NCBI RefSeq assembly: GCF_913055165.1
Contig: NZ_CAJXJS010000020.1
Location: 1-63,036, forward strand
Length of the DNA: 63,036 bases
Direction: 5' to 3'
DNA from: an uncultured Devosia sp.
GTDB taxonomy: Bacteria; Pseudomonadota; Alphaproteobacteria; Rhizobiales; Devosiaceae
Part shown: positions 1 through 63,036 of the stretch, one piece after another
Layout of the letters: the number at the start of each line of letters is the position of its first letter
How positions within the stretch are numbered: position 1 is the first letter of the stretch
Program-made: the position numbers and the translations under genes
The notes under the pieces: generated by a model
What the model was told of the DNA's origin: nothing
The model's database searches: none
The model's input: the letters and a program-made list of their open reading frames with translations, nothing else

Positions 1-783
1 AATTCCCAGGCCTGCAAAGAGGCCACGGCTGACCTCGAGCCGTCCAATGCCCTGCAGCACCTGATAGCCCAGGCCCCCGGCACCGATCATCGAGGCGATC
101 ACCACCATGGCCAGCGCCATCATGGTGGTCTGGTTGACCCCGGCCAGGATAGTTGGCAGCGAAAGTGGGATCTGAACGCCAAACAGACGCTGGCTCGGCG
201 TGGTGCCAAAAGCGCGGCTGGCTTCCATGACCGCCGGGTCGACCGAGCGCAGCCCCAGATCGGTGAGGCGCACCAGGGGCGGCGCCGCGTAGACGATGGT
301 CGCGATCAGCGCCGGAATCTTGCCCGGCCCGAAGATCATCACCGTGGGGATCAGATAGACGAAGCTGGGCATGGTCTGCATCAGGTCGAGCAGCGGGGTC
401 ACCACCTGCCGCACCCGCGCCGAGCGGCTCATCCACACGCCCAGCGGAATGGAAAAGATGATGGCCGTAATGGTCGCCGCGATCATCAGCGCGGTGGTGG
501 CCATGGCGTCTTCCCACAGTTCCATGATGCCCAGGAAGAACAGCGAGAACAACACGATCACCGGCAATTGCCAGCGGCGCGTGGCCAGCCAGGCAATGCC
601 GACCAGCAGGCCCATGATCAGCCACCAGGGGGTGGCGATGAGCACGTCTTCAATGAAGTTGAGCAGCATCAGCAGCGGATAGGCCGCCGCCTCGAATTCG
701 TCGCCCCAATTGCGCACGACCCAATTCAGGCCATCATCGATGGCGCGGCGCCAGGGGCGGGTATCGATCAGTTCTGGAAACAT
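1..783 (-). CDS. ABC transporter permease, glycine betaine/proline type (C-terminus cut by window edge)
   Basis: The frame opens with ATG at 783 (MFPELIDTRPWRR) and stays open for all 261 codons to base 1, so the C-terminus lies outside the window. Several hydrophobic segments precede the cytoplasmic loop typical of binding-protein-dependent permeases (DPAVMEASRAFG, then QIPLSLPTILAG). The order of helices and the phrase TMPSFVYLIPTVMIFGPG match the ProW/OpuAB family, which forms the membrane channel for glycine betaine or proline betaine. It lies 131 bp downstream of a matching binding-protein gene on the same strand, separated by a hairpin. The ATPase is not visible and presumably lies further left. 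Substrate is inferred from family only. Confidence 0.88.
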   Translation of the reverse strand, partial: MFPELIDTRPWRRAIDDGLNWVVRNWGDEFEAAAYPLLMLLNFIEDVLIATPWWLIMGLLVGIAWLATRRWQLPVIVLFSLFFLGIMELWEDAMATTALMIAATITAIIFSIPLGVWMSRSARVRQVVTPLLDLMQTMPSFVYLIPTVMIFGPGKIPALIATIVYAAPPLVRLTDLGLRSVDPAVMEASRAFGTTPSQRLFGVQIPLSLPTILAGVNQTTMMALAMVVIASMIGAGGLGYQVLQGIGRLEVSRGLFAGLGI

Positions 784-867
784 CTTGGCTCTTTCTCAAA
801 AGAGGACCGGTCTTGGCGTGCGATCCCGAAAGCAGCCCGGGTTGGTTTGGGGATCGGACGCACAAAA

Positions 868-889
868 CGGCCGGGTCGGAACCCGGCCG
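868..889 (-). terminator. Intercistronic hairpin/terminator between binding protein and permease
   Basis: A perfect 9-bp inverted repeat (CGGCCGGGT, 4-nt loop, ACCCGGCCG) is followed on the minus strand by TTTTGTG. It sits between the binding-protein gene and its permease. Such hairpins usually let the binding protein be made in excess over the membrane component. Confidence 0.7.
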
Positions 890-914
890 CTGTGAGGAAA
901 GTCAGGGACTGATG

Positions 915-1943
915 CTAGCCAATCGCGGCCAGCACCTTGTCGGCCACGTCGGCCGGAACCCACTGGGTCCACACATCCTGCTTGGTCTTGAGGAAATTCT
1001 CGGCGGTTTCCTCGGCATCGGCCTGGTTTTCATCGCCATAGACCAGAAGCTCGGAGATCTGCGCATTGGTCAGGCCAACCTTGGAGAAGTACTCGGCAAC
1101 CACCGGAGCATCTTCCTGAATCCACGCCGCTGCACCGATCACGGCAGGGCTGGACGGATAGGCGGTCACGCCGGCCGGCTCTTCACAATCGGGATTGGTG
1201 TTGCACTGATAGACCTCCATATCGGTCTCACCGATATCGAGCTGCACGGCCGGATACTTACCCAGAATGGCCGTGGGACCCCAATAGTAGAACAGGATCG
1301 GCTCTTCGCGGGTGAAGGCACGGGCAATCGAGGCGTCAAGCGCGCCGCCCGAACCGGGCGAGAACAGGTTCCAGGTCTCGTCCATGTCGAAGGCTTCGAA
1401 CAGTGCCGACGTCGACAATTCGCAGGCCCAGCCCGGCGGGCAGGAATAAAGGCGGCCCTGGCTGGGCTCCTCCGGATCGGGGAACAGGTCCGGCCGCGCG
1501 ATCACGGCTTCGGCCGTGGTCAGGTCCGGATTGGCGTCCTGGGTATATTGCGGGATGAACCAGCCTTCCACGGTGCCATCGGTGATGGCGTCGGCGAGCT
1601 GCACCACAGTGCCATCGGCAATGGCGTCGGCCCAGGCATCCTCAATGGCGCTGGTCCACAGCTCCGGCGCCACCGCCGGGGTTCCGCGGGTCATCATGGA
1701 CGAAGAGGTCGGGACGGTGTCGCCGGCCACGATCTCGACGTCACAACCATATCCTTGTTCCAGGATCGTCGCATGAATATGCGCCAGGGCTGCAGCGGAG
1801 GGCCAGGACATCTCGGCGATATCGATGGTGCGATCGGTGCCGCATTCGGTGGCACCGGCGTCCTGAGCGACGGCCGGAAGGCTGCCGGCGGACAAAAAGG
1901 CGACAGCGATCACGGCGGCAATGCCACCGGATTTCAAAATCAT
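915..1943 (-). CDS. Glycine betaine/proline-type ABC transporter substrate-binding protein
   Basis: This is a 342-residue periplasmic protein with a signal peptide in the first 26 residues (hydrophobic core ending SLPAVAQDA). The OpuAC/ProX-type domain is recognisable from IDIAEMSWPSAAALAHIHA near the N-terminus, the aromatic ligand-cage stretch EGWFIPQYT, and FYYWGPTAIL. The ATG at 1943 is preceded by AGGAG at 11 nt. It heads a minus-strand operon with the permease. A paralogue lies 236 bp upstream. Family membership is firm; the precise ligand (glycine betaine, proline betaine or another quaternary amine) is inferred. Confidence 0.9.
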   Translation of the reverse strand: MILKSGGIAAVIAVAFLSAGSLPAVAQDAGATECGTDRTIDIAEMSWPSAAALAHIHATILEQGYGCDVEIVAGDTVPTSSSMMTRGTPAVAPELWTSAIEDAWADAIADGTVVQLADAITDGTVEGWFIPQYTQDANPDLTTAEAVIARPDLFPDPEEPSQGRLYSCPPGWACELSTSALFEAFDMDETWNLFSPGSGGALDASIARAFTREEPILFYYWGPTAILGKYPAVQLDIGETDMEVYQCNTNPDCEEPAGVTAYPSSPAVIGAAAWIQEDAPVVAEYFSKVGLTNAQISELLVYGDENQADAEETAENFLKTKQDVWTQWVPADVADKVLAAIG

Positions 1944-2179
1944 CAGGTCTGCTCCTGCGGTTGTGGGATGAGACGGACCTTAAAGATGGCAGAATTGTGT
2001 GTCAAATCCGCCACTATTTGCCCAATAACAGACCTTCCAGACTGCCTCTTCTTGACCAGGGAGACTGGCTCTTCCTGCTCAAAAACTGAATCGACCACTT
2101 TTCTTGATTGGAAAAGCAGCCTCCATGTAGAAATTGGACTATTCTCAAGTCGAAAAAAATCTGAACTGACGGCGCGGCA

Positions 2180-3217
2180 TCAGGGCCTGGGGCCGGGCCA
2201 GCCACCCCAGATTTCGGCTCTCTCGGCCACGAAGCGGTCAGCGATGCTTTCGATGGTCGCACCGGGGGCATTGAGCTGCGCCAGCATCGCGTTCATCTCG
2301 GCCAGCGGCAGGCTGGCGCGCTGGAAATAACCGGCGATCAGGGGCGTTTCGGTAAAGACCCTTTCGACCAGCGCGATCACCACATTGTCCGGCGGGAAGG
2401 CTGAGGGCTGTGGATCGGCGCAGATGCGATCGGCCAGGCACTGCGCGGCACTCTCTTCATAGGCGCCCATCTCGATGGGCACGAAGTCGAGCTGCGCCAG
2501 AATGGCATTGGGCTGCCAATAATAGAACAGGAACGGTTCGCGGCGGTTGAGAGCCTCGGCGATCAGCCGGTCCATCTCCAGCCGGTTGGCCGGCTCGACC
2601 AGGTCGACCAGCCCGGACAAGCCGTGCGCACTGATCAGGTTTTTGTTGATGATCGCACAGGCCCAGTCGGGCGGGCAGGAAATGAAGCGCAGCGGCAGCT
2701 GATCTTGCAGTTGCAGCAGCGCGGCGGCCAGGCCGGCAGCGTCTGGCGGGGTGGCAAAGCTGTCGGCCAGCGTCGAGGGCATGTACCAGCCTTCGAACTG
2801 GCTGGTGCCATAGCTCGGCGCAGCGCTGCGCACCATCTGCCCTTCCATGGCACCGTTCCAGAGATCGGCGATACGGTTGATCCACAATTCGGGCGCCACC
2901 TGCGGCTGGCCGATCGAGCCCATGGACGAAGCCGTCGCCGCCTGGTCGCCCTGCACCACCCGGACGTCGCAATCGAACTCGGCAGCCAGAATGCGTGCGT
3001 GAATTTCCGCCAGCAGGGCTGCGGACGGCCAGCTCATGCGGGCGATCGAAATAGGCCTTGTGCCACAGGGCGGCGGCGGTTCTGCCGGGGGCACCGGCGC
3101 GGCTTGCCCGCCCGACCCCGCATCCTGCGCCTGATCAAGCACGGTGATCTGCGCCAGGACCGGCGTCGCCATCAGGGCGAGGCAAACGAGGGCAAAGAGG
3201 AGCCGTTGCAATTGCAT
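2180..3217 (-). CDS. Second OpuAC/ProX-like substrate-binding protein (paralogue)
   Basis: This 345-residue protein begins at ATG 3217, where a signal peptide starts (MQLQRLLFALVCLALM...LAQ) and GGGAGG stands 4 nt upstream; the longer open frame upstream has no signal sequence. The mature part repeats the features of the neighbouring binding protein: ISIARMSWPSAALLAEIHA, EGWYMPS, FISCPPDWACAI and FYYWQPNAIL. The two copies share one permease in the window, so this one may widen the ligand range or serve as an osmosensor. A T-run (minus strand, about 2150-2160) follows the stop codon and could be a weak terminator. A proline-rich linker (PVPPAEPPPP) precedes the domain. Confidence 0.87.
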   Translation of the reverse strand: MQLQRLLFALVCLALMATPVLAQITVLDQAQDAGSGGQAAPVPPAEPPPPCGTRPISIARMSWPSAALLAEIHARILAAEFDCDVRVVQGDQAATASSMGSIGQPQVAPELWINRIADLWNGAMEGQMVRSAAPSYGTSQFEGWYMPSTLADSFATPPDAAGLAAALLQLQDQLPLRFISCPPDWACAIINKNLISAHGLSGLVDLVEPANRLEMDRLIAEALNRREPFLFYYWQPNAILAQLDFVPIEMGAYEESAAQCLADRICADPQPSAFPPDNVVIALVERVFTETPLIAGYFQRASLPLAEMNAMLAQLNAPGATIESIADRFVAERAEIWGGWPGPRP

Positions 3218-3450
3218 TCTGCCTCCCGGGCCATGCAGGAATGAGCCGGCAGTCTTGCCCAAGCACGGCCCGTTAAGCAACCGGCCAGCCTCATGGATTT
3301 GGCGCGCAAACCCCGGTGACACGCAAGCCCGGAATGTGCAACAGTCCGGTCCCAGCGGGGCGCGTCTTGCGCCCCCTTGACCGTTGTCGCGCCGCAAGAA
3401 GCGAGGCCAGCAAGGCCACCCGGCGCCCAACAGCAAACAGAGGGACGTCT

Positions 3451-4647
3451 ATGTTCAAGAAAACCCTGACCCTGGCGGTCGCCGCCACCACCCTGACCAT
3501 GGCCGCTCCGGCCCTGGCCCAGGACAGCGGCGCCACCATCGGTTTCATCGGCGGCTTTACCGGCCCGATCGAATCGTTGACCCCGCCGATCTTTGCCGGC
3601 GCCGAGCTGGTTGTGGACCAGGTGAACGAGCAGGGCGGCATCCTGGGTGGTGAGCTCACCATTCTGTCCGCCGACGGTGCCTGCGACGCCACCGCCGCTG
3701 CCGCTGCCGCCGACCGCCTGATCAACACCGACAACGTCACCGGCGTGGTCGGCGCGCTCTGCACCGGCGAAACCATCGGCGCCTTCAACGGCTCGGGCCT
3801 CTCGGGCAATGTGGTCTTCATCTCCCCGGCCTCTTCGGCCCCGGCGCTGACCACGCTGGAAGACAATGACCTTGTCTACCGCACCACCCCGTCCGACGCG
3901 CTCCAGGGCGTCAAGCTGGCCAACCTGCTGCTTGCCAAGGGCGTCAACGACATCGCCATCACCTATGTGAACAACGACTACGGCAAGGGCTTTGCCGACG
4001 CGCTGGCCGCCGCCTACGAAGCCGGTGGTGGCACCATTGCCGCCAATTTGGCCCACGAAGAAGGCAAGGCCGACTACCGCGCCGAGCTGGGCAACCTCGT
4101 TGCCAGCCAGAACCTGGTCATCCTCGCCTATGCCAACGCTTCGGGTAACACCATCCTGCGCCAGGCTGTCGAGAGCGGCAACTTCACCACCTATGTCGGT
4201 GGTGACGGCATGGTCGGTGACGACCTGCTCAATGGTATCGACGCTTCGGCCGTCGAAGGCCTGATCGCCACCCGCGCCGGTGCGCCGAGCGGTGAATCGG
4301 TTGATATCTACAACGGCTTTGCCAGCGACAGCTTCCAGGCCAATGCCACCTATGCCCCGCAGGCTTATGACGCTGCCTTCCTGATGGCCCTGGCCATCGA
4401 GAAGAACGGTTCGGCCTCGCGCGATGGCCTCTCTGCCGCCCTGCGTGACGTCGCCTCGGCTCCGGGCGAAATCATCCGTCCGGGTGAATGGGCCAAGGCC
4501 AAGGAACTGATCGCGGCTGGCACCGACATCAACTATGAAGGCGCCGGCGGCGCGCTGGACTTCGACGAAGCCGGCGACGTGGACGGCATCATCGTCGAAC
4601 TGGCCGTTGAAGGCGGTACCTTCGTTGAGAAGGGCCTGATCCAGTAA
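3451..4647 (+). CDS. Branched-chain amino acid ABC transporter substrate-binding protein (LivJ/K-like)
   Basis: The start at ATG 3451 is chosen because a clear signal peptide begins there (MFKKTLTLAVAATTLTMAAPALAQ) with AGAGGGA 7 nt upstream; the open frame extends further 5' without meaning. The 398-residue product has the periplasmic type I binding fold (Peripla_BP_6): GFIGGFTGPIES, the AGAELVVDQVNEQGGILGG helix, and TYVNNDYGKGFADAL in the second lobe. Two cysteines (DGAC and GALC) could form a disulphide. It is transcribed divergently from the betaine-binding gene and ends in a strong terminator. The matching livM/H/F/G genes lie beyond one intervening gene on the other strand, so it is probably their binding protein. 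Confidence 0.92.
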   Translation: MFKKTLTLAVAATTLTMAAPALAQDSGATIGFIGGFTGPIESLTPPIFAGAELVVDQVNEQGGILGGELTILSADGACDATAAAAAADRLINTDNVTGVVGALCTGETIGAFNGSGLSGNVVFISPASSAPALTTLEDNDLVYRTTPSDALQGVKLANLLLAKGVNDIAITYVNNDYGKGFADALAAAYEAGGGTIAANLAHEEGKADYRAELGNLVASQNLVILAYANASGNTILRQAVESGNFTTYVGGDGMVGDDLLNGIDASAVEGLIATRAGAPSGESVDIYNGFASDSFQANATYAPQAYDAAFLMALAIEKNGSASRDGLSAALRDVASAPGEIIRPGEWAKAKELIAAGTDINYEGAGGALDFDEAGDVDGIIVELAVEGGTFVEKGLIQ

Positions 4648-4676
4648 GTTGGATCGAGTACTGAACTGAACGCAGA

Positions 4677-4706
4677 GGCCCGGGAGCAATCCCGGGCCTT
4701 TTCTTT
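4677..4706 (+). terminator. Rho-independent terminator after the binding-protein gene
   Basis: GGCCCGGG, a 6-nt loop and CCCGGGCC form an 8-bp stem followed by TTTTCTTT, 29 bp after the stop codon. The next gene's Shine-Dalgarno starts immediately after it. Confidence 0.9.
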
Positions 4707-4719
4707 CAGAGGAGTAGCC

Positions 4720-5307
4720 ATGACCGACGACGACACCTTGCGCTTCTACGCCGACAACGCAGCGACCTATGCCCTGCATCGCACCCGACCGACGGGCGAA
4801 AGGCTACGGTCTTTCCTCGCCGCTCTGCCCGCTGCCGCTCGTATCCTCGAACTTGGCTGCGGCAATGGCATGGATGCCGAACACATGCTGGCGCAGGGGT
4901 TTGACGTCGATGCCACTGACGGCACGCCTGAACTTGTGGCCGAGGCGCAAACGCGCTTGGGCGCACGGACAAGGGTGATGCGGTTTGAGCAATTGGACGC
5001 CGAGGCCGAGTATGACGGCGTCTGGGCCTGCGCCAGTCTGTTGCACGTGCCCACTACCGATCTGCCCAACATACTTGCCCGTGTGCGGCGCGCAATACGA
5101 CCGGGCGGGGTGTTCGTCGCCAGCTTCAAGGCCGGAAGCGGCGAAGGCCGTGACGGCATTGGCCGCTATTATAACTACCCAACTGCTGAGGGGTTGACGG
5201 CCGTCTACCGAACGGCCGGTTGGACCGACATGGCGCTCGAAACGACAATGGGCAGCGGTTTTGATGCGCTGCCCACTCAATGGCTCTGGATGACGGCGCA
5301 GCGCTAG
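4720..5307 (+). CDS. Class I SAM-dependent methyltransferase
   Basis: This is a 195-residue soluble protein. Motif I of the Rossmann-like SAM fold is clear (RILELGCGNGMDAEHML, about residues 41-57), followed by the acidic end of strand 2 (DVDATDGT), motif II-like DGVWACASLLHVP and motif III-like RRAIRPGGVFVASFK. The substrate cannot be deduced. AGAGGAG lies 7 nt upstream of ATG 4720. Its stop TAG overlaps the stop of livM on the opposite strand in the shared tetranucleotide CTAG (5304-5307). It sits between the liv binding protein and liv permeases without an obvious functional link. Confidence 0.88.
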   Translation: MTDDDTLRFYADNAATYALHRTRPTGERLRSFLAALPAAARILELGCGNGMDAEHMLAQGFDVDATDGTPELVAEAQTRLGARTRVMRFEQLDAEAEYDGVWACASLLHVPTTDLPNILARVRRAIRPGGVFVASFKAGSGEGRDGIGRYYNYPTAEGLTAVYRTAGWTDMALETTMGSGFDALPTQWLWMTAQR

Positions 5308-6599
5308 CCGCGCGCATCCTCCCGCTTCACCACTTCCGGTATCAATCCCTTGGGCGCGAACCGCAAGGCAATGGTGATCACCAGACCCAGCACGAAGACG
5401 CGCATCTGGGCCGAACGGGCTTCGATTTCGGGAATGGCGCCCCAGCCGGCATTGGTCGACCAATAGCTGACGAAGTCGAACACGGCCTTGGAAAGCGGCT
5501 CGGACACCACCCAGACCAGCCAGAGCAGCACCGCACCGAACAGCGCCCCCCAATTATTGCCGGCGCCGCCGACGATCACCATGACCCAGATGAGGAAAGT
5601 GTGGTTGATCGGCTGATAGCTGGACGGATCGAAGATCTGCACGAAGCTGACCAGCATGGCCCCGCCAATGCCCATCAGCACCGAGCCGAAGACGAAGATT
5701 TCCAGCTGCCGCGCGGTGACATTCTTGCCCATGGAGGAGGCGGCGATGTGATTGTCGCGGATGGCGCGCATCATCCGGCCCCAGGGGCCGGCATAGGCCC
5801 GCGAGATCAGCCACATGACGAGCCCCAAAACCACCAGCGCCAGGAGGAAATAGCCGGCGCGGGCGGCAATCAGCGAGCCGGCAATATCCATGCCGCCGGC
5901 CTGGTAATCCTGCGGCAGTGGCGTCGGCCAGGGAATGGGTGAGACGGTGAGCGTGCCGCGGGTCAGCCAATCCATGTTCTTGATCAGCGCGCGGATGATT
6001 TCCGAAATGCCGATCGTGGCAATGGCGAGATAGTCGGTGCGAAGGCCCAGGCAGATCTTGCCCACGATATAGGCGATGCCGGCCGCCAGGACACCGCCAA
6101 AGACCCAGCCGAGAACCGGATGGGCGCCCAGGCCGCCGACCCAGCCGCCACCAGCGCTCTCGATATAGGCTGCCGCCGGATCGAGCTGGCTGCGATAAAG
6201 CACATAGGCGATGAACCAGGCCAAAACGGTCAGCGCGCCTTTCCATTTGCCGGTAATGCCAATGCGATGGGCCTGCCGTGCGGCCAGGACGATCAGCGCG
6301 CCGATTGCAAAGGCGAACAACGCCCGGCCCAGCATCATCGGACCGTCCGACCCCCAGAACTCGGGATTGACCGGATAGGAGATGAAGGTGACGGCGGCGC
6401 CGCCCACCATGAGAAAGCCCATGATGCCGAAATTGAAGAGCCCGCCATAGCCCCACTGGATATTGAGCCCGAGCGCGATCAGCGCATAGGCAGCCGCTTC
6501 CACCAGGCGCGAGGATGTGAAGGGCAGGCCCATCACCCAGCCGATGACCAGGATAAGGACGAACAACCCGCCGAACAGGGCAAGGGAACGCTGGATCAT
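5304..6599 (-). CDS. livM: Branched-chain amino acid ABC transporter permease LivM
   Basis: This 431-residue integral membrane protein has many hydrophobic helices and the LivM-type signatures LGLNIQWGYGGLFNFG (about residue 45) and the loop AYAGPWGRMMRAIRDNHIAA that contacts the ATPase (EAA-like), followed by GIGGAMLVSFVQIFDPSSY. It is longer than the usual 320-360 residues because of an extra hydrophobic and loop region around residues 90-170. It is the last gene of the livG-F-H-M minus-strand operon and overlaps livH by ATGA, implying translational coupling. It converges on, and shares its stop site with, the methyltransferase gene. Confidence 0.93.
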   Translation of the reverse strand: MIQRSLALFGGLFVLILVIGWVMGLPFTSSRLVEAAAYALIALGLNIQWGYGGLFNFGIMGFLMVGGAAVTFISYPVNPEFWGSDGPMMLGRALFAFAIGALIVLAARQAHRIGITGKWKGALTVLAWFIAYVLYRSQLDPAAAYIESAGGGWVGGLGAHPVLGWVFGGVLAAGIAYIVGKICLGLRTDYLAIATIGISEIIRALIKNMDWLTRGTLTVSPIPWPTPLPQDYQAGGMDIAGSLIAARAGYFLLALVVLGLVMWLISRAYAGPWGRMMRAIRDNHIAASSMGKNVTARQLEIFVFGSVLMGIGGAMLVSFVQIFDPSSYQPINHTFLIWVMVIVGGAGNNWGALFGAVLLWLVWVVSEPLSKAVFDFVSYWSTNAGWGAIPEIEARSAQMRVFVLGLVITIALRFAPKGLIPEVVKREDARG

Positions 6600-7600
6600 G
6601 ACGAGGCTCCCTTGAAGATACCGGTGGGTCGGACAAGCAGGGTCACGACGAGAATGACGAAGGCCACGGTAAGCTTGTATTCGGTGGGCACCAGCGCCAG
6701 TTGCGCCGGCAATTGCAGCCAGTCAGGCAGCACCGCATTGAGCGGCCGGAACAGCATGGTCCAGTTGAACACGGCCAATGTCTCGGCAAAGCCAATCAGC
6801 AGACCACCGGCAATGGCGCCATAGGCCTGGCCCAACCCGCCGACAATGGCAGCGGCAAAGATGGGCAGGATGATGTTGAAGGCCAGGTCGGGCTTGAGTG
6901 TCACATCCAGCGCCAGCATGGTGCCGGCCATGCAGGCCAGCGCCCCGGCAATCACCCAGGTGACCCGCACCACGAGCGCGGTATTGATACCGGAAACCTG
7001 TGCCAGATCGGCATTGTCGGCCATGGCGCGCATCGCCTTGCCCAGCCGCGAGCGGGTGAGGAAGAAGTGCAGCGCAATGACGGAAACCAGCGTCACCACG
7101 ATCATCAGCACTTGCGGCTCGGTGATCACCAGCGGCCGGGTCGAGCCGATGGTCGAAGTATCAATGCGGAAGATTTCCTTGGTTTCGGTCTCGAAGAAGG
7201 AATAGGAGCCCGCACCAAAGAACAGGCGGATAAGCCCCTGGATCATCAGCGTCACGCCGATCGAGGCGATCAGCAGCGTCACCGGCTTGGCGCCGCGCTT
7301 CCTGAGCGGCGCATAAAAGCCCTTGTCGATCCCCAGCGCCAGAATGGCGGCCAGCACCATGGCAATGGGCAGCACCACGAAACCGGTCGGTATGGGCGTG
7401 ACGATCCCCCAGGCGGCAAAGGCCGAGGCGAGCAGGAAGGCGATGAAAGCGCCGCCGGTCATCAGCTCGGAATGGGCGAAATGGGCAAAGCGCAGAATGC
7501 CGAAGATCAGCGTGATGCCGATGGCCCCCAACGCATAAATGCAGCCCAGCACCAGGCCGGAAATGACCACCTGATTGATGAAGAAGACAATTTCGGTCAC
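6596..7600 (-). CDS. livH: Branched-chain amino acid ABC transporter permease LivH
   Basis: This 334-residue inner-membrane protein has the LivH pattern: an N-terminal GLVLGCIYALGAIGITLIFG helix pair, a central KAMRAMADNADLAQVSGIN coupling loop and the C-terminal IVGGLGQAYGAIAGG segment. With LivM it forms the translocation channel for branched-chain amino acids, or in rhizobia often a broader set of amino acids. It lies 3 bp downstream of livF and overlaps livM by four bases. The start is ATG 7600. Confidence 0.94.
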   Translation of the reverse strand: MTEIVFFINQVVISGLVLGCIYALGAIGITLIFGILRFAHFAHSELMTGGAFIAFLLASAFAAWGIVTPIPTGFVVLPIAMVLAAILALGIDKGFYAPLRKRGAKPVTLLIASIGVTLMIQGLIRLFFGAGSYSFFETETKEIFRIDTSTIGSTRPLVITEPQVLMIVVTLVSVIALHFFLTRSRLGKAMRAMADNADLAQVSGINTALVVRVTWVIAGALACMAGTMLALDVTLKPDLAFNIILPIFAAAIVGGLGQAYGAIAGGLLIGFAETLAVFNWTMLFRPLNAVLPDWLQLPAQLALVPTEYKLTVAFVILVVTLLVRPTGIFKGASS

Positions 7601-7603
7601 GGC

Positions 7604-8308
7604 TCAGCCCCCGAGGAAAGACTTGGCGACTTCAGGGTCGGCGATCAGCTCGGCCCCGGTGCCGGTATAGCGGTTCTGCCCGCCCGCAAGCACAAAGCCC
7701 TTGGTGGCAAAGGCTAGCGCCTGGCGCGCATTCTGCTCGACCATCAAGATCCCCACACCTTCCTTGTTGACGCGCTGAATGGTCTCGAAAATCTCGATCA
7801 CATAGCGCGGCGACAGCCCTGCAGATGGCTCGTCTAGCATGAGCAGGCTCGGCTTGCTCATCAGCGCCCGGCCCATGGCCACCATCTGGCGCTGGCCACC
7901 GGACAACTCGCCAGCCGGCTGGCGGCGCTTCTCGGCGAGAACTGGGAACATCTGGTAGACCCAGTCCATGGTGCCCTTGAAATCGTCCTTGCGGGTGAAG
8001 GCACCCATCTCCAGATTTTCCTCGACACTCATCGAGGTGAAGACGTTCTTTTCCTGCGGCACGAAGCTCAGGCCCTTGGGCACCAGCCTGTCGGGCAGTG
8101 AATTGGCAATATTCTCGCCGCCGAAATCGATGGTGCCGCCAGTGACTTTGAGCAGCCCGAAAATGGCCTTGAGCGTGGTCGATTTGCCGGCACCATTGGG
8201 TCCGACAATTACCCCGATATCGCTCTTCTCGATGGCGATGTTGACACCATTGAGAATGGGCGCGCCGCCATAGCCGCCGACGACGTGTTTGAGTTCGATC
8301 AGTGGCAT
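7604..8308 (-). CDS. livF: Branched-chain amino acid ABC transporter ATPase LivF
   Basis: This is a 234-residue ATP-binding subunit. Walker A is GPNGAGKST (about residue 38), the signature is ELSGGQRQMVAMGRAL, and Walker B is LLMLDEPSAGLSP followed by the switch His region in MVEQNARQAL. I chose ATG 8308 over the TTG one codon earlier. The Shine-Dalgarno GGGGAGA is contributed by one arm of a REP-like hairpin (8312-8358) that fills most of the space after livG, so translation could be affected by that structure. Confidence 0.94.
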   Translation of the reverse strand: MPLIELKHVVGGYGGAPILNGVNIAIEKSDIGVIVGPNGAGKSTTLKAIFGLLKVTGGTIDFGGENIANSLPDRLVPKGLSFVPQEKNVFTSMSVEENLEMGAFTRKDDFKGTMDWVYQMFPVLAEKRRQPAGELSGGQRQMVAMGRALMSKPSLLMLDEPSAGLSPRYVIEIFETIQRVNKEGVGILMVEQNARQALAFATKGFVLAGGQNRYTGTGAELIADPEVAKSFLGG

Positions 8309-8311
8309 CAA

Positions 8312-8358
8312 CGGGTCTCCCCGAAAAGTGGGAACCGGTTTTCGGACAAGGAGACCCG
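8312..8358. repeat. REP-like palindrome between livG and livF
   Basis: Outer arms CGGGTCTCC (8312-8320) and GGAGACCCG (8350-8358) are perfectly complementary over 9 bp. Inside them CCGAAAA (8321-8327) pairs with TTTTCGG (8339-8345). The CCGAAAAGTG...CCGGTTTTCGG core resembles a REP palindrome common in Hyphomicrobiales (from memory, not searched). It occupies nearly the whole livG-livF gap and contains the livF Shine-Dalgarno. Confidence 0.8.
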
Positions 8359-8360
8359 CA

Positions 8361-9203
8361 TCAAGTGTCGGCCTCCACCGGGGTGCCGAAATAGGCTTCG
8401 ACGATGGCCGGGTTGGCGCGAATTTCGGCCATCGGGCCTTCAGCGATCTTTTCGCCCTGCGCCATCACGATCACCGGATCACAGAGCCGGCCAATCAGGT
8501 CCATATCGTGTTCGATGACGAAGAAGGTGTAGCCCAGTTCGCGGTTCATGCGCTCGATATTGCCGGCCAGGTCATTGAGGAGGGTCTTGTTGACGCCCGC
8601 CGCCACCTCGTCGAGCAGCACCACCTTGGCATCGACCATCATGGTGCGCCCCAGTTCGAGCAGCTTCTTCTGGCCGCCCGAGAGATTGCCCGCCAATTCG
8701 TCGCGCACATGGCCGAGTTTCAAGAAATCGATGACGTCCAGCGCCTTCTTGCGCACCTCGGTTTCGCGGCTCTTGACCAGGCCGGGGCGGAACCAGACAT
8801 CAACCAGATGCTCGCCTGGCTGGTCGCCCGGCACCATCATCAGGTTTTCCAGCGCCGTCATCTGCGAAAATTCATGCGCGATCTGGAAGGTGCGCAGCAT
8901 GCCGATGCGGAACAGCTGGTGTGGCGGCAGGCCGGTGACGTCTTCTCCGTCAAAGATCACCTGCCCCTCATCAGGGACGATATTGCCCGCCACCATGTTG
9001 AACAGGGTGGACTTGCCCGCGCCATTGGGGCCGATCAGCCCGGTGATCGAGCCGCGACGGACCGACAAGGAGCAATTATTGACGGCGGTAAGCCCGCCAA
9101 AGCGTTTTGAGACGTTGCGAACGTCTATGACCAAGTCTGAGGACAAGCTGAATTTCGCCCCGGTTGTTCCTGAATGCCTGTGTGCCCGGTTCAATCCGGG
9201 CAA
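8361..9203 (-). CDS. livG: Branched-chain amino acid ABC transporter ATPase LivG
   Basis: This 280-residue ATPase (from TTG 9203) has Walker A GPNGAGKST, signature NLSGGQKKLLELGRTMM, Walker B VVLLDEVAAGVN and the switch FFVIEHDMDLIGRL. The DEVAAG form, with Val-Ala in place of Pro-Ser, is seen in many LivG proteins. No ATG is available near the conserved start. TTG 9203 and TTG 9194 are possible, but TTG 9146 (reading LSSDLVIDVRN) with GGGGCG about 9 nt upstream fits the domain boundary better, so the first 19 residues are doubtful. It is the promoter-proximal gene of the liv operon. Confidence 0.92.
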   Translation of the reverse strand: MPGLNRAHRHSGTTGAKFSLSSDLVIDVRNVSKRFGGLTAVNNCSLSVRRGSITGLIGPNGAGKSTLFNMVAGNIVPDEGQVIFDGEDVTGLPPHQLFRIGMLRTFQIAHEFSQMTALENLMMVPGDQPGEHLVDVWFRPGLVKSRETEVRKKALDVIDFLKLGHVRDELAGNLSGGQKKLLELGRTMMVDAKVVLLDEVAAGVNKTLLNDLAGNIERMNRELGYTFFVIEHDMDLIGRLCDPVIVMAQGEKIAEGPMAEIRANPAIVEAYFGTPVEADT

Positions 9204-9237
9204 TTTTGCGGCATCTGCTCACAAGAGCGCCCCAATA

Positions 9238-9618
9238 TCAACCTTCTGCTGGGTTCGGGACGGCAGCGAGCACGGCGTCTGCTGTGGATTTGTTGTTGGC
9301 CAGCGGCACATCATAGAGTGTGGCCAGCCGCGTCAGCGCCTTGACATCGACATCATGCGGCTGGGCCGAAAGCGGGTCGATAAAGAAGATGAGGACATCC
9401 AGCCGTCCCTCGCAGATCATCGCCCCCAATTGCTGGTCGCCGCCCAGGGGGCCGCTCTTGAGCAGATGCACATCGAGCCCGGTCGCAGCCTTGACGCGGC
9501 TGCCAGTGGTGCCGGTGCCCCAGAGTTCATGCAGGCCGAGCCTGTCCCTGTGCGCCTCGGCCCAGCGGCAGAGATCGTCCTTCTTGTCGTCGTGGGCCAC
9601 CAGTCCAATGCGCGCCAT
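9238..9618 (-). CDS. mgsA: Methylglyoxal synthase
   Basis: This 126-residue cytoplasmic enzyme converts dihydroxyacetone phosphate to methylglyoxal and phosphate, a bypass that relieves sugar-phosphate stress. The family signatures are intact: [15 protein letters not shown] at the N-terminus, GTGTTG (phosphate loop), [14 protein letters not shown] with the catalytic Asp, DPLSAQPHD with the His, and ANNKSTAD. Length is slightly below the usual 140-150 residues because the C-terminus is short. It lies just upstream of livG on the same strand (35 bp from the TTG 9203 start), but a functional link is not evident. Confidence 0.95.
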
Positions 9619-9686
9619 GCCATCCGTCTCCCTTGCGAGCTGGCGCCTTCTTGCCTGTCACATGGAGAAAGGGCAAGCCGGTCCCC

Positions 9687-11171
9687 CTAACCAACATGCC
9701 AATGCGCCGCCAGCGCCGCCTGGTCCTGGACCAGGCAGGGCGCCGCATCCACCTCGTCTGCGCAGTCCGGTGCGAAGGCAGCGGCCAGATCGGCAAGCGC
9801 TTCGGCGCCTTCCAGCGCCTCACGCAGGCCGGCCATGGCGGCCTGCCGTTGCGCCAGGTCGCCGGTAAGGTCGTGGCGCAATTGCTCGGCCGCCAATGCG
9901 GCGTCCGCCAGCGCCGCGCCTTGGGTGCGCAGCAGTCCAACGACATCGCTGGTGCTGTCGGCACCCTCCACGGTCGCACTGAGCCGGGTCATCGCGCGGT
10001 CCAGCACTTGGCTCTGGTGGTCAAGCCGGGTGCGCACGCCGTGCAACTGACCGGCGAGCCCGGTCAGCCCTGCACCCAGCGCCTGCAACGCCCCGCCCCC
10101 TTCCTGAGCGGTCGCCAGTTGCACATTGAGCTGCAGACCCTCGACCTGCTCGGCAAGGGCGGCGAGAGTCTCCAGCTCAGCCTGCAGCGCCGACAACGCT
10201 TGCGCTGCACCAGCCGCTGATTTCTTGGCTCCCCCGCGCTGCCGGGACTGCGTCCGGACTCTGCGCTCCAGCTCAGCGGTCACCCCGGTATCCTGTGCAA
10301 GCTCGTTCGCCGCCACCAGGGCTTCGGCCAGGGCAGTGGCCGCCGCCACCCGCTCATCCTGGCCGGACAGCATCGCCCTGCCCCCCTCCACCGCGCGACC
10401 GGCGATATGCCGTGTCGCGGCGCTAGCAGATTCGAGATCGGCGATGAGGGTGAGGACCTTGTCAGCCAGCCGCCCTGCCCCCTCCTGGATCGGCGCCAGC
10501 TCGGGGTCCATTGCCGCTGCGGCATCTGGGTCACGCTGGCCCTCCGCAGCCAGTTCCAGCATCCGCCCGGCCTTGCTGATCGTGGCACGCAGGCGCTGAC
10601 GCTGGGCTTCGACGGCATTCAGCCCCTCCTCGCGCAATTTGCCCAGATAGCCAGACATGCTGAGATCGATATCGAGCAGGATGCCGCAAAGAAGAGCCAC
10701 CAGCCCATCCGCCAGGGCATCCACCGCCTGCACCATCCGGCTGTCGTCCGCGCCACCGAACAGCCTCAGCGCCGGGCGGCGAGTCTTGAGCACCGACACC
10801 ATTCCCGCCTGCAGCATGCCCCTGACCAGGCTATCCACCAGGCTCGCATAGCTGCCCACATGCCAGCGCGGTTCAAGCCCGATCCGCGCGTGGCGCTGCC
10901 CCATCCGGGTCGCGGCCTCGGCAAATTGCCGGTCAAACCGTCCCGAAGCCAGGGCCCGCCAATGCTCGGCCAGGCCATCGCCATTGGCCTCGATACGGTC
11001 GCGGCCATAGAGGAAGCGCGCGGCGCTGGGCGTCGTCGCCAATTGCGCCTGAAACCGCTGCAGGGCCTGCTCCACCTGGGGTTCGATCAGGGCTGATAGG
11101 GGGGCGAGCCGCGCCTCCACATCTGCACCGAGCCCGAGAAAATCGAGCCTTTGCTGAAGTGTTTCCTGCAT
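9687..11171 (-). CDS. Globin-coupled sensor with degenerate methyl-accepting domain
   Basis: Residues 1-180 are a protoglobin-type sensor: RMGQRHARIGLEPRWHVGSY places the proximal haem His at residue 94, as in HemAT-like oxygen sensors. The remainder (about 200-494) is alpha-helical, Ala/Leu/Glu/Gln-rich coiled coil laid out like an MCP signalling domain, but the invariant hairpin tip is missing. Where neighbours have [18 protein letters not shown] this protein has LQLNVQLATAQEGGG, and the CheR-tether pentapeptide is absent. It is therefore unlikely to bind CheA/CheW in the normal way. It may dampen receptor arrays, signal to another partner, or be decaying, although the frame is intact over 494 codons. 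The start ATG 11171 lies 65 bp below a GTTAACC motif. Confidence 0.85.
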   Translation of the reverse strand: MQETLQQRLDFLGLGADVEARLAPLSALIEPQVEQALQRFQAQLATTPSAARFLYGRDRIEANGDGLAEHWRALASGRFDRQFAEAATRMGQRHARIGLEPRWHVGSYASLVDSLVRGMLQAGMVSVLKTRRPALRLFGGADDSRMVQAVDALADGLVALLCGILLDIDLSMSGYLGKLREEGLNAVEAQRQRLRATISKAGRMLELAAEGQRDPDAAAAMDPELAPIQEGAGRLADKVLTLIADLESASAATRHIAGRAVEGGRAMLSGQDERVAAATALAEALVAANELAQDTGVTAELERRVRTQSRQRGGAKKSAAGAAQALSALQAELETLAALAEQVEGLQLNVQLATAQEGGGALQALGAGLTGLAGQLHGVRTRLDHQSQVLDRAMTRLSATVEGADSTSDVVGLLRTQGAALADAALAAEQLRHDLTGDLAQRQAAMAGLREALEGAEALADLAAAFAPDCADEVDAAPCLVQDQAALAAHWHVG

Positions 11172-11235
11172 GCCACCCTCGTTCCGTCAAAGCCCAGCTT
11201 CAGCTCCGATCAGACCCTTTGGCGGTAAATATCAT

Positions 11236-11242
11236 GGTTAAC
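11236..11242 (-). promoter_or_regulatory. TTAACC-type motif upstream of the globin sensor gene
   Basis: The minus strand reads GTTAACC 65 bp before the start codon. Similar TTAACC or TTAAAC elements precede most transcription units of the chemotaxis locus at comparable distances (see findings). Function is inferred. Confidence 0.35.
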
Positions 11243-11248
11243 AAAACC

Positions 11249-11623
11249 CTATCGGCTTCTACGTAGGTCCGGCCCGGAGGAAAGTGCGATAGCCTCCCCG
11301 ACCAGCATCGCCAATCCGGCCTCCGGCACAGCGTCGCCGGGACAAAGGCGCATAAAACGACCCTTCTTGAGGTGATCACCCTCAAGCAGTCCTTCCGGGT
11401 CCTCGAGCAGCCGGCCCTGTTCAAAATAGATCGCGACCCGGTCCTCATGCGGAAACACCGCACAGATAAGACCGGCCCGCGCGTGCCGGAAATTGATAGA
11501 GCGCCAGCCGAATTTGACGGTGCCAGACAGGTCCGGCATGGCGGCGAGCTGGGAGACGACCGACCGGCAGAGCCCGCCGATCTTTTCTGGCAGTGGCTGC
11601 AACAGCCGGTCGAGATCGTCCAT
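11249..11623 (-). CDS. DUF1801 domain protein
   Basis: The gene starts at ATG 11623 (MDDLDRLLQPLPEK), two bases after the stop of the preceding gene; the longer open frame upstream only shadows that gene. The 124-residue product shows the DUF1801 (YdhG-like) pattern: VKFGWRSINFRHARAGLICAVFP, then VAIYFEQGRLLEDPEGLL. The biochemical role of this family is not established; the fold is a small alpha/beta barrel-like domain. Together with the ABM-like gene it forms a two-gene unit lodged between the two globin-coupled sensor genes, all on the same strand. No signal peptide or membrane segment. Confidence 0.8.
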   Translation of the reverse strand: MDDLDRLLQPLPEKIGGLCRSVVSQLAAMPDLSGTVKFGWRSINFRHARAGLICAVFPHEDRVAIYFEQGRLLEDPEGLLEGDHLKKGRFMRLCPGDAVPEAGLAMLVGEAIALSSGPDLRRSR

Positions 11624-11625
11624 TC

Positions 11626-11922
11626 TTACGCCGCCAAGCGGATGGTGCTGTGCCGCATGACAATGCTTGCCGGATCGATCATCATCATGGCCGGAAACTG
11701 GCCCATCACCCGGTTCATCTCGGCTGCCGCAGCTTTGGCCTCCGCCTCTCCGGACCAGATGACCATGTCGGTCCACTCGCCGTCCTCGGCCTCGGTCAGT
11801 GTACGACTGACAAAGCCGGGCTGGCTCTGCGCCCATGCATTGACCGCCTCATTGGCGGCGAGAAAGCTGGTCGCATCATTATCGGCGAGGCGGAAACAAA
11901 CCAGTTCAAGAACCTGCATCAT
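11626..11922 (-). CDS. Small ABM-like (dimeric alpha/beta barrel) protein
   Basis: This 98-residue protein starts with two adjacent ATGs (11922 and 11919); GGAG lies six bases before the second, which is slightly preferred. The pattern resembles the antibiotic biosynthesis monooxygenase/ferredoxin-like barrel fold: VLELVCFRLAD, a central NAWAQSQPGFVSRTLTEAEDG, WTDMVIWSG and a C-terminal helix AAAAEMNRVMG. Such proteins act on small aromatic or haem-like substrates or simply dimerise; no specific role can be assigned. Location between two haem-sensor genes is suggestive but unproven. Confidence 0.75.
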   Translation of the reverse strand: MMQVLELVCFRLADNDATSFLAANEAVNAWAQSQPGFVSRTLTEAEDGEWTDMVIWSGEAEAKAAAAEMNRVMGQFPAMMMIDPASIVMRHSTIRLAA

Positions 11923-12007
11923 TCACTCCAGATGACAATCGCGGCGTTACAACTGCCGCCATTGCCTTCTGGTGCAAGGTCGTGACAGGCCGCGTCAGCA
12001 GAACCGG

Positions 12008-13612
12008 CTAGAAGGCCTCCCAGTCGCTCGACAGGGCCAAATTGCCGGTGCTGCGCAAGGCCGGGCGGGATCGGGTTTCCGCCGCCGCCTGCTTGCCTGG
12101 CGAGGCGGACCGACCCTGTTCGATGCGGAACACCTCGACAATCCGGTCAAGCTCGCTGGCCTGGGCCTCGGTCTGTTCGATGGCCGCATTGGTCTCTTCG
12201 ACCAAGGCTGCATTGTGCTGGGTCATCTCGTCCATCTGCCGGACGGCCACCGTGATCTCTTCGAGCGAGGCGGATTGTTCGCCATTGTCCCGCGCGATCG
12301 TATCGATCAGGTTCGCGCTTTCTTCCGCCCGGGCCCGGATATCCTGCAGGGTTTCGGCGGCCCGGACCACCAATTGCGTTCCGTTGCGCACTTCCCCGGC
12401 GCTGGCTTCGATCAATTGCTTGACGTCGCTCGATGCCTGCGCGGCGCTCTGGGCCAAGCGCCGCACCTCGATCGCAACCACCGCAAAACCCTTGCCCGCC
12501 TCGCCGGCGCGCGCCGCTTCGACTGAGGCATTGAGAGCCAGCAGATTGGTCTGGAAGGCGATATCGTCGATCAATCCGATAATGTTGGAAATCTTGGACG
12601 AGGAGTTCTCGATGGCCGACATGGCCTGGGTCGCCTCGCCCATGACGATGCCGCCGTCATTGGCGCTGCCGGCCAGGCGACGGGCTGTTTCACTGGCCAC
12701 CCCGGCCCGCTTGGCATTCTCAACCACGGCCGATGACAATTGCTCGATGGAGGCCGTTGTCTCCTCGATCGTGGCTGCCTGGCGGGTCGTGCGGTCGGCC
12801 AGGTCATTGGCCCCGGAAAGGATTTCGCCCGTTGCGGTCTTCAGCGATCGAGAGGTCTGCTGCAACTGCCCGACAATGCCGGCGAGTTTTTCGGCCACCG
12901 CATTGGTATCATGCTTGATCTGTTCGAACTCGGGATCGAGCTCTTCGGTAACCCGGCTGGTCAGATTGCCCTCTGCAACGTCCTTGAGCACCGCGCCGGT
13001 CGCGGCAACGGCCTTTTCGATCTTGGCGCGGGCGGCGTCATCGGCCGCGCGCGCGTCACCGGTCAGCTTGTCGAAATAGGCGGTCACACCCAGATCGATA
13101 TCGAGCAGCATCGATTTGAGGACGGCGATCAGGGCTTCGGTCATGGTTTCGACACTCGCCATCACCGCCTCGGGCTTGGGCGGCACCGGGGCCCCGAACC
13201 GGCCCTTGACCGGCTGCAGGGCCGCCTGCATCGCATCCAGCACCACACCGCGCACTAGCGTTTCCATGATCACGCCATAGCCGCCAATATGCCAGCGCGG
13301 CTCCAGGCCGATCTGGGCATGGCGCAGGCCGACGCGCGAGCTGGCCTCCATATAGGCTTCGTCCAGCTGGCCGGTGGCAATGGCATTCCAGTGGCCGACC
13401 TGCTTGGATTTGGCTCGATCCATTTGCGGTCGACCGTCGAAGAACCGGTTCACCGCCGGAACCGTGCCGATCTTGGCGTAGAATAATGTCAGCGCCGTTT
13501 CCAGATGCGCCTCGATACTGGGTTGGATATCGGCCATGCGGCTGCGTGCGGTCGCATCCAGGCCAATGAAATCGAGCCTGGATTGCAGGGCATCGGGAGC
13601 GTGTTCAGCCAT
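12008..13612 (-). CDS. Globin-coupled methyl-accepting chemotaxis protein (HemAT-like)
   Basis: This is a soluble 534-residue oxygen-type chemoreceptor with no membrane segment. Residues 8-185 form the protoglobin sensor, with proximal His98 in RVGLRHAQIGLEPRWHIGGY. A HAMP-like linker (VLKDVAEGNLTSRV) follows, then the full MCP signalling domain with the tip [18 protein letters not shown]. The last five residues, DWEAF, match the xWxxF tether for CheR/CheB. ATG 13612 is preceded by AAGGTGAG; two in-frame starts upstream (13636, 13666) are possible. It is the partner and probable ancestor of the degenerate globin sensor 840 bp away. Expected to sense O2, possibly CO or NO. Confidence 0.93.
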   Translation of the reverse strand: MAEHAPDALQSRLDFIGLDATARSRMADIQPSIEAHLETALTLFYAKIGTVPAVNRFFDGRPQMDRAKSKQVGHWNAIATGQLDEAYMEASSRVGLRHAQIGLEPRWHIGGYGVIMETLVRGVVLDAMQAALQPVKGRFGAPVPPKPEAVMASVETMTEALIAVLKSMLLDIDLGVTAYFDKLTGDARAADDAARAKIEKAVAATGAVLKDVAEGNLTSRVTEELDPEFEQIKHDTNAVAEKLAGIVGQLQQTSRSLKTATGEILSGANDLADRTTRQAATIEETTASIEQLSSAVVENAKRAGVASETARRLAGSANDGGIVMGEATQAMSAIENSSSKISNIIGLIDDIAFQTNLLALNASVEAARAGEAGKGFAVVAIEVRRLAQSAAQASSDVKQLIEASAGEVRNGTQLVVRAAETLQDIRARAEESANLIDTIARDNGEQSASLEEITVAVRQMDEMTQHNAALVEETNAAIEQTEAQASELDRIVEVFRIEQGRSASPGKQAAAETRSRPALRSTGNLALSSDWEAF

Positions 13613-13741
13613 TGGCCTCACCTTGAGCAAAGACATTAAGGAGCCTGCTCCAGGCCAGACTCCCAAATCTTGGTCCGGATCAGTTCGGCCCAGACTAGGA
13701 CTCTATGGTAAACCCATGGTGAATAAGATCCACAGCGGGTC

Positions 13742-15487
13742 CTATTGCTCCACCCAGCCCCCTCCGGCGACCTTGACCAGCTTGGGTGCCCCCCGCTGGG
13801 CCGGGCGCCGATCCGGACTGGACGCCTCGGCCAGCCGGAACACCTCGACAATCCGGTCCAGCTCTCCCGCCTGGCTTTCGGTCTGTTCGATCGCTGCATT
13901 GGTCTGTTCGACCAGCGCCGCATTATGCTGGGTCATCTCGTCCATCTGCCGGACAGCCACGGCCACCTCTTCCAGCGCACCAGCCTGCTCGCGATTCTCC
14001 CGGGCGATCTCGTCGATCAGGACGGCGCTTTCCTCGGCACCGGAGAGGATATCATTGAGCCCCTCGGCGGCCTTGCCCACCAATTGCGCCCCGGCTCGCA
14101 CCTCTCCGGCGCTGGCTTCGATCAGCACCTTGACCTCGGCGGAAGCCTCCGCCGCGCTCTGCGCCAGGCGCCGCACTTCCACCGCGACAACGGCAAAGCC
14201 CTTGCCCGCTTCTCCGGCCCGCGCCGCCTCTACCGAGGCGTTCAGCGCCAGCAAATTGGTCTGGAAGGCGATGTCGTCGATCATGCCGATGATGTTGGAG
14301 ATCTTTGCCGATGACGCCTCGATGGCGGTCATGGCGGTGGTGGCATCGGACATGACGGCGCCGCTCTCGGTGGCGCTTTGGGAGACCTGGCGCGCCTTGG
14401 TGCTGGCTGTCGCCGCGCGCTTGGCATTGTCTGCCACGGCACCCGACAATTGCTCGACCGCCGCCGAGGTCTCCTCGATCGTGGCCGCCTGCTTGGTCGT
14501 TCGGCTCGACAAATCATTGGCGCCTGAAAGTATTTCTGCCGTCGCCGTGCGCAGCGTGCGCGACGCCCGGCTCAACCCGGTGACGATGCCGTCGAGCCGC
14601 TCCAGCGACTGGTTGAAGGCCTGTCGCAACTGCTCGTACTGCCCGGTGAATTCGGTATCGATGCGGGCCGTCAGGTCACCTTCGGCCATGCGCTCCAGGC
14701 TCTGCGTCAGCGAGCTGAGAATGCCTTCGCAGCGCTTGCGCTCGGTGATGTCGGTGGCGAATTTGACGACTTTGACCGGCCGCCCGGCCGCGTCCAGGAT
14801 TGGATTGTAGCTGGCCTGGATCCACACCTCCCTGCCAGCCTTGCCAAAGCGCTGGAACTCGGCTGCCTCATATTGGCCGGCCCGCAGCCGCGCCCAGAAT
14901 TGCTCATAGGCCTCGGACTGCACATAATCCGGCGCGCAGAACATGGAATGATGCCGCCCCACAATCTCGTCCAGACGATAGCCGACCGTGGCCAGGAAAT
15001 TGTCATTGGCGGTGAGGATCGTGCCGTCCAGATCAAAGGCGATAACCGCCTGCACCCGGGAAATGGCTTCGATCTGCGCGGCATGATCTGCCGCCTGCTG
15101 CTTCTGCGCCGTGATGTCGGAGGCAAACTTGATGACCCGGACCGGCTTGCCCGACCGGTCGAGCACCGGATTGTAGCTGGCCTGAATCCAGACCTCACGC
15201 CCGCCCTTGGCAAAGCGCTGGAAAGCGGCCGATTTGAATTTGCCAGCCCGCAAGTCAGCCCAGAAGCTCTTGTAGTCGGCGCTGGCCGCATAGGCTGGAT
15301 CGCAGAACATGGCGTGGTGCTGGCCCTGCACCTCGTCCAATGCATAGCCCATGGCATCAAGGAACGTCTTGTTGGCCGTGATGATCGTGCCGTCCAGCGC
15401 AAACTCGATCACCGCCTGGCTGCGCTCGATCGCCTCGACCTTTGACCGGTCGCTCCGCCCGCGTGACCCTGAAAACAAACCACCCAT
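13742..15487 (-). CDS. Double-PAS methyl-accepting chemotaxis protein (cytoplasmic)
   Basis: The protein has 581 residues from ATG 15487, preceded by AAGGGGG. Two tandem PAS domains are visible (about residues 22-135 and 145-255), each ending in a PAC motif ([12 protein letters not shown] then VKFASDIT / VKFATDIT). A short linker with a HAMP-like stretch ([13 protein letters not shown]) leads into a complete MCP domain with tip [18 protein letters not shown]. There is no transmembrane segment, so it probably senses redox or an intracellular ligand, as Aer-like PAS receptors do with FAD. It lacks the C-terminal xWxxF tether and ends GGGWVEQ. The PAS repeats are highly alike, implying internal duplication. 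Confidence 0.93.
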
Positions 15488-15548
15488 TACAACCCCCTTG
15501 CCGTTCGACCGCACTCGAACGTCTCTGGGGACAAGGCTGCGCTCACAC

Positions 15549-15556
15549 GGTTAAAA
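15549..15556 (-). promoter_or_regulatory. TTAACC-type motif upstream of the double-PAS receptor gene
   Basis: The minus strand reads TTTTAACC about 62 bp before ATG 15487, matching the recurring element of the chemotaxis locus in sequence and distance. Role is inferred. Confidence 0.35.
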
Positions 15557-15727
15557 CTTCCTCCACGACAATATACGTTTTTGCGTAGCACCAGTTATTT
15601 AGCGCGATGGCCTCGCCGGATTGGAAGTATAAATCAGGCTAACGGGGGCCTCTGGACTATCCCCTATGGGCTTTCGATCCTGTTTCTCCCTATTTTCTGG
15701 CCGTTTCAACGCTGCCGCAAGGATAGC

Positions 15728-18157
15728 CTAGAATGCACTCCAATCCTGCGCCAGGGCAGCATTGCCCCGGCTCAGCAGGGGCCCGCCGGCCTGAGGCGGC
15801 TTCTGGGCCGGGCGAGACGGGATCGCCTGAGCGCCGGCAGCATCAGAACCCGAACCGGTCTTGAACACGGCCACGATGCGGTCCAGTTCGCCAGCCTGGG
15901 ATTCGGTCTGCTCGATGGCGGCATTCGTCTCTTCCACCAGGGCGGCATTGTGCTGGGTCATCTCATCCATCTGGCGGACGGCCACGGCGATCTCGTCCAG
16001 CGCCGCCGATTGTTCGGCATTGGCCTGCGCAATGGAATCGATCAGTTCCGCGCTTTCCTGCGCCCCCGCGAGAATGTCATGCAATTGCTCGGCCGCCTGC
16101 CCCACCAGTTGCGAACCGGTTCGCACCTCACCGGTGCTTTCCTCGATCAAGCGCTTGACGTCGGCCGACGCCTCCGCCGCGCTCTGAGCCAACCGCCGCA
16201 CTTCCACGGCCACCACGGCAAAGCCCTTGCCCGCTTCCCCGGCCCGCGCCGCCTCCACCGAGGCATTGAGCGCCAGCAGATTGGTCTGGAAGGCGACATC
16301 ATCGATGAGCCCGATAATGTTGGATATCTTGGCCGAAGACGCGCTGATGCGTTCCATGGCCGCGGTCGCCTCTGTCATCACCGAACCGCCCTGGTTGGCG
16401 CTCGCCGACACCGCCAGCGCCTTCTGGCTGGCCGTACCGGCACGCTTGGCATTGTCCTGCACAGCCGTCGTCAGCTGTTCGACCGCCGCCGAGGTTTCCT
16501 CGATATTGGCCGCCTGCCTTGTGGTCCTGTCTGCCAGGTCATTGGCGCCCGAGAGGATTTCGCCGGTCGCTACCTTCAGGGAGCGCGAGGTCCGCTGCAG
16601 CCCGCCGACAATGTCGCTGAGCTGATCGCCAACCGCGTTGATATCGCTCTGCAGCTGCGCAAAAGCGCCGCGATAATCGCCCGACATGCGCCGCGTCAGG
16701 TCGGTCTGGGCTAGCGCCCCCAGAACCCCGCCGGCATCATCCAGCCCAGTGGCTACCGAATCCACCATGCGATTGAAATTGCCGGCGATGCGCGCGATTT
16801 CCGCATCGGCGAACTGCTCCTCAATGCGCTTGGAGAAATCCCCCTCCAAAGTCGCCTCGACCACCCCTTCGAAGGCACTCTGGAAACTCTCCATCGTCCG
16901 GGCACGCTCCAGCCGACGCGCATTGGCGCGCTGCTCTTCCTCGGTCATTTCCGCGACCCTGATGCCGTTCTGCTTGAACACATCGACCGCCGCCGCCATC
17001 TCGCCGATTTCATCGCGCCGTTCTGCATAGGGCACTTCAGCATTGAGGTCGCCGGAGGCCAGGCTGCGCATCGCCTCGGTGATCCGGCCCAGAGGCTTGG
17101 CGACCTGCGAGACCACCACATGGAAGGCAAGGCCCGCCAAGCCAAGGCTGGCCAGCAGGATGGCGGCTTCAAAGATCATCGCAAGCCGGGCCTGATCGGC
17201 TTCATGCGACACCAGGGTCGTCGCTGCGATCGTCGTCTGAGTGGTCAGGTCCAGCAGGGTGTCGATCGCCTTGGTTGCTTCGGCGATCCAAGTGTCCGCG
17301 TCTAGGTCATAGGCACCCCAGGCGACACCCTGCGCATAGACCTTGGTCCGCACTGCCTCGAACGAGCCAAAGAAGACGGACTTCACATTGGCCGCAACCT
17401 CGACAATGCCCGGATCGGCGCCTTCGGTCTCGAGATAGGTTTCGACCTCCATCCAGGCCTGCTCCAACCGGCCGCGATAGGTCGCCAGCGTCTGCAGCTT
17501 GGCGGTATCCAATGGTGCTTCCGCCGAAATGACCGCACCGATCATCGCCCGCTCCCGGCCGGCATATTCGCTCATCACCCAGATCGCATTCTTGACCTGT
17601 TCGAGCATCATCACCTGCGTTTCCATGGATTCGGGCAGATAGCGCGCGGCCAGCCGCAGGCGCTGCGATTCCATGATGAGATCGGTGAAGGTCGGCACCC
17701 AATCGGCCGACAGATTGGCGGGACGTTCTGAGGCGCTTTTCTTGAGCGCATTATCGGCCTGGGCCCGCAGGACCATAACGGCCTCGAACCTTTGCTCCAC
17801 CCCCGCAATCAGGCCGGCGCGATCCTTGAACTCCGGCCCTGCGGTCAAGCCGTTCAGCGCCTCGGTGAAAGCCTCATCGGCCGCCTCACGACGTGCCGCG
17901 ATCGTCGCCACCGTCTCGGCAGAGGCGGCACCGGGCTGCGCCAGTGCTGCATTGGTGACTCCACGTTCCACCGCCCAGTTGCCGGCGCTTTTCAGCAGCA
18001 GGTCAGATACGGCAATACTGCGGCTGACGCCATCATCGCTCTCCGCCTCGGTCCATCTATGGAGGGCGCCCTCGCCGGCAAAGAGGATCACCGCAAGGCA
18101 CAGTATACCCATCAAGGCCAACAATCTGGCCCGCACACTGCCGAAGATCTGACGCAA
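15728..18157 (-). CDS. Methyl-accepting chemotaxis protein with NIT-like helical sensor
   Basis: This is an 809-residue inner-membrane receptor. TM1 is about residues 9-28 and TM2 about 327-349, enclosing a mostly helical periplasmic domain of about 295 residues. WAVERGVTNAAL (61-72) and GRERAMIGA (200-208) resemble the two conserved patches of NIT (nitrate/nitrite-sensing) domains, but nitrate sensing is only a hypothesis. HAMP follows TM2 (KPLGRITEAMRSLASGDLNAEVP), a second HAMP-like unit sits near 430-500, and the MCP domain carries the tip [18 protein letters not shown]. The C-terminus is DWSAF, a CheR/CheB tether. Confidence 0.92.
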   Translation of the reverse strand: MRQIFGSVRARLLALMGILCLAVILFAGEGALHRWTEAESDDGVSRSIAVSDLLLKSAGNWAVERGVTNAALAQPGAASAETVATIAARREAADEAFTEALNGLTAGPEFKDRAGLIAGVEQRFEAVMVLRAQADNALKKSASERPANLSADWVPTFTDLIMESQRLRLAARYLPESMETQVMMLEQVKNAIWVMSEYAGRERAMIGAVISAEAPLDTAKLQTLATYRGRLEQAWMEVETYLETEGADPGIVEVAANVKSVFFGSFEAVRTKVYAQGVAWGAYDLDADTWIAEATKAIDTLLDLTTQTTIAATTLVSHEADQARLAMIFEAAILLASLGLAGLAFHVVVSQVAKPLGRITEAMRSLASGDLNAEVPYAERRDEIGEMAAAVDVFKQNGIRVAEMTEEEQRANARRLERARTMESFQSAFEGVVEATLEGDFSKRIEEQFADAEIARIAGNFNRMVDSVATGLDDAGGVLGALAQTDLTRRMSGDYRGAFAQLQSDINAVGDQLSDIVGGLQRTSRSLKVATGEILSGANDLADRTTRQAANIEETSAAVEQLTTAVQDNAKRAGTASQKALAVSASANQGGSVMTEATAAMERISASSAKISNIIGLIDDVAFQTNLLALNASVEAARAGEAGKGFAVVAVEVRRLAQSAAEASADVKRLIEESTGEVRTGSQLVGQAAEQLHDILAGAQESAELIDSIAQANAEQSAALDEIAVAVRQMDEMTQHNAALVEETNAAIEQTESQAGELDRIVAVFKTGSGSDAAGAQAIPSRPAQKPPQAGGPLLSRGNAALAQDWSAF

Positions 18158-18220
18158 AACCGCCTCCCAAAGCCGCTTGTCGCTGATTTAATTCGAAACA
18201 TGAACTTATTGATCGGGAGT

Positions 18221-18227
18221 GGTTAAG
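18221..18227 (-). promoter_or_regulatory. TTAACC-type motif upstream of the NIT-like receptor gene
   Basis: The minus strand reads CAGTAATTCTTAACC, with TTAACC about 64 bp before ATG 18157. It closely matches the element before the STAS-cheY unit (TTAGCAATTCTTAAACC). Confidence 0.4.
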
Positions 18228-18341
18228 AATTACTGAAAACGTTTTCGAACAATGGGCAGATTGCTGAAAAACGTACCGGGCAGCGACGGAAACCAAAATG
18301 GAGCCGGAGTGCCCGGAGGTTTCCGGGCATGAATGCAAAAA

Positions 18342-18370
18342 ACAAAAGGGAGCCAAGGGCTCCCTTTTGT
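18342..18370 (-). terminator. Rho-independent terminator of the dCache receptor gene
   Basis: A perfect 13-bp stem (ACAAAAGGGAGCC, loop AAG, GGCTCCCTTTTGT) is followed on the minus strand by a run of T. It lies 25 bp after the stop codon of the receptor gene. A second 8-bp hairpin (TGCCCGGA/TCCGGGCA) lies just beyond, at 18310-18329. Confidence 0.92.
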
Positions 18371-18395
18371 CAGGCGTTGCTTTGGACCGCCAGGT

Positions 18396-20801
18396 CTAGA
18401 ACTCGTCCCAATCGGCGGAAATCGCCGCATTACCATGGCTGAGATAGGTGTTCGCGGCCTGCCGCAGCTTCTGGGCGGGTTTGGCCGGGGCGGCGGCGCG
18501 CGGTGGCTGGGGCACTGCAGTTTCCTCGCCGGCCTCGGTGCGGAACACTGCCACGATCTTGTCCAGTTCGCTGGCCTGCGCCTCGGTCTGTTCGATGGCA
18601 GCATTGGTCTGTTCCACCAGCGCGGCATTGTGCTGTGTCATCTCGTCGAGCTGCCGCACGGCGACCGATACCTCCTCAATGGCGGAGGCCTGTTCGCGGC
18701 TATCCCGGGCAATGCCATCCATCAGGCTCGAATTGGACTTGGCCGCTTCCAGCATGGCCTCCAGTTTCGCAGCGGCCTCCGCCACTAGCCTGGTGCCGGC
18801 GCCCACTTCGCCCGACGACGTCTCGATCAGCGCCTTCACATCCGCCGAAGCGCTGGCCGCACTTTGGGCCAGGCGCCGCACTTCCACGGCCACCACGGCA
18901 AAGCCCTTGCCGGCATCGCCAGCACGCGCCGCCTCCACAGAGGCGTTGAGAGCCAGCAAATTGGTCTGGAAGGCGATGTCATCGATCAGGCCGATAATGT
19001 TGGAAATCTTGGCCGAGGACGTGGTGATGCGCTCCATCGCCCCGGTTGCCTTGCTCATCACCTCCCCGCCTTCCTCGGCGGTCCGGCTGACCGTCTGGGC
19101 GATGGTGTTGGCGTCCCGGGCGCGGTCTGCGTTCTGCAGCACCGTGCTTGCCAGCTGCTCCATGGCTGCCGATGTTTGCTCGATCGTGGCCGCCTGCTTG
19201 GTGGTCCGCTCCGAGAGGTCGTTGGTGCCTTCCAGGATTTCCCCGGTTGCGGTCTTGAGGGCCCGTGATGTGCTCTTGAGCCCGTTGACCAGCTCCGAGA
19301 GCGTCTCGGCCACGGTATTGGTATTGTTCTTGAGGGTGGCGAAGGCACCCTTGTAGTTGCCCTCCATGCGCACCGTCAGATCGGTCCGGGCCAGCGCCTC
19401 GAGCACCTTGCCCGTTTCGCTGATGCCCTCGTCGACCGTCTCCACCAGTGAATTGACCGAGCCGGCCAGGCTGGTGAGTTCGGCATCCGGGAAATTGGCG
19501 GTGACCCGCTTGGAGAAATCGCCGGACACCGCTGCGTCCACCACCTCGCCAAAGGCGAGCTGCAATTCGCTCATCATCGCCTGGCGCGCCTGCTGATCTG
19601 CAATGATCCGGGCCGCCTCGGCCTCCGTCATCTGGCTGATCCGCAGCCCGTTCTCACGGAACACCTCCACGGCTCGCGCCATGCCGCCAATCTCGTCCTG
19701 CCGCTCCTGATGTGGCACCTCGACATCATACTGGCCCTGGGCAAGCACGCCCATGAGATCGGTCATCCGGCGGATCGGCCCAGCGATGACACCGGCCCCG
19801 AACCAGACCAGGACCAGAATGCCGGTCAGCACAATCCCGGCCGCCGCCAGCGCCATGTTGCGCATGGCGTCGACCCCGGCATAGATCGTGGCGGCCGGTA
19901 CGGTCATGACCATGGTCCATTGTTCATCCACGCCCGCGAAGCTGAGGGGTGTGGTGACCAGGAACGTGTTCACGCCCGTCTCGTCGACATAGGTCGTGCC
20001 CTTTTCCATCAGGGCGGTGTTGTGCAAGGCGCTCGAAATCTCCGGATCCAGCGCCTGCCCGGCCAGGGCCGGATCGGGATTGGCAATCCAGGTATCGGCA
20101 TTGCTGACCAGCAGAACCGACCCCACCTCGAACGGCCGGAGCTGGCCGATAACGCCGGCGATGGTATCCAGCGTCAGGTCCGAGGTGACAATGCCGGCGG
20201 GCTGACCATCCTTGTGGATCACCGCGCTGATAGTGGTCATCAGCACGTCCACGCCATTGATCGGATAGGTATAGGGTGGCGTCAGGATGGTGCGGTCTTC
20301 CCGCAGCGGCAGATCATACCAGCCTTCCGTGCCGGCCTCGGGCGACATGTCGAGCTGCTCGACCGAAACCGTGCCGTCGGCCTGGGTAAAATAGGGGACC
20401 ATGCGGCCGGTCGCGTCCGAATAGGCGTGCCCGACGAACATCTCGTCCATGCCGTCAACAGCGTTGGGTTCGAACGCCGCCGTCATGCCGACCACGGAAG
20501 GCCGCGACAGCAAGGCTTGCGTCACCACCTGGCCGATCTCGTCGCGATCAGCAGCGCCTTCGATCAGCCCTTCAAGGACTGCAGCCATGGTCTGGGTATG
20601 GGTGATGACATTGCCCATCTGCCCCGCGGCCAGCTGGCTGTATTGGCCAAGCAGGGTCCGGGCCCGCTCCTCGGCTTCGCTGCCGGCGGTCTGGTACATC
20701 AGGTACAGGCCACCCGAAATCAGGCCGCCCGCGGCCGCGAGGAACAGAACGCCGGCCCCCAGGACCAACTTGAGTTGAATGGACAGGTCGCTCATTTTCA
20801 T
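18396..20801 (-). CDS. Methyl-accepting chemotaxis protein with dCache domain
   Basis: This 801-residue receptor has TM1 near residues 12-35 and TM2 near 317-342. The periplasmic part has the double-Cache layout: GWYDLPLREDRTILTPPYTY followed by a MTTISAVIHKDGQPAGIVTSDLTL strand set, typical of ligand-binding membrane-distal Cache modules for amino acids or organic acids. HAMP (GPIRRMTDLMGVLAQGQYDVEVP) and a second HAMP-like unit (AVSGDFSKRV) precede a complete signalling domain. The C-terminus ends DWDEF, the CheR/CheB tether, after a tail LSHGNAAISA shared with the other receptors here. It has its own terminator and upstream motif, so it is probably monocistronic. Confidence 0.93.
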   Translation of the reverse strand: MKMSDLSIQLKLVLGAGVLFLAAAGGLISGGLYLMYQTAGSEAEERARTLLGQYSQLAAGQMGNVITHTQTMAAVLEGLIEGAADRDEIGQVVTQALLSRPSVVGMTAAFEPNAVDGMDEMFVGHAYSDATGRMVPYFTQADGTVSVEQLDMSPEAGTEGWYDLPLREDRTILTPPYTYPINGVDVLMTTISAVIHKDGQPAGIVTSDLTLDTIAGVIGQLRPFEVGSVLLVSNADTWIANPDPALAGQALDPEISSALHNTALMEKGTTYVDETGVNTFLVTTPLSFAGVDEQWTMVMTVPAATIYAGVDAMRNMALAAAGIVLTGILVLVWFGAGVIAGPIRRMTDLMGVLAQGQYDVEVPHQERQDEIGGMARAVEVFRENGLRISQMTEAEAARIIADQQARQAMMSELQLAFGEVVDAAVSGDFSKRVTANFPDAELTSLAGSVNSLVETVDEGISETGKVLEALARTDLTVRMEGNYKGAFATLKNNTNTVAETLSELVNGLKSTSRALKTATGEILEGTNDLSERTTKQAATIEQTSAAMEQLASTVLQNADRARDANTIAQTVSRTAEEGGEVMSKATGAMERITTSSAKISNIIGLIDDIAFQTNLLALNASVEAARAGDAGKGFAVVAVEVRRLAQSAASASADVKALIETSSGEVGAGTRLVAEAAAKLEAMLEAAKSNSSLMDGIARDSREQASAIEEVSVAVRQLDEMTQHNAALVEQTNAAIEQTEAQASELDKIVAVFRTEAGEETAVPQPPRAAAPAKPAQKLRQAANTYLSHGNAAISADWDEF

Positions 20802-21106
20802 CGGGACTGACGCTCCACGGTGCCGGCCCTTCTGGGCCGGATATTACCAGCGCGCTGTTCCGCGCGCGCAAGCGGCCGCCTGCCTGGCGGTCATGCTGCA
20901 ATGACGGGAGGGACGCCCGTCAACGCCGGTGGCAGATTTCCGGCGGCAATCTCATCAAGTTCTGCGTCCGAAAGAAAACTAGCGCGGCCGCTGTTAAGAG
21001 CCGGTTAAGCACGATCGCTTTCGCGGGAGCCTGACCGTCCATGGGTGCCCAAAACAAAAGCGGCCCGCATGAAGCGGGCCGCCGATAGCGTTCTATGTGG
21101 CCGGGA
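20802..21106. other. Intergenic region between two receptor genes
   Basis: This 305-bp gap holds the terminator of the sCache receptor gene (21060-21082) and, toward the other side, the presumed promoter of the dCache receptor gene. Two TTAAC/TTAACC motifs on the minus strand (around 20993-21008) lie about 200 bp before ATG 20801. No open frame in it looks like a gene. Confidence 0.6.
21060..21082 (-). terminator. Rho-independent terminator of the sCache receptor gene
   Basis: GCGGCCCGC, a 5-nt loop and GCGGGCCGC form a 9-bp perfect stem, followed on the minus strand by TTTTGTTTT. It lies 24 bp after the stop codon. Confidence 0.9.
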
Positions 21107-23176
21107 CTAGAATTCGTCCCAATCGGCGGAAATCGCCGCATTGCCCTGGCTGAGATAGGCCTTGGCTGCCTTCTGGCTGGATTTGACCACTGGCGCGGCC
21201 TCCCGGCGCGGGGCGGTCGGGGCCAAGGCCTCGGATGCCGTCTGGTCGATGGCAAAGATCTCCACGATCCGGTCAAGCTCGCTGGCCTGGGCCTCGGTCT
21301 GCTCGATGGCCGCATTGGTCTCTTCCACCAGCGCCGCGTTGTGCTGGGTCATCTCGTCCATCGTGCGGACCGCCGAGGTCACCTCTTCGATCGAGGTTGC
21401 CTGTTCGGCACTGTCACGGGCGATGGCTTCGAGCGACTGGGTGTTTTCGCGGATGGCCTCAAGCATGCTGGCCAGCTTGCCGGCCGCTTCGCCCACCAGC
21501 TTGGAGCCGGTGGTCACTTCCGCGCCAGACTGCTCGATCAGCGCCTTCACATCGGCCGAAGCGCTGGCCGCGCTCTGCGCCAGGCGCCGCACTTCCACGG
21601 CCACCACGGCAAAGCCCTTGCCGGCATCGCCCGCCCGCGCTGCCTCAACCGAGGCGTTGAGCGCCAGAAGATTGGTCTGGAAGGCGATATCGTCAATCAT
21701 GCCGATGATGTTGGAGATCTTGGCCGAAGAGGCCGTGATCCGCTCCATGGCCTCATTGGCCGCATCCATGACCTGACCACCTTCTTCGGCGGTCCGGGTC
21801 ACTTTCGAGGCGCTGGCACTGGCCTGCTTGGCCCGTTCGGCATTGGCCAGTACCGTGGTCGCCAACTGCTCCATGGCCGCCGAGGTTTCCTCGATGGTCG
21901 CGGCCTGCTTGGTGGTGCGCTCGGAAAGGTCGTTGGCGCCCGAAAGGATTTCGCCCGTGGCCGTCTTGAGCGAGCCCGAAGTCCGGCGCAGCTGCATCAC
22001 CACCTCGGTCAGCTTGTCGCCCACCGCATTGATGTCCGATTTGAGCTTGGCAAAGGCCCCTTCATAATGGCCCGTCATGCGACGCGTGAGATCGGTGTCG
22101 GCCATGGCGCCCAGCACCTGGCCCACTTCCTCCACGCTCCGATCGAAGGTTTCGACCAGATTGTTGACACTGCCGGCCAGGCTGTTGAGCTCGGCATCGG
22201 GGAATTGGGCATGCACGCGCTTGGTGAAATCACCCGAAACGGCGGCATCGACCACTTCGCCGAACGCGGCCTGCAATTCGGTCATCATCTGGCGGCGCTT
22301 TTCCTCGTCGGCCACGATGCGCGCGGCTTCCGCCTCGGTCATCTGGCTGACGCGCAGGCCATTCTCGCGGAACACTTCCACCGCGCGGGCCATGGCCCCG
22401 ACCTCATTGCCCTTGTCGGTATAGGGCACTTCGACATCGTAATTGCCCTGAGCCACCACATCCATGGTGCTCGCCAGCTTGGGGATCGGCCGGGTGATCA
22501 GGCGCGAGACGACAAAGCCGATGGCACCGAAGGCCAGCGTTACGATGCCGCCGACCAGGCCGATGAGCCCGAGAACCGAATTGGCGGCCGCCTCGACATT
22601 GGCCATGGGCGTGCCAACAAAGATGGCGCCCATCACATCGCCATTGGTCTTCTGGATGGGCTGCAGCGCTGCGTAATAATTGACACCATCGACCGAGAGC
22701 TGGCCGAGGACCATTTCGCCCGCCTTGATCCGGGTAACCGCATCGCTGTCAGCGGGGAGAATGCCGCCCACGGCGCGGGTTTCCTCATCCAGCTTGAGGC
22801 TGGTGGTCTTGGCCGTCAGGTCGCCCGTCTCCGGATCAGTGACGTAGATGGCCGCATCCTGCTTGGTCACGCGGGTCACCGAATCGATGACCTCACTGTC
22901 ATAGAACGGCGGGATGGCCCAGCTCTGGAACGATGCGATCGTGCCTTCCTCGGTCCAGCTCAACACAGAACCGGAAATGCGGCGCTCCAGAATGGTGGCG
23001 GCAACGCCCAGATTGGTTCGCTGCTGCACTTCGCTATCGGCCATCGATTGCGCATGCAGGCTGTAATAGATGGCGCTCGACACCGCCGCGATCGAGCCAA
23101 TGATGGACAACATGACCAGGACGAGGATCGTGGTCGTCATGCGCACATTGCCCAAAAAGCGCGCTATCTGCTTCAT
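21107..23176 (-). CDS. Methyl-accepting chemotaxis protein with single Cache domain
   Basis: The start is ATG 23176, preceded by GGGGGAG; the upstream open frame lacks meaning. The 689-residue receptor has TM1 at about 14-37 and TM2 at about 201-225. The roughly 160-residue periplasmic part is an sCache_3-like domain: [45 protein letters not shown] and [10 protein letters not shown]. Members of this Cache group often bind small carboxylates or sense redox state, which is only a guide. Double HAMP-like units and the MCP domain with a canonical tip follow. The C-terminus is DWDEF after [10 protein letters not shown], nearly identical to the neighbouring dCache receptor. Confidence 0.93.
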
Positions 23177-23522
23177 ATCGGTACTCCCCCGTTCGGACCC
23201 GGCCTTCCTTCTGGAATGATTCCCGGAACCGGCCACAGTGGAGCTACGCTAGAAGAAACTATTTACCGAAAACTGTACGGATTTTTCCGCAATCGATTTC
23301 AGGAATAAAATAGTCGGAAAATCCTGCGCCCAGAACCCTTTCCGCACCCCCAGGGAGTGTTGGCGGTGCAACAAACCGGGCTACCGGGCATTGATTCTGC
23401 GCCCGGCACCTGCCCGCGAGCAGCACCCGGGACGGGCTGACCCATGAAAAAGGGGCGCCACGGCGCCCCTTCGCATTCGCATTTGCGCGTCAGCCATTCG
23501 CCGACCGCCCAACATGAACTGG
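23177..23522. other. Intergenic region between two receptor genes
   Basis: This 346-bp gap contains the terminator of the second dCache receptor (23446-23471) and the presumed promoter region of the sCache receptor, including an AT-richer stretch at about 23250-23325 (minus strand GTTTTCGGTAAATAG). No gene is apparent. Confidence 0.55.
23446..23471 (-). terminator. Rho-independent terminator of the second dCache receptor gene
   Basis: AAGGGGCGCC and GGCGCCCCTT form a 10-bp inverted repeat, followed on the minus strand by TTTTTC. It lies about 50 bp after the stop codon. Confidence 0.88.
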
Positions 23523-26066
23523 CTAGAATTCGCTCCAGTCGGTGTCGACGGCCGCATTGCCCTTGGAGAGATAGGATTTGGCCGCAGTTTGCAGCTTGGC
23601 CTGCAGGCCTCGTGCGCCCTGCGCAATCGCCTTGACCGGTCCTTTGGCCGGAGCCTCCCGGGCTGGCGCCGGAGCCGGTTTGCGTTGCTCGATCGCGAAG
23701 ATGTCGACGATGGTATCGAGCTGGGTCGCCTGGGCTTCGGTCTGCTCGATCGAGGCATTCATCTCCTCAACCAGCGCCGCATTGTGCTGGGTCATTTCGT
23801 CCATGGTGCGGACTGCGGTGTTGACCTCGTCGATCGAAGAGGCCTGCTCGCGGCTCTCGCGGGCGATATTGTTCATCAGCTCGCTCGAAGACCGTGCCGA
23901 GGTGAGGATTTCCTCAAGCCGCGCGGCGGCATCGGCCACCAGCCTGGACCCACCCTTGACCTCGTCGGCGCTCTGCTCGATCAGCGCCTTGACGTCGCTC
24001 GAAGCCTGCGCGGCCGACTGGGCCAGGCGTCGCACTTCGACGGCCACCACGGCAAAGCCCTTGCCCGCTTCTCCGGCCCGCGCCGCTTCGACCGAAGCAT
24101 TGAGCGCCAGAAGATTGGTCTGGAAGGCGATATCGTCGATCAGGCCGATAATGTTGGAGATCTTGGACGAGGATTGGGTGATCCGCTCCATGGCCGCCGT
24201 TGCCTGCCCCATGACCTCGCCCCCCTCTTCGGCCGTATGGGTCACCCCGGTGGCCACGGTCGATGCCTCTTTGGCGCGCTCGGCATTGGCCAGGACGGTC
24301 GCCGCCAGCTGTTCCATGGCCGCCGAGGTCTCCTCGATCGTTGCCGCCTGCTTGGTGGTGCGTTCGGAAAGGTCGTTGGCGCCCGAAAGGATTTCGCCTG
24401 TCGCCGTCTTGAGTGTGCGCGAAGTATCCCGCAGCTGCCCGACGATCTCGGTCAGCTTGTCAGCCACCGCATTGGTGTCAGCCTTGAGACGGGCAAAAGC
24501 GCCCTGATAATCGCCCTGCATGCGCTGGGTCAGGTCGGTATTGGCCAGGGCCGACAGCACCGAGCCGGTCTCGGAGACACCGCGATCAACCGTCTCCACC
24601 AGCCCGTTGACCGAACGGGCAAGAGTATTGAGCTCGTCATCGGGGAATTCGGCGTCGACCCGCTTGGAGAAGTCACCGGCAATGGCCGCGTCCACGACCT
24701 GTCCGAAGGCCCGCTGCAATTGCTGCATCATTTCTGCACGTTCGGCCTGGCTGGCGACAATGCGGGCCGCTTCGGCTTCGGTCATCTCATTGACCTTGAG
24801 CGCGTTCTCGCGGAACACCTCGACAGCGCGGGCCATGGCGCCAATCTCGTCGCCCCGCCGCGCTCCCTTGACCTCGACCTCGAGGTCCCCACTGGCAAGC
24901 GCGTCCATCGTATCAGTCAGACGTGAGATCGGCTTGCTGATCGAGCGCGAGAAAAAGAAGCCCGCGATCGCGGCTACGGCCAGCAACGCCCCACCCAGCG
25001 CCAGCGTCAGATTGCGCATCTCGGTGATCGGGGCCAGCGTTTCGTCCGCGCCCATGGCAGTAACGATCGCCCAATCCGTGCCGCCGAAGGAGACGGGTTG
25101 CGCGGTCAGGATAAGATCGAGATTGCGGTAATCGGAGGACTGGCCATTGGCGACCGAACCCGACAGGGCGATGTCGACAACCGGGTTCTGGAACGTGGTA
25201 ACCAGTGCGTCCTGCGCCTCGGAAAACACCGAGTCCGAGCGCATCACCCCATCAGCACCGACAAGGAAGCTTTCCCCGGTCTCACCCAGGCCTTCGCTAT
25301 TGCCGGTAATGGCATTCACGGCATCGGTGGAAATGGCCAGGGCCAGAACTCCGCCCAGTTTGCCGCGATTGTCAAAGATCGGCGAGGCCATGAAGCTTTG
25401 CGGATTTTCGCCCGCCGCGGCATACATCGAAAAGTCCTCAAACGCGACCTGACCCGGCTCGGTCAATGCCGACGCAGCAGCAAAGGCTCGCCCCAGGCCG
25501 CTATCGGCGCTGGCGCCTTCCGGTCCGAAATTGCCACCCAGATCGTCACGCTTCTTGACCGAATAGATCAAATTGCCCTTTGGATCGAGCATCATCAGGT
25601 CGGCATAGCCGCGCAGTTGCACCTGCTTGCGATAGGCGCCATGCACACGCGAGTGGATGAAGTCGTAGTTGTTCTTCTTGACCTCGGTGCTGACGTCGAG
25701 CAGCTCCCGGTTTTCCTGGTCCGGATTGTTGTCGATATAGGCGGATCGCACGGTAGCCACCGGGTCCAGCGGGGGATTGCCGGTTGAGAACAGCGTCCAG
25801 TTGATGCCGAGATCGCGCATGGCCACCTGCGTCGCTTCGGAAGTGGCGGTGATCTGCAGGTCCTTCGAGACATCCTCGAAATAGGAGCTGATCTTGCGCG
25901 CAAGCTGGCTGGTGACCGCCTGGGACTGCCGCTGGGTCATCTGCTCGACTGTGGCCGAGGCGATCATATACCCGGTAATGCCGACGCCCGCGCTCACCAC
26001 CAGGGCCGACCCCACCAGGGCGAGCGGCAATTTCTGGGCGATCTTCAACTGCGGAAAAAACTTCAT
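23523..26066 (-). CDS. Methyl-accepting chemotaxis protein with second-type dCache domain
   Basis: This 847-residue receptor has TM1 at about 13-36 and TM2 at about 353-374. The periplasmic region of about 315 residues contains two Cache-like halves: [18 protein letters not shown] (about 153-170) and [14 protein letters not shown] (about 265-278), with [19 protein letters not shown] between. It differs clearly from the neighbouring dCache receptor, so it should recognise a different ligand. HAMP, a second HAMP-like unit, and an intact MCP domain follow. The C-terminus is DWSEF after [10 protein letters not shown]. The row of receptors on one strand with near-identical signalling domains indicates tandem amplification with sensor replacement. 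Confidence 0.93.
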
Positions 26067-26261
26067 GACTATCCTCGATACCCCCTCGGCGACCGATTCC
26101 CCACATCCCTACTAACGCAGACGTCACCGGCCTTGCGGCGCCAGACGGCGCCAAATTGCGAAAACGATACAGGGCCATGATTAATCACTTCTTACGGATA
26201 AATGCCGATGGCCCAATTCCCGGGCAATTGCCTGCCAATCGAACGGACCCCAAGGACGAAC

Positions 26262-26290
26262 AAAAAAAGCCCGCCGGTGACCGGCGGGCT
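26262..26290 (-). terminator. Rho-independent terminator of cheY (second copy)
   Basis: GCCCGCCGG, a 3-nt loop and CCGGCGGGC form a 9-bp stem followed by seven T residues on the minus strand, 26 bp after the cheY stop codon. It closes the cheR-cheB-cheY segment and separates it from the receptor genes. Confidence 0.93.
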
Positions 26291-26315
26291 TATTCTTGTG
26301 CCTGGGGCGGGTCGA

Positions 26316-26705
26316 TCAGGTCAGCGCACCGATCACCGCCTCGATGCGCTTCTTCATGGTCGAGGCATCGAACGGCTTGATGATGTAATTGTTGACCCCG
26401 AAGGAAATGGCTTCCTTGACCTGTTCCTTGTCCGAACGCCCGGTGGCCATGATAAACGGCATGGCCTGTGTCCGCGGATGCTTGCGGATCACCTTGAGCA
26501 GGGTGAGGCCATCGATGTCTTCCATGTTCCAGTCGGAAATGATCAGGTCGACATTGGACTTTTCGAGCTTGCCCAGGGCATCGCGCCCCGACTTGGCCTC
26601 GATGATGTCCTTGAACCCGAGCTGGGTCAGAATGTACTTACAGATGCCGCGCATCGACTGCTGGTCATCGACGATCAGGACGCTCACAGCGCTCGCTTTT
26701 GGCAT
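26316..26705 (-). CDS. CheY-type response regulator (second copy)
   Basis: This 129-residue stand-alone receiver domain starts at ATG 26705 with GAGGTAAG upstream; the longer frame adds a basic stretch with no homology. The acidic pair is in VLIVDDQQSM, the phospho-acceptor is Asp58 (DLIISDWNM), the switch Thr is in MATGRSDKE and the Lys in NNYIIKPFDA. It lies downstream of cheB and is closed by a strong terminator. Alphaproteobacteria with two CheY proteins usually use one to act on the motor and the other as a phosphate sink; which is which here cannot be read from sequence. Confidence 0.93.
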   Translation of the reverse strand: MPKASAVSVLIVDDQQSMRGICKYILTQLGFKDIIEAKSGRDALGKLEKSNVDLIISDWNMEDIDGLTLLKVIRKHPRTQAMPFIMATGRSDKEQVKEAISFGVNNYIIKPFDASTMKKRIEAVIGALT

Positions 26706-26818
26706 GGTCGTTCTTACCTCTACGCGCCTTCGGCCTTCGGGCCGCACTTGAACCCGGACTCTAGGGATCAAGCGTTACAAATGTCTCAATTGCCCAACCG
26801 GCATTGTCCGATCACGGT

Positions 26819-27880
26819 TCAGGCCGCCGATTTGAGCTTGACCAGGGCGTTGGCCAGCTTGGTCGCGATCTGTTCGACCGGTGCCTGCTCGACCACGGCC
26901 CCTTCTTCGAAAGCCACCCGCGGCATGCCGTAGACTAGCGCCGAAGCCTGGCTCTGCCCCACCGTATAGGCGCCGGCATCGCGCATCAGCTTGAGGCCGC
27001 GTGCCCCGTCCCGGCCCATGCCGGTCAGAATGGCCCCCACGGCCAGCGACCCCACGGTCCTGGCCACAGATTCAAACAGCACATCGACGCTGGGCCGATG
27101 GCCGCTCTCCAGGCCATCCTGGCTGAGCCGGCATTTGAGCTGTCCCGAGCTGCGCTCGACGCGCAGATGGTAGTCGCCGCGCGCCACATAGGCATGGCCC
27201 GGTTGCAGCACCATGCGGTCCTCGGCCTCCACCACCTTGAGCGCACAAAGCTCATCCAGTCGTGCCGCGAAGCGCCCGGTAAAGCCGGCCGGCATATGCT
27301 GGGCGATGACGACGGGCGGACAATCGGCCGGCATATCGCTGAGCACCGCGCGAATGGCCTCGACACCGCCGGTCGAAGCGCCAATGGCGATCAGGGCGCC
27401 GTCCGGTGCCGCCGCTGTCTTGAGCGCGGTCTTGGCCGTTTTGGGCGTTTCGGCGCGGCTGGCCGACCGGCCCCGCACATCCGACTTGGCCGCGGCCCGG
27501 ATCTTGTCCCGGAGGCCCACGCCGAATGCGTCGAGGCCGCCGGCAAATTCGGCACTCGGCTTGGCCACGAAATCGACCGCCCCCAGTTCCAGCGCCAGCA
27601 GGGTTTCGCTGGCCCCTTTCTTGGTCAGGGTCGAGACCATGACCACGGGCGTGGGCCGCAGACGCATGAGTTTTTCAAGAAAAGCTAGCCCGTTCATATT
27701 GGGCATCTCGATGTCGAGCGTCACCACATCGGGATTGAGTGTCTTGATCTTCTCGCGCGCATCAATGGGATCGGTGGCTGTGCCCACCACGTCGATGTCA
27801 CCATCCCGCGTCAGCATGCGGGCCAGAACCTCGCGGATAAGCGCCGAATCGTCGACGACCAGAACCTTGATGCTCATCAT
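26819..27880 (-). CDS. cheB: Chemotaxis protein-glutamate methylesterase/glutamine deamidase CheB
   Basis: This 353-residue protein has an N-terminal receiver domain (VLVVDDSALIRE, acceptor Asp in VVTLDIEMPNMNG) and a C-terminal methylesterase domain. The catalytic Ser is in AIGASTGGVEA, His in VIAQHMPAGFTGRF and Asp in LTGMGRDGARGL. Phosphorylated CheB removes methyl groups from receptor glutamates and so resets the receptors. It overlaps cheR by ATGA (27877-27880), a tight translational coupling of the two opposing adaptation enzymes. Two ATGs in tandem open the gene. Confidence 0.97.
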   Translation of the reverse strand: MMSIKVLVVDDSALIREVLARMLTRDGDIDVVGTATDPIDAREKIKTLNPDVVTLDIEMPNMNGLAFLEKLMRLRPTPVVMVSTLTKKGASETLLALELGAVDFVAKPSAEFAGGLDAFGVGLRDKIRAAAKSDVRGRSASRAETPKTAKTALKTAAAPDGALIAIGASTGGVEAIRAVLSDMPADCPPVVIAQHMPAGFTGRFAARLDELCALKVVEAEDRMVLQPGHAYVARGDYHLRVERSSGQLKCRLSQDGLESGHRPSVDVLFESVARTVGSLAVGAILTGMGRDGARGLKLMRDAGAYTVGQSQASALVYGMPRVAFEEGAVVEQAPVEQIATKLANALVKLKSAA

Positions 27881-28719
27881 GCAGCTCTTTTGTTCAGTTT
27901 TTCACGTGACTGGTAGATGGTTTTGCCGACCAGCCGGAAGCCTTCGCCGCCGGACCCCAGATTTTCCGAATGCCCGATATAGAGGAATCCCTCCGGGGCC
28001 AGCATCTGGGCGAAGCGGCCGAACATCTCGCCTTGCGTCGGCTTGTCGAAATAGATTGCCACATTACGGCAGAAGATGGCGTCGAACGGGCCTTTCATCG
28101 GCCAGGGGCCGATCAGGTTGAGCGGCTTGAAGGAGACCAGCTCGCGCACGGCGGCGGGAATGCGGACGGTCCCGTCGCCCAAGCGTTCAAATGGACGCGC
28201 CCGCTCGCTTGAGAGGCCGTTGAGCTCGCTGTCGGGATAAATTCCGCCGGCCGCCTTGGCCAGCACCGCGGTATCGATATCGGTCGCCAGCAGCTTGAAA
28301 TCCCAGCGCTTGAGCTCGGGAAAGGCGGTCAGCAGGTCCATGCCGATCGTATAGGGCTCCTGCCCGGTCGAGCAGCCCGCCGACCAGATCCGCAGCCGCG
28401 TGCCCCGCGGACGGGAAGCCATCAGCTCCCCGACATAGGCGCGCAAATGCTCGAAATGGTGATCCTCACGATAAAAGCGCGTGAGATTGGTGGTCAGGGC
28501 GTTGACGAAGTCCTGCCCGTCCTGGGCCGAGCCACTGCGTTCGAGATAATCGACATAGGCGTCGAAGCTTGGCAGCTTCAGGGCCCGGACGATCTTTGAA
28601 AGGCGGGAAACCACCAGCGTGCGCTTGGCCTCGCTCAGTGAAATACCCGCAACCTCATAGACCCGCGCCTTGATCCGAGCGAATTCCCGCTCGCTGAGGG
28701 CATATTCCCCCTGTTCCAT
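27877..28719 (-). CDS. cheR: Chemotaxis protein methyltransferase CheR
   Basis: This 280-residue SAM-dependent enzyme methylates receptor glutamates. It shows the N-terminal all-helical CheR domain, the LTTNLTRFYREDHHF segment that contacts receptor, the SAM site IWSAGCSTGQEPYT, LLATDIDTAVL and the closing DAIFCRNVAIYFD. Five receptors in this window end in an xWxxF pentapeptide that would recruit it. It sits 35 bp downstream of the PAS-transducer gene and overlaps cheB. The start is ATG 28719. Confidence 0.97.
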   Translation of the reverse strand: MEQGEYALSEREFARIKARVYEVAGISLSEAKRTLVVSRLSKIVRALKLPSFDAYVDYLERSGSAQDGQDFVNALTTNLTRFYREDHHFEHLRAYVGELMASRPRGTRLRIWSAGCSTGQEPYTIGMDLLTAFPELKRWDFKLLATDIDTAVLAKAAGGIYPDSELNGLSSERARPFERLGDGTVRIPAAVRELVSFKPLNLIGPWPMKGPFDAIFCRNVAIYFDKPTQGEMFGRFAQMLAPEGFLYIGHSENLGSGGEGFRLVGKTIYQSREKLNKRAA

Positions 28720-28754
28720 GCAACCACCCCTTTTGTGCCGGTTTTCTACCGGGT

Positions 28755-30305
28755 TCAGCTGGCAGCGCGCTGGTCGAACTCGATCTCCTGATCCTGCGGC
28801 TCGACCACCGGCTCAATGGCACCGGCCGGCGCGGTTTCGCGCACGGCTTTGGCCTCATCGGACGCAATAGTTGCCGAGCCATTGCTTAGATTGCGTAAAT
28901 TCTCCCTGAGAGCGGCCGTGATTTTTTGCAGCGCGCCGGCCTCGTCCAGACCGATCCGCGCCTGGGCCCGGCCCTTGTCGGCGATGATGCGGATATCCTT
29001 GGCGCTGCGATTGGTCACCTGCGCCAGCTGGCGCACCTCGTCGGCCACCACCGCAAAGCCGGCTCCTTTTTCACCGGCCCGGGCCGCTTCGACGGCCGCA
29101 TTGAGGGCCAAGAGATTGGTGCGGAAGGAAACATCCTCGATCCCGGCCGTCATGGTGTCGATTTCCTTGGCCATGCGATCAATCTCGCTGACCAGTGCGC
29201 GGGTGCGTCCGGCCGCCTCGTCCACCTTGGCAGCCAGGCCCTCGGCAACCTGATTGCGCTCCTCGGCCGTCCGCAGCTGTGCTTCCAGCCGCGCCATTTT
29301 TTCCACCCCGGCGGCCAGCGCCGCCCGCGCCGTCTCGGCCGATTTTTCGAGGTCGGCGGCACGAGCCTCGAACTGGGCCAGCAAGTCCTTGACTGATGCC
29401 AGCCGGGTTTCCAGCGCAACCCGCGCCTGCGCCTCGTCCCGCTGCTGTTCGTCGAGACCGGAGAACAGCTCAAGGATCATCTGTGCCTCGCCCGCCAGCG
29501 GCAGGGGCTCAAGGTGGCTGACCTCGCCCGCCAGCACCGCCCGCAATTGCAGGACCCCATTGTCGAGCGCCTCGAGCGCCCGGTTGACGTCACCCAATGC
29601 AGCCTGGCCGGCAACCGCATCCGCCTCGAAGCGGAACCCGGTCTGCCCCTGGCGCAGGGCCTCGAGCAGCAGATCGAAACGGTCATCCTCGATGAAATGT
29701 CCGGCCGGATTGAATTCCAGCGCATAGCGGCCCGAGGGCAGGGCCCGACGCTGCGCAATGAAGCGGCGGCCCGCCAGCAGCACCAGCGCTTCTTCCGGCG
29801 CGCCACCACCGCGCTCGAGATAGCCCTGGCCAAACAGCCCGTCGAGCGTCTCGCCCTCCACCGCCTTGGGCGCCAGGCGCTCCATGCCGCGGCTGGCCGT
29901 CAGAATGACTCCGTGCTCATCCACCACCAGCATGGGCGCATCGAGCAGGCCCAGGGCCGCGCGGAAATGATGGGCGCGATCCAACCGTTTGCCCAGGCGT
30001 TCGACAATACCGGCAATCGAAAGCACCTCGCCCGGCCGGTCTGAGAGGCCCGCAGCCTGCGCCACCGCCGCCAGTCGCTGTGCCTCACGCCGGTCGGCCA
30101 GATGTCCGGCCACCACGCTCCCGGCGATGGCCAGGCCCGCGAGGCTGCCAACCGCGGCAAACCAGTTTGGCCCGGGTCCCAGAGCCAGCAGCAGGCCACC
30201 GGCAGCCGCGCCAGCAACTGTCCACAATCCACTTGCGGCCAGCATAAGCCGCATGCCCCGCCTTGGGGCTCGCGAATCAACAGTAAAGACGGCTCGGTCC
30301 GACAT
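28755..30305 (-). CDS. Membrane-anchored PAS-domain MCP-like transducer
   Basis: This 516-residue protein has two closely spaced membrane helices (about 19-42 and 48-68) with no real periplasmic domain. A PAS-like region follows (about 112-205; [20 protein letters not shown]), then a long coiled coil (270-360) and a signalling domain with tip [20 protein letters not shown]. That tip differs in detail from the tandem receptors (Arg for Gln, [19 protein letters not shown]), so it belongs to another MCP lineage. No CheR tether is present; the C-terminus is acidic (EFDQRAAS). It lies between cheD and cheR, where rhizobial che operons often carry a dedicated transducer, and likely monitors internal energy or redox state. 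Confidence 0.9.
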
Positions 30306-30327
30306 GATCGGACCCTATCTGCAGAAT

Positions 30328-30335
30328 GGTTAACC
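30328..30335 (-). promoter_or_regulatory. Palindromic GGTTAACC motif upstream of the PAS transducer
   Basis: GGTTAACC lies 23-30 bp before ATG 30305 and belongs to the recurring TTAACC element of the chemotaxis locus. Binding factor unknown. Confidence 0.35.
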
Positions 30336-30396
30336 AAGTCTGTAAAGCGGGGAGGGCCGGTAAGACTTTCGTAAGCCGGCCCACCGGCGCGAAAAA

Positions 30397-30987
30397 CTAG
30401 AACAGTTCGATATCGTCCACCGGTGCCGGCACCACCACGCGACGGCGGGCGATCGCCATTTCTTCCTGTGCCACATTGGCACCGGCATCGCTATCCAGGC
30501 GCTTGACGAAGGCCCGGCCCGAATGCGGCTTGAACAGCACGCGCCGGGCAAAGGTTCCGCCCAGATCCTCGCTCAGGGCCACATAGCCTTCATCGGCCAG
30601 GAACTGGCGGACGAACTCAATGTTCTTGGCCCCCACATCGTCCAGCGCCGCATTGATCTTGCCGCCGCCGAACACCTTGATTTCAAGGTTGGCTTTCTTG
30701 CCCGTTCCCTGGCTCAGCACCTTGTTGATCAATTGTTCCATGGCAAAGGCGCCGTAGCGGGCCGAGGCCCCATACCGATCCTTGGCCGAACCCGACTGCT
30801 CGGCGAGCAGGAAGTGGTTCATGCCCCCCACCAGGGCGACCTTGTCGCGCACGCAGGCCGAAATGCACGACCCAAGCACCGTGGAAAATGTGATGTCCGC
30901 AGCATTGGAGACATGGCAGTCGCCTTGGTGGACTGTGGTCACCACCCCGCGATCGAATTCGGGTGGCAGGGAATTGCTCAGGGCCAT
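30397..30987 (-). CDS. cheD: Chemoreceptor glutamine deamidase CheD
   Basis: This 196-residue protein carries the CheD catalytic pair with the correct spacing: Cys41 in STVLGSCISAC and His58 in GGMNHFLL, 17 residues apart as in the characterised family. CheD hydrolyses specific receptor glutamines to glutamates and can also interact with a CheY phosphatase of the CheC/CheX type. The C-terminal end DDIELF resembles that of the divergent CheT-like protein (GDAELF). It is longer than the usual about 160 residues through N- and C-terminal extensions. It is the first gene of the cheD-PAS transducer-cheR-cheB-cheY group. Confidence 0.95.
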   Translation of the reverse strand: MALSNSLPPEFDRGVVTTVHQGDCHVSNAADITFSTVLGSCISACVRDKVALVGGMNHFLLAEQSGSAKDRYGASARYGAFAMEQLINKVLSQGTGKKANLEIKVFGGGKINAALDDVGAKNIEFVRQFLADEGYVALSEDLGGTFARRVLFKPHSGRAFVKRLDSDAGANVAQEEMAIARRRVVVPAPVDDIELF

Positions 30988-31040
30988 GTCGTGTTCATCT
31001 ACCTCTACGGGCGAATTGTCCCCATGGTAGAATTAAACTC

Positions 31041-31057
31041 GTTAGCCAATTGCTAAC
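31041..31057. promoter_or_regulatory. Inverted repeat in the cheD/cheT divergent promoter region
   Basis: GTTAGC, five bases (CAATT) and GCTAAC form a perfect 6-bp dyad, 54 bp from the cheD start and 96 bp from the start of the divergent gene. It resembles the TTAGCAATT...TTAAAC element before the STAS-cheY unit. A regulator dimer site is inferred. Confidence 0.45.
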
Positions 31058-31152
31058 CACGACGGACGAGTTCGCTGGTCACCAATGATTCAGCAAGGGG
31101 AGGTTTAGAAATAGGCCTATAGGGTGATGGCAACGGGGCTAGGAAACTATCA

Positions 31153-31506
31153 ATGTCACTGCAGAAACTCGCACGAGAACTGGACGAGACGGCGCGGCAA
31201 ACCGCTTCCATGCTAGAAGGCATCACCGAAGCGCTTGAAATGCTCGCCGACAAGCAGCTCAGCAAGGACCCGACGGTTCGTCAGGCCGTGCAGCACATCA
31301 TCACCGCGCTTCAGGGCCAGGACCGCATCGAGCAACGCTGCCACAATATGGCGCTGGCCGTACGCCAGTTCGCCCTGCTGCCGCCCACCGCCCCTGATTC
31401 GGTCTATGACGAAATCTGGGCCAGCCTGACGCTGGATGAATTGCGCGTCCCGGCTCTCTCCGGCATCGCTGCTCACCAGGCCCACGGGGACGCCGAACTC
31501 TTCTAG
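31153..31506 (+). CDS. Candidate CheT/CheZ-like chemotaxis phosphatase
   Basis: This 117-residue helical protein is the only chemotaxis-linked gene on the + strand and is divergent from cheD. Its core, TALQGQDRIEQRCHNM, contains DxxxQ (Asp57, Gln61) in a helix, the catalytic arrangement of CheZ-type CheY phosphatases (DLTGQ in CheZ). Small proteins beside cheD in rhizobial che operons (called CheT) have this motif and have been linked to CheY-P dephosphorylation; I rely on memory for that. No cheZ or cheC is otherwise present. The C-terminus GDAELF echoes CheD. AGGAAAC is upstream of ATG 31153 and a terminator follows. Function is an inference from motif and place. Confidence 0.72.
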   Translation: MSLQKLARELDETARQTASMLEGITEALEMLADKQLSKDPTVRQAVQHIITALQGQDRIEQRCHNMALAVRQFALLPPTAPDSVYDEIWASLTLDELRVPALSGIAAHQAHGDAELF

Positions 31507-31532
31507 CCTCCCGCCCGACCCGTCCGGCACGC

Positions 31533-31553
31533 GGCGCCTCTGGCGCCTTTTTG
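31533..31553 (+). terminator. Rho-independent terminator of the CheT-like gene
   Basis: GGCGCC, a 3-nt loop and GGCGCC followed by TTTTT, 27 bp after the stop codon. Confidence 0.8.
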
Positions 31554-31597
31554 CGTTTGACCCGGCGGTCATGCAGGCGCCTCTGCCTGCGGCGTTC

Positions 31598-32638
31598 CTA
31601 GAAGCGGTCGATGACGATGGCGCCAACGGCGGTGAACTGGTCCATGGTCGTCAACGCCTGGGGCGCCTCGGCCAGACTGATCCTCTTGCCCACCAAACGC
31701 GCGGGGTCGAGCTTGCCAGATTGCACCATGTCGAGCATGGCGCCGTAACGATGCGCCTGCATGCCATGGCTGCCCAGCAATTCCAGCTCCCAGCCGATGA
31801 CCTTGGCCATGGGCACCTGCGGCCGGGCATGGTCGGCCAGCATCAGACCCACCTGGATATGCTTGCCGCGCCGGCGCAGATTCTGCACCGAATTGAAGCA
31901 GGTGACGGGGTGGCCCAGCGCGTCCAGCGACACATGGGCGCCGCCTCCCGTGATCTCCATCACCGCCTCGGCCACATCGGCCACCTCGGCACCATTGACG
32001 GTGGCGGCCGCGCCCAGCGACTGGGCCAGGGCCAGCTTCTCTTCAGCAATATCGACCGCCACCACATTGGCACCGATGGCATTGGCGATCATCACGGCGG
32101 AAAGGCCCACGCCCCCGCAACCATGCACCGCCACCCATTGGCCGGCCCCCGCTTTGCCCTGGTCGACCACCGCGCGGAAGGCGGTGGCAAAGCGGCAGCC
32201 CAGGCTCGCCGCGGTGGAAAAATCCATGGCTTCGGGCAGAGCGACAAGGTTCAAATCGGCCCGGTGGATGGCTACATATTCGGCGAACGAGCCCCAATGG
32301 GTAAAGCCAGGCTGAAACTGGTTCTCGCACACCTGCTGGTGTCCGGCGTGGCACTCCGGGCAATGGCCGCAGCCACCCACAAAGGGCACCGTGACGCGAT
32401 CACCGAGCCGCCAGCGGCTGACATCCTTGCCCAGCGCGACGATGACGCCGGCTAGTTCATGGCCCGGCACATGCGGAAGCGTGATGTCGGTGTCATGCCC
32501 CATCCAGCCATGCCAATCGCTGCGGCAGACGCCGGTGGCTTCCACCTTGACCACCACGCCATGCGGGGGTGGCGTCGGGTCATCCACGGAAACCAGTTTG
32601 GGGGTCTGCCCAAAGGTTTCGAACAAAACGGCTTTCAC
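31598..32638 (-). CDS. Zinc-dependent alcohol dehydrogenase (MDR family)
   Basis: This 346-residue enzyme starts at GTG 32638 with GGAG 5 nt upstream. It has the catalytic-zinc ligands ([10 protein letters not shown] and GHE in HVPGHELAG), the structural-zinc cluster ([15 protein letters not shown]) and the NAD-binding site [20 protein letters not shown]. It oxidises an alcohol or reduces an aldehyde with NAD; the substrate is unknown. It is inserted between cheW and the cheD/cheT pair and has no evident role in chemotaxis, so it interrupts the che gene order. The product is soluble and of normal family length. Confidence 0.93.
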
Positions 32639-32771
32639 TTCGGCTCCTCTGCAACGGCCACTGTGCTTGCCGCGATCCTATAGACTGGTGGCTCCGTGGC
32701 AGCGACAAATTCTTTGGAAGCGCAGCTCCGCCTGTGGAAGGCGCCAGTGAAAGGGCATTCCAGCGGAAGAC

Positions 32772-32793
32772 AAAAAAGGCGCCTTTCGGCGCC
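32772..32793 (-). terminator. Rho-independent terminator of cheW
   Basis: GGCGCC, loop GAAA (minus strand) and GGCGCC followed by TTTTTT, 30 bp after the cheW stop codon. It marks the 3' end of the STAS-cheY-cheA-cheW operon. Confidence 0.85.
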
Positions 32794-32822
32794 CTTCTCG
32801 AATGCTCTGTCGATGGGTAGCT

Positions 32823-33311
32823 CTAGCCGTCCATCTTGGCGCCGCTGACCACGGCATGCAGGTCGATCAGGCCAACCATGCGGCTGTCATGGGTGACAAT
32901 GCCGTTGAGCAGCTCGGTATCGATGGAATTGCCTTCCGGCACATTGTGGATTTCGTCGCGGTTGACGGTGAGGATATCGGAAACCGCGTCCACCAGGATG
33001 CCGACCCATTTGTCACCCACGCTCATCACCACCACCACATGGTTCTTGGTGGGCGAGGTCTGGCCGTCGCCAAAGCGGGCGCGCAGGTCGAAGATGGGCA
33101 CGATCGTGCCGCGCAGATTGATCACGCCGCGGACGAATTCGCGGGTATTGGGCAGCGGGGTGGCCCCATTCCAGGCGCGGATTTCGCGCACTGTGGTGAT
33201 CTCCACGCCATAGGTCTGCTCGCCGATCGAGAAAGCGATCAGCTGCAAGGTGTTCTGTCCGGCAATTGCCGACTTGTCGCTCATATCGTCGCGAAGGCTC
33301 AGCGCTTCCAT
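32823..33311 (-). CDS. cheW: Chemotaxis coupling protein CheW
   Basis: This 162-residue double SH3-like adaptor links receptors to CheA. Typical motifs are FSIGEQTYGVEITTVREI, LPNTREFVRGVINLRGTIVP, VVVVMSVGDKWVGILVDAVSDI and a C-terminal GIVTHDSRMVGLIDL. It lies 97 bp downstream of cheA on the same strand and is followed by a terminator. A second ATG (MSDKSAIAG, 33284) would give a shorter N-terminus; AAGGCGAG precedes ATG 33311. Confidence 0.96.
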   Translation of the reverse strand: MEALSLRDDMSDKSAIAGQNTLQLIAFSIGEQTYGVEITTVREIRAWNGATPLPNTREFVRGVINLRGTIVPIFDLRARFGDGQTSPTKNHVVVVMSVGDKWVGILVDAVSDILTVNRDEIHNVPEGNSIDTELLNGIVTHDSRMVGLIDLHAVVSGAKMDG

Positions 33312-33382
33312 CTTTCTCGCCTTTTCATGCCGCCCGTCCTGGGCGCTTTCTTCCAGTCTAATGCGCCAATCGACGCCAATGT

Positions 33383-33388
33383 GTTAAC
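33383..33388 (-). promoter_or_regulatory. GTTAAC motif before cheW
   Basis: A palindromic GTTAAC lies about 72 bp before ATG 33311 in the cheA-cheW gap and matches the recurring element of this locus, hinting at an internal promoter for cheW. Confidence 0.3.
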
Positions 33389-33408
33389 GGGGCCTCGCGG
33401 TGCGCCCC

Positions 33409-35781
33409 TTAGGCGGCGTTCTGGCGCAGATGCGTGGTTCTGAGGCCCTGCACGTCCACGATCAGCGCCACGTTGCCATCGCCCAATATGGTGCCGCCGG
33501 CGATGCCTTCGACGCTTTCGAAGTTTTCCTCGAGCGACTTGATCACCACCTGCTGCTGGCCGATGATATCGTCCACCACCAGGGCGACCTTCTGATTGCC
33601 CTCTGCCTCGCACAAGACCACGAACTGATCGTCCGGGTTCTGCTGGCTGGTGAGGTCGAAACGCTGTGCCAGGTCGATGACCTGCACATATTCGCCGCGC
33701 ACCTGCAGCACCCGGCCGCCCGATGGCACGCGCTCAAAACTGGCGCGCGAGCACTGCATGGTTTCAACGATCGAGGAGAGCGGCACCACATAGGGGCCGC
33801 CACCGACCTTGACCAGCATGACGTCCAGCACCGCCAGGGTCAGCGGCAGCCTCAAGGTCATGCGGCAGCCCTTGCCGGTCCAGCTGCGCACATGCACCGA
33901 GCCGCCGATTTTCTTGATATTGGAGAGCACCACGTCCATGCCGACGCCGCGCCCGGAAATGTCGCTCACCGCCTCGGCAGTCGAGAAGCCGGGCGCAAAG
34001 ATCAGCTGGTCGATCTGCTCGTCGGTCGGCGTGAAATCGGGCGCCACAATTCCCTTGTCGCGGGCCAGGCCGAGCACGCGCTCGCGATTGATGCCGGCGC
34101 CGTCATCCTCGACCACGATCAGAATATTGCCCCCGGCCTGCTCGGCCGACAGACGGATCGTGCCGGTCTCGGGCTTGCCTGCTGCCAGGCGCTTTTCCGG
34201 GCTTTCGATACCATGATCGGCCGAATTGCGGATCATATGCGTCAGCGGATCGGACAATTGCTCGATCACCGTCTTGTCGATCTCGGTGTTCTCGCCAATC
34301 GTCTCGAGCTTGATCTTCTTGGAGGTCTTGCTGGCCAGCTCGCGCACCAGGCGCGGCATGCGGGAAAAGACCGATTTGACCGGCTGGGCGCGGATGGCCA
34401 TCACCGAATCCTGTAGCCCGCGCGTGGTCTGGGCCAGAACCTCAAGACCGCGCACCAGTTCGGTGTAGCGCGCGCGCAAGGTCTCATCCATTTGCTGGGT
34501 CAGCATCGATTGGGTGATCACCAGCTCGCCCACCATGTTGACCACGCGGTCAACCTTGTCCAGGTCGACGCGGATCGACTGCACACCGACCGAGCGGCTG
34601 CCATTGTCTTCGCTGTCACCGCCAGCGGCGGGCGCCGGAGCGGCGACAGGCTTGGCCGCGGCCGTGGCTGCTGGCGGTGTGTCCGCTTTCGGTGCCTTGG
34701 CGGCTGGCGCCGGGGCAATTTCCTCGGCCAGGGCGGCAAAGCTCAGGCCCGGAGCCTCCTCGAAGCTGTCCTGTGCGCCCACTGCCGGGGCCGCCGGCTC
34801 GGGTGCAAAGCTGGCAAGTGGGGCCACCGGTTCGCTCGGCTGGGCCACTTCCTCTTCGGTCAGCGCCAGCAGGCTCGACAGATCGGGTTCATCGCTGGCG
34901 GGCGCATCGGTATTATCGGCGGCCGGTTCCGCAGCGGCCGCAGCCAGCCCGGGCACCGCACCGGCCTGGGCGATGATGATGTCGCAATCGCCCTCGACGA
35001 ATTCGAACACCTCGCGGATCGCATCCTCGCCGAGGTCCGGCGCTACTAGGGTGATCTCCCAGGCACAATAGACCGCAAAGGGTTCGAAATCGGAAAGCGG
35101 GGGCACCTCGCCCAAGACCGCTCGCACCTGCATTTCGCCCAGCGCCGCCAGTTCCCGGAACAGCAGCAGGGGGTCATTGGCGCGGGCATAGAGCGCGCGA
35201 TGGGGTGTGAAGCGGATCTCCCACTGGCCTTCGGCAGCGGTCATCGGGGCGGCATCGAACACATCCTCGACCGGCGCTTCGCCATTGGCCTTGGGCGCCT
35301 CAAGATCGACCATGACCGGGGTGAATTCGATGTCGAAATCCTCGATCACTTCACCATCGGCCTCGGCTTCCTCGCCGCCGGCATCGCTGGCCGTTTCCCC
35401 CCTGGCGATGGCGTCGAAGCGGGTTTTTTCCTCCGCACCGTAGTCGGCAGGCAGCGCCTCGCCGGTCTGGGCGGCATTGACGTGATCGGCGACGATGTCA
35501 TTGGCGCGGATGCACAGATGCACCACGTCGTCGGTCAGTTCCACGCGGCCGTCGCGCACATAGTCGAGCAGGGTTTCATAGGCATGGGCAAAGCCCACCA
35601 GCGCCGAAAAGCCGAAAGCGCCGGCGCCGCCCTTGATCGAATGAATGGCCCGGAACACCGCGTTGAGCCGGTCGGAGCCGCGCTCGCCCTCTTCAATGGC
35701 GGCGAATTGTTCCTCAAGCTCAGTGAGCAGCTCGGAACATTCGTCGAAATAGGTGGCCTTGAAGTCGTCGAGATCACTCAT
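33409..35781 (-). CDS. cheA: Chemotaxis histidine kinase CheA
   Basis: This 790-residue kinase begins with an Hpt domain (phospho-acceptor His47 in AVFRAIHSIKGGAGAFGF). A P2-like region near residues 185-290 (WEIRFTPHRALYARANDPLL) should bind CheY/CheB. A long Ala/Pro/Glu linker follows, then the dimerisation helices, the ATPase domain (N box HMIRNSADHGIE, G1 VEDDGAGI, G2 DISGRGVGMDVV) and a C-terminal CheW-like domain (GPYVVPLSSIVETM). It receives receptor signals through CheW and phosphorylates CheY and CheB. It is 43 bp downstream of cheY. All catalytic elements appear intact. Confidence 0.97.
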   Translation of the reverse strand: MSDLDDFKATYFDECSELLTELEEQFAAIEEGERGSDRLNAVFRAIHSIKGGAGAFGFSALVGFAHAYETLLDYVRDGRVELTDDVVHLCIRANDIVADHVNAAQTGEALPADYGAEEKTRFDAIARGETASDAGGEEAEADGEVIEDFDIEFTPVMVDLEAPKANGEAPVEDVFDAAPMTAAEGQWEIRFTPHRALYARANDPLLLFRELAALGEMQVRAVLGEVPPLSDFEPFAVYCAWEITLVAPDLGEDAIREVFEFVEGDCDIIIAQAGAVPGLAAAAAEPAADNTDAPASDEPDLSSLLALTEEEVAQPSEPVAPLASFAPEPAAPAVGAQDSFEEAPGLSFAALAEEIAPAPAAKAPKADTPPAATAAAKPVAAPAPAAGGDSEDNGSRSVGVQSIRVDLDKVDRVVNMVGELVITQSMLTQQMDETLRARYTELVRGLEVLAQTTRGLQDSVMAIRAQPVKSVFSRMPRLVRELASKTSKKIKLETIGENTEIDKTVIEQLSDPLTHMIRNSADHGIESPEKRLAAGKPETGTIRLSAEQAGGNILIVVEDDGAGINRERVLGLARDKGIVAPDFTPTDEQIDQLIFAPGFSTAEAVSDISGRGVGMDVVLSNIKKIGGSVHVRSWTGKGCRMTLRLPLTLAVLDVMLVKVGGGPYVVPLSSIVETMQCSRASFERVPSGGRVLQVRGEYVQVIDLAQRFDLTSQQNPDDQFVVLCEAEGNQKVALVVDDIIGQQQVVIKSLEENFESVEGIAGGTILGDGNVALIVDVQGLRTTHLRQNAA

Positions 35782-35824
35782 TCTCTATGCTTCCAACCCT
35801 TCTGGGTCCGCTGTTTTTCTTGGT

Positions 35825-36190
35825 TCAGTGCACGACGCGATGGATGACCGAAATCAGCTTCTCGGGATCGAAGGGCTTGACGATCCAGCCGGTGCCGCCG
35901 GCGGCCTTGCCCTGGTCGCGCTTGTCCTGGCTGGTTTCGGTGGTCAGGATCAGGATGGGCAGGGAATTGTGCTGGCCGGTGGCGCGCACATTCTTGATGA
36001 ACTCGATGCCGTCCATGACGGGCATGTTGATGTCGGTGATGACTACATCGACGTCCTGGGCCTTGAGCACATCCAGGCCCTGCTTGCCGTCTTCGGCCTG
36101 CAGCACCTCGAAGCCCGCATTGCTCAGCGTGTGGTGCAGCATGGCCAGAATGGTCCGCGAATCGTCGACCGTGAGTACGCGCAGCGTCAT
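35825..36190 (-). CDS. CheY-type response regulator (first copy)
   Basis: This 121-residue single receiver domain has acidic pair in VLTVDDSRT, phospho-acceptor Asp53 (VVITDINMPVMDG), switch Thr in ILTTETSQ and Lys in GWIVKPFDP. It is immediately upstream of cheA and overlaps the STAS gene by ATGA (36187-36190). It is quite distinct from the second copy near cheB, in keeping with the two-CheY systems of alphaproteobacteria. Confidence 0.95.
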   Translation of the reverse strand: MTLRVLTVDDSRTILAMLHHTLSNAGFEVLQAEDGKQGLDVLKAQDVDVVITDINMPVMDGIEFIKNVRATGQHNSLPILILTTETSQDKRDQGKAAGGTGWIVKPFDPEKLISVIHRVVH

Positions 36191-36477
36191 TGTTTCATCA
36201 TCCCTGAAAACTGGGCATCCAGGCCCAGCCGCTCGATCGCGGCGGTCATGGCCGCGCTCGGCGCTTCAATAGCAAAATCGAAATGGTGTCTCCGGGCCGT
36301 CTCTGCGGCGCTGATCAGCAGCAGCAGGGCATTGGTCGAAACCCGTTCGACTGCCCCGGCCTGAACCGTCACCGGCCCGTCCTCCAACGCGTCGATCAGC
36401 TGGTCACGAATGCCGTCGATTGCATCGAGGTCGATGATCTCAGGCAAGGCCACCGTTTGTTGGGTCTGCTTGGCCAT
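36187..36477 (-). CDS. STAS-domain protein at the head of the che operon
   Basis: This 96-residue protein has the STAS/anti-sigma-antagonist layout: LPEIIDLDAIDGIRDQLIDAL, then VTVQAGAVERVSTNALLLL with a possible phosphorylatable Ser47 before helix 2, and the helix AAMTAAIERLGLDAQFS. The leading position in the che operon, coupled to cheY by four overlapping bases, matches the small STAS genes that open rhizobial che operons. Its role there is unclear; it could tune CheY or receptor arrays, or act in a partner-switch. Confidence 0.88.
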   Translation of the reverse strand: MAKQTQQTVALPEIIDLDAIDGIRDQLIDALEDGPVTVQAGAVERVSTNALLLLISAAETARRHHFDFAIEAPSAAMTAAIERLGLDAQFSGMMKQ

Positions 36478-36528
36478 GTTCTATGGATGCCCCCGGAGTT
36501 TTCTCCACGCTGCATATTCAGCCCGAAC

Positions 36529-36546
36529 GGTTTAAGAATTGCTAAC
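36529..36546 (-). promoter_or_regulatory. TTAGCAATT-TTAAACC element upstream of the STAS-cheY-cheA operon
   Basis: The minus strand reads GTTAGCAATTCTTAAACC at 52-69 bp before the STAS start codon. The same arrangement appears before the NIT-like receptor and as GTTAGC-CAATT-GCTAAC between cheD and the CheT-like gene. A common chemotaxis regulator is inferred. Confidence 0.45.
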
Positions 36547-36565
36547 TATGAGCCGTCCGCATCGC

Positions 36566-36712
36566 GGCCAAGCGCGCCAGTGGCGCGATTGGAGGGTCAT
36601 AGGCCCGAAGAACTATGCTCGCAGGGCGATCCCCGTACCTGAAAGGGCCAAGCGCGCCAGTGGCGCGACCGGGAGCGAATAGGCCCCGAAAGCTACGCTC
36701 GCAGGGCGATCC
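36566..36712. repeat. Two 67-bp direct repeats, 80-bp period
   Basis: Copy 1 (36566-36632) and copy 2 (36646-36712) both run from GGCCAAGCGCGCCAGTGGCG to CTCGCAGGGCGATCC with a handful of mismatches. The segment CGAA-AGCTACGCTCG resembles the core of the dispersed repeat found at 40659, 51630, 54699 and 55459. The repeats fill most of the space between the che operon and the next gene. Confidence 0.85.
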
Positions 36713-36754
36713 TTCCCGGAAGTCCTTGCCCCCGCCCCCGCACGGCGTTATCGC

Positions 36755-38095
36755 ATGCCCGACACCAGCACTGGACCGCCCATGCCTTCCAAGATCGCTC
36801 TCACTGGTATTGCCCGTGACCTCGCCCAACGCGCCGAAAGCGGCAAGACCATTCGCGTCGGCGTCATCGGCTCGGGCGAGATGGGCACTGATCTGGTTAC
36901 CCAGATGAGCCTGATGACCGGCATCGAGATGGCCGCCATCGCCACCCGCCGTCCCCATACCGCGCTCGAGGCCATGACCATCGCCTATGGCGAGGACAGC
37001 ATGGGCAAGGTGGTCGACACCCCTGCCGCCGCCACCGCCGCCATCGAAAGCGGCAAGATCGCCATCACTTCGGCCGAGACGCTGGTCACCACCCCCAATA
37101 TCGACGTCGTCATCGATGCCACCGGCAAGCCCGGCGTGGCCGCCGACTACGACCTCCTGGCCATGGAACATGGCAAGCATCTGGTGATGATGAATGTCGA
37201 GGCAGACGTCACCATCGGACCCTATTTGAAGGCCCAGGCCGACAAGCTCGGCGTCGTCTATTCGGTCGGCGCCGGCGACGAACCCAGCTCCTGCATGGAG
37301 CTGATCGAATTCGTTTCCGCCCTCGGACTCGATATCGTCGCGGCCGGCAAGGGCAAGAACAACCCGCTCAAGCACGATGCCGTTCCCGACGACTATCGCG
37401 AGGAAGCCACGCGCCGGAACATGAACCCGCGCATGCTGGTCGAGTTCGTCGATGGCAGCAAAACCGCCGTCGAAATGACCGCCATAGCCAATGCCACCGG
37501 CCTTTTGCCGGATATTCCCGGCATGCATGGCCCGGCCACCCATCGCGACGACATGGCCAAGGTGCTCATTCCCAAGGCCGATGGCGGCATTCTCAATTCA
37601 TCCGGCGTGGTCGATTTCACCATTGGCAAGGGTGTGGCGCCCGGCGTCTTCGTCATCGTCAAGGCCGAGCATCCGCGCATCATCGAGCGCATGGATGACC
37701 TCCATATCGGCCACGGACCCTATTACGCCTTTTTCCGGCCCTATCATTTGACGAGCCTGGAAGTGCCGCTCACCTGCGCCCGCATCATGCTGACCGGCAA
37801 GCCCGATATGGTGCCCCTGCCCTGCCCCGTGGCGGAGGTTTGTGCGGTCGCCAAGCGCGATCTCAAGCCCGGCGAGCCGCTCGATGCCATTGGCGAGACC
37901 TGCTACCGCTCCTATGCCATGACCGTCACCGACGCCCGCGCGGCCGGTGCGCTGCCGGTGGGCCTGCTCGAAGGCGGCAAGGTCACGGCGCCGGTGAAAA
38001 AGGGCGAACTCATCACCCGCACCAATGCGACCCCCGATGTCACGACCAGACTTTATGCGCTGCGGCAGGAGCAGGATCGTCTCCTGGGGCTTTGA
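36755..38095 (+). CDS. NAD(P)-dependent oxidoreductase with homoserine-dehydrogenase-like and SAF domains
   Basis: This 446-residue soluble protein has an N-terminal Rossmann domain (IRVGVIGSGEMGTDLVTQM, about residues 33-51; VVIDATGKPG), a central domain with GAGDEPSSCMELIEFV and GKGKNNPLKHDA, and a C-terminal SAF-like domain (AVAKRDLKPGEPLDAIG). The combination is found in a family of sugar-derived acid or hydroxy-acid dehydrogenases whose substrates are mostly uncharacterised, so the reaction is left open. ATG 36782 (MPSKIALTG) is an alternative start; neither has a convincing Shine-Dalgarno. It converges with the HPP gene, leaving 3 bp between stops. Confidence 0.85.
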   Translation: MPDTSTGPPMPSKIALTGIARDLAQRAESGKTIRVGVIGSGEMGTDLVTQMSLMTGIEMAAIATRRPHTALEAMTIAYGEDSMGKVVDTPAAATAAIESGKIAITSAETLVTTPNIDVVIDATGKPGVAADYDLLAMEHGKHLVMMNVEADVTIGPYLKAQADKLGVVYSVGAGDEPSSCMELIEFVSALGLDIVAAGKGKNNPLKHDAVPDDYREEATRRNMNPRMLVEFVDGSKTAVEMTAIANATGLLPDIPGMHGPATHRDDMAKVLIPKADGGILNSSGVVDFTIGKGVAPGVFVIVKAEHPRIIERMDDLHIGHGPYYAFFRPYHLTSLEVPLTCARIMLTGKPDMVPLPCPVAEVCAVAKRDLKPGEPLDAIGETCYRSYAMTVTDARAAGALPVGLLEGGKVTAPVKKGELITRTNATPDVTTRLYALRQEQDRLLGL

Positions 38096-38098
38096 GCC

Positions 38099-38662
38099 TC
38101 ACTCCTTTTCAATCTCTTGCGCCAGCGGCAGCGGATAGCGCCGCCGCTGCGGTGGCAGGCGATGCAGGATCGTGCCCAGAACCACCAGCAGCACGCAGGC
38201 CACGAACAGCACCACGAACAGGGTCAGGGCGTCGACGCGGCCGGTATAGGTCAGGAGCGGAATGGCCGCGGCCGGCGGATGGGTCACCCGCAGCACCAGC
38301 ATGATCAGCATGACCAGGCCCACGCACAGCGTCGCCAGCCAGAATGGTTCGGGCACCACGCTCATGGCCAGCACCGCCACCACCGTGCCGATGAAATAGC
38401 CGGCAAAGATATTGATCGGCTGCGCATTGACCGATTCGGGTTGCCCGAAAATGACCAGCGCCGTCGGCCCCAGCGGCGCCAGCAGCAAGGGCAACCCAGT
38501 CAGGGCCGACAGATAGCCGATCAGAGTCACCGCCGCTGCCGTAGCAGTGGCCGACTTGGCCTGAACCCGCCAGTCATTGCGGGGTTCGTGCCGGGTAATG
38601 AAGCGGGCGAGCAGCCGATGCATGAGGCGCCCCAAACAGAAAGGATTTGCCCATATAGGCAA
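38099..38662 (-). CDS. HPP-family integral membrane protein
   Basis: The protein has up to 187 residues, with four predicted membrane helices (about 42-62, 83-103, 108-127, 146-167). The diagnostic motif is VTHPPAAAIPLL, and LAPLGPTALVIFG matches the first conserved block of the HPP family. Related proteins include chloroplast nitrite transporters; bacterial members are mostly uncharacterised. ATG 38662 has AGGAAGGG 9 nt upstream. ATG 38623 (MHRLLARF) is the alternative start. Confidence 0.85.
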   Translation of the reverse strand: MPIWANPFCLGRLMHRLLARFITRHEPRNDWRVQAKSATATAAAVTLIGYLSALTGLPLLLAPLGPTALVIFGQPESVNAQPINIFAGYFIGTVVAVLAMSVVPEPFWLATLCVGLVMLIMLVLRVTHPPAAAIPLLTYTGRVDALTLFVVLFVACVLLVVLGTILHRLPPQRRRYPLPLAQEIEKE

Positions 38663-38715
38663 ACCCTTCCTGGTCTGTCAGCCCTTGGCACCACAGATGA
38701 TTGCGACGTGCACCG

Positions 38716-39684
38716 CTAGCCGCGAATGGCGATCTTGCCATTCCGCCCCGGCTCGTCGCTGGCAGCCACGGCCTTGGCGACCTCGGTGATCGGATAGCTC
38801 GCCGCGATGTCCATCTTCAGCCTGCCCGCCGCTGCATCGGCAATGAGTTCCCCCAGGAGCGCGCCAATGCGCTCGGGCTTGACCGGCGGATTGGCACCCC
38901 AGAAGCCCTTGACCGTGATGCCGCGGAACAGCAGGTCGCCAGCCGGAATCTTGAGGGGACGTCCGGTCATGGCGCCAAAGCTGATCAATTCGGCGCCGTC
39001 GGCCAGGATGGAGAGCAATTGGGTGGCGCCGTCGCCACCCAGCGATTCGACGCCGCGCAGGATCGGTCCGCCGCCGGTGATCACGCGCACCTTGTCCTGC
39101 CAGTCCGCGCCTTCGGTTGCGACCACGTTGTCAAAACCGAGCGCCGACATTTCCTCGACAGCCTCCGCCCGCCGGACCAGACCGAGCACCTTGATGCCGA
39201 GCGCGGCGCCATACTGCGCCACCAACTTGCCCACCGCACCATTAGCGGCGTTCAACACCATCCATTGGCCGGCCTCCAGGCCCAGAGTGTCGAGCAGCAT
39301 CTTGGCGCTGAGCGGCATCGAAACAAGCTGACAGGCCGTATTGTCATCGACACTGTCCGGAACCGGGACCACCCGGCGCCCATCGGCGAGATAGAATTCT
39401 GCCCAGGTGTCCTGGGCGCCACCGGCCACACGTTGCCCCACCTGCAGATGCGACACGCCCTCGCCCAGCCCCTCGACCACACCAACCGCTTCGGTGCCGG
39501 CGCCCGCGGGAAGGTGCGGTTTGAAGCCATAGTGCCCGGCGATGGTCATCAGATCGTGATTATGCACAGGAGACAGCACCATGCGCACCAGCACCTGGCC
39601 CGGGCCCGGCTGCGGACGCTCGATTTCGTCCACCGCCAGGACGTCTTGGGGCGTGCCGAAGCGGGAATAGAAGGCGCGTTTCAT
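38716..39684 (-). CDS. Zinc-free MDR oxidoreductase (quinone/enoyl reductase-like)
   Basis: This 322-residue enzyme starts at ATG 39684 with AGGAG 6 nt upstream; the longer frame is spurious. It has an N-terminal GroES-like fold (SRFGTPQDVLAVDEI, HNHDLMTIAGHYG) and an NADPH-binding fold (LNAANGAVGKLVAQYGAALG). It lacks the Cys/His ligands of zinc alcohol dehydrogenases. It reduces a quinone, enal or enoyl thioester; the substrate is not identifiable. It is divergent from a siderophore-interacting protein gene across a perfect dyad operator. Co-regulation of the two is likely. Confidence 0.9.
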   Translation of the reverse strand: MKRAFYSRFGTPQDVLAVDEIERPQPGPGQVLVRMVLSPVHNHDLMTIAGHYGFKPHLPAGAGTEAVGVVEGLGEGVSHLQVGQRVAGGAQDTWAEFYLADGRRVVPVPDSVDDNTACQLVSMPLSAKMLLDTLGLEAGQWMVLNAANGAVGKLVAQYGAALGIKVLGLVRRAEAVEEMSALGFDNVVATEGADWQDKVRVITGGGPILRGVESLGGDGATQLLSILADGAELISFGAMTGRPLKIPAGDLLFRGITVKGFWGANPPVKPERIGALLGELIADAAAGRLKMDIAASYPITEVAKAVAASDEPGRNGKIAIRG

Positions 39685-39721
39685 GAGGTACTCCTGTATT
39701 GACCCGACAGAAATAGGCACG

Positions 39722-39737
39722 TTGACGTTTACGTCAA
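39722..39737. promoter_or_regulatory. Perfect 16-bp dyad, MerR-family-like operator
   Basis: TTGACGTTTACGTCAA is two 6-bp arms around TTTA. It is 38 bp from the start of the quinone-oxidoreductase-like gene and 57 bp from the divergent flavoprotein gene. The minus-strand arm doubles as a -35 hexamer (TTGACG). The form resembles operators of MerR-family regulators. No merR gene is in the window. Confidence 0.6.
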
Positions 39738-39793
39738 GCTTGCATCCAGCATTTCTCTCGACTAATTCCTGAGTATTCAATTCAGGATAATGC

Positions 39794-40603
39794 ATGCCAG
39801 AGACGTCCGCTACTCCCCGCGCCATCCAGCGGGTCCGCCATGAGACCAAGATGCGCCTGTTGACGGTGACTGCGGTGACCGACATCACCCCGCTGATGCG
39901 CCGCATTCGCCTTGAGGGCGATATGTCCGACTTTGCGTCACTGGGACATGCCGATCACATCAAGGCCTTCTTCTTTGCTGAAGGCGTGACGCCGGAGCTA
40001 CCCCCCATTGGCCCCAACGGCGCCGAATTCAGGCCGGGGGCAAAGCCGGAAATGCGCGACTACACCCCTCGCTATTGGAGTGTTGAAGAAGGCTGGATCG
40101 ACCTCGATTTTGTCTTGCATGGCGATGGTCCGGCATCGGGCTGGGCAGCCAGCGCCAGACCGGGCAGTACGCTTGTCATCGGCGGCCCGCGGGGGAGCCA
40201 GGTGGTGCCCCTTGCTTTCGACTGGTATCTTCTGGCCGGCGACGAAACTGCCCTGCCCGCCATTGGTCGCCGCATCGAGGAAGTGCCCGCGGGCACGCGC
40301 GTCGTCGCCGTGGTCGAGGTGGAGAACAAGGCCGAAGAGCAGGCCTTCCAGACCCGTGCCGACCTCACCCTCATCTACGTCCATCGCAATGGCGAACCCG
40401 CGGGCACCACCACCCTGGTCCCCGACGCCATCGCCGCCGCCAGCCTGCCCATGGGCGACGCCTATGCCTATATCGCCGGCGAGGTGAACATGGCGCGAGC
40501 CGTCAAGGCGCATCTAGTCGATGAGCGCGGCTTCAATCCCGAATGGGTCAAGGCCGCTGGCTATTGGCATCGGGGCGTGGCCGACGCCCATGAGGACCAT
40601 TAG
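39794..40603 (+). CDS. Siderophore-interacting flavoprotein (ViuB/SIP family ferric reductase)
   Basis: This 269-residue cytoplasmic protein has an FAD-binding domain (VTDITPLMRRIRLEG, then MRDYTPRYW, the FAD-contact RxYTxR-like motif) and an NAD(P)H-binding SIP domain (AGDETALPAIGRRIEEV, TLIYVHRNG, AYIAGEVNMARAVK). Members reduce ferric siderophores to release iron. A single promoter region with the MerR-like dyad is shared with the divergent oxidoreductase. No siderophore transporter is in the window, so iron use is a family inference. The RBS before ATG 39794 is weak (AGGATAATGC). Confidence 0.9.
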   Translation: MPETSATPRAIQRVRHETKMRLLTVTAVTDITPLMRRIRLEGDMSDFASLGHADHIKAFFFAEGVTPELPPIGPNGAEFRPGAKPEMRDYTPRYWSVEEGWIDLDFVLHGDGPASGWAASARPGSTLVIGGPRGSQVVPLAFDWYLLAGDETALPAIGRRIEEVPAGTRVVAVVEVENKAEEQAFQTRADLTLIYVHRNGEPAGTTTLVPDAIAAASLPMGDAYAYIAGEVNMARAVKAHLVDERGFNPEWVKAAGYWHRGVADAHEDH

Positions 40604-40658
40604 CTTCGAGGCGGCGGTACAGCCGCAAAATCCTTCCAGTGGAAGGCTTTTAGCCGAG

Positions 40659-40738
40659 AAGGCCATGAGCGCTATGTGCGAATGGCGGAGCCGTCCGGAA
40701 GGCCTTGAGAGCTATGCGCGAATGGCGGAGCCGGTCCG
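40659..40738. repeat. Tandem pair of 40-bp units of a dispersed repeat
   Basis: Two head-to-tail units (40659-40698 and 40699-40738) run AAGGCC(A/T)TGAG(C/A)GCTATG then GCGAATGGCGGAGCCG with few differences. The same core recurs at 51630-51658 (inverted), 55459-55491 and, weaker, 54699-54732 and 36566-36712. It lies between two convergent genes and encodes nothing evident. Confidence 0.8.
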
Positions 40739-40788
40739 CGCAGCCTGCCCGATGGGAGCGCACTCCAGCGCGCGGTGCTCACCCCGCT

Positions 40789-41673
40789 CTATTGCGGCTG
40801 CCCGCCCACGAATTGCACCGCCCTGGCACCGCCTGCGATACCTGTCGTCAGGCACGTCTCATGGGTCTCGCCGCGCATCAGGGCAGCGATGAAGCCGGCG
40901 GCAAAGGCATCACCGGCTCCGGTCGTGTCCACCACTTTGACCAGGGGGGCGGGCTGGCTGGTTGTCACGCCCTCCCGCCCACCCAGCGCGGCCCCGAACT
41001 GTCCACGCTTGATCACCACATGGGTGAACTGCTCGCCAAGCGCTCGCATCTGGGCATCGAAACCGGCTTCTCCGGTCAGCAGCTCCGCCTCGCTCTCATT
41101 GGCGAACAGCCAATCGGCCTTGCCCACCCAGTCCAGGAACAGACGCGGGCCAACCTCATCGAGAAAACCCACCGAGGCCGGATCGATGGCAACAGCCACG
41201 TTCCGCGCCCGCGCTGCCTTAAGCAGCGACTGGACCGCGACACGCGGGCCGGACGCAAAAAAGCTGTAGCCGGAGACCATGACCAGGCCCACCCCATCGA
41301 GCAGGCTCACCGGCAAATCGTCTGCTCCCAGGTTGAGATTGGCGCCCCGGTCGGTCAGGAAGCTGCGCTCACCGGACGGATCGAGAATGGTCACCAACAT
41401 CCCCGAGGGCAGGTCCTTGTCCCCCGCCAGCACAGGCACAACACCCAAACCCCGGAAATAGGCCTCGTGCACGGCCCGGTCTTGGGCACCCACCCGCGCG
41501 GCAAAGAGCACATCGGCGCCCGCGGCGCCGAGCCAGACGGCCTGGTTGGCCCCCGAACCGCCGGGGCGGTGGCGGATTTCGGCCCGCCGGTCCGAGCCGG
41601 GCACGATTGGCCCCTCGGGCCGCACGATGATATCGGTCATCACGTCGCCGACGACGAGGACCCGCTTGTTCAT
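40789..41673 (-). CDS. psuK: Pseudouridine kinase (PfkB family)
   Basis: This 294-residue sugar kinase of the ribokinase/PfkB fold has an N-terminal MNKRVLVVGDVMTDIIV, signature 1 region RPGGSGANQAVWLGAAGADV and the catalytic signature 2 VVDTTGAGDAFAAGFIAAL with the base Asp. It directly follows and overlaps psuG (ATGA at 41670-41673). That coupling supports phosphorylation of pseudouridine to pseudouridine 5'-phosphate rather than ribokinase activity. Confidence 0.88.
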   Translation of the reverse strand: MNKRVLVVGDVMTDIIVRPEGPIVPGSDRRAEIRHRPGGSGANQAVWLGAAGADVLFAARVGAQDRAVHEAYFRGLGVVPVLAGDKDLPSGMLVTILDPSGERSFLTDRGANLNLGADDLPVSLLDGVGLVMVSGYSFFASGPRVAVQSLLKAARARNVAVAIDPASVGFLDEVGPRLFLDWVGKADWLFANESEAELLTGEAGFDAQMRALGEQFTHVVIKRGQFGAALGGREGVTTSQPAPLVKVVDTTGAGDAFAAGFIAALMRGETHETCLTTGIAGGARAVQFVGGQPQ

Positions 41674-42611
41674 GCCTTGGGCGCAGCGGGCTGGGCTGCC
41701 AGCGCGACGGCGATCTCGGCTGCGACCCGGGCATTGTTCTTGACCAGCGCGATATTGCTTGTCAGCGACTTGCCGCCGGTCAATTCAAAGATGCGCTGCA
41801 AGAGGAACGGTGTCGTCGCCTTGCCCTTGATGCCCTTTGCATCCGCGTCAGCCAGCGCCTGGGCGATGAAGCCCTCGATGGCCGCGGCCTCCCAGGCATC
41901 GACTTCCGGGATCGGATTGGCAATGAGCACGCCGCCCATGCCGAGGTCGGACTGGATGGCCAGCATCCGGGCGATCTCATCAGCCGTATCAAAACGCTGG
42001 TCCACCTTGTGACCGCTGGTGCGGGCCCAGAAGGCCGGGAAATCATCGGTACCGAAACCGAGCACCGGCACCCCATTGGTCTCGAGCACTTCCAGCGTCT
42101 TGGCGATATCGAGGATCGACTTGGCGCCGGCGCAGACCACCGCCACCGGTGTCCGCCCCAGTTCTTCCAGGTCCGCCGAAATATCGAAACTGTCCTCCGC
42201 GCCGCGGTGCACCCCGCCAATGCCGCCCGTGGCAAAAATGCGGATGCCCGCCAGCGCCGCGATCTGCATGGTGGTGGCAACGGTCGTGCCCGCCATCACG
42301 CCGCGGGCGAGGAGGCTGGCCATATCGCGGCGGCTGGCCTTGGCCGCCTTGTGGCCTTCCTGCGCCAGACGCTCCAGATCATCCCCGGACACACCGACGC
42401 AAAGCCGCCCGTCCATGATGGCGATCGTCGCCGGCACGGCCCCACTGGCCCGAACGACATCTTCGACCTCGCGCGCCATGCTCAAATTCTGCGGATAGGG
42501 CATGCCGTGGGTGATGATGGTCGATTCAAGCGCCACCACCGGCCGGCCTGCCGCCAATGCCGAACCAACTTCGCTCGAGATCGACAGATAAGGCTGGGCG
42601 TTCATGCGCAT
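41670..42611 (-). CDS. psuG: Pseudouridine-5'-phosphate glycosidase
   Basis: This 313-residue enzyme cleaves pseudouridine 5'-phosphate to uracil and ribose 5-phosphate. Family motifs include VALESTIITHGMPYPQNL, GVMAGTTVATTMQIAALAGI, IFATGGIGGVHRGAEDSFDI with the catalytic region, CAGAKSILDIAKTLEVLET and a C-terminal LTGGKSLTSNIALVKNNA. The start is ATG 42611, with GGAGTG 4 nt upstream. With psuK it forms a compact modified-nucleoside salvage operon. No dedicated transporter is next to it. Confidence 0.95.
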   Translation of the reverse strand: MRMNAQPYLSISSEVGSALAAGRPVVALESTIITHGMPYPQNLSMAREVEDVVRASGAVPATIAIMDGRLCVGVSGDDLERLAQEGHKAAKASRRDMASLLARGVMAGTTVATTMQIAALAGIRIFATGGIGGVHRGAEDSFDISADLEELGRTPVAVVCAGAKSILDIAKTLEVLETNGVPVLGFGTDDFPAFWARTSGHKVDQRFDTADEIARMLAIQSDLGMGGVLIANPIPEVDAWEAAAIEGFIAQALADADAKGIKGKATTPFLLQRIFELTGGKSLTSNIALVKNNARVAAEIAVALAAQPAAPKA

Positions 42612-43050
42612 TTCACTCCAGATAGACTTGGGGTTCGCCCGGCAGGGCGATCAGATTGGCCGTGCTTGTGCGCCCCGACAACAACCGGGTCAAGCCCCGC
42701 AAAAACTTGAGCCTGACCGCCTTGTCGGCCCCCTGGTTTGACGATAATTTGCCCTTGGCTTGGAGAGGGAAAGGGCACTTCGCTGGCTAGATGCATTGTT
42801 GATGGCGCGTCGATTGCGCCTCGATACGCGCCCGTTTCCGGGTTATTCGCAGCGACAGCATCAGGCGCCCCCGGGCGCCGTCCCATACCGCATATCCTGT
42901 TCAGTTTCTTAGCATTTCCGGGGTCATCAAGATGAGGCCCCGGGGTTGAGCCGCGGCTCTTTCCGCGAACCGGCGCATGCCACCTCGAACCGGTCGTCCA
43001 CATTGGACACCAATCGCCTTCACCACGGTCCCCACAGGAGACTAAATCCG
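42612..43050. other. 439-bp intergenic region between psuG and the polyamine operon
   Basis: This divergent region must hold the promoters of psuG-psuK and of the polyamine operon. Two GC-rich inverted repeats are visible: GGCGCCC/GGGCGCC with a 2-nt spacer (42864-42879), and CCGGGG...CCCCGG around 42917-42943. No open frame is convincing and no known riboswitch was recognised. Confidence 0.5.
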
Positions 43051-44133
43051 ATGAAAAAGTCGCTCGCCATTGCCTTTGGCGCTCTTCTGGTCGCGAGCCC
43101 TGCCTTTGCGCAGGAGGAGCCGGTCCTGAACGTCTATAACTGGTCCGACTATGTTGCCGACGACACCATCGCCAATTTCGAGGCGGAGACCGGCATCAAG
43201 GTCAATTACGACGTCTACGACAATAACGAGATCGTCGACGCCAAGCTCTTGGCTGGCAATTCCGGCTATGACATCGTCGTGCCCACCGGCAACTTCCTGG
43301 AACGCCAGGTCAAGGCCGGCCTGCTGCTGCCGCTCGACAAGTCCAAGCTGCCCAACCTCTCCAATCTCGACCCCGCCGTCATGGCCGTTGCCGCCGAGCA
43401 TGACCCGGACAACGCCCATTCGGTCCCCTACATGACCTTCACCATTGGCCTCGGCTACAATGTCGAAAAGGTCACCGAAGCCCTGGGCACCGATGTGGCC
43501 ATCGACAGCTGGGATATCCTGTTCAAGCCCGAAAACGCGGAAAAGCTCGCCGGTTGCGGCATTGCCCTGCTCGACAGCCCCTCCGAAGTCATGGGCACCG
43601 TGCTGCACTATATCGGGCTGGACGCCAATTCCGAGAGCGAGGAAGACCTGGCCAAGGCCGAGGCGGCCCTGACGGCTGTTAAGCCCTATATCCGCTACTT
43701 CCACTCCTCCCAGTACATCGACGACCTCGCCAATGGTGAAATCTGTCTGGCCCTGGGCTATTCGGGCGACATCTTCATCGCCGCCGACAATGCCGCCGAA
43801 GGCGTGGAAGTGGGCTACGTCATCCCCAAGGAAGGCGCCGCCACGCTGATGGACCTGCTGGCCATTCCCGCCGATGCCCCGCATCCGGACAATGCCCACA
43901 AGTTCATCAACTACATCATGCAGCCTGAAGTCGTTGCCGCGATCACTGACTACGTCTTCTACGCCAACCCGAACCTGGCCGCGACCGAGTTCGTGAGTGA
44001 GGAAGTCAAGGGCAATCCCGGCATCTATCCGCCAGCCGAGACCGTGGCCAATGCCTTCGCGCTGACCGCCCATTCGCCCGAGTTCGAAGAGGTCTTGACC
44101 CGCACCTGGACCCGCATCAAAACCGGCCAGTAA
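43051..44133 (+). CDS. Polyamine (putrescine-type) ABC transporter substrate-binding protein
   Basis: The start is ATG 43051 because a signal peptide (MKKSLAIAFGALLVASPAFAQ) begins there and CAGGAG stands upstream. The 360-residue protein has the PotF/PotD pattern: LNVYNWSDYVADDTIANFEA, YDIVVPTGNFLERQVKAGLL, VPYMTFTIGLGYN, CLALGYSGDIFIA and AHKFINYIMQPEV. The WSDY motif and the Asp/Glu lining fit polyamine binding, closer to PotF (putrescine) than PotD. It leads a four-gene operon. A perfect hairpin follows it, likely to raise its level relative to the membrane parts. Confidence 0.93.
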   Translation: MKKSLAIAFGALLVASPAFAQEEPVLNVYNWSDYVADDTIANFEAETGIKVNYDVYDNNEIVDAKLLAGNSGYDIVVPTGNFLERQVKAGLLLPLDKSKLPNLSNLDPAVMAVAAEHDPDNAHSVPYMTFTIGLGYNVEKVTEALGTDVAIDSWDILFKPENAEKLAGCGIALLDSPSEVMGTVLHYIGLDANSESEEDLAKAEAALTAVKPYIRYFHSSQYIDDLANGEICLALGYSGDIFIAADNAAEGVEVGYVIPKEGAATLMDLLAIPADAPHPDNAHKFINYIMQPEVVAAITDYVFYANPNLAATEFVSEEVKGNPGIYPPAETVANAFALTAHSPEFEEVLTRTWTRIKTGQ

Positions 44134-44143
44134 CACCCACACA

Positions 44144-44169
44144 GCAGGGACGGCACTCGCCGTCCCTGC
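44144..44169 (+). terminator. Intercistronic hairpin after the polyamine-binding gene
   Basis: GCAGGGACGGC, loop ACTC, GCCGTCCCTGC make an 11-bp perfect stem. The following CCTTATCC lacks a good T-run, so partial termination or 3'-end protection of the first cistron is more likely than full stop. Confidence 0.7.
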
Positions 44170-44190
44170 CCTTATCCGGCATAGAGCGTC

Positions 44191-45342
44191 ATGGCAAAAA
44201 AACCGCAGCTTGCGATTGATACGCGTCCGTGGCGCGACACCGCCAACAACAAGCCCTTCGTGCGCATCCGCAGCGTCTCGAAGAAATTCGGCGACGTCAT
44301 CGCGGTCAACGATGTGTCGCTCGACATCTACAAGTCCGAACTGTTCTGCCTTCTGGGCGGGTCCGGCTCGGGCAAATCGACCCTGCTGCGCATGCTGGCC
44401 GGCTTTGAAAATCCCACCTCGGGCACCATCGAGATCGATGGCCAGGACATGACCGACGTGCCGCCCTACAACCGGCCGGTCAACATGATGTTCCAGTCCT
44501 ATGCGCTGTTCCCGCACATGTCGGTCGAACAGAACATCGCCTATGGCCTTAAGCGCGACGGCCTGCCCCGCGCCGAGATCAATGCCCGCGTCGCCGAATT
44601 GCTGGCCCTGGTCAAGCTTGAGGACTATGGCAAGCGCAAGCCGCACCAGCTTTCGGGCGGCCAGCGCCAGCGCGTCGCCCTGGCCCGTGCCCTCGCCAAG
44701 CGCCCGAAACTCCTCCTCCTCGACGAACCTCTCGGCGCGCTCGACAAGAAGCTGCGCGAGGAAACCCAGTTCGAACTGGTCAAGATCCAGGAGAGCCTGG
44801 GCGTCACCTTCATCGTGGTGACCCACGACCAGGAAGAGGCCATGACGCTCGCCACCCGCATCGGGGTGATGAACCAAGGCGAGATCGTCATGGTGGGCGA
44901 GCCCACCGATATCTACGAATTCCCCAATTCGCGCTTCGTTGCCGGCTTCATCGGTTCGGTCAATATGGTCGAAGGCATCGTCACCGAGGACGAGCCGGAC
45001 CATGTGCGCATCCGCTCGGCTGAACTGGGTTCGGACATCTATGTCGGCCACGGCGTCGATTGCGCCCCCGAGCAGATCCTGTGGTGGGCCATCCGGCCCG
45101 AAAAAATGGTCCTTAGCCGCGACAAGCCCGAAGGCCTCAACGGCGCCAATGTCACCACCGGCGTGGTCGAGGAAATCGCCTATCTCGGCGATATCTCGGT
45201 CTATCAGGTGGCGCTTGAAAGCGGCAAGCGCATCCGCGTTTCCCAGACCAATTCGGTCCGCGGCAATCCCGATGCCATCACCTGGGAAGAACAGGTCTAT
45301 GTCAGCTGGGACGAAGACGCCGGCTCGGTGCTGACGTCATGA
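44191..45342 (+). CDS. Polyamine ABC transporter ATPase (PotA/PotG-like)
   Basis: The 383-residue ATPase has Walker [16 protein letters not shown]-loop [12 protein letters not shown], signature [16 protein letters not shown], Walker [13 protein letters not shown] and switch [11 protein letters not shown]-terminal TOBE_2 domain follows (about 280-375; [16 protein letters not shown]). An N-terminal extension of about 25 residues before the ATPase core is typical of PotG. It is 57 bp downstream of the binding-protein gene. The next gene is 178 bp away, the gap being filled by a repeat. Confidence 0.95.
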
Positions 45343-45370
45343 TGATGCTTTTTCAAATGGCCGTAGGCCA

Positions 45371-45486
45371 CCTCTCCCTCTGGGGGAGAGGTCGGCGCGC
45401 AGCGCCGGGTGAGGGGGCCTTCGGCTTGCTCCGCAACTGTCGGAAGGCCCTCACACCCCAACCCTCTCCCCCCAGGGAGAGGGGGT
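45371..45486. repeat. Palindromic repeat inserted between ATPase and permease genes of the polyamine operon
   Basis: The element starts CACCTCTCCCTCTGGGGGAG and ends CTCTCCCCCCAGGGAGAG. Internal GTGAGGGGGCC and GGCCCTCAC arms also pair, so the 116 bp can fold as a long hairpin. It belongs with the CCCTCCCC-type elements at 48459, 54764 and 55288. It interrupts an operon that is otherwise closely packed. Confidence 0.8.
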
Positions 45487-45520
45487 GCATCGCGTTCGCC
45501 TCCTGCCTCGGAGCCCGTTC

Positions 45521-46474
45521 ATGACCGCCACCCGCGACCCCACAATTCCGCCACCGCGGCGCCTCAAACCCTGGTCCGCCGTCGAAAAGGGGCTCGCCCG
45601 GGTCGGCATCACCGGCCGCATGCTGGTGCTGGCCGCGCCGGTGCTGTGGCTGCTCGTCTTTTTCCTGGTGCCCCTGGCCGTGGTCTTTGGCATCTCGCTG
45701 GCCAACAAGCAGTTCGGCCGTCCGCCCTACACCCCGCTTCTGACCAGCGAAGAGGGCACGGTGCAACTGACGCTGCACCTCAACAACTACATACGCCTGT
45801 TCACCGACAATCTCTATGTCGCGGCCTATTTGTCCTCGATCCGCATTGCCGCTCTGGCCACCATCATCACCCTGATCGTGGGCTACCCCATGGCCTATGC
45901 CATTGCCCGCGCGCCCGACCGCTGGCGCAATATCCTCCTGATGCTGGTGATCCTGCCCTTCTTCACCTCCTTCCTGTTGCGGGTCTATGCGCTCACCGGC
46001 TTCATGCGCGGCAATGGCGTCATCAACCAGTTTCTCGGGCTGTTCGGCATCGAGCCGATCGTGATGATGCAGACCGATTTCGCGGTCTATGTGGGCATTG
46101 TTTACACCTACCTGCCCTTCATGATCCTGCCGCTCTATACGACCCTGGTGAAGCTCGACGTTTCGCTGTTCGAGGCCTCCGCCGATCTGGGCGCACGGCC
46201 CGTGCACACCTTCCTTTTCGTCACCCTGCCGCTGTCGATCCCGGGCATCATTGCCGGATCCATGCTGGTGTTCATTCCGGCCATCGGCGAGTTCGTCATT
46301 CCCTCGCTCCTCGGTGGTCCCGAAACCCTGATGATCGGGCGCGTCCTCTGGGACGAGTTCTTCACCAATACCAATTGGCCGCGCGCCGCGGCCGTGGCGG
46401 TCGCCATGCTGCTGGTGGTGGTCGTGCCGATCATGCTGTTGCAGCGCGCCCAGGGCGCGGTGGTGGAGAAGTGA
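45521..46474 (+). CDS. Polyamine ABC transporter permease (PotB/PotH-like)
   Basis: The start is ATG 45521 (MTATRDPTIPPPRR) with CGGAG about 10 nt upstream; the frame opens earlier inside the repeat. The 317-residue product has six membrane helices, the first at about 38-58 (VLWLLVFFLVPLAVVFGISL), and the EAA loop FEASADLGARPVHTFLFVTL followed by PLSIPGIIAGSM. It pairs with the next permease to form the channel. Confidence 0.93.
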   Translation: MTATRDPTIPPPRRLKPWSAVEKGLARVGITGRMLVLAAPVLWLLVFFLVPLAVVFGISLANKQFGRPPYTPLLTSEEGTVQLTLHLNNYIRLFTDNLYVAAYLSSIRIAALATIITLIVGYPMAYAIARAPDRWRNILLMLVILPFFTSFLLRVYALTGFMRGNGVINQFLGLFGIEPIVMMQTDFAVYVGIVYTYLPFMILPLYTTLVKLDVSLFEASADLGARPVHTFLFVTLPLSIPGIIAGSMLVFIPAIGEFVIPSLLGGPETLMIGRVLWDEFFTNTNWPRAAAVAVAMLLVVVVPIMLLQRAQGAVVEK

Positions 46475-46475
46475 C

Positions 46476-47285
46476 ATGAAGCGCGGCTGGTTCCTTCCCA
46501 TCGCAGCGGCCCTGGGCTTTTCGTTTCTCTACGCGCCCATCGTCTCGCTGGTCATCTTCTCGTTCAACGAAAGCCGGCTGGTCACGGTCTGGTCCGGCTT
46601 TTCCACCCAATGGTATGGCGAGCTGTTCCGGGACCCGCAAATGCTCGGCGCCGCCTGGCTGAGTCTGCAGATCGCCGCGCTCAGCGCCACCATCGCGCTG
46701 GTGCTCGGCACCCTGGCCGCGGTGGCCCTGGTGCGTTTCCGCCGCTTCCGCGGCCGCACCCTGTTTTCCGGCATGGTCTCGGCCCCACTGGTCATGCCCG
46801 ATGTCATCACCGGCCTCTCGCTGCTGCTGCTCTTTGTGGCCATGGAAAGCCTGCTCGGCTGGCCGCAGGGTCGCGGCATGATGACCATCATCATTGCCCA
46901 CGCCACCTTCTGCACCGCCTATGTCTGCGTCGTGGTGCAGTCGCGCCTTTCCGATTTCGACCGGAGCCTGGAAGAGGCGGCCATGGATCTGGGCGCCTCG
47001 CCGGTCCGAACCTTTTTCGATGTGACCCTGCCCATCATCGCCCCTGCCCTGGTCTCGGGCTGGCTGCTGGGCTTTACCCTCAGCCTCGACGATCTGGTCA
47101 TCGCCAGCTTCGTCTCTGGTCCGGGGTCCTCGACCCTGCCCATGGTGATCTTTTCCAAGGTGCGTCTCGGCGTGTCACCGGACGTCAACGCGCTGGCCAC
47201 CATCATCATCGGCATCGTCGCACTGGGCGTTTTGGCAGCAACGGTCATTCAATTGCGGAGCAAGCCGAAGACATCCGCCCCGTGA
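46476..47285 (+). CDS. Polyamine ABC transporter permease (PotC/PotI-like)
   Basis: This 269-residue permease has six helices (first at about 9-30, FSFLYAPIVSLVIFSFNESR) and the EAA loop LEEAAMDLGASPVRTFFDVT, then LPIIAPALVSGWLLGFTLSL, and the ending LPMVIFSKVRLGVSPDVNAL, all standard for PotC/PotI. ATG 46476 begins one base after the stop of the preceding permease (TGACATG), so the two are coupled. It is the last gene of the operon. Confidence 0.94.
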   Translation: MKRGWFLPIAAALGFSFLYAPIVSLVIFSFNESRLVTVWSGFSTQWYGELFRDPQMLGAAWLSLQIAALSATIALVLGTLAAVALVRFRRFRGRTLFSGMVSAPLVMPDVITGLSLLLLFVAMESLLGWPQGRGMMTIIIAHATFCTAYVCVVVQSRLSDFDRSLEEAAMDLGASPVRTFFDVTLPIIAPALVSGWLLGFTLSLDDLVIASFVSGPGSSTLPMVIFSKVRLGVSPDVNALATIIIGIVALGVLAATVIQLRSKPKTSAP

Positions 47286-47325
47286 CTCTTTCGTGACTGG
47301 ACAGAAGCGTGAAACGGGCGCAAGC

Positions 47326-47449
47326 TCACCTCATGTTCAACCAAAGCAAAGGAGGTGATCCAGTGTCTTATGAGGTTTTGGCTCTCGAGGAAGGTCTGGG
47401 TTTTCGTGTGTTGAGCGGGAGTGATCTCGGCTAACAAGCACACACCTCC
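47326..47449 (+). promoter_or_regulatory. Alternative anti-Shine-Dalgarno arms around a perfect SD
   Basis: The strong SD (AAAGGAGGTGATCCAG, 47347-47362) can pair with TCACCTC at 47326-47332 upstream, or with CACCTCC at 47443-47449 just beyond the sORF stop; each pairing is 7 perfect base pairs and the two exclude each other because they use overlapping SD bases. This suggests a self-regulating mRNA or sRNA. Pairing is read directly; regulation is inferred. Confidence 0.45.
47363..47434 (+). CDS. Small ORF (23 aa) with perfect Shine-Dalgarno
   Basis: GTG 47363 opens a 23-residue peptide ending in TAA (MSYEVLALEEGLGFRVLSG plus SDLG). It is preceded by AAAGGAGGTGATCCA, with GGAGG seven bases from the start; the 16-nt block AAAGGAGGTGATCCAG is fully complementary to the expected 3' end of 16S rRNA, the strongest ribosome site in the window. 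A perfect terminator follows 43 bp after the stop, so this is a complete miniature gene. I do not recognise the peptide: it is acidic, soluble and without a signal sequence. It may be a leader peptide for purU or an independent small-protein gene. Expression is not shown by sequence alone. Confidence 0.6.
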   Translation: MSYEVLALEEGLGFRVLSGSDLG

Positions 47450-47477
47450 CGGCCCTCGAGGCCGATAAGCTCAGGAA

Positions 47478-47508
47478 GGGCCGTTCGTAAGAACGGCCCT
47501 TTTCTGTT
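47478..47508 (+). terminator. Rho-independent terminator of the small ORF
   Basis: GGGCCGTTC, loop GTAA, GAACGGCCC is a 9-bp perfect stem followed by TTTTCTGTTGTT. It lies between the small ORF and purU, about 95 bp before the purU start, so it could also act as an attenuator. Confidence 0.93.
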
Positions 47509-47600
47509 GTTCCGCCCTTTCACCAATCATCCCGGCAAGGCTTGACGGAGCCGCATAAGCCATTGATACCGCTGCGAAGCGTTTTCATGTGGAGGCCGGT

Positions 47601-48455
47601 TTGTCCTCGTCCAACTTCGTTCTGACCCTTTCCTGCACCGACCGGCCCGGCATCGTGGCCGCCGTCACCACCGAACTGGCGGCGCTCAATGCCAATATCG
47701 CCGAGTCCAATCAGTTCTGGGACCGCGAGACCGGCCGCTTCTTCATGCGCCTTGCCTTCGCTGCCCCCGAGGGTGTCAATCGCGACGCTATCGAAAAGGC
47801 CCTCAAATCGCCCATCGAGCGCTTCGACATGAAGACGGCCCTCAGCGACGAAAGCCGTCGCAAGCGCATTGTCATCCTGGTCTCCAAATTCGACCACACC
47901 CTGCTGCACCTGCTCTACCAGATCCGGGTCGGCTGGCTCGATGCCGACGTCGCCGCGGTGATCTCCAACCATGAGGACGCCCGCAGGATCGCCGAAGACG
48001 CCGGTATACCCTTCCATTATCTGCCAGTCAGCAAGGACACCAAGGCAAGCCAGGAAGCCCAGGTCCTCGACATCGTCAAGTCCAGCGGCGCCGATCTTGT
48101 GGTCCTTGCCCGCTACATGCAGGTGCTCTCGGACAATCTCTCCACGCGCCTCTTCGGTCAGGTGATCAATATTCACCACTCCTTCCTGCCCAGCTTCAAG
48201 GGCGCCAAGCCCTATCACCAGGCCCATGAGCGCGGCGTCAAGATCATCGGCGCTACGGCGCACTATGTGACCCCGGATCTCGACGAAGGCCCGATCATCG
48301 AGCAGGAGACGGCGCGCGTCACCCACGCCATGAGCGCCGATGACCTCGTGGCCGCCGGCCGCGACATCGAAAGCCGCGTGCTGGCCCGGGCGGTAAAACT
48401 GCACCTGGAAAGCCGGGTCATGCTCAATGGCAAGAAGACGGTGGTGTTTGGGTGA
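47601..48455 (+). CDS. purU: Formyltetrahydrofolate deformylase
   Basis: This 284-residue enzyme hydrolyses 10-formyl-THF to formate and THF, supplying formate for purine synthesis and balancing one-carbon units. An N-terminal ACT domain (FVLTLSCTDRPGIVAAVTTE) precedes the formyltransferase-like domain with the catalytic Asn-His-Asp set in INIHHSFLPSFKGAKPYHQA and ATAHYVTPDLDEGPII. No ATG is present. TTG 47601 with GGAGG five bases upstream is preferred over GTG 47589, which lies on that SD. Confidence 0.95.
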   Translation: MSSSNFVLTLSCTDRPGIVAAVTTELAALNANIAESNQFWDRETGRFFMRLAFAAPEGVNRDAIEKALKSPIERFDMKTALSDESRRKRIVILVSKFDHTLLHLLYQIRVGWLDADVAAVISNHEDARRIAEDAGIPFHYLPVSKDTKASQEAQVLDIVKSSGADLVVLARYMQVLSDNLSTRLFGQVINIHHSFLPSFKGAKPYHQAHERGVKIIGATAHYVTPDLDEGPIIEQETARVTHAMSADDLVAAGRDIESRVLARAVKLHLESRVMLNGKKTVVFG

Positions 48456-48458
48456 GAA

Positions 48459-48561
48459 CCCCCACCCTTGATCCCTCCCCACAAGGGGGAGGGAGACGAT
48501 GAACACCGGCGACTGAACCCTGCGCATCCCTCCCCTCGATGGGGAGGGAATGAGGGTGGGG
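48459..48561. repeat. Palindromic CCCTCCCC-type repeat between purU and the Rrf2 gene
   Basis: The 103-bp element opens CCCCCACCCTTGATCCCTCC and closes GGGAGGGAATGAGGGTGGGG; its ends are complementary, and inside is a shorter hairpin CCCTCCCCACAAGGGGGAGG. The same boundaries (CCCCACCCT...AGGGTGGGG) frame the elements at 54764-54935 and 55288-55533. It lies between convergent genes. Confidence 0.85.
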
Positions 48562-48585
48562 TGACGACAGCAGCACTGTTACAAG

Positions 48586-49014
48586 CTAAACCGGCAAATC
48601 TTCCAGATTGAGCGAATCCGCCAAACTCGTCTGGTCCAGCACCGCCCGCGTCGCCAGCGTCACCCGCTCGAAGACGTGCCGGATTTCGCAACTCTGCTCG
48701 TCCTGACAGTCGACGCATTTCTTGTAAGCGATCTTGGAAAGGCAGGGCAGCGGCGCGATGGGGCCGTCGATCAGCCGCAGCACCTCGCCATAGGTGATTT
48801 CCTCGGGCGCCTTGAGCAGCTCATAGCCACCCATGCGTCCGCGTCGGGAATTGACGATGCCGGCCCGCTTGAGCTCAAGCAGGATCTGCTCGAGGAACTT
48901 CTTGGGGATCGCCTGATCCTTGGAAATCTCGCCGATCATCCGGCTCTGGCCGCGCCCGGCCCGCGCCAGCGACACCAGTGCCCGCAAGGCATATTTGGCC
49001 TTTTGCGATATCAT
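48586..49014 (-). CDS. Rrf2-family transcriptional regulator with Cys cluster
   Basis: The start is ATG 49014 (MISQKAKYALRALVSLARA), the usual Rrf2 N-terminus; the open frame runs further upstream without homology. The 142-residue protein has the winged helix (IPKKFLEQILLELKRAGIV, then SRRGRMGGYELLK) and a C-terminal cluster of four cysteines (PCLSKIAYKKCVDCQDEQSC) that could hold an Fe-S centre. It is 25 bp downstream of the antiporter gene on the same strand. Its targets are unknown; Rrf2 proteins sense iron, NO, redox or cysteine. Confidence 0.9.
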   Translation of the reverse strand: MISQKAKYALRALVSLARAGRGQSRMIGEISKDQAIPKKFLEQILLELKRAGIVNSRRGRMGGYELLKAPEEITYGEVLRLIDGPIAPLPCLSKIAYKKCVDCQDEQSCEIRHVFERVTLATRAVLDQTSLADSLNLEDLPV

Positions 49015-49039
49015 TGCTCCCCCCAGCCCCCTGCCATGA

Positions 49040-51448
49040 CTATGGCTTGTTCTCCGGTTCCACCGGGGGAATGGCCTCGGCGGCATCCTCATCCGGCTTG
49101 TCCTCACCAGCCCCTGCCTTTTCGGCATCACTGGCTTCGTCCTTATTCGGACCGGCCTCACCCGGTTCAGCCGCCGTCATTTCATCATCGGCCGGCGCGG
49201 CGACCGCCTGGTCTTCATTCGGCCCTTCGCTTGACGGTGTCACGATCTCATCGATCGCCGCAGGCGCTTCACCCACCGATGGCGTTGCGCCGATGGGTTC
49301 GATGACGGCGGGGGGCACAGACGCGTCCTCTTCCGCCGGTTCGATCGCCGGCTCCGCGTCATCAGAAAACGCGGGGTTCGCCTCGACCACCGGGATCTGT
49401 TCGGACCTGTCCTCTGCTGCCACCGCTTCAACATCGGTTGGGCCGGCCTCTTCGGTCCCGTCTACCACGCTCTCCGGCACAGGATTTGCCGTCTCCGCGC
49501 CCTCTTCGGTGGTTTGCCCGGTCGTCGACGGCTCGTTCAGCGCCGCTTCCGTCAGCGCCGCTCCCATCGCCGCATTGGCCAGGATATTCTCGGCAGTGGG
49601 CAGCTTGAGCTCGGATGGCATGTCGACACTGGCGCCATCGCCATCGGCATTGCTGCGCAGATAGGCCAGGATTCCCCGCCCGATTTCCTGCTCGCCGCGA
49701 ATGATCGTGGTGGCGCCCAGATTACGCAGGAAGCTTTCTTCCTCTTCCGAATAGGCCCGCGAAATGATGGCAATACCCGGATTGAGCTTGCGCCCGCTTT
49801 CGCAGACCGATCCGGCCTCGAAGCCATTGGAGATGGCCACAAGCAGCGCCTTGGCCGCTCCCAGATTGGCAAGCTTGAGCACGTCCTCGCTGGCGGCATT
49901 GCCGAATATCACCTCAAAGCCTTCGGCGCGGGCGGCGGCCACGTCATGGTCGGAATCCTCGATCACCACCAGTCCGCCGCCATCGGCCTTGATACCCGCA
50001 GCCACGATGCGGCCGACCTGCCCATAGCCGACCAGCACGGTATGCCCCGTCTGATGGGAGGGTTCGCCGGTGTCGTCATCGGCACCCGGTGCACCGCGAT
50101 CCACTGCGCCTTCCGATAGCGCATCCGTGGTGGCCGGCCCTTCGGCCGCCATGGAGGGCTCCCTGCGTACTTCACTGGCAACCGGCTCCACACTCTCTCC
50201 GCGCCGCGCCGCCGCCCTGGCTTCCAGTCGCGGCTTGACCAGGTCGAGCACGAAAAACACCACCGGATTGAGCACGATGGAAATCAGCGCGCCAGCCAGG
50301 ATGAGGTCCTGACCTTCGGACGGCAGAATGGCCAGCGCCACACCCATGCTGGCCAAGATGAAGGAAAATTCACCGATCTGCGCCAGCGAAGCCGAAATGG
50401 TCAGCGCCGTGGCGACCGGCCGCCGGAACAGCACCACGATCCAGAAGGCCGCCAGCGACTTGCCAATGACGATGATGAACACCGTGGCCAGCACCAGGAG
50501 CGGCTGCGTGACGATGATCGAGGGATCGAACAGCATGCCCACCGACACAAAGAACAGCACCGCAAAAGCGTCGCGCAGCGGCAGGGTCTCTTGCGCGGCG
50601 CGGTGAGACAGCTCGCTTTCCGAAAGGATCATGCCCGCAAAAAACGCCCCCAGCGCCAGCGACACGCCGAACAGCACCGCTGATCCCAGCGCCACGCCCA
50701 GCGCAATGGCCAGCACCGCCAGGCGGAACAATTCGCGGCTGCCGGTATGAGCCGTGCCATGCAGCGCCCAGGGGATGATGCGCCGCCCCACCACCAGCAT
50801 GAAGCCCACGAAAGCGGCGACCTTGAGCAGGGTCAGCCCCAATATGCCCCAGATGCCGATATCAATGTCGAGCAGCCGGGTGACGAAGGACACGAACGGA
50901 TCATGCAATCCGCTTCCCGTGCCATTGAGGCTGGCAATGGCCGGCACCAGCACCAGGGCCAGCACCATGGCCAGATCCTCCACGATCAGCCAGCCGACGG
51001 CAATTCGTCCGCGTTCGCTCTCGATCAGCCGCCGGTCCTGCAGCGCCTTGAGCAGCACCACGGTGGAGGCCACCGACAGCGCCAGACCGAACAGGATGGA
51101 GCCGAAGAGGCTCCAGCCCAGCAAGAGCCCGAGCCCCGCACCGAGCAAGGTTGCAAAACCGATCTGCACCACGGCGCCGGGAATGGCCAGCGCCCGCACG
51201 CTCATCAGGTCCTTGAGCGAAAAATGCAGGCCCACGCCGAACATCAGGAGGATCACCCCCAGTTCGGCCAGCTCCAGTGCCAGTTCCTGATCCGCCACAA
51301 AACCCGGCGTAAAGGGCCCCACGATGATGCCGGCAAACAGATACCCCACCAGTGGCGGCATGCGCAGCCGGTTGGCCACCATGCCGAAAATATAGGCCAG
51401 CACCAGACCCGCAACGATCGTGGAGATCAGGGGGGTATCATGATGCAT
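49040..51448 (-). CDS. CPA2-family K+/H+ antiporter with TrkA-N domain and long acidic tail
   Basis: This 802-residue membrane protein has about 12 helices in residues 5-405 (Na_H_Exchanger fold; PPLVGYLFAGIIVGPFTPGF, VGWLIVEDLAMVLALVLVPA), then a cytoplasmic TrkA-N/RCK domain (HTVLVGYGQVGRIVAAGIKA, about 467-486). This matches KefB/YbaL-type potassium efflux systems. From about residue 625 to the end it carries roughly 180 residues of Glu/Asp/Ala/Pro-rich sequence with almost no basic residues and no recognisable fold, which normal family members lack. An Rrf2 regulator follows 25 bp downstream. Confidence 0.92.
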   Translation of the reverse strand: MHHDTPLISTIVAGLVLAYIFGMVANRLRMPPLVGYLFAGIIVGPFTPGFVADQELALELAELGVILLMFGVGLHFSLKDLMSVRALAIPGAVVQIGFATLLGAGLGLLLGWSLFGSILFGLALSVASTVVLLKALQDRRLIESERGRIAVGWLIVEDLAMVLALVLVPAIASLNGTGSGLHDPFVSFVTRLLDIDIGIWGILGLTLLKVAAFVGFMLVVGRRIIPWALHGTAHTGSRELFRLAVLAIALGVALGSAVLFGVSLALGAFFAGMILSESELSHRAAQETLPLRDAFAVLFFVSVGMLFDPSIIVTQPLLVLATVFIIVIGKSLAAFWIVVLFRRPVATALTISASLAQIGEFSFILASMGVALAILPSEGQDLILAGALISIVLNPVVFFVLDLVKPRLEARAAARRGESVEPVASEVRREPSMAAEGPATTDALSEGAVDRGAPGADDDTGEPSHQTGHTVLVGYGQVGRIVAAGIKADGGGLVVIEDSDHDVAAARAEGFEVIFGNAASEDVLKLANLGAAKALLVAISNGFEAGSVCESGRKLNPGIAIISRAYSEEEESFLRNLGATTIIRGEQEIGRGILAYLRSNADGDGASVDMPSELKLPTAENILANAAMGAALTEAALNEPSTTGQTTEEGAETANPVPESVVDGTEEAGPTDVEAVAAEDRSEQIPVVEANPAFSDDAEPAIEPAEEDASVPPAVIEPIGATPSVGEAPAAIDEIVTPSSEGPNEDQAVAAPADDEMTAAEPGEAGPNKDEASDAEKAGAGEDKPDEDAAEAIPPVEPENKP

Positions 51449-51629
51449 GAACGTCTCCGGGGCATGAGGCTATGTCGATAGAAACAATGGAGTATTTTTT
51501 GCTCCTCGCGCAAGCTTTCCCTGCCAATGGCATATCAGCCATTCGGATCGGTCACGCGCCAAGCTCTATAGATCAGGTCAAGTATGGTCGAACTTTGTCT
51601 CGATGCTTGGCAAAAACGAGATAGGACAC

Positions 51630-51689
51630 CGCCATTCGAGCATAGCTCTCATGGCCTTCGGGGCTTGAATGGCTCCACCGGAGCCATTC
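51630..51689. repeat. Inverted copy of the dispersed GGCCATGAG repeat plus hairpin
   Basis: 51630-51658 is the reverse complement of the dispersed repeat core (minus strand AAGGCCATGAGAGCTATGCT and CGAATGGCGG). It is followed by a 10-bp hairpin, GAATGGCTCC, ACC, GGAGCCATTC (51667-51689), near the 3' end of the helicase gene. No T-run follows, so it is not a standard terminator. The rest of the 262-bp gap to the antiporter shows nothing clear. Confidence 0.75.
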
Positions 51690-51710
51690 ATCCGCTGCGC
51701 GGACCGCCTC

Positions 51711-52802
51711 TCAGCTCACAATGGTGATCTTTTCCGCCGCCCGCGTGATGCCGGTATAAAGCCAGCGTGCCCGCTCCTCGCGGAAGACGAAGCTCTCGTC
51801 GAACAGATAGACATTGTCCCACTGGCTGCCCTGCGCCTTGTGGACGGTGAGGCAATAGCCGAAGGTGAACTCGTCGAACTGCCGCCGCTCCGGCCAGCTC
51901 ATGGCATCCTCCTCACCCGAAAAGAACGCCTTGTGCGTCAGCACCCGCGCCTCACCCTTGCCCTCGTCATCGGCCAAAAGCAGGCTCCATTTGCCGTTCG
52001 AGCGCCTTGTGGCGTCGGTGACGATCCAGATCTGCCCGTTGAGCAGGCGTTTGCGCGGGTTATTGCGCAGGCAGACCATGCGGTCGCCCACCACCGGCTC
52101 GTGGAAGGGCAGGCCCTTCAATTCGCGCAAGCGATCATTATAGGTCAGCCGCGTCTTGTTGCGCCCCACCAGCACCTGGTCGGCTTCCAGCACCGCGTCC
52201 CGGTCCACCTGGTCGCGCCCCACCACGACGCTTTCGCCATAGCGGCCATGTTCGAGATAACCGCCCTCGCGCACGGCCATGGAGAGCTGGATGATCGGAT
52301 TGTCCGCCGCCTGCCGGTGGATTTCGGTCAGCATGATGTCGGGCTCTTCATTGATGAAGAAGCCCGCCCCCTGCACCGGCGGCAATTGGAACGGATCGCC
52401 CAGCACCAGCACCTTGACCCCGAAGCTCAAAAGATCGGCGCCCAATTGCTCATCCACCATCGACACTTCGTCGATGACGATGAGATCGGCATCAGCCGCC
52501 GGGCTTTCCGGGTCGAGCACGAAGCGCGGTTCGCCCTCCTTCTCGCTCACCAAAGTGTAGATGAGGCTATGAATGGTCTGCGCGCCCTTGCAGCCGCGCT
52601 TGCGCATCACCATCGCCGCCTTGCCGGTAAAGGCAGCATATTTGACGCTGCGCACATCCTGCGCCAGATGCACCGCCAGGGTCGATTTGCCCGTGCCCGC
52701 CCAGCCGAACAGGCGGAACACCTGGGGCCCGCTTTTGTCCTTGAGCCATTGCGAGACAGCCACCAGCGCCGCGTCCTGCTGGCTCGACCAGACCGGCGGC
52801 AT
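51711..52802 (-). CDS. RecD2/Dda-like superfamily 1B DNA helicase
   Basis: This 363-residue stand-alone helicase has motif I GWAGTGKST (about 33-41), motif Ia AAFTGKAAMVM, motif II LIVIDEVSMVDEQL, motif III LVLGDPFQLPPV, and the UvrD_C_2 motifs FGYCLTVHKAQGSQW (V) and WLYTGITRA (VI). It lacks the long N-terminal region of RecD2, so it is close to minimal phage Dda-like enzymes that unwind 5' to 3' and displace bound proteins. It is the last gene of an overlapping three-gene unit with FAH and aldo/keto reductase genes; TGATG joins it to the FAH gene. Confidence 0.92.
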   Translation of the reverse strand: MPPVWSSQQDAALVAVSQWLKDKSGPQVFRLFGWAGTGKSTLAVHLAQDVRSVKYAAFTGKAAMVMRKRGCKGAQTIHSLIYTLVSEKEGEPRFVLDPESPAADADLIVIDEVSMVDEQLGADLLSFGVKVLVLGDPFQLPPVQGAGFFINEEPDIMLTEIHRQAADNPIIQLSMAVREGGYLEHGRYGESVVVGRDQVDRDAVLEADQVLVGRNKTRLTYNDRLRELKGLPFHEPVVGDRMVCLRNNPRKRLLNGQIWIVTDATRRSNGKWSLLLADDEGKGEARVLTHKAFFSGEEDAMSWPERRQFDEFTFGYCLTVHKAQGSQWDNVYLFDESFVFREERARWLYTGITRAAEKITIVS

Positions 52803-53485
52803 CAGGCGATCACCGTCGAGACGCTGCCCACCCCTTCGATCTGGCCCTCCAGCACATCCCGCCGCCGCACCGCGCCGACCCCGGCTGGGGTGCCGGTCAT
52901 GATCAAATCTCCCGCGCGCAAGGTCACCAGGCGGCTGAGATAGGCAATGGTCTCGGGCACGCTCCAGATCTGATCGCTGAGATCGCCCCGCTGCCGCTCG
53001 GCCCCATTGACCGAGAGCGTGATCGCCCCGCTTGCCGGATGGCCGATGGCGCTGGCCGGTGCAATGGCGCCGATGGGTGCGGATTGATCGAACCCCTTGG
53101 CCATGGTCCAGGGCCGCCCGGCTTTCTTGGCCGCGGCCTGCACATCCCGCCGCGTCATGTCGAGCCCGGCCGCATAGCCGAAGACATGCTCAAGCGCTGC
53201 ATGTTCGCCAATCGCCGCGCCATCCTTGCCAATGGCCACCACCAGCTCGATCTCATGGTGCAGATCACCCGTCTGCGGCGGATAGGCCATGGGCGCCCCA
53301 TCGATCACCACCGCATCGGCCGGCTTGTCGAAAAAGAAGGGCGGCTCGCGGCTGTCATGGCCCATCTCCCGTGCGTGTTCGGCATAATTGCGCCCCACGC
53401 AATAGACCCGGCGCACCGGGAAAAACCCGCCCCCCTGCACCGGCACCAGAACCGGCTCGGGCGCCGACACCACCAGCTCAGCCAC
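52802..53485 (-). CDS. Fumarylacetoacetate hydrolase-family protein
   Basis: This protein is a 227-residue member of the FAH fold. Metal-binding residues are seen in GDLHHEIELVVAIGKDG (two Glu) with a further Asp in AAGLDMTRRD; CVGRNYAEHA and TPAGVG are also typical. Substrates include acylpyruvates and oxaloacetate (hydrolase or decarboxylase); I cannot choose. GTG 53485 with GAGGAG 8 nt upstream is preferred over ATG 53503, giving an 8-base overlap with the aldo/keto reductase gene. The stop overlaps the helicase start. Confidence 0.9.
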   Translation of the reverse strand: MAELVVSAPEPVLVPVQGGGFFPVRRVYCVGRNYAEHAREMGHDSREPPFFFDKPADAVVIDGAPMAYPPQTGDLHHEIELVVAIGKDGAAIGEHAALEHVFGYAAGLDMTRRDVQAAAKKAGRPWTMAKGFDQSAPIGAIAPASAIGHPASGAITLSVNGAERQRGDLSDQIWSVPETIAYLSRLVTLRAGDLIMTGTPAGVGAVRRRDVLEGQIEGVGSVSTVIA

Positions 53486-54539
53486 GCTTGAACTCCTCGG
53501 CATAGGGCCCGATCAGGTCAAGATCGATGGGGCTCAGGCGATCCTGCGCCGTGAAGGACTGGTGCCAATAGGGATAGAGCAGCGGCGGGCGGCTGACAGC
53601 CTCGAGCCGGGCCTGCTCGTCATCGGAAAGCGTGAAATCAGCTGTCGCGATATTGTCGGCGAACTGTTTTTCATTGCGCCCGCCAATGATCACCGAGGTG
53701 ACGCCCGGCCGCCCCAGCAGCCAGCGCAACGCCACCTGCGCGCCGGATACGCCGCGCTCCTGGGCGATGGCCACGATGACGTCGATGACCTCATAGAGCT
53801 TGTCCCAGTCATAGACCGGCGGCTCGCGGAAGCCGCCCACATGCCGCCCGCTTTCGGGCGCGCTGTCCCGGAGATATTTGCCCGACAACAGGCCCCCGGC
53901 CAGCGGCGACCAGATCAGCATGCCCAGCCCCTGATCCTGGCTGATCGGCACCAGCTCGTTTTCCGCGTCGCGGCTATGCAGGGAATAATGGATCTGCTGG
54001 GAGATGAAGCGCTGGCCATTGCGCTTCTCGGCCGCCATCAGCGCCTTCATGATGTGCCAGCCCGAATAATTCGAGCAGCCGATATAGCGCACATGCCCGT
54101 GACGGACGAGCGTATCAAGCGCCTCCATGGTTTCCTCAATGGGCGTCATCCCGTCCCATTCATGCACCTGGTAGAGGTCGATCACATCGGTCTTGAGGCG
54201 CTTGAGGCTCGCCTTGCATTGCTCGATGATGTGATGGCGGCTAAGCCCCGCCTCATTGGGCCCGTCCCCCATCCGGAAGCGCACCTTGGTCGCCACCAGC
54301 GCCTTTTGCCGCCGGCCGTTCTCGTTGAGGATGGCCCCCAATATCTCCTCGGACACCCCGGCATTATAGACATTGGCCGTGTCATAGAGATTGATCCCGG
54401 CATCCAGGCACATATCGACCTGCCGCGCCGCATCCTCCCGGCTGGTATTGCCGATCTTCTCGCTGCCACCAAAAGTCATGGTCCCCATGGTCAAGACCGA
54501 GACCTTCAGCCCCGAGCGTCCGAGATATCGGTATTCCAT
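53478..54539 (-). CDS. Aldo/keto reductase
   Basis: This 353-residue NADPH-dependent oxidoreductase of the (beta/alpha)8 AKR fold starts at ATG 54539 with AAGGAGG 7 nt upstream. Motifs are LTMGTMTFGGSEKIG, NLYDTANVYNAGVSEEILG (Asp and Tyr of the tetrad), LKTDVIDLYQVHEWDGMTP (His), and the NADPH site RPGVTSVIIGGRNEKQF. The sequence is closest to the YhdN/GSP69-like general reductases; the substrate is unknown. It opens a translationally coupled operon with the FAH protein and the helicase. Confidence 0.93.
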   Translation of the reverse strand: MEYRYLGRSGLKVSVLTMGTMTFGGSEKIGNTSREDAARQVDMCLDAGINLYDTANVYNAGVSEEILGAILNENGRRQKALVATKVRFRMGDGPNEAGLSRHHIIEQCKASLKRLKTDVIDLYQVHEWDGMTPIEETMEALDTLVRHGHVRYIGCSNYSGWHIMKALMAAEKRNGQRFISQQIHYSLHSRDAENELVPISQDQGLGMLIWSPLAGGLLSGKYLRDSAPESGRHVGGFREPPVYDWDKLYEVIDVIVAIAQERGVSGAQVALRWLLGRPGVTSVIIGGRNEKQFADNIATADFTLSDDEQARLEAVSRPPLLYPYWHQSFTAQDRLSPIDLDLIGPYAEEFKRG

Positions 54540-54763
54540 GAGATTCCTCCTTTGTTCCGCCACACAGGACTAAAGGGGGCAGGGAGTTGGGTCAATTGGG
54601 GAGTGCACTGCCCAGCGCAGCAGGCCTCACAGATCTGATCCTCTCCTGCCCATCTCCCTTTTGTAGGCTTCGGGCCAGACCGAAGAGACAAAGGTGAGGG
54701 GCCTTGAGAGCTATGCTCGACCGGCGGCGCAAGGTCCAAAGCTCGTGTCCGCTTTCCCCCAGT
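54540..54763. other. Intergenic region upstream of the aldo/keto reductase
   Basis: This stretch holds the presumed promoter of the AKR-FAH-helicase unit. It also has a weak copy of the dispersed repeat at 54699-54732 (GGCCTTGAGAGCTATGCTCG). No gene was seen. Confidence 0.5.
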
Positions 54764-54935
54764 ACCCCAACCCTCATTCCCTCCCCACAAGGGGGAGGGA
54801 GGCGCCGCGGCGCCCACGCGACCCAATCTCGACCATCAACCCTGAGGACATAATGTTCATCGTCTCCCTCCCCCTTGTGGGGAGGGCAAGCAAAGCTTGG
54901 GTCCGTCAGGACCCTCGCGGCGCTAGGGTGGGGGT
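54764..54935. repeat. Palindromic repeat flanking the DUF559 gene on its 3' side
   Basis: The element opens CCCCAACCCTCATTCCCTCC, contains CCCCACAAGGGGGAGGGAGG followed by GCGCCGCGGCGCC, then the complementary arm CTCCCTCCCCCTTGTGGGG, and closes CTAGGGTGGGGGTT. The left half is identical over more than 40 bp to that of the element at 55288-55533, in the same orientation. It ends at the stop codon of the DUF559 gene. Confidence 0.88.
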
Positions 54936-55287
54936 TTACGGATGCAGCCGCGACCTCTCCGCCAATTCGCGCAGGAGATAGTCCATGACACCCGCAAGAT
55001 TGGACATCACGTCCGAATTGAGCACCCTCACAACGCGGTACCCATCGGCGCGTATCCTCTTGGTCCGCAAGGCGTCCCGCAATTCAGCGCCTCCACCGAA
55101 ATGGGTTTCACCGTCCACCTCGATGACAAGTTTGGCCCGGTGGCTGGCGAAGTCGACAAAATAGGGGCCAATAGGCACCTGCCGCCTGAAATGGTGTCCT
55201 TGCGCGCAATTGTCGCAGAGCGGCCCAGAGCCTGGCTTCCGGCGCACTCATGGTCTTTCGCAATTGCCGTGCGCGCTCGACGCCCAT
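54936..55287 (-). pseudogene. DUF559 (Vsr-like, PD-(D/E)XK) endonuclease gene with a frameshift
   Basis: The N-terminal part starts at ATG 55287 (MGVERARQLRKTMSAPEARL, then WAALRQLRA) in one frame. The rest (AQGHHFRRQVPIGPYFVDFA, then KLVIEVDGETH, ending ERSRLHP) is in another. Joining the frames at about 55200-55210 restores a normal DUF559 protein of about 117 residues. The junction is TTGCGCGCAAGG; one more GC would keep the frame, so a 2-bp loss in a GC repeat is the simplest explanation. The nuclease core D...ExD is present. DUF559 proteins resemble very-short-patch repair nucleases; their role is not established. The gene exactly fills the space between two copies of one palindromic repeat. 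A sequencing error is possible. Confidence 0.82.
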
Positions 55288-55533
55288 ACCCCCCACCCTC
55301 ATTCCCTCCCCACAAGGGGGAGGGAGGCGCCGCGGCGCCGTCACAAACCAAGTTCGATCATCAAGCTCATGGATGCAATGCTCATCCTCTCCCTCCCCCT
55401 TGTGGGCTTCGACCCGTCCCAAAGGGCAAGTCTCTCCGGTGGAGAGACTTGAGGCGAGAAGGCCATGAGCGCTACGCGCGAATGGCGGAGCGCAGCTGCG
55501 CCGACTAGGCGCTAGCGAAGCTAGGGTGGGGGT
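55288..55533. repeat. Palindromic repeat flanking the DUF559 gene on its 5' side, with a nested repeat
   Basis: It opens ACCCCCCACCCTCATTCCCT and shares CCCCACAAGGGGGAGGGAGG and GCGCCGCGGCGCC with the other copy. It closes GCTAGGGTGGGGGT. A copy of the dispersed AAGGCCATGAG...GAATGGCGGAGC repeat lies inside it (55459-55491), which explains its extra length (246 versus 172 bp). On the minus strand its edge supplies GGTGGGGGG, the likely ribosome site of the DUF559 gene. Confidence 0.88.
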
Positions 55534-55617
55534 AGCCTGGCTTCGCAGTCGACACAGGGCTATCTGACGACGGGCAATCCCTGCTAGGACCACTGCACCA
55601 TCTCGAAAGCCCAACCC

Positions 55618-56493
55618 GTGCGGCCCAATTCCATCCTTCTCCCCGTCCTGCTCGTCACCCTGGGCATGGTCTTTACCCAGACCGGGGCGAGCTTCGCCAA
55701 AATGCTGTTTCCGCTGGTCGGGGCCGGCGGCGCCACCGCGCTGCGGCTGACCCTGGCGGCCCTCGTGCTGATCGCCGTTTTCCGCCCCTGGCGCTATAGA
55801 CTGGGCCCGAAGCAATGGCGCGCCGTGCTGCTCTATGGCGGGGCCATGGGCGCCATGAACCTCTTCTTCTATGCTGCGCTTGAGCACATCCCGCTCGGCA
55901 TCGCCGTGGCGCTCGAATTCACCGGCCCGCTGGCCGTGGCGCTGTTCGGCGCGCGCAAGCTCGTCGATTTTCTCTGGATCGTCCTGGCCGTGTCCGGCTT
56001 TGCCCTCTTGCTGCCCTGGACCCAGACCAGCGGCGACATCGCCCCCATCGGCATGGTGCTGGCGCTCTGTGCCGGCGCCTGCTGGGCCGGCTATATTGTC
56101 TTTGGCCAGCGCGCCGGGACGGGTGGCGGCGCCCATATCGCGGCGCTCGGTGTCGGCACGGCCGCCCTCATCGCCGTCCCCTTCGGCGTGGCCACCGCGG
56201 GCGCGAGCCTCATCGATCCGGCGCTTCTGCCGCTGGGGTTGGCCGTGGCGCTGCTTTCCAGCGCCATCCCCTATGCGCTCGACATGGTGGCCCTCCCCCA
56301 TATCCCGTCCCGCCTGTTCGGCATTCTGATGAGTGGCCAGCCCGCCTTTGCCGCCCTGTCGGGCCTCGTTATTCTGGGCGAAGTGCTCAGCTGGGGCCAG
56401 CTGGCCGGCATGGCAGCGATCATCGCCGCGTCCATCGGCGCAACACTCACCATCGCCCGCCGGGTGCCGCCGCCCGAGGTCTTGGAATCCTGA
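55618..56493 (+). CDS. EamA/DMT-family exporter (RhtA-like)
   Basis: This 291-residue membrane protein has ten predicted helices arranged as two EamA repeats. Residues such as FTQTGASFAKMLFPLVGAGG, EHIPLGIAVALEFTGPLAVAL and MVALPHIPSRLFGILMSGQP closely follow RhtA, the threonine/homoserine exporter. The start is GTG 55618; no ATG or strong Shine-Dalgarno is visible, so the N-terminus is not certain. Upstream is the repeat bounded by AGGGTGGGGGT. Confidence 0.9.
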   Translation: MRPNSILLPVLLVTLGMVFTQTGASFAKMLFPLVGAGGATALRLTLAALVLIAVFRPWRYRLGPKQWRAVLLYGGAMGAMNLFFYAALEHIPLGIAVALEFTGPLAVALFGARKLVDFLWIVLAVSGFALLLPWTQTSGDIAPIGMVLALCAGACWAGYIVFGQRAGTGGGAHIAALGVGTAALIAVPFGVATAGASLIDPALLPLGLAVALLSSAIPYALDMVALPHIPSRLFGILMSGQPAFAALSGLVILGEVLSWGQLAGMAAIIAASIGATLTIARRVPPPEVLES

Positions 56494-56541
56494 TCTGACA
56501 GGAGCATAGTGCCCGCCGCGCATATTGGTCGGGAGGTCCGG

Positions 56542-56943
56542 ATGCTCTACGCCATCCTTTGCTACAACGAGGAAAATGTCGTCGCCACCTGGACCCAGGA
56601 GGAGGACGATGCCTGCATGGCGCGGCTGATGGATGTGCAATCGGGCATGGCCGGCAAGGGCAAGCTGGGGCCCGTGGTGCGGCTGTGGAACACCGACGAG
56701 GCCAAGACCCTCAAAAAGACCAATGGCGACCCGGTGGTCTTTGACGGCCCCTTTGCCGAAACCAAGGAACAGTTCCTTGGCTTCTATGTTGCCGACTGCG
56801 CCGATATGGATGAAGCACTCGAATTCACCCGCGAGCTGGCCAAGGCCAATCCGGGCACCGGCTCCTACGAAATCCGGCCGCTGCGCTTCTTTGGCGACAA
56901 CAAGCTCAAAAGCACCGAACTTCTAAGCGTCGCCGCCGAGTAG
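56542..56943 (+). CDS. YCII/DGPF-domain protein
   Basis: This 133-residue soluble protein starts at ATG 56542 with GGGAGG 6 nt upstream. The hallmark is DGPFAETKEQFLGFYVADC (about residues 69-87), characteristic of the DGPF/YCII group. These are small ferredoxin-like barrel proteins often found with ECF sigma factors, with little known biochemistry. The last 21 bases overlap the end of panC on the other strand. Confidence 0.88.
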   Translation: MLYAILCYNEENVVATWTQEEDDACMARLMDVQSGMAGKGKLGPVVRLWNTDEAKTLKKTNGDPVVFDGPFAETKEQFLGFYVADCADMDEALEFTRELAKANPGTGSYEIRPLRFFGDNKLKSTELLSVAAE

Positions 56944-57777
56944 GAGATTATCGATCAGCCGCGTCGCCCCCAGATAGGCCGCCACCGCAAGAAGCGCGCC
57001 ACGCGCGCCGATCTGGGTGATGGCGCCCAGGCTCTCCGGGTCCCTCACCTCCCAGTATTGCACCTTGATCCGGTCCGATTGGGCCAGCACATCCAACCCG
57101 ATCTGCGCGAGTTTTTCCGCATCGCGCTCGCCAGCCTGATAGGCAGCAGCCACTGTCTGCAGGCTCTTGTGGATCAGCGGCGCCGCCGCCCGGTCTTCCG
57201 CCGAGAGATAGACATTGCGTGAACTGAGCGCCAAACCGTCCGGCTCGCGCACGATCGGCCCCCGCAATATCTCGACCGGTATGTCGAGATCGCGCACCAT
57301 GCGCTCGATCACCGCGCATTGCTGCGCATCCTTCTGCCCGAACACCGCCACATGCGGCTGCACCAGGTTGAACAGCTTCAGCACCACCGTGGTGACGCCG
57401 CGGAAATGCCCTGGCCGCATCGCCCCGCAAAGCGGGCCGGAGACCAGCGTCTCTTCGACCAGGGTCGAGGCGCCTTCGGGATACATGTCCTCGACCGATG
57501 GCAGGAACAGCGCATCGACGCCCGCCCGTTCGAGCTTGTCGATATCAGCCTCGATGGGACGCGGATAGCGCGACAGGTCCTCATTGGGCCCGAACTGCAG
57601 CGGATTGACGAAGATGGAGGCGATGACCAGGTCCGCAGCCTCCCGCGCCCGTGCCATCAGGCTCATATGGCCCTCATGCAGCGCGCCCATTGTGGGGACA
57701 AAGCCGATGCGCGTCTCCGGCGTCACCTTGGCCCGCCAGGTCCTAAGGGCGGCCTTGTCGCGGAGAATAACGGTCAT
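56923..57777 (-). CDS. panC: Pantothenate synthetase
   Basis: This 284-residue enzyme condenses pantoate and beta-alanine with ATP. Characteristic elements are GFVPTMGALHEGHMSLMARA (HIGH-type motif), SIFVNPLQFGPNEDLSRYPR, GHFRGVTTVVLKLFNLVQPH, FGQKDAQQ and LALSSRNVYLS (KMSKS-like SSRN). It overlaps coaBC by ATGA (57774-57777). Its 3' end overlaps the YCII gene convergently. Confidence 0.97.
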   Translation of the reverse strand: MTVILRDKAALRTWRAKVTPETRIGFVPTMGALHEGHMSLMARAREAADLVIASIFVNPLQFGPNEDLSRYPRPIEADIDKLERAGVDALFLPSVEDMYPEGASTLVEETLVSGPLCGAMRPGHFRGVTTVVLKLFNLVQPHVAVFGQKDAQQCAVIERMVRDLDIPVEILRGPIVREPDGLALSSRNVYLSAEDRAAAPLIHKSLQTVAAAYQAGERDAEKLAQIGLDVLAQSDRIKVQYWEVRDPESLGAITQIGARGALLAVAAYLGATRLIDNLLLGGDA

Positions 57778-58985
57778 GCGATGCGGTCCCAGATCTGCCG
57801 GGCAATGTCGGCTTTGGGGCCCAGCGCCAGTTCATGACGCTCGCCCTTTGCCGAGAGCAGCACGCCGGCATTGGTGCCCACCGCAAAGCCGGTCTGGCCG
57901 GCCGCGCCCAGCTTGCTGACCTCATTGGCAAAGAGGAAATCGAGCCCCTTGGCCTTGAGCTTGCCCGCGCCATGTTCTTCCACATTGTCGGTCTCGGCGG
58001 CAAAGCCGAGGAACCACTGGGTCGTGGCCGCCTGGCGCAGGCTGCCCAGCACATCGGTCGAAGGGACGAGATCGAGGGCAATGGCGTCCGAGGCGCGCTT
58101 CAATTTGCTGGCCGAAGGCGCGGCCACCGCATAATCCATGACCGCCGCCGTCGCCACCACGCCGGTGGCCTGCGGCAGGCGCTGGAGTGCGGCCGCGGCC
58201 ATCTCCTCGGCCGTTCGCACCTCGACCAGATGAAACCGGGCTTCAGTGCCGCGCGGCGGCTTGGGGCGGACGACGCCCTTGTCGACGCCCAGCACATAGT
58301 CCACCACCGCCCCGCGCCTCAGCGCTTCCTCGGCCATGGCCGCACCCATGCGCCCGGTGGAATGATTGGTGATATAGCGCACCGCATCAATGGCCGTGGT
58401 CGTGGGTCCGGCGGTGATCAGAATGCGTTCATTATTGAGGTCCTGGCCCCCCTCCTGGCTAAGCGCCGCCTCGATGGCCGCCACGATCGTGGCCACCGGC
58501 GCCAGCTTGCCCATGCCCACCTCGCCACACGCCAGCAGCCCCGAAGCCGGTTCCACGACCGTCGCACCGCGCTCGACCAGCGTCGCAAGGTGTTGTTGGA
58601 CAACGGGTTTTTCCCACATCACGGTGTTCATCGCCGGAGCAATGAGCATCGGCGCCTCGGTCGCCAGCGCCACCGTCGAGGGCAGGTCATCGGCGAACCC
58701 CAAAGCGAGCTTTGCCAGCATGTTAGCGCTCGCCGGCGCAAACACCACCAGATCAGCCCACCGCGCAAAATCGATATGCTCGGTCCCCGAGACGTCCGGC
58801 CCGAACTGCTCAGACCGCGCCTTGCGGCCGCTGAGTGTTTCAAGCACCAACGGCGACACGAACTCCTTGGCACTATTGGACAAAATGCACTGGACCTGGT
58901 GCCCCGCCTTGCCCAGTTCGCTGACAATGTCGGCTGCCTTGTAGGCCGAAATCGAGCCGGAAATGGCGATGAGGATATTGGCCAT
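57774..58985 (-). CDS. coaBC: Bifunctional phosphopantothenoylcysteine decarboxylase/ligase
   Basis: This 403-residue protein makes 4'-phosphopantetheine. The N-terminal flavodoxin-like CoaC has ISGSISAYKAADIVSEL, the FMN/catalytic-His region TEHIDFARWADLVVFAPASA, PAMNTVMWEKP and ASGLLACGEVGMGKLA with the catalytic Cys. The C-terminal CoaB has ITAGPTTTAIDAVRYITNHS, STGRMGAAMAEEALRRGA, AAVMDYAVAAPSASKLKR and FAAETDN. It lies 4 bp after panB and overlaps panC. Confidence 0.97.
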   Translation of the reverse strand: MANILIAISGSISAYKAADIVSELGKAGHQVQCILSNSAKEFVSPLVLETLSGRKARSEQFGPDVSGTEHIDFARWADLVVFAPASANMLAKLALGFADDLPSTVALATEAPMLIAPAMNTVMWEKPVVQQHLATLVERGATVVEPASGLLACGEVGMGKLAPVATIVAAIEAALSQEGGQDLNNERILITAGPTTTAIDAVRYITNHSTGRMGAAMAEEALRRGAVVDYVLGVDKGVVRPKPPRGTEARFHLVEVRTAEEMAAAALQRLPQATGVVATAAVMDYAVAAPSASKLKRASDAIALDLVPSTDVLGSLRQAATTQWFLGFAAETDNVEEHGAGKLKAKGLDFLFANEVSKLGAAGQTGFAVGTNAGVLLSAKGERHELALGPKADIARQIWDRIA

Positions 58986-58989
58986 GGCG

Positions 58990-59808
58990 TCAATCAGCCC
59001 GGCGCGGCAAAGGGATAGGGCCCCGTTCCGCCTTGGTCTCGGTCACATATTCGCCCACCGCCGTCTTGATGATCGAGGCCACATCGGCGCGCGGCCGGGC
59101 AAAGCTGGGCGGCGGCGACGTATTGAGGCCGATAAGGTCATTGACCACCAGCACCTGGCCCGCGCAATCGGCGCCCGAACCGATGCCGATCGTCGGGATG
59201 GCCAGCATATGTGTTATTTCGGCAGCGAGCGTTGGCGTGACGCATTCGAGCACAATGGCAAAGGCCCCGGCCGCCTCAAGCGCACGGGCCTCCTGACGCA
59301 ACCGTTCGGCCGAGACGTCATCCTTGCCATGCATGTAGTAGCCGCCCATCTGGTGCACGGCCTGCGGCGTCAGCCCGATATGGGCGACAACGGCAATGCC
59401 ATGCTCGACCAGCCGCTTGACCGTGGGCACCATGGCAAGACCGCCTTCAAGCTTGACCGCCTCGACCCCGGTTTCCTTCATCACCCGTACAGCATTCTCA
59501 AGCGCTGTATCGGGATCGGTCACCGTACCGAATGGCATGTCGCAGACCAGCAGGGCGCGGGATGAGCCGCGCTTGACCGCTGCCGCATGGCGGATCATGT
59601 CGTCCAATGTCACCGGCAGCGTCGTCTCGTGACCGAGCACGACATTGCCCAGACTGTCGCCGACAAGGATCATGTCGACCCCGGCCATGTCGACCAAGGC
59701 GGCCATGGTGGCGTCATAGGCAGTGAGCATCGCCACTGCCTCGCCGCGCCGGCGCATGGCGGCGATGTCGCGGGTGGTCAGGCGCTTGCGCGGGGTCTGG
59801 GTCGACAT
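58990..59808 (-). CDS. panB: 3-Methyl-2-oxobutanoate hydroxymethyltransferase
   Basis: The start is ATG 59808 (MSTQTPRKRLTTRD) with GGAGG 8 nt upstream; the frame opens earlier without homology. The 272-residue enzyme makes ketopantoate from ketoisovalerate and methylene-THF. It shows VAMLTAYDATMAALVDMAGV, ILVGDSLGNVVLGHETTLPV (metal Asp), VKLEGGLAMVP, AHIGLTPQAVHQMGGY and IGIGSGADCAGQVLVVNDLI. It heads the panB-coaBC-panC operon. One-carbon THF use links it to the nearby purU only loosely. Confidence 0.97.
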   Translation of the reverse strand: MSTQTPRKRLTTRDIAAMRRRGEAVAMLTAYDATMAALVDMAGVDMILVGDSLGNVVLGHETTLPVTLDDMIRHAAAVKRGSSRALLVCDMPFGTVTDPDTALENAVRVMKETGVEAVKLEGGLAMVPTVKRLVEHGIAVVAHIGLTPQAVHQMGGYYMHGKDDVSAERLRQEARALEAAGAFAIVLECVTPTLAAEITHMLAIPTIGIGSGADCAGQVLVVNDLIGLNTSPPPSFARPRADVASIIKTAVGEYVTETKAERGPIPLPRRAD

Positions 59809-59902
59809 ATCTAGTCCTCCAACCCTGCCCGGGTCCAATATGGTCCGGCCATTGTCGCGGAGATAGGGCAAAGCGGGGCGGCGCGCCAGCCCTTCATTGG
59901 TG

Positions 59903-60478
59903 CTATGCGCGGGACGCCGGACGGCGACGGCTGCTTGACCCGACACGCAACTCGCGCCATGCGCCCGGGGCAATTCCCTCCAGCGTCCAATCTCCAATGC
60001 GCCAGCGAACCAGTCTCAGCGTGGGCAGACCCACCGCTGCAGTCATGCGCCGCACCTGCCGATTTCGACCCTCGGTGATGACAAGTTCAAGCCAGCTGTC
60101 CGGAACGCTCTTCCGATAGCGCACCGGCGGGTCACGGCGCCACAGGTCCGGCGGATCGATCAATCGGGCCCTTGCAGGTCGGGTCGGTCCATCCTTCAGG
60201 ATCACACCCTTGCGCAATTGCGCCAACGCATCCTTGGTGGGAATACCTTCGACCTGCACCAGATAGGTCTTTTCCTTATTGTAGCGTGGCGAGGAAATCT
60301 CAGCCTGCAGCCGCCCGTCGTCGGTCAGCAGCAGCAGGCCCTCGCTGTCCTTGTCGAGCCGCCCCGCCGGATAGACCCCGGGCACCCGGACGAAATCGGC
60401 AAGCGTTTCCCCCGGCCCGCCACCGGTAAATTGCGACAGCACCCCGAAAGGCTTGTTGAGCAGGATCAGGCGGGACAT
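59903..60478 (-). CDS. 23S rRNA pseudouridine synthase, RluE-like
   Basis: The start is ATG 60478 (MSRLILLNKPFGVLSQF). The 191-residue protein is a RsuA/RluE-family synthase without an S4 domain. The catalytic motif is AGRLDKDSEGLLLLTDDG, followed by KTYLVQVEG and RNRQVRRMTAAVGLPTLRLV. The short form with no S4 domain fits RluE, which modifies U2457 in E. coli 23S rRNA. The C-terminal end is Arg/Ser-rich. It stands alone on the strand. Confidence 0.9.
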   Translation of the reverse strand: MSRLILLNKPFGVLSQFTGGGPGETLADFVRVPGVYPAGRLDKDSEGLLLLTDDGRLQAEISSPRYNKEKTYLVQVEGIPTKDALAQLRKGVILKDGPTRPARARLIDPPDLWRRDPPVRYRKSVPDSWLELVITEGRNRQVRRMTAAVGLPTLRLVRWRIGDWTLEGIAPGAWRELRVGSSSRRRPASRA

Positions 60479-60780
60479 CACACCGGCCAGTGATTGCGTG
60501 TTCGGCACGCGCCCGCATGGCGGTCCCGTGACGTAATGTCAATGTCTGGCAGGGGCGATGGGTGGCGGAGGGAAGAACTCCGCCAGTATCGGCAAAGTGG
60601 CCCCATTAACTGCGTAGGTTGGCAGAAAGGGGGCGTTTCTGACAGGCGGCTTCCGGCCTGGATTAGGCGCGAACAGTGACCACTGGTCTGGGTCAAGAGG
60701 ACCTGACTCACCGCGAAGGCAGCTACCGTTCACAGAGCGCACGCGTGGCGAAAGATCAGTATCCTGGCTGACCTTCCCCT
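60479..60780. other. 302-bp gap between rluE-like and lysR-like genes
   Basis: No gene, hairpin with T-run or recognisable RNA was found here. The open frames present have no codon logic. It contains the upstream region of the rluE-like gene and the 3' end region of the LysR gene. Confidence 0.4.
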
Positions 60781-61692
60781 CTACCCGGTCGTTCCATCGC
60801 CGTAGCGCGAATGCAGGCTGCTCGAGATCTGGTCTACAAACTTGGAGGCCGCAACCGAGAGCGACCGACCACGCAGTTGCCCAAGGACCAATTGGGTAGG
60901 TGGCAGGTCGCGCTGGTCGATCTCACGCGCCACCAGATTGCCACTGGCTTCCGGGACGCCGGCGCGGATCTGGAAAGAGATTATGTTTTCGCCCGATGCA
61001 TAGCTGCGCAAGATCTCGAAAGAATCCGACTCAACAACCGTATGCACCGGCAAGCCCAGGCGCACCAATGCCGCCTGCAAGAGATGCCGAATGGCCAATG
61101 TCGGTCCTGGCATAGCAATTGGATACTGCAGACACTCGCGCAGCCTGATGGTCCGCGCAGATGCCAGGGGATGATCCTTGCTCATCAACGCGCAGAGGGG
61201 CTGGTGCAGGATCAGCAAGGGCTGGAATTCAGGCGCCGGTGGCGGTGCAATGACGAGGGCAACATCGGCCTCGAAACCGGCCACGGCGCTGACCGCATGA
61301 ATATGGTCGCGCACCAGCACCGAAAAGGACACCAGCGGATGCTGGGCCCGGTAGGCGGCAATTTCATGTGGAATCAAGCCGTGGGCGAATGCCTGGCTGG
61401 CGGCAATCGTCACATGACCGCGCCGCACCCCCGAGAGGTCGGCAAGCTGGGACCTCAAGCGCTCGAAATCGGCCAGTTGGGCGCGGATATGACGAAGCAC
61501 CAGCTCGCCGGCGGCGTTCAGGCGCATGCCCTGCGGCATCCGCTCAAAGATGGGTGTGCCCAGTTCGGATTCGAAATCCTGAATTTTTCGGGTCAGCGCC
61601 GAGGGTGTGATGGCCAGCCGTGCGGCACTCTGCCGTATCGACCCGCTCGTTGCAACGTCCGCAATGCATTGAAGTGTCTTGAGATGCCGCAC
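60781..61692 (-). CDS. LysR-family transcriptional regulator
   Basis: This 303-residue regulator starts at GTG 61692 (VRHLKTLQCIADVATSGS) with AGAGGGGG 6 nt upstream. The N-terminal winged helix is clear (SIRQSAARLAITPSALTRKI, ESELGTPIFERMPQGMRLNA), and the C-terminal type 2 periplasmic-like effector domain follows. It is divergent from the allophanate hydrolase gene and probably controls it. A TTGC-N7-GCAA site lies 19 bp from its start. Confidence 0.92.
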   Translation of the reverse strand: MRHLKTLQCIADVATSGSIRQSAARLAITPSALTRKIQDFESELGTPIFERMPQGMRLNAAGELVLRHIRAQLADFERLRSQLADLSGVRRGHVTIAASQAFAHGLIPHEIAAYRAQHPLVSFSVLVRDHIHAVSAVAGFEADVALVIAPPPAPEFQPLLILHQPLCALMSKDHPLASARTIRLRECLQYPIAMPGPTLAIRHLLQAALVRLGLPVHTVVESDSFEILRSYASGENIISFQIRAGVPEASGNLVAREIDQRDLPPTQLVLGQLRGRSLSVAASKFVDQISSSLHSRYGDGTTG

Positions 61693-61710
61693 GCAGCGCC
61701 CCCTCTGGTG

Positions 61711-61725
61711 TTGCCCCAATTGCAA
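61711..61725. promoter_or_regulatory. LysR-type operator (TTGC-N7-GCAA)
   Basis: TTGCCCCAATTGCAA contains the T-N11-A dyad usual for LysR regulators. It sits 19 bp before the lysR start and 95 bp before the divergent amidase gene, as expected for an autoregulated divergent switch. Confidence 0.6.
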
Positions 61726-61819
61726 CACGGCGATCAAAAACTAGCAATAGACGTCAACGCATGGCGCGATAGGGTCTGAGCAGGATCAGCCACACGGACC
61801 TTTTCTCTTGTTCAGCCCA

Positions 61820-63036
61820 ATGCACTCCCTCAGCGACCTGCCCGACATTGCTGCCCGCCTTGCGGCATATCGTTCCGGTCGTTCAGCAGCCAGCGATCTG
61901 GACGCGACGCTCGACGCTGTGGAGGCCGAAGGGCGGCCGGTCTGGATATCGATCATGCCGAGGGTGGAGGCACACGCCTTGCTCGCGGATGCCCAAGCGC
62001 GTCTCGACGCCGGGGAGAACCTGCCCCTGTTCGGCATCCCTTTCGGCGTAAAGGACAATATCGACGTCAAAGGCCTTGAGACGACGGCAGCATGCAATGA
62101 ATTTGCGTATCGTCCCGAGGAGTCCGCCTTTGTCGTGAGGCGGCTCATCGCAGCAGGCGCCATACCGGTGGGCAAGACCAATCTCGACCAGTTCGCCACC
62201 GGTCTTAACGGCACTCGTTCCCCTTATGGCATGCCGGCCTGCGCCTTCGACGACGCCTATGTGTCGGGCGGATCAAGCTCCGGTTCTGCGATTGCGGTAG
62301 CCAAGGGACAAGTTCCGTTCGCCCTGGGAACAGACACCGCCGGCTCCGGTCGCATTCCGGCCGGCTTCAACAATATCGTGGGCATCAAGCCCAGCCGAGG
62401 CCTGCTCAGCACGCAGGGCGTCGTACCGGCCTGCCGCTCCCTTGATTGCGTCTCTATCCTGTCCAACACAATGGCGGACGGACTCGCGGTTCTGAGTGCT
62501 GCAGCGGGCTTTGACCCGGAAGACCCCTATTCGCGCGAAGGCAGCTGGACTTCCCTGGGTACCCTGCGACGCGACTTCACATTCGGGATTCTCGACGCCC
62601 ACACACTGGATCGGTGCACACCGTCAGTTGTCCAAAGCTACCAGAATGCCATCAAGGCACTTGAGCAGCTTGGCGGGACCGCCGTGGCCTTTGATTACGC
62701 GCCCTTCGAAGAGGTCGCCGAACTACTCTATGCGGGGCCGTGGGTTGCCGAAAGACTGGCCGCGATACGGGATTTTGCGACCACCCAATCTGAAGCCATT
62801 CATCCGGTCGTGCGCGACATCATCCTTTCCGCGCACCAGTTTGCCGCCGTTGATGCTTTTGAAGGCCAATACCGGCTCGCGGCCCTGGCACGCAGCACGG
62901 CCGAAATCCTGAACCAGTTCGACATGATGCTGGTGCCAACCGCGCCAGAACACCCCACAACACAGGAAATGCTCGCCGACCCGATAGGCGCCAACTCCCG
63001 CCTCGGCCTGTTCACCAATTTCGTCAACCTGCTCGA
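61820..63036 (+). CDS. Allophanate hydrolase (AtzF-like), C-terminus cut by window edge
   Basis: ATG 61820 (MHSLSDLPDIAARLAAYRSG) opens a frame that stays open for 405 codons to the right edge. The amidase-signature core is complete: Lys in FGIPFGVKDNIDVKG, the Ser pair in YVSGGSSSGSAIAVAKG, and GTDTAGSGRIPAGFNNIVGI followed by GVVPACRSLDCVSI, which is typical of AtzF rather than GatA. The enzyme hydrolyses allophanate to ammonia and CO2 after urea carboxylase; a urea carboxylase gene would be expected to the right. It is divergent from a LysR regulator. Confidence 0.9.
   Translation, partial: MHSLSDLPDIAARLAAYRSGRSAASDLDATLDAVEAEGRPVWISIMPRVEAHALLADAQARLDAGENLPLFGIPFGVKDNIDVKGLETTAACNEFAYRPEESAFVVRRLIAAGAIPVGKTNLDQFATGLNGTRSPYGMPACAFDDAYVSGGSSSGSAIAVAKGQVPFALGTDTAGSGRIPAGFNNIVGIKPSRGLLSTQGVVPACRSLDCVSILSNTMADGLAVLSAAAGFDPEDPYSREGSWTSLGTLRRDFTFGILDAHTLDRCTPSVVQSYQNAIKALEQLGGTAVAFDYAPFEEVAELLYAGPWVAERLAAIRDFATTQSEAIHPVVRDIILSAHQFAAVDAFEGQYRLAALARSTAEILNQFDMMLVPTAPEHPTTQEMLADPIGANSRLGLFTNFVNLL

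Follow-up and report, generated by a model that had tools for sequence, protein, structure and literature searches.

A broken DUF559 gene between palindromic repeats in an uncultured Devosia, and the hairpins that flank DUF559 genes in other bacteria

The DUF559 locus and its repeats

The DNA analysed here, referred to throughout as the window, is a stretch of 63,036 nucleotides from an uncultured Devosia sp. (contig NZ_CAJXJS010000020.1). It carries a gene of the DUF559 family, which Pfam lists as being of function unknown, set between two composite palindromic elements, and two further elements lie apart from it:

54936-55287, minus strand: DUF559 gene, broken (PF04480 match, E 4.8e-21; frames read)
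54764-54935, plus strand: composite palindromic element flanking the gene on its 3' side (sequence, repeat comparison, hairpin scan)
55288-55533, plus strand: composite palindromic element flanking the gene on its 5' side (sequence, repeat comparison, hairpin scan)
55407-55510 (approximate limits), strand not assigned: insert of another repeat family nested in the 5'-side element (similar stretches at 82-88% elsewhere)
48459-48561, plus strand: solo composite element of the same flavour, without a nuclease (core matches; hairpins 48471-48495 and 48526-48550)
45371-45486, strand not assigned: hairpin pair of another flavour (CCTCTCCC..GGGAGAGG), without a nuclease (comparison with the intact paralogue locus L001)

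The start codon (55285-55287) and the stop codon (TAA, 54936-54938, minus strand) touch the elements at 55288 and 54935, as the preliminary description had placed them. The exact bracketing of the gene by repeats that it reported is thus borne out, with the correction that the reading frame is broken, the catalytic part being open in 54936-55247 and the N-terminal part lying in a different frame. Because of this break, any present activity would need another DUF559 copy. A profile search with the window protein returned PF04480, together with PF18741 below the cut-off, and nothing else; a match to Vsr (PF03852) was absent at E 0.001. DUF559 is the sole enzyme gene of the unit, in which no known transposase was found.

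The composite element runs from a pyrimidine-rich tag through a hairpin whose 5' arm is pyrimidine (CCCTCCCC..GGGGAGGG), then through a loop and a second hairpin, to a purine-rich tag. In the 3'-side element, the pyrimidine tag is followed by a hairpin at 54777-54801, the loop, a hairpin at 54865-54887 and a purine tag that abuts the stop codon. In the 5'-side element, a tag adjoins the start codon, followed by a hairpin at 55302-55326, a second hairpin split by the nested insert, and a purine tag at 55501-55533. Judging by its sequence, the purine tag immediately ahead of the start codon resembles a ribosome site. The two elements are direct copies of one another (124 nt at 82% plus a 33-nt block at 76%) and have 45 consecutive identical bases in common, in line with the earlier count of more than 40 between elements of the same orientation. 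The nested insert contains a small hairpin of its own (55430-55448) and resembles, at 82-88%, stretches at L003, L028, L033/L034, L035 and L086. Several palindromic elements of the window genome, and of a second genome of the sample (G011), contain within a loop or an arm a nested repeat of this kind, about 60-100 nt long and unrelated in appearance.

The two elements apart from the gene had been described as relatives that lack a nuclease. This holds for 48459-48561, a solo copy of the same flavour; the pair at 45371-45486 is of a different flavour, the one found beside the DUF559 gene L001, and its tags face inward. Allowing at most 3 mismatches, the window contains 5 occurrences of the core CCCTCCCCACAAGGGGGAGGG and 100 shuffles contain none, by which chance palindromes are ruled out as the source of this strict core. 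Across the whole genome, with both strands counted, the core has 55 matches, which include double counts at a few palindromic places, and the reversed pattern has 0. A loose hairpin definition was not significant in the window (10 observed, 8.15 expected from a Markov shuffle). Because the loose hairpin alone is not rare, the case rests on position beside DUF559, copy number and matching flanks.

A PF04480 search of the genome located five DUF559 places, the window copy and four more. All five adjoin GC-rich hairpins, several as inverted pairs, when the flanks are read. The repeat flavour varies between the five genes, and those of the four others are unlike the window's.

Hairpins at DUF559 loci and at control genes

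The same definition of a pyrimidine-arm-first hairpin, lying within 300 nt of the gene, was applied to all sets of loci. Such a hairpin was present at 204 of 205 usable DUF559 loci, on both sides at 142 and on one side only at 62, the loci being partly non-independent since many are orthologues. At the sole locus without a scored hairpin (L003), a less regular one can be seen by eye. Among cold-shock (CSD), HNH and Vsr genes pooled, 13/89 had a hairpin within this distance and 0/89 had hairpins on both sides; the repeats are therefore not equally common beside other genes, and these controls rule out that they go with gene ends or with small nucleases in general. Mirror-image hairpins were found at DUF559 loci on any side in 43/205 cases and on both sides in 7/205, against 142/205 for the pyrimidine-first form, which rules out mere GC-rich structure. 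The HNH and CSD controls were drawn from the genus/order sample and the Vsr controls from the phylum sample, and for loci from named genomes a positional control within their own DNA was used. Loci dropped at contig ends came to 2 of 75 among relatives, 5 of 80 in the named-genome scan and 1 of 30 for Vsr.

The sample of relatives comprised 41 genomes with 80 DUF559 places, 75 of which were examined (one of the other five appeared in L307). Hairpins within 300 nt accompanied 72 of the 73 usable loci and stood on both sides of 60, so that the association foreseen for DUF559 genes of related genomes was found. They cluster close to the gene: at 0-150 nt, 132 of 148 sides have one, as against 4 of 147 at 300-450 nt. 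When 300 nt upstream and 300 nt downstream of the domain were compared, with an alignment score of at least 16 taken as a match, matching flanks were seen at 57/73 of the relatives' DUF559 loci, compared with 0/30 CSD and 0/30 HNH genes from the same genome set. Among Vsr genes of the phylum sample, matching flanks (0/29) and two-sided hairpins (0/29) were likewise not found, which ties the association to DUF559 rather than to a Vsr-like fold in general.

The pattern extends well beyond the genus. Matching flanks were present at 20/29 loci of the class sample and 15/28 of the phylum sample, in each case among the new loci with the best scores. All 15 loci of these samples that lie outside the Alphaproteobacteria had a hairpin, and 8 had hairpins on both sides. 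In a scan of named genomes, for which 80 loci were kept of at least 575 confirmed DUF559 places, 75/75 usable loci had a hairpin, 47 had hairpins on both sides, and 52/75 had matching flanks. According to the genome titles, these loci represent Proteobacteria, Chlorobi, Bacteroidetes, Omnitrophota, Desulfobacteria-like groups, Chloroflexi, Clostridia, Mollicutes, Gracilibacteria, Gastranaerophilales, Actinomycetes, Spirochaetes and Cyanobacteria, among others, so that hairpin-flanked DUF559 genes extend beyond the host genus to roughly twelve phyla.

The direct orientation first described for the repeats is correct for the window locus and is not general: in the 57 relatives' loci with matching flanks, the best match was inverted in 37, direct in 19 and tied in 1, and at one locus (L004) the inverted match runs to 36 identical nt. 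On the 5' side, the 14 nt of gene-side sequence next to the hairpin have a purine fraction of 0.67, versus 0.49 for the outward-facing stretch (n=176); at the 3' hairpin, the corresponding pyrimidine fraction is 0.66, versus 0.41 (n=177). These purine-rich 5' and pyrimidine-rich 3' inner stretches indicate that the tag faces the gene on both sides, a feature common to the loci. At 62% of 177 loci, the gene runs at least as far as the beginning of the 3' hairpin before its stop codon, so the C-terminal tail is often encoded by the repeat. In the printed flanks, the tags are of the GGGTGAGGGGG kind, G/C-rich by eye (unscored), and not GTAG or CGTC.

At some loci (L040, L045, L048, L050, L051, L069, L070, L072, L207, L216), hairpins stand upstream only, and there the DUF559 gene runs closely into a small downstream gene that looks by eye like a VOC or GFA type. 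Some one-sided loci recur in the same neighbourhoods with the upstream repeat alone, which suggests settled genes; the upstream-only genes are possibly settled copies that are no longer mobile.

Copy number, co-variation and presence of the unit

Copies of the pattern CTCTCCCN{3,9}GGGAGAG were counted in 299 phylum genomes scored for DUF559, a full match being defined by our own cut-off of E <=1e-20, which 85 genomes besides that of the window reached. Genomes with full DUF559 had a median of 16 copies, and 65/85 had at least 5; those without a match had a median of 0, and 10/183 had at least 5, as did 5/30 with weak matches only. Fewer than 5 copies were found in 20/85 genomes with full DUF559, 4 of which had none. 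Outside the Alphaproteobacteria, 22/28 genomes with DUF559 and 7/127 without it had at least 5 copies. In the 13 families where both states are represented, shuffling of labels family by family gave p <=5e-5, with 11 families in the expected direction, 1 equal and 1 opposite; host phylogeny alone as the cause is countered by this test, in which kinship was handled by within-family shuffling rather than by full phylogeny or phylogenetic regression. A second pattern, in 143 class genomes, gave 23/37 with DUF559 and 3/92 without it, and 2/13 with weak matches. Some genomes without a DUF559 match are rich in repeats (G228, 57 copies; G365, 34; G324, 29; G223, 22), and one with 139 copies has only a weak match (G394), its congener G376 having both gene and repeats. 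One flavour reaches up to 509 copies in a single genome. Where printed, the copies read as intergenic (uncounted).

Kinship between nucleases goes with kinship between their repeats at sites that are not orthologous. Across 1949 pairs from 66 same-genus loci, 196 orthologous or overlapping pairs having been removed, nuclease identity and repeat similarity were correlated with rho 0.49, the largest value in 500 permutations being 0.12. Similar flanks were seen in 2% of 1186 pairs at 35-45% nuclease identity and in 72% of 32 pairs at 65-75%. This bears on the proposal that the hairpins are simply expression signals, that is, terminators and a ribosome site of a small, readily transferred gene. 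The start-adjacent purine tag is indeed ribosome-site-like, and flanking hairpins would insulate the gene, but expression signals predict neither the matching flanks, nor many genomic copies, nor co-variation of nuclease and repeat, and this explanation is very improbable.

Duplicated units end at the repeats. In G001, two loci (L100/L102) have a common block of about 480 nt, 71% identical, that ends on hairpins; in G011, another two (L055/L086) have one of about 490 nt, 81% identical, extending from within the 5' repeat to just past the 3' hairpin. The dN/dS ratio was 0.12-0.20 in six DUF559 pairs, including that of G011, two more pairs being saturated. Many DUF559 copies are therefore under purifying selection, and some, like the window's, decay. 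Within one genus, the number of copies varies from 0 to 9 per genome.

Two further explanations are weighed by these results. DUF559 might serve the host by repairing or processing hairpins and limiting palindrome damage, so that palindrome-rich genomes retain it. Such housekeeping also predicts co-occurrence and purifying selection, and the mismatch-repair role proposed for VsrA, a DUF559 protein of Caulobacter (PMC12907096), would suit it. Yet a gene with a policing function has no need to lie between copies of its target or to be duplicated with them, nor is there reason for it to range from none to nine copies within a genus, and we regard this role as improbable. Alternatively, another agent, a RAYT-like transposase or slippage, might spread the repeats while DUF559 survives among them as a passenger in a safe haven, maintained through repeat-repeat recombination. 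Recombination between repeats would also be expected to leave repeat-bounded duplicates and one-repeat remnants, and the ten repeat-bearing genomes without a DUF559 match fit this account; against it stand the scarcity of repeats where DUF559 is missing, also within families, the tracking of repeat type by nuclease type, and the fact that HNH and Vsr genes were not found in such repeats. A passenger role is unlikely, if somewhat less so than housekeeping.

Two positions in the genus are occupied by the unit in some genomes and free of it in others. The window unit lies between genes for an aldo/keto reductase and an EamA transporter, and DUF559 adjoins EamA in 2 of 30 EamA loci, the window and G002, where the copy is also broken and the repeats are partly different from the window's. 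In the closest sisters, G005 (EamA 95%) and G011 (92%), a short intergenic stretch has neither gene nor repeat. In G013, G487, G016 and G499, the repeats are present at the EamA site and the DUF559 gene is absent. Because the broken gene is common to G002 and the window genome and closer sisters are without it, absence at the window site may reflect loss. The aldo/keto reductase-EamA spacer also holds an extra small gene, GFA-type-like by eye, in L306 (G009), L324 (G499), L329 and L330, and the site is thus variable in more ways than one.

The second site is upstream of a gene that resembles one for a dihydropyrimidinase. DUF559 is present there in 16/30 genus loci, with differing flavours (units at this gene were noted at L001, L039, L042, L062-L066, L215 and L362-L391). 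The window genome and G501 carry DUF559 within 519 nt, and G011, G009 and G478 have 81-83 nt that are repeat-free. Sister species without the unit therefore exist for both sites. Because the sisters are too diverged, loss and gain of the unit look alike at both; no target-site duplication was read at either, the sister intergenic regions being too diverged for junctions. In G002, G008 and G020, two same-strand DUF559 genes stand about 1.8 kb apart, as if bracketing a gene.

In E. coli K-12 MG1655, the DUF559 gene is ycjD, which lies between sapF and fabI (L394, 1178-1531). The 3' side of ycjD has palindromes of this kind, together with a repeated fragment of the gene's end. The E. coli control genome gave no match in the PF04480 search, although K-12 carries ycjD. 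A 1.5-kb query of the ycjD site was at least 80% covered in 3333 of 5426 E. coli genomes. Three strains without ycjD (L395-L397) have efflux transporter genes at the site, adjoining sapF; because these genes replace ycjD, there is no clean empty-site junction in these three strains. In two E. coli strains, ycjD is annotated without its C-terminus.

Nuclease fold, proposed mechanism and known systems

The structure predicted by AlphaFold for the intact paralogue L001 (mean pLDDT 85.5) was compared with known structures by Foldseek, which returned a putative endonuclease-like protein (3hrl, E 6e-9) and the catalytic domain of the homing endonuclease I-Bth0305I (3r3p, E 8e-5), along with a weak fold match to Vsr (1vsr, E 0.056). 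A sequence profile search gave 3hrl at E 3.8e-39 and 3r3p at E 0.0013. Residues E54, D56, H60 and D69 are invariant in 26 DUF559 sequences and presumably correspond to the EDxHD motif. The predicted fold of DUF559 is that of a PD-(D/E)XK-like nuclease, and by sequence and modelled fold the family is related to homing endonucleases.

Several published observations concern DUF559 and I-Bth0305I. A DUF559 gene has been placed in the EDxHD homing family (PMC9403480), and I-Bth0305I dimerises on a target of nearly 60 bp (PMC3943268). VsrA of Caulobacter holds a DUF559 domain, and in Caulobacter without cytosine methylase the DNA-damage response depends on VsrA (PMC12907096). Segments with a transposase and DUF559 were mutation and recombination hotspots in evolved lines (PMC12308824). 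The VsrA and hotspot reports are compatible with a homing nuclease, and neither concerns the repeats described here. The available parts of the open-access literature contained no link of DUF559 to palindromic repeats, nor any of ycjD to repeats.

The locus in the window is best explained, with a probability of roughly 0.6, as a broken repeat-nuclease unit whose intact relatives encode predicted homing-type nucleases that likely cut their own repeats and would be copied by repair. Beyond the bracketing and co-variation, which were observed directly, we infer DNA cutting, the repeat as its target and spread by recombinational repair. The nuclease would cut the hairpin or the tag of its own repeat family, repair of the break from a copy would spread repeats and gene together, and solo repeats would be either targets of the nuclease or its non-autonomous offspring. 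The nuclease-repeat unit proposed in the preliminary description is thus supported by the bracketing of relatives' loci, the controls and the unit-free sisters; the association that it recognised stands, the part of mover or maintainer is still a putative one, as it was there, and the cross-phylum reach, the homing kinship and the commoner inverted, gene-facing arrangement are what it missed. For the wider proposition that DUF559 and pyrimidine-first palindromes form a bacteria-wide minimal selfish element, in which a nuclease of about 110 residues with the EDxHD motif cuts its own hairpins and is copied by repair, the odds appear about even.

Short intergenic palindromes are frequent across bacterial genomes, and those without a RAYT are in part without a proposed mover. 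If DUF559 and the repeats belong together, one hypothesis would cover both, and each flavour would gain a candidate enzyme. DUF559 would then be the missing engine of many common palindromes that have no known transposase, and palindrome-borne nucleases would take their place among the selfish nucleases by which genomes are shaped via the repair of breaks.

Several known systems invite comparison. RIME and CIR of the Alphaproteobacteria are intergenic composite palindromes with many copies, to which the DUF559 repeats are likened by description alone, not by sequence. CIR repeats are named in PMC10969869. Vsr is distantly similar to DUF559 in fold, but differs in that its genes are without matching flanks or two-sided hairpins. 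Insertion sequences and MITEs resemble the unit in being short, with matching and often inverted ends, gene-free solo copies and presence or absence between sisters; unlike insertion sequences, however, the DUF559 unit is without a DDE or HUH transposase, and its ends are hairpins common to the solo repeats. The EDxHD homing endonucleases, represented by I-Bth0305I, are related in sequence and fold and have the conserved E, D, H and D, whereas the DUF559 gene is free-standing between genome-wide palindromes and not housed in an intron or intein.

The likeness to REP elements and their RAYT proteins (REP-associated tyrosine transposases), also known as REPtrons and REPINs, was drawn from the outset and is apt in logic. 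In both cases, short, multi-copy palindromes, often composite, flank a dedicated-looking enzyme gene, and RAYT is the proposed mover of its repeats, while CGTC repeats are described as being without one (PMC3733652). The enzyme family and the tags differ: the DUF559 unit encodes a nuclease rather than a Y1 (HUH) transposase, and its tags are G/C-rich, in contrast to the GTAG or CGTC of REP. Because of these differences in enzyme and tag, the unit is not classed as a member of the REP/RAYT group but is set beside it as a palindrome-flanked unit with an enzyme of another family.
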